Shown here piece after piece: positions 1 to 5,945 of a stretch of DNA of 5,945 nt (position 1 is the stretch's first letter; each line of letters begins with the position of its first letter). The position numbers and the translations under genes were made by a program. The notes under the pieces were generated by a model. It did not search any database. It had not been told where the DNA came from and was given only the letters and a program-made list of their open reading frames with translations. This stretch comes from Alphaproteobacteria bacterium (GTDB taxonomy: Bacteria > Pseudomonadota > Alphaproteobacteria > GCA-2731375): the NCBI GenBank assembly GCA_030746295.1, contig JASLMY010000274.1, positions 1 to 5,945 of the forward strand, written 5' to 3'.

Positions 1-2124
1 GCCCGACCGCCAGAACAATCGCCGGCAATCGGGCGACAACCAATCACGGACCTCAAGTCCGACAGACTGCTAGCATGCCATGAAGAGGCTTATGGCCTGG
101 CGCCGGAGTTGTCGGAGACCCGCTACGGCCTGGCGACGGTGCTGCAGGAAGCCGGCGACAACGCCCGCGCGAAGGAGATCGTCGAGGCGCTGATCACCGA
201 GCGACCCGACTATGCCGAGGCCTACGTTACGCGCGGCAACGTCCATGCCGCGCTGGATCGACACGAGGACGCGATTCGGGACTATCAAACCGCCATCGGC
301 CTGAAGCCGGGCCTCGTCGTCGCGCACTACAATCTGGGACACGCCCGCCGTCAAAGCGGCCGTCTGCAGGACGCCAAGGTCAGCTTCGAGGCCGCGCTCG
401 GCCTCGATCCCGAGTTGGCCAGCGCCTACAACGGCCTCGGCGCCCTCTGCCAGCAGTTGGCCGAGCATGAGAACGCCGTCGAGCACTTCGACAAGGCGTT
501 GGCGATCAACCCGGGACTGGGCGACGCCCTCAACAACAAGGCGATATCACTGCAGATGCTGGGTCGCTACCAGGAAGCGGTCGAGGCCTACAAGGCGTAC
601 ATCGCCGAAAACCCCGGCCGGGGCGAGGTCTACTTCAACTTCGGCGGCCTGCTTCAGACCCTGGAGCAGTGGGAGCCTTCCCTGGTCGTCCTCAGGGAGG
701 GCCTGGCACAGGATCCGGGCTGCCTCGACATCTACCCCTTCTATCTGCATGCCCTGATGCAGCTCTGCGATTGGAGCAATCTCGACGCGCTGATTCACAA
801 GCTGGTCGAGATCACGAAGACGCAACTGGCCGCGAAGACACGGGTCTCGTTCACGCCCTTCGCCCTGCAGAGCCTGCCGGGCGAGGTTCCGATGGCGCTC
901 AGGCGCCTGGTCGCGGAAGCGATTTGCGAGCGGATCTCGGACTCGGTGACGCAGTCCCGCCAATTGGCGAATTTCAGCTACAACAAGGGGCCTCACAGGC
1001 AACGCCTGACGATCGGCTACGTCTCGCCCGACCTTCGCGCCCACAGCGTCGCCGTCGCCTTTCGCGGCATCATGGAAAATCACGACCGCGATCGCTTCAC
1101 CTACAACGCCTATTCGCTGCATCCCGGGCCGCCGGACCCTTTCGGCCAATATTTTCGGTCTGTCTTCGACAGCTTCGTCGACGCCGCGCCGCTCAGTCAC
1201 GAGGAGGCGGCCCGGCGGATCAACGACGATGGCGTCGATATTCTGGTCGACCTGGCCGGCCATACGCGGGGGACGCGGCTCGAGATCTTCGCCCTCAGGC
1301 CGGCGCTGGTGCAGGCGCACTACCTCGGCTATTCGGCGACCATCGGGGCCCGATTTCTCGACTACTTGATCACCGACCACCAGCAGGTTCCGGCCGCCGA
1401 GCGCAGCCATTTCACGGAGCAACTGGTCTATCTGCCCGACAGCTTCATGGCGGCCCGCCGGGCCGACGTCGACGCGACCCCGCCGAGCCGCGCCGAAGAG
1501 GGCCTGCCCGAGGATGGCTTCGTCTTCGCCAACTTCAACAAGCACTACAAGCACGAGCCGAAGATGTTCGGGCTGGCGATGCGGCTCTTGAAGCAGTGGC
1601 CCGGCAGCGTCTATTGGCTACGCCACGGCACACCGCAAAGCGACGGCAACCTCAGACGCGAGGCCGCCGCGCGCGGCGTCGATCCCGAGCGCCTGATCTT
1701 CGCCGAGAACAAGTCGCACCCCAAGCACTTGGCCCGCCTCAGCCTGGCCGACCTGGCGCTCGACAACTTCTACCACGGCGGTGGCGTCACCACCGTGGAT
1801 GCGCTCTGGGTCGGGCTGCCGGTGCTGAGCCTGGCCGGGCAGACGCCACAGTCGCGCAACGGCGCCAGTCTCTTGAGCGCCATCGGCATGGCGGAGCTGA
1901 TTGCCGACCGCACCGAGGACTTCGAGGCCAAGGCCCGGCAGCTGCTCGGTGATCCGACGCGCCTCGCCGACCTGCGGCGGCGCCTGCTCGAGAACCGCGT
2001 CACGCATCCGCTGTTCGACATCGCCCGGCTGACCCGAAAGCTGGAGCAGGCCTACGAGATGATGTGGGAAGTCCACGCCGCCGGCGATTCGCCGCGGATG
2101 ATCGAGGTGCCGCGGGACGACTGA
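1..2124 (+). CDS. TPR-containing glycosyltransferase family 41 protein (OGT/SPINDLY-like), 5' end outside window
   Basis: Probable cytoplasmic protein O-glycosyltransferase that moves a sugar from a nucleotide donor to Ser/Thr of target proteins. Counting residues from the TTG at 109, about six TPR units span residues 3-204 (Y/A..G....A...Y..A....P pattern). The GT41 catalytic region follows at about 297-655. It shows GYVSPDLRAHS (His312, equivalent to the OGT catalytic-site His), ILVDLAGHTRG, HYLGYSATIGARFLDYLITD, FNKHYKHEP (Lys481, the UDP-contacting Lys position), and a donor loop HGGGVTTVDALWVGLPVL (Asp564), then SRNGASLL. The TTG at 109 has no properly spaced Shine-Dalgarno sequence. The frame stays open through codons 1-108, and the residues just before 109 (HEEAYGLAPELSE) read as the end of another TPR helix, so translation almost certainly starts upstream of the window. 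The donor (UDP-GlcNAc or GDP-fucose) and targets cannot be read from sequence; bacterial members are often linked to surface or flagellar glycosylation. It converges on the minus-strand RHH gene with about 30 bases between the stops, and no clear terminator hairpin is visible there. Confidence 0.9.
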   Translation, partial: ARPPEQSPAIGRQPITDLKSDRLLACHEEAYGLAPELSETRYGLATVLQEAGDNARAKEIVEALITERPDYAEAYVTRGNVHAALDRHEDAIRDYQTAIGLKPGLVVAHYNLGHARRQSGRLQDAKVSFEAALGLDPELASAYNGLGALCQQLAEHENAVEHFDKALAINPGLGDALNNKAISLQMLGRYQEAVEAYKAYIAENPGRGEVYFNFGGLLQTLEQWEPSLVVLREGLAQDPGCLDIYPFYLHALMQLCDWSNLDALIHKLVEITKTQLAAKTRVSFTPFALQSLPGEVPMALRRLVAEAICERISDSVTQSRQLANFSYNKGPHRQRLTIGYVSPDLRAHSVAVAFRGIMENHDRDRFTYNAYSLHPGPPDPFGQYFRSVFDSFVDAAPLSHEEAARRINDDGVDILVDLAGHTRGTRLEIFALRPALVQAHYLGYSATIGARFLDYLITDHQQVPAAERSHFTEQLVYLPDSFMAARRADVDATPPSRAEEGLPEDGFVFANFNKHYKHEPKMFGLAMRLLKQWPGSVYWLRHGTPQSDGNLRREAAARGVDPERLIFAENKSHPKHLARLSLADLALDNFYHGGGVTTVDALWVGLPVLSLAGQTPQSRNGASLLSAIGMAELIADRTEDFEAKARQLLGDPTRLADLRRRLLENRVTHPLFDIARLTRKLEQAYEMMWEVHAAGDSPRMIEVPRDD

Positions 2125-2154
2125 TCGCCCCCGCGCCGGCCACGCCCCTTGCCG

Positions 2155-3150
2155 TCAGTCGGCGAGATAAGCGGCGATCGATCCCATCAAGATGTCTTGG
2201 CCGGTGCGGCCCAGCCGGGTCCGCGCCGCCAGCAGGCGTTCATGCAGATCGGGCTCGAGGCGGATCGTCAGGGCCAGCCGATTGCCCTGCTCGCCGAGCG
2301 ACACGCTTTCCATCTGCGCCTTGATCGCCGACTGATCGTCGGCCGAGATCAGGTCGGCAACGCCTTGCTCGCGCAAGACCTGACCCAAGACCTCGCTCGG
2401 CGTCGACGTCGTCTCGCCCCGCTCCTGCCGCCATGCGGCGACGCACCAGCCCGTCGGCAGAGTGAAGAAGTGCAGATCGGTCGGTAGCTGCACGCCGGAC
2501 TTCGACGAAGAGGCAGCGAGAACGGCGGCGCGCGCATCGGGTCGCAGGACCTCGACCGTTGCCGTCCCTGCGTCAGCGCTTTCGCTCTCGCTCCGGTCCA
2601 GGCGGTCGAGGCAGTCGATCAGGGCCCGCACCACCAGCACCTGGAACGAGCAGCCGAGCCGGCGGCGCACCGCCAGCAATTGGACATGCTCGTCGGGCCT
2701 GAGCCTGAGGGTGACGGCCCGCCGGCGCACCCGGAGGGGCGCCGGCTCTGCCGCCGGCTCGACCGCGGGCACCACCATCAGAGGCTGACCGGCACCGGAG
2801 ACGTCGCGCATCATCGGCACCCGATGCATCAGCCCCGCCCTGACCGACGTCAGCGGCAGCACGGTCGAGGTTCTCGGTACCGCGGTGCCGTCCGGCGACA
2901 GCGCCATGGCCTTCTCCGCGAGGCGCTGGCGTTCGGCCCGATAGGCGTCGCGTCCGGCCGATATCAGATCGCCCGTCAGGTCGGCGGAGTGGGCCAGATT
3001 CTGCCGATCCGGTGTCATCAGGCGCGGCGCCAATCTCGCGGCCGACGGCTCGTCGACCTGATGGTCGGCGGGCGGCGGCTCGAGCGACGGCGTCGGTTCT
3101 ATGCTGCGGGGAACCAACGCGGCCGTCAGCGAGGCGAATCCCTTGTCCAT
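2155..3150 (-). CDS. Tandem ribbon-helix-helix DNA-binding protein, putative ParG-like partner of the upstream ATPase
   Basis: This 331-residue protein is not one I can name, but its architecture is legible. Residues 1-140 are rich in Pro, Ala and Arg and probably mostly disordered, with a possible short helix at the very N-terminus (MDKGFASLTAALVPRS). Residues 142-186 and 290-331 are two copies of an RHH unit: a beta strand (AVTLRL / ALTIRL), helix A beginning PDxH and ending RxRLG, a turn, and a hydrophobic helix B. About 16 of 37 aligned positions are identical between the copies. RHH proteins normally dimerise; two copies in one chain could form an intramolecular pair, as in F-plasmid TraY. 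Residues 187-289 are an unrecognised linker. The start ATG has AAGGGG six bases upstream. The gene lies 52 bases behind the ATPase gene on the same strand, so co-transcription is likely. ParG, the type Ib partition partner, likewise has a flexible N-terminus and a C-terminal RHH, but is far smaller and has one unit. Role as centromere-binding or adaptor protein and as autorepressor is inference. Confidence 0.82.
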   Translation of the reverse strand: MDKGFASLTAALVPRSIEPTPSLEPPPADHQVDEPSAARLAPRLMTPDRQNLAHSADLTGDLISAGRDAYRAERQRLAEKAMALSPDGTAVPRTSTVLPLTSVRAGLMHRVPMMRDVSGAGQPLMVVPAVEPAAEPAPLRVRRRAVTLRLRPDEHVQLLAVRRRLGCSFQVLVVRALIDCLDRLDRSESESADAGTATVEVLRPDARAAVLAASSSKSGVQLPTDLHFFTLPTGWCVAAWRQERGETTSTPSEVLGQVLREQGVADLISADDQSAIKAQMESVSLGEQGNRLALTIRLEPDLHERLLAARTRLGRTGQDILMGSIAAYLAD

Positions 3151-3156
3151 CTCATG

Positions 3157-3162
3157 CCCCTT
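3157..3162 (-). promoter_or_regulatory. Ribosome binding site of the tandem RHH gene
   Basis: AAGGGG on the minus strand lies six bases before the ATG at 3150 and supports that start. Another ATG begins at 3155 on this strand, between this site and the chosen start, but it is in a different frame. Confidence 0.6.
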
Positions 3163-3202
3163 GGTCGATGCGGTTCTTCGGTCCTCAGCGTGTCCCGGAT
3201 CG

Positions 3203-4429
3203 TCAGCTGCTGGTGCGGCGGCCGAAGGCCGGCGCGCGCCGCTCGACGCCCGATGGCGGCGTGCCGTCCTTGCGGCGCCGGTCGGGCCCGAAATAGGTCG
3301 GCGTCTTCACCGCCCGGCGCTGGCCGAAGAACTCCTCGGCGGTCGGCGTCTTGGGCCGCGGCGTCGGAGCCGTCTCGGTGGAAGGCTCCGGTGACTCTTC
3401 CACTCTGGGCTCGGGCGGTGGGCTTTCCATCAGCTTCGGTGACGGTGCCTCGGCGGCAGGTGGCGGTGCCGCGGCGACTGGCGGGGCCGGCTCGGCGGCC
3501 GGTGCCGGCGGCGGCGCGACGACTGATGGGACCGGCTCCGGTGGCGCGACGGCCGGCTCCGCCGGCTCCGGTGGCGTGGTGGCGGCCGGGCGCGGCGGCG
3601 GCGCGGCGGGCGCCGGCGGGGCCGCGGGCTGCTCCGCTGCCGGAGCCGGCTCCTCATGCGCCCATTCGGAGATCTTCTCGATGCGCTCGCCGATATAGCT
3701 CCAAAGCTCGGCCACTTCCGCCGACGACTTAGAGCCTTCGTTCACCTCCATCACGGTGCGGCCATCGGTCATCGAGGCGGCGAAATCGACCCTATTGTGG
3801 ATGAAGGTCGGCGCCACCGTGCCGTGCTGCGACAGCGCCAAGGCCGCCTCCGAGGTGATCTTGGCCCTCGACGCGGCGCTGTTCAGAACGAAGACCATGG
3901 GTTTGCGATGCGATTCCACGATGTCGATCGTCGCCCCGACGGCACGCAGGTCGTGCGGGCTGGGCCGGGTCGGGATGCAGACCAGATCGGCATGGCGCAC
4001 CACCTCGCCGATCGCCGAGGTCGCCGCCGGCGGCGTGTCGATGACGATGGTCTTGGCACCGAGCGCGCGCAGCTCTTCGATGTCCTGGTGGATGTTCTCG
4101 ACATCGCTGACCTTGAGGATGAGGCCGTTGTCCTCACGGGCGTAGCGCCATTGGGCGAGGCTGCGCTGCGGGTCGGTGTCGATCACCGCCACCGGGCCGG
4201 CGCCGGACAGCTCGGCCGCGATCGCGATATGGCCGGACAGCGTGGTCTTGCCGGAGCCGCCTTTTTGCGACGCGAATACGATGACGTTGGTGTTGTTGGA
4301 CTCCGTGTCCTGATACCTCGTCTCTTGCCGTCCCCGATGCTCGGCAGTCGGCGCCCTTCCAACGCCGCCCCGGCGCAACCCTGCCGCCTCGTGGACGGCG
4401 CGCCGATCGTTACCTCGCCATCTCAGCAT
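3203..4429 (-). CDS. ParA/MinD-type P-loop ATPase with long Pro/Ala-rich C-terminal tail
   Basis: Deviant Walker ATPase of the ParA family; such proteins dimerise on ATP, bind DNA or membrane, and position plasmids, chromosomes or protein clusters. Counting from the ATG at 4429, the ATPase core is at about 48-255. It has Walker A KGGSGKTT (signature Lys56, Lys61), an A' region IDTDPQ (83-88), Walker B TIVIDTPP (Asp131), CIPTRPSPHDLRAVG (151-165) and DGRTVMEVN (222-230). Core length and the lack of an N-terminal helix-turn-helix fit small type Ib-like ParA proteins. Residues 258-365 are almost all Pro, Ala, Glu and Val. The tail ends with a charged tip (EEFFGQRR, then TYFGPDRRRKDG, then VERR). 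The start is uncertain: only ATG 4429 and TTG 4378 exist in frame before the core. TTG 4378 has GAGG eight bases upstream, while ATG 4429 has only a G-rich stretch. Homologues I recall begin a few residues before the VIVFASQKGG strand. The tandem RHH gene follows 52 bases downstream, in the order of a parF-parG cassette. ATPase identity is near certain; the cargo is unknown. Confidence 0.92.
   Translation of the reverse strand: MLRWRGNDRRAVHEAAGLRRGGVGRAPTAEHRGRQETRYQDTESNNTNVIVFASQKGGSGKTTLSGHIAIAAELSGAGPVAVIDTDPQRSLAQWRYAREDNGLILKVSDVENIHQDIEELRALGAKTIVIDTPPAATSAIGEVVRHADLVCIPTRPSPHDLRAVGATIDIVESHRKPMVFVLNSAASRAKITSEAALALSQHGTVAPTFIHNRVDFAASMTDGRTVMEVNEGSKSSAEVAELWSYIGERIEKISEWAHEEPAPAAEQPAAPPAPAAPPPRPAATTPPEPAEPAVAPPEPVPSVVAPPPAPAAEPAPPVAAAPPPAAEAPSPKLMESPPPEPRVEESPEPSTETAPTPRPKTPTAEEFFGQRRAVKTPTYFGPDRRRKDGTPPSGVERRAPAFGRRTSS
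3335..3652 (-). repeat. Low-complexity Pro/Ala-rich coding tract in the ATPase tail
   Basis: Dense GCC/CCG/CCC-type codons give about 106 residues dominated by Pro and Ala with scattered Glu and Val. On the plus strand it reads as GGC/GGT-rich DNA. There is no strict repeat unit; it is compositional. It most likely forms an extended flexible spacer between the ATPase core and the Arg-rich C-terminal tip. Such tracts commonly vary in length between strains. Confidence 0.8.
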
Positions 4430-4507
4430 GGCCGCGCCCCGCGACCCTGCGCCGCCGCCCCTGCAAAGGCGCGTTCTACCAAGTTGCGCCGATACGGGCC
4501 GGATTGC

Positions 4508-4536
4508 AATTTAAAAATGGCGTCAACTGCCGTCAA
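4508..4536 (-). promoter_or_regulatory. Predicted sigma-70-type promoter for the ATPase/RHH unit
   Basis: On the minus strand, TTGACG (4531-4536) is followed by a 17-base spacer and TAAATT (4508-4513). The -35 box matches consensus at five of six positions and the -10 box at four of six, at ideal spacing. Transcription would start near 4501, giving a leader of about 72 bases to ATG 4429 or about 123 bases to TTG 4378. The -10 box lies in the most A/T-rich patch of the intergenic region. Confidence 0.6.
4517..4536 (-). repeat. 10-bp-period direct repeat over the -35 region, candidate operator
   Basis: Two adjacent copies, TTGACGGCAG and TTGACGCCAT, share eight of ten positions and sit exactly one DNA turn apart. 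The upstream copy contains the predicted -35 hexamer; the second lies in the spacer. RHH regulators often bind short repeats spaced by about one turn, so this is a plausible autoregulatory site for the downstream RHH protein. The repeat is visible; the binding role is inference. Confidence 0.4.
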
Positions 4537-4772
4537 ACAACCGAGCACGACGCCGGCCGGGCGCCTGCACGGGCGCGAAAATCGTTGAATCTGCGAGAGG
4601 TTTTGATCGCAAGTCGGCATGTCACGTCTCCCTTCGGTAGCTCCGCCGCCATCCACCGCCGGTTCGGCGGCTCGAGGCCGGTAGCTTTGCGTCCCGCCGT
4701 TTCCGACGGTTTGCCGTTTCGTGGGCGCGACAGGCATCGACGGCACTTTATCAATCCGGCCGTCGAAGACCC

Positions 4773-4809
4773 GAATCCCATGGCACCCGACGTCGGGTGC
4801 CATTGATTC
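4773..4809. repeat. Perfect 24-bp palindrome with bulged extension
   Basis: Positions 4780-4803 are a perfect inverted repeat with 12-bp arms (ATGGCACCCGAC and its complement) and no spacer. Outside it, GAATC (4773-4777) pairs with GATTC (4805-4809), leaving two unpaired bases on one side and one on the other, so each arm is about 17 bp. It lies 58 bases past the stop of the allantoinase-type gene and about 245 bases upstream of the predicted ATPase promoter. In RNA it would make a strong hairpin, but no U-run follows on either strand, so it is not a textbook terminator. It may end the allantoinase-gene transcript, bind a dimeric regulator, or act as a partition site. Confidence 0.75.
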
Positions 4810-4866
4810 TAGGTAGTTATTTCCACCCCGCGTTCAACCCCGCGGAGTATCGTCGGGGCGGCGGCC

Positions 4867-5778
4867 TCAGGCACTTTGGTAGGGGTGGGTTGCGATCCCG
4901 TGCCGGGCGATCTCTTCGCGCCGGCAGACCCAGACGTCGTCGACGGCCCGGATGTGGTCCAGGAAACGCTGCAGGCCGCTGGCCCGCGCCGGATGGCCGG
5001 CAATACGCATGTGCAGGCCGATCGACATCATCTTCGGCTGCCGGGCCCCTTCCTCGTAGAGCAGGTCGAAGGCGTCCCTCAGGTAACGGAAGAAGTCCAA
5101 GCCATGGCCGATGAAGCCGCGGGCGAACTTGGTGTCGTTGTTGGTCAAGGTATAGGGAACGACCAGGTGCGGCCCCTGCCCCGTCATCACCCAATAGGGA
5201 AGCTCATCGTTGTAAGCATCTGAATCATAGATGAATCCGCCTTCTTTCATCAAGAGCCTTCGGGTGTTGACGCTGGGTCCGTAGCGACAGTACCAACCCA
5301 ACGGCCGGGCCCCGACGCTGGCCTCGAGCGAGGCCACCGCACGGCGGATATGCTCGGCCTCCTCGGCTTCGTCGAGGCGGAAATGCTCGACCCAGCGCCA
5401 GCCGTGGCAGCAGACGTCGTGGCCGGCCGCGGCGATCGCCTGGGCGGCCTCGGGATTGCGCTCGAGCGCCATGGCGCAGCCGAAGACCGTCAGCGGCAGG
5501 TCGCGCTCGGCGAAGAGCCGCATCAGGCGCCAGAAACCGACCCGGCTGCCGTACTCGAACATGCTCTCCGCGCCGAGGTCGCGCTCGCCGCGCGGCACCG
5601 GCGAGGCCGGGCTCTCGGTCAGGTTGGCCTCGGTGAAGCCGTCGCCCTCGGCAATGGAGTATTCCGAGCCTTCCTCGTAGTTGACGACGAAGTTGACCGC
5701 CAACCGCGCCCCGCCCGGCCACTTCGGATCTGGCGGGTTGGCGCCGTAGCCGACGAAGTCTCTCGGATGCGTGTCCAT
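4867..5778 (-). CDS. puuE: PuuE-type allantoinase (polysaccharide deacetylase family)
   Basis: Probable cytosolic allantoinase that hydrolyses allantoin to allantoate in purine/ureide breakdown; family members are metal-independent relatives of NodB-type deacetylases. The 303 residues from ATG 5778 match the usual family length and its typical opening (RDFVGYGANPPDPKWPGGA). Other hallmarks are VNFVVNYEEGSE (28-39, where NodB enzymes have the DD metal motif), ESMFEYGSRVGFWR (71-84), GHDVCCHGWRW (119-129, where the second metal-binding His of HxxxH-type motifs is absent), NTRRLL..EGGFIYDSDAYND (171-191), DFFRYLRDAFDLLYEEG (228-244), GLHMRIAGHPARA (254-266) and a C-terminal VWVCRREEIARH. An in-frame ATG at 5856 would add 26 residues of non-family-like sequence; 5778 is preferred because AGGAGG precedes it. 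No uricase, transthyretin-like or decarboxylase gene of the pathway is visible here. A paralogue with a related substrate cannot be excluded. Confidence 0.85.
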   Translation of the reverse strand: MDTHPRDFVGYGANPPDPKWPGGARLAVNFVVNYEEGSEYSIAEGDGFTEANLTESPASPVPRGERDLGAESMFEYGSRVGFWRLMRLFAERDLPLTVFGCAMALERNPEAAQAIAAAGHDVCCHGWRWVEHFRLDEAEEAEHIRRAVASLEASVGARPLGWYCRYGPSVNTRRLLMKEGGFIYDSDAYNDELPYWVMTGQGPHLVVPYTLTNNDTKFARGFIGHGLDFFRYLRDAFDLLYEEGARQPKMMSIGLHMRIAGHPARASGLQRFLDHIRAVDDVWVCRREEIARHGIATHPYQSA

Positions 5779-5787
5779 CTTCTCCAC

Positions 5788-5793
5788 CCTCCT
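5788..5793 (-). promoter_or_regulatory. Ribosome binding site deciding the allantoinase start
   Basis: AGGAGG on the minus strand lies nine bases before ATG 5778, with a second GGAG three bases before it. It favours 5778 over the in-frame upstream ATGs at 5856 and 5811. Confidence 0.7.
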
Positions 5794-5893
5794 GTCTGAG
5801 CCCGGCCCCATGATCGCGCGAAGCCCGGGCGACGGCAAATCCCGCTCTTGCCCCAAACGGCGGTGGCGGGCATCCTCGGGCCGACGAAGACGG

Positions 5894-5899
5894 AGGAGG
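5894..5899 (+). promoter_or_regulatory. Ribosome binding site of the right-edge gene
   Basis: AGGAGG lies five bases before the ATG at 5905 in the context GGAGGAGGAAACC. It is one of the best Shine-Dalgarno matches in the window and is the main evidence that a gene starts here. Confidence 0.75.
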
Positions 5900-5904
5900 A
5901 AACC

Positions 5905-5945
5905 ATGGCCGACAGCGACTTCTGCAAGGTCGAGCGGGAGGGCCC
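5905..5945 (+). CDS. Start of a gene cut by the window edge, possibly an enoyl-CoA hydratase/isomerase
   Basis: Fourteen residues can be read, MADSDFCKVEREGP, the last being Pro whatever the missing third base is. The perfectly placed AGGAGG makes a real start very likely. The pattern of a short polar start followed by VEREGP is typical of the first beta strand of crotonase-fold enoyl-CoA hydratases, where REGPV..I.LNRP is common. That assignment rests on a handful of residues and is only suggestive. The gene is divergent from the allantoinase-type gene. Confidence 0.65.
   Translation, partial: MADSDFCKVEREG

What the first reader, a model, noticed from the sequence alone, without database searches (positions are those of the whole stretch)
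2155..4429. ParA-type ATPase paired with a tandem-RHH partner: an atypical, possibly undescribed positioning system
The two genes sit in parF-parG order, 52 bases apart, behind one predicted promoter. Both depart from the plasmid model: the ATPase has a tail of about 150 residues and the partner is 331 residues with two RHH units. The neighbours look chromosomal rather than plasmid-borne, so the system may position a chromosomal locus or a protein cargo, or regulate genes, instead of segregating a plasmid. The architecture is seen; the function is inferred from type Ib partition and orphan ParA systems such as McdA and PpfA.
Basis: partly seen in the sequence, partly recalled or inferred. Interest (0 to 1): 0.75.

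Follow-up and report, generated by a model that had tools for sequence, protein, structure and literature searches.

The report
c-di-GMP-controlled chromosomal ParA/RHH pair
A two-gene, plasmid-partition-like positioning module occurs in many Alphaproteobacteria and, here and in several relatives, sits behind an RNA switch for the signal c-di-GMP, suggesting that bacteria couple a ParA positioning machine to their swim-or-settle decision.

Summary
In detail: on the minus strand a ParA-type ATPase (3203-4429) is followed 52 bases later by a 331-residue partner with two ribbon-helix-helix (RHH) units. The pair is not an oddity. Of 80 named alphaproteobacterial loci with this ParA, 71 have a directly downstream partner with the same strict N-terminal motif (consensus FASLTAGLLARKGEAxPA); 69 of those 71 carry one RHH unit. 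Plasmid partition cassettes have the same layout, so the design is ParF/ParG-like. The tandem RHH is seen only in the window's own small clade. A like aptamer precedes parA in 13 of the 80 loci, and all 14 strong matches in those 1.36 Mb lie there. In 289 genomes of the class, 11 of 42 aptamers lie upstream of this parA. My reading: a type-Ib-like partition/positioning pair whose translation is set by c-di-GMP. The partner binds DNA, and its N-terminal peptide triggers ParA ATP hydrolysis. The cargo is unknown; DNA bound by the partner is most likely. My paper searches found nothing linking c-di-GMP riboswitches to a ParA pair.

The parts
4780..4803 (.). 24-bp perfect palindrome ATGGCACCCGACGTCGGGTGCCAT, 54 nt upstream of the aptamer; possible operator or centromere-like site (unproven)
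   Evidence: upstream of the other 22 aptamers examined, palindromes with arms of 9 or more were found only at L008 and L014, with other sequences
4632..4725 (-). c-di-GMP-I riboswitch aptamer (Rfam c-di-GMP-I-GGC, RF03167)
   Evidence: 60.7 bits, gathering 59, E 6.8e-13; own model, which includes this sequence: 90.5 bits, next best in window 11.7
4423..4620 (-). 65-codon leader ORF starting 12 nt after the aptamer behind GGGAG; its stop overlaps the ATG of parA (ATGcTGA); not shown to be translated
3203..4429 (-). ParA-type deviant Walker A ATPase (KGGSGKT), ParF-like core aa 47-253
3206..3346 (-). conserved C-terminal peptide of ParA (FFGQRR...YFGPDRR...RRAPAFGRR) behind a disordered linker
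   Evidence: FG[RKQ][RK] in the tail of 66 of 80 relatives
2155..3150 (-). partner protein, 331 aa
3094..3150 (-). N-terminal motif of the partner (MDKGFASLTAALVPRSIEP), divergent form of the family motif FASLTAGLLARKGEAxPA; presumed ParA-docking/activating peptide
2578..2727 (-). RHH unit 1 of the partner (aa 142-191)
2341..2478 (-). conserved beta-hairpin/helix module between the RHH units (aa 225-270), aligned only in the window's clade; no Pfam or NCBIfam match
   Evidence: pLDDT low, about 46-61
2158..2283 (-). RHH unit 2 of the partner (aa 290-331)
1..2124 (+). TPR + GT41 (OGT-like) glycosyltransferase, convergent neighbour; same neighbour in L032 and L043, where flagellin and FlbT genes follow

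Best explanation
A type-Ib-like (ParF/ParG-like) partition or positioning pair, chromosomal in its relatives, under c-di-GMP control. SHOWN: gene pair, motifs, RHH folds (predicted), aptamer and its conservation. INFERRED: c-di-GMP binding to the 5' aptamer changes access to the ribosome-binding site directly behind it (or translation of a leader ORF) and so sets how much ParA and partner are made. ParA binds ATP, dimerises and rides the nucleoid. The partner holds its cargo through the RHH domain (one pseudo-dimer per chain in the window's clade, a dimer of chains elsewhere), and its disordered N-terminal motif docks in the ParA dimer interface and triggers ATP hydrolysis, so that the cargo follows the ParA gradient. 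The most likely cargo is the DNA that the RHH binds (its own locus or another chromosomal site); a protein cargo is possible.
Against: No activity was tested. The window's motif is divergent (ALVPRS for LLARKG). ParA scores below NCBIfam's plasmid partition cut-off (168.5 against 180 bits; all 23 alignment members hit that model, best E 3.1e-50). No centromere-like repeat array was found. No aptamer was found upstream of 67 of 80 relatives, including the whole 38-row clade with the sphingomonads, and 31 of 42 aptamers in the 289 genomes lie elsewhere. In the window parA starts about 200 nt behind the aptamer, and a sigma-70-like site between them could bypass it. Pairing of each aptamer's 5' and 3' flanks that would mask the ribosome-binding site is not better than with swapped flanks (580 of 5000 permutations as low), so the direction of the switch is unknown. 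R1 was built from parA-linked aptamers, which biases towards them.
Confidence: 0.6

Rival explanations
1. Protein-cargo positioner: the ParA rides the nucleoid and places a protein assembly (flagellar, chemotaxis, envelope or division proteins); RHH binding to DNA is only autoregulation or an anchor.
For: L034 (1 of 80): the motif peptide is fused to what looks like a transmembrane segment and a SPOR domain, with no RHH ORF in the locus; two clusters of neighbours in sphingomonad-rich loci (27 loci downstream, 25 upstream) whose one scanned representative each has a SPOR domain; OGT, flagellin and FlbT genes next to it in L032 and L043 and OGT in the window; c-di-GMP and CtrA-like sites upstream fit motility regulation.
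Against: RHH present in 69 of 71 partners; flagellin and FlbT of L032 find a match only in L032 and L043 of the 80 loci.
Confidence: 0.2
2. Transcriptional regulator: the RHH partner is a repressor and ParA a co-regulator (FleN/FlhG- or large-ParA-like), acting on its own and neighbouring genes.
For: RHH proteins commonly repress (recalled); a 24-bp perfect palindrome lies 54 nt upstream of the aptamer.
Against: The N-terminal motif is shared with plasmid cassettes, which argues for a ParA-activation role; no shared operator stood out in 25 sphingomonad-type upstream regions.
Confidence: 0.1
3. Ordinary plasmid partition cassette or remnant of an integrated plasmid.
For: Closest non-family cousins are plasmid par cassettes, 6 of the 11 opened with an annotated replication gene nearby. 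The window's own replicon is unknown.
Against: Chromosomal forms are one side of a quick tree (SH-aLRT 95), keep chromosomal neighbours within groups and occur on a complete chromosome; a FGRR-type tail in 66 of 80 of them, none in the last 20 residues of 11 plasmid forms; no rep gene in the window.
Confidence: 0.07
4. The aptamer does not control parA in the window (it regulates only the leader ORF or is a remnant).
For: In the window parA starts about 200 nt or more behind the aptamer and a promoter-like site lies between.
Against: In 11 of the 24 aligned aptamers the ribosome-binding site of parA directly follows the aptamer; the link recurs on several deep branches.
Confidence: 0.12

Closest known systems
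ParF/ParG of plasmid TP228 (type Ib partition)
   Same: Small ParA without N-terminal HTH, KGGxGKT Walker A, partner with disordered N-terminus and RHH (PMC5393062 passages); best structural match of ParA
   Different: Relatives chromosomal; C-terminal FGRR-type tail on ParA; different N-terminal motif; longer partner (median 183 codons in 71 loci; 331 with tandem RHH here); c-di-GMP aptamer; no parS known
Plasmid cassettes near NCBIfam ParA_partition (NF041546; Deefgea, Comamonas, Thiothrix, E. coli 10-kb plasmid and others)
   Same: ParA core 49-57% identical in the rows listed, related partner motif (for example ASLTSGLVAKKGQAAPA) and small RHH-type partner
   Different: About 207-217-residue ParA without tail, partner 78-114 aa, rep genes near 6 of 11; the window scores below the family cut-off
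SegA/SegB of archaeal chromosomes
   Same: Chromosomal ParA-like ATPase plus RHH DNA-binding partner (review passage PMC9178275)
   Different: Archaeal; not compared by sequence here
Orphan or cargo ParAs (PpfA, ParC, McdA)
   Same: Chromosomal ParA-fold proteins with non-plasmid cargo (PMC9178275 passages)
   Different: McdA has SGGQGKT, the window KGGSGKT; PpfA and ParC serve chemotaxis clusters; partners not described as RHH in the passages seen
F-plasmid relaxosome tandem-RHH protein (TraY, name recalled)
   Different: Conjugation accessory protein, no ParA partner (recalled)
c-di-GMP-I (GEMM-I) riboswitches, RF01051/RF03167
   Same: Aptamer fold and ligand-contacting positions
   Different: My searches (listings) showed no report of a ParA pair as target; the paper that I recall as describing the GGC variant is not held

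Membership tests
Type Ib (ParF/ParG) partition | Small ParA without N-terminal HTH, deviant Walker A with signature lysine | tested here: met
   KGGSGKT; the stretch before the core is modelled with low confidence and no HTH family was hit; ParF closest by profile and fold
Type Ib (ParF/ParG) partition | Partner gene directly downstream, RHH with disordered N-terminus | tested here: met
   (by prediction)
Type Ib (ParF/ParG) partition | N-terminal tail stimulates ParA ATPase through an arginine | not testable with these tools
   an Arg is kept in the motif (IARR, LARKG, VPRS); activity untested
Type Ib (ParF/ParG) partition | parS/centromere repeats near the operon | tested here: inconclusive
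   one perfect palindrome and a two-copy 12-bp repeat, no array
Type Ib (ParF/ParG) partition | Lies on and segregates a plasmid | tested here: inconclusive
   no rep gene in the 5.9-kb window and relatives on chromosomal contigs, but the window's replicon is unknown and segregation is untestable
NCBIfam NF041546 ParA_partition | Score at or above 180 bits | tested here: not met
   168.5 bits
c-di-GMP-I riboswitch (RF03167/RF01051) | Aptamer above gathering score, same strand upstream of a gene | tested here: met
   60.7 against 59 bits, E 6.8e-13
c-di-GMP-I riboswitch (RF03167/RF01051) | Ligand-contacting G20, A47, C92 (Vc2 numbering recalled) | tested here: met
   columns 12, 39, 104 of A4 invariant in 24 of 24
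c-di-GMP-I riboswitch (RF03167/RF01051) | Binds c-di-GMP and changes expression | not testable with these tools
   flank pairing test inconclusive
McdA/McdB | McdA-type Walker A without signature lysine (SGGQGKT) | tested here: not met
   window KGGSGKT; McdA motif from PMC9178275
MipZ | Pfam MipZ above gathering | tested here: met
   34.1 against 20.7 bits, but CbiA and AAA_31 score higher and ParF fits better by fold (24.4 against 19.3)
MipZ | Acts with chromosomal ParB, no dedicated partner gene (definition recalled) | tested here: not met
   dedicated downstream RHH partner
PpfA/ParC chemotaxis ParAs | Encoded with chemotaxis genes (definition partly recalled) | tested here: not met
   window neighbours are a GT41 and a deacetylase

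The most novel reading that the evidence does not exclude
A second-messenger-gated, nucleoid-riding positioning platform of Alphaproteobacteria: one ParA family with a portable docking peptide (ASLxxGLLARKGxAxP) that is fused to different adaptors (single RHH, tandem RHH, once a membrane-anchored SPOR protein), whose dosage is set by a c-di-GMP riboswitch, so that the motile-to-sessile decision directly reprograms what is positioned in the cell.
Probability: 0.35. Interest if true: 0.9.

Novelty: new variant of a known kind. Interest (0 to 1): 0.74.

Why it matters
It shows that plasmid-type ParA/RHH modules have a large chromosomal branch (strong ParA matches in 44 of 289 sampled alphaproteobacterial genomes), and that part of that branch is wired to c-di-GMP by RNA. 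If true, a partition-type motor is a direct output of the motility/attachment signal, and the riboswitch gives a clean handle to find its cargo. Named strains with the pair (Sphingomonas, Novosphingobium, Erythrobacter, Maricaulis, Sneathiella) make the pair itself testable now, though none of the 13 riboswitch-bearing loci carries a genus name.

Tried and rejected
Whole-genome look at the window's own genome: none held. Partner in genome contigs by single sequence: 104 pattern stretches, no relative; in viral contigs by alignment: 13 stretches, no relative; on plasmids by tblastn at 1e-5: none (the short plasmid partners seen later are too far off for that search). Operator search: no 8-mer clearly above shuffles upstream of parA in 25 sphingomonad-type loci (8 loci against at most 7 in shuffles). 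Second aptamer in the window: none, although L001 and G147 have two. Ribosome-site masking by aptamer flanks: complementarity exists (for example L111, L024, window), but 580 of 5000 permutations are as low, so no claim on ON or OFF. My first regex for RHH units failed (none in 46 of 71) and was replaced by a profile seeded with the 25 it did find. A mechanical ORF version of the RHH count gave 64 of 80 loci at E below 1e-3, with 9 RHH-like ORFs elsewhere in the loci. Loci without the strict motif (9 of 80): L010, L059, L076 have no downstream ORF in the held sequence; L001 (ORF starting LARKGAARPA) and L021 (ILARKGEA) show it by eye; L020, L030, L032, L043 are divergent. Five of 11 plasmid partners do not reach E 1e-5 with my RHH profile. 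One locus (L033) has only about 250 nt held upstream of parA, so an aptamer there could be missed. Pfam was not run on genes behind the other aptamers; their names are read by eye. MinD, Soj, BcsQ: lower scores. Dropped from the tree: P0022 and plasmid L136 and L137, missed by my P-loop regex; the tree is a quick one without bootstrap and warns of long branches. Paper searches matched 'ParA' inside 'parameter', and 66 was swamped by an unrelated abbreviation; the whole-word search 64 gave 0 papers.
Full report
WHAT IS THERE. On the minus strand the window carries, in transcription order: a 24-bp perfect palindrome (4803-4780), a c-di-GMP-I aptamer (4725-4632), a 65-codon leader ORF behind GGGAG (4620-4423), parA (4429-3203) and a 331-codon partner gene (3150-2155), 52 bases after parA. 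Upstream on the same strand is a polysaccharide deacetylase (4867-5856); convergent with the partner is a TPR + GT41 glycosyltransferase. The ParA start is uncertain. Most of the closest relatives start 6-8 residues before VIVFASQKGG; there the window reads ACG GAG TCC (aa 42-44). So either ATG 4429 is used (it overlaps the leader ORF stop), or TTG at codon 18, or an unusual start, or a base differs from the true sequence.

THE FAMILY. Their titles name sphingomonads, Maricaulis, Parvularculaceae, Sneathiella, Rhodospirillaceae and many unplaced alphaproteobacterial MAGs. In 71 of 80 the next ORF (-4 to +50 nt) carries the strict motif L[LIVM][AVIS][RSTGP]KG.A near its N-terminus, typically as FASLTAGLLARKGEAxPA; 69 of those 71 carry one RHH unit by a profile that 25 of them seeded. 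The two exceptions are L029 and L034; L034 has a 648-codon ORF with the motif, a transmembrane segment (by eye) and a SPOR domain (E 4e-14), and no RHH-like ORF in the locus. Two RHH units are seen in 12 of 13 members of the window's clade; the 13th, P0013, breaks off before unit 2. A test without ParA information: a DNA pattern for LLARKGxAxP matched 23 times in 289 genomes of the class (the pattern read backwards: 12 times); set against the 54 strong ParA matches (at least 294 bits, next 223) in 44 of the same 289 genomes, 22 of the 23 lie directly beside one (the exception is G199).

ORIGIN. Plasmid relatives (2957 records with a match, 30 listed) were opened at 11 records. All 11 have a 78-114 residue ORF right after ParA, 3 of them unannotated, with a strict (4) or looser (7) form of the motif. 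My RHH profile matches 6 of the 11 at E below 1e-5; of the rest, one hits Pfam RHH_10 (29.8 bits, cut-off 27) and the others look RHH-like by eye only. 6 of 11 have an annotated replication gene in the stretch shown. In a quick tree of 104 ParA cores the nine plasmid forms kept lie on one side (SH-aLRT 95) and the others on the other (long-branch warnings). So the module has the plasmid type-Ib design, but its chromosomal branch is separate and mostly carries its own tail.

THE RIBOSWITCH. Rfam reports c-di-GMP-I-GGC in the window (60.7 bits, E 6.8e-13), and c-di-GMP-I family members upstream of parA in L001 (two), L010, L024 and L038 among ten loci scanned; the other six had none. A model from these six aptamers searched over all 80 loci (1.36 Mb, both strands) gave 14 strong matches (63.9-96.7 bits, next 17.1) in 13 loci, every one on the parA strand just upstream of it. 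Among the 30 parA loci given by the class survey (L104-L133, of 54 strong matches), 10 have it; of plasmid loci only L134-L138 were searched, without a match. In 19 genomes chosen for having it, 37 aptamers were found; by coordinates 22 are upstream of parA (including the first of the tandem pairs in G299 and G147, which lie about 550-600 nt above parA), and in 9 genomes it is the only one found. Over 289 genomes of the class: 42 aptamers in 24 genomes, 11 of them (10 loci) upstream of a strong ParA and 31 elsewhere (some of these genomes are also among the 80 loci, for example G129, G086, G275). The model is biased towards parA-type aptamers, so that share is an upper guide; the Rfam calls do not have that bias. 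In 11 of 24 aligned aptamers the first in-frame parA start codon lies 10-16 nt behind the aptamer, with AGGAG abutting it, which points to translational control; in the others it lies 47-203 nt behind (further for the two first-of-tandem aptamers), in some behind a short leader ORF as in the window. The ligand-contacting positions (numbering recalled) are invariant in 24 of 24. On the tree all 13 riboswitch loci and the window fall in one of the two chromosomal branches (57 rows), scattered over its deep forks with 8 changes; the other branch (38 rows, with the sphingomonads) has none. This fits an old association lost several times, but independent gains are not excluded.

HOW IT MAY WORK. 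From ParG (passages of PMC5393062): a disordered N-terminal ParB segment folds as a helix into the ParA dimer interface, and Arg19 may act as an arginine finger. The motif here is N-terminal, short, rich in small and hydrophobic residues, mostly keeps an arginine, and is the part shared by plasmid and chromosomal partners. I infer the same role. The RHH then holds the cargo, most simply DNA. What c-di-GMP adds is dosage: pair level follows the motile/sessile state. Neighbouring facts fit a link with motility or envelope but do not prove it: GT41 + flagellin + FlbT beside the pair in L032 and L043 (2 of 80) and GT41 in the window; two neighbour clusters of 27 and 25 loci whose scanned representatives have SPOR domains; and TTAA-N7-TTAA sites (the CtrA consensus spacing, recalled) upstream of parA, 14 of 26 in all loci against 0.6 expected, while spacings of 5, 6 and 8 give 0, 1 and 1. 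That last count is weakened by seven of the 14 coming from one related group and by an AT-rich control (AATT-N7-AATT) that is also raised, 9 of 27; the window has no such site.

WHAT IS KNOWN. A review and structures describe plasmid ParF/ParG, archaeal SegAB (ParA-like + RHH) and orphan ParAs for chemotaxis, carboxysomes and cellulose (passages of PMC9178275 and PMC5393062). Ten paper searches (titles and abstract starts seen) in the open PMC set showed none linking a c-di-GMP riboswitch with a ParA partition pair. The only paper with both 'c-di-GMP riboswitch' and 'chromosome partitioning' (PMC3627812, passages) uses them in unrelated places. The paper that I recall as describing the GGC variant is not held, so its own list of target genes was not checked; it may name this gene. 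Novelty is therefore stated as 'not found', not as 'not in print'.

VERDICT. The architecture is real; the pair belongs to a broad, mostly chromosomal family with plasmid-type partition design; the new and surprising part is its c-di-GMP riboswitch. Cargo and sign of regulation are open.

Noticed in passing
L034:2981-4924 (+): The motif peptide of the partner is fused to a transmembrane segment (by eye) and a SPOR domain in place of the RHH, suggesting that it is a portable ParA-docking module.
   Followed up: partly
L032:11609-16163, L043; window 1-2124: ParA/partner pair next to a convergent GT41 (49-52% identical to the window's), then flagellin and FlbT genes.
   Followed up: partly
sphingomonad-rich loci, for example L052:9042-10439, L080:8712-9755: A cluster of 27 loci downstream (representative: TPR + SPOR) and one of 25 loci upstream on the other strand (representative: Sel1 + SPOR) flank the pair; one representative of each was scanned.
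   Followed up: partly
400 bp upstream of parA in 14 of 80 loci (for example L007, L017, L021, L042, L063, L064): TTAA-N7-TTAA, the CtrA-type spacing (recalled), is enriched; half of the cases are from one related group and an AT-rich control is also raised.
   Followed up: partly
L180, L183, L174, L169, L171, L178, L182: Other c-di-GMP-I aptamers in the same genomes precede what look by eye like an RTX-type adhesin, a Tad-type pilus gene, a chemoreceptor, and (about 1 kb down) Sel1-repeat proteins.
   Followed up: partly
L001:9339-10016; L124:2169-2793: Two c-di-GMP-I aptamers about 500 nt apart, the first ahead of a small ORF that looks membrane-bound by eye, the second directly ahead of parA.
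   Followed up: no
window 4298-4306: ACG GAG TCC stands where the closest relatives have the ATG start of parA; variant start, extended protein or sequence error.
   Followed up: no
window 2341-2478: A conserved hairpin/helix module (HFFTLPSGWxVAAWRQxRG...TPSEVLG) between the RHH units has no Pfam or NCBIfam match.
   Followed up: no
G016, G018, G115, G116, G133, G186, G201, G269, G293: Some genomes carry two or three strong matches of this ParA family.
   Followed up: no
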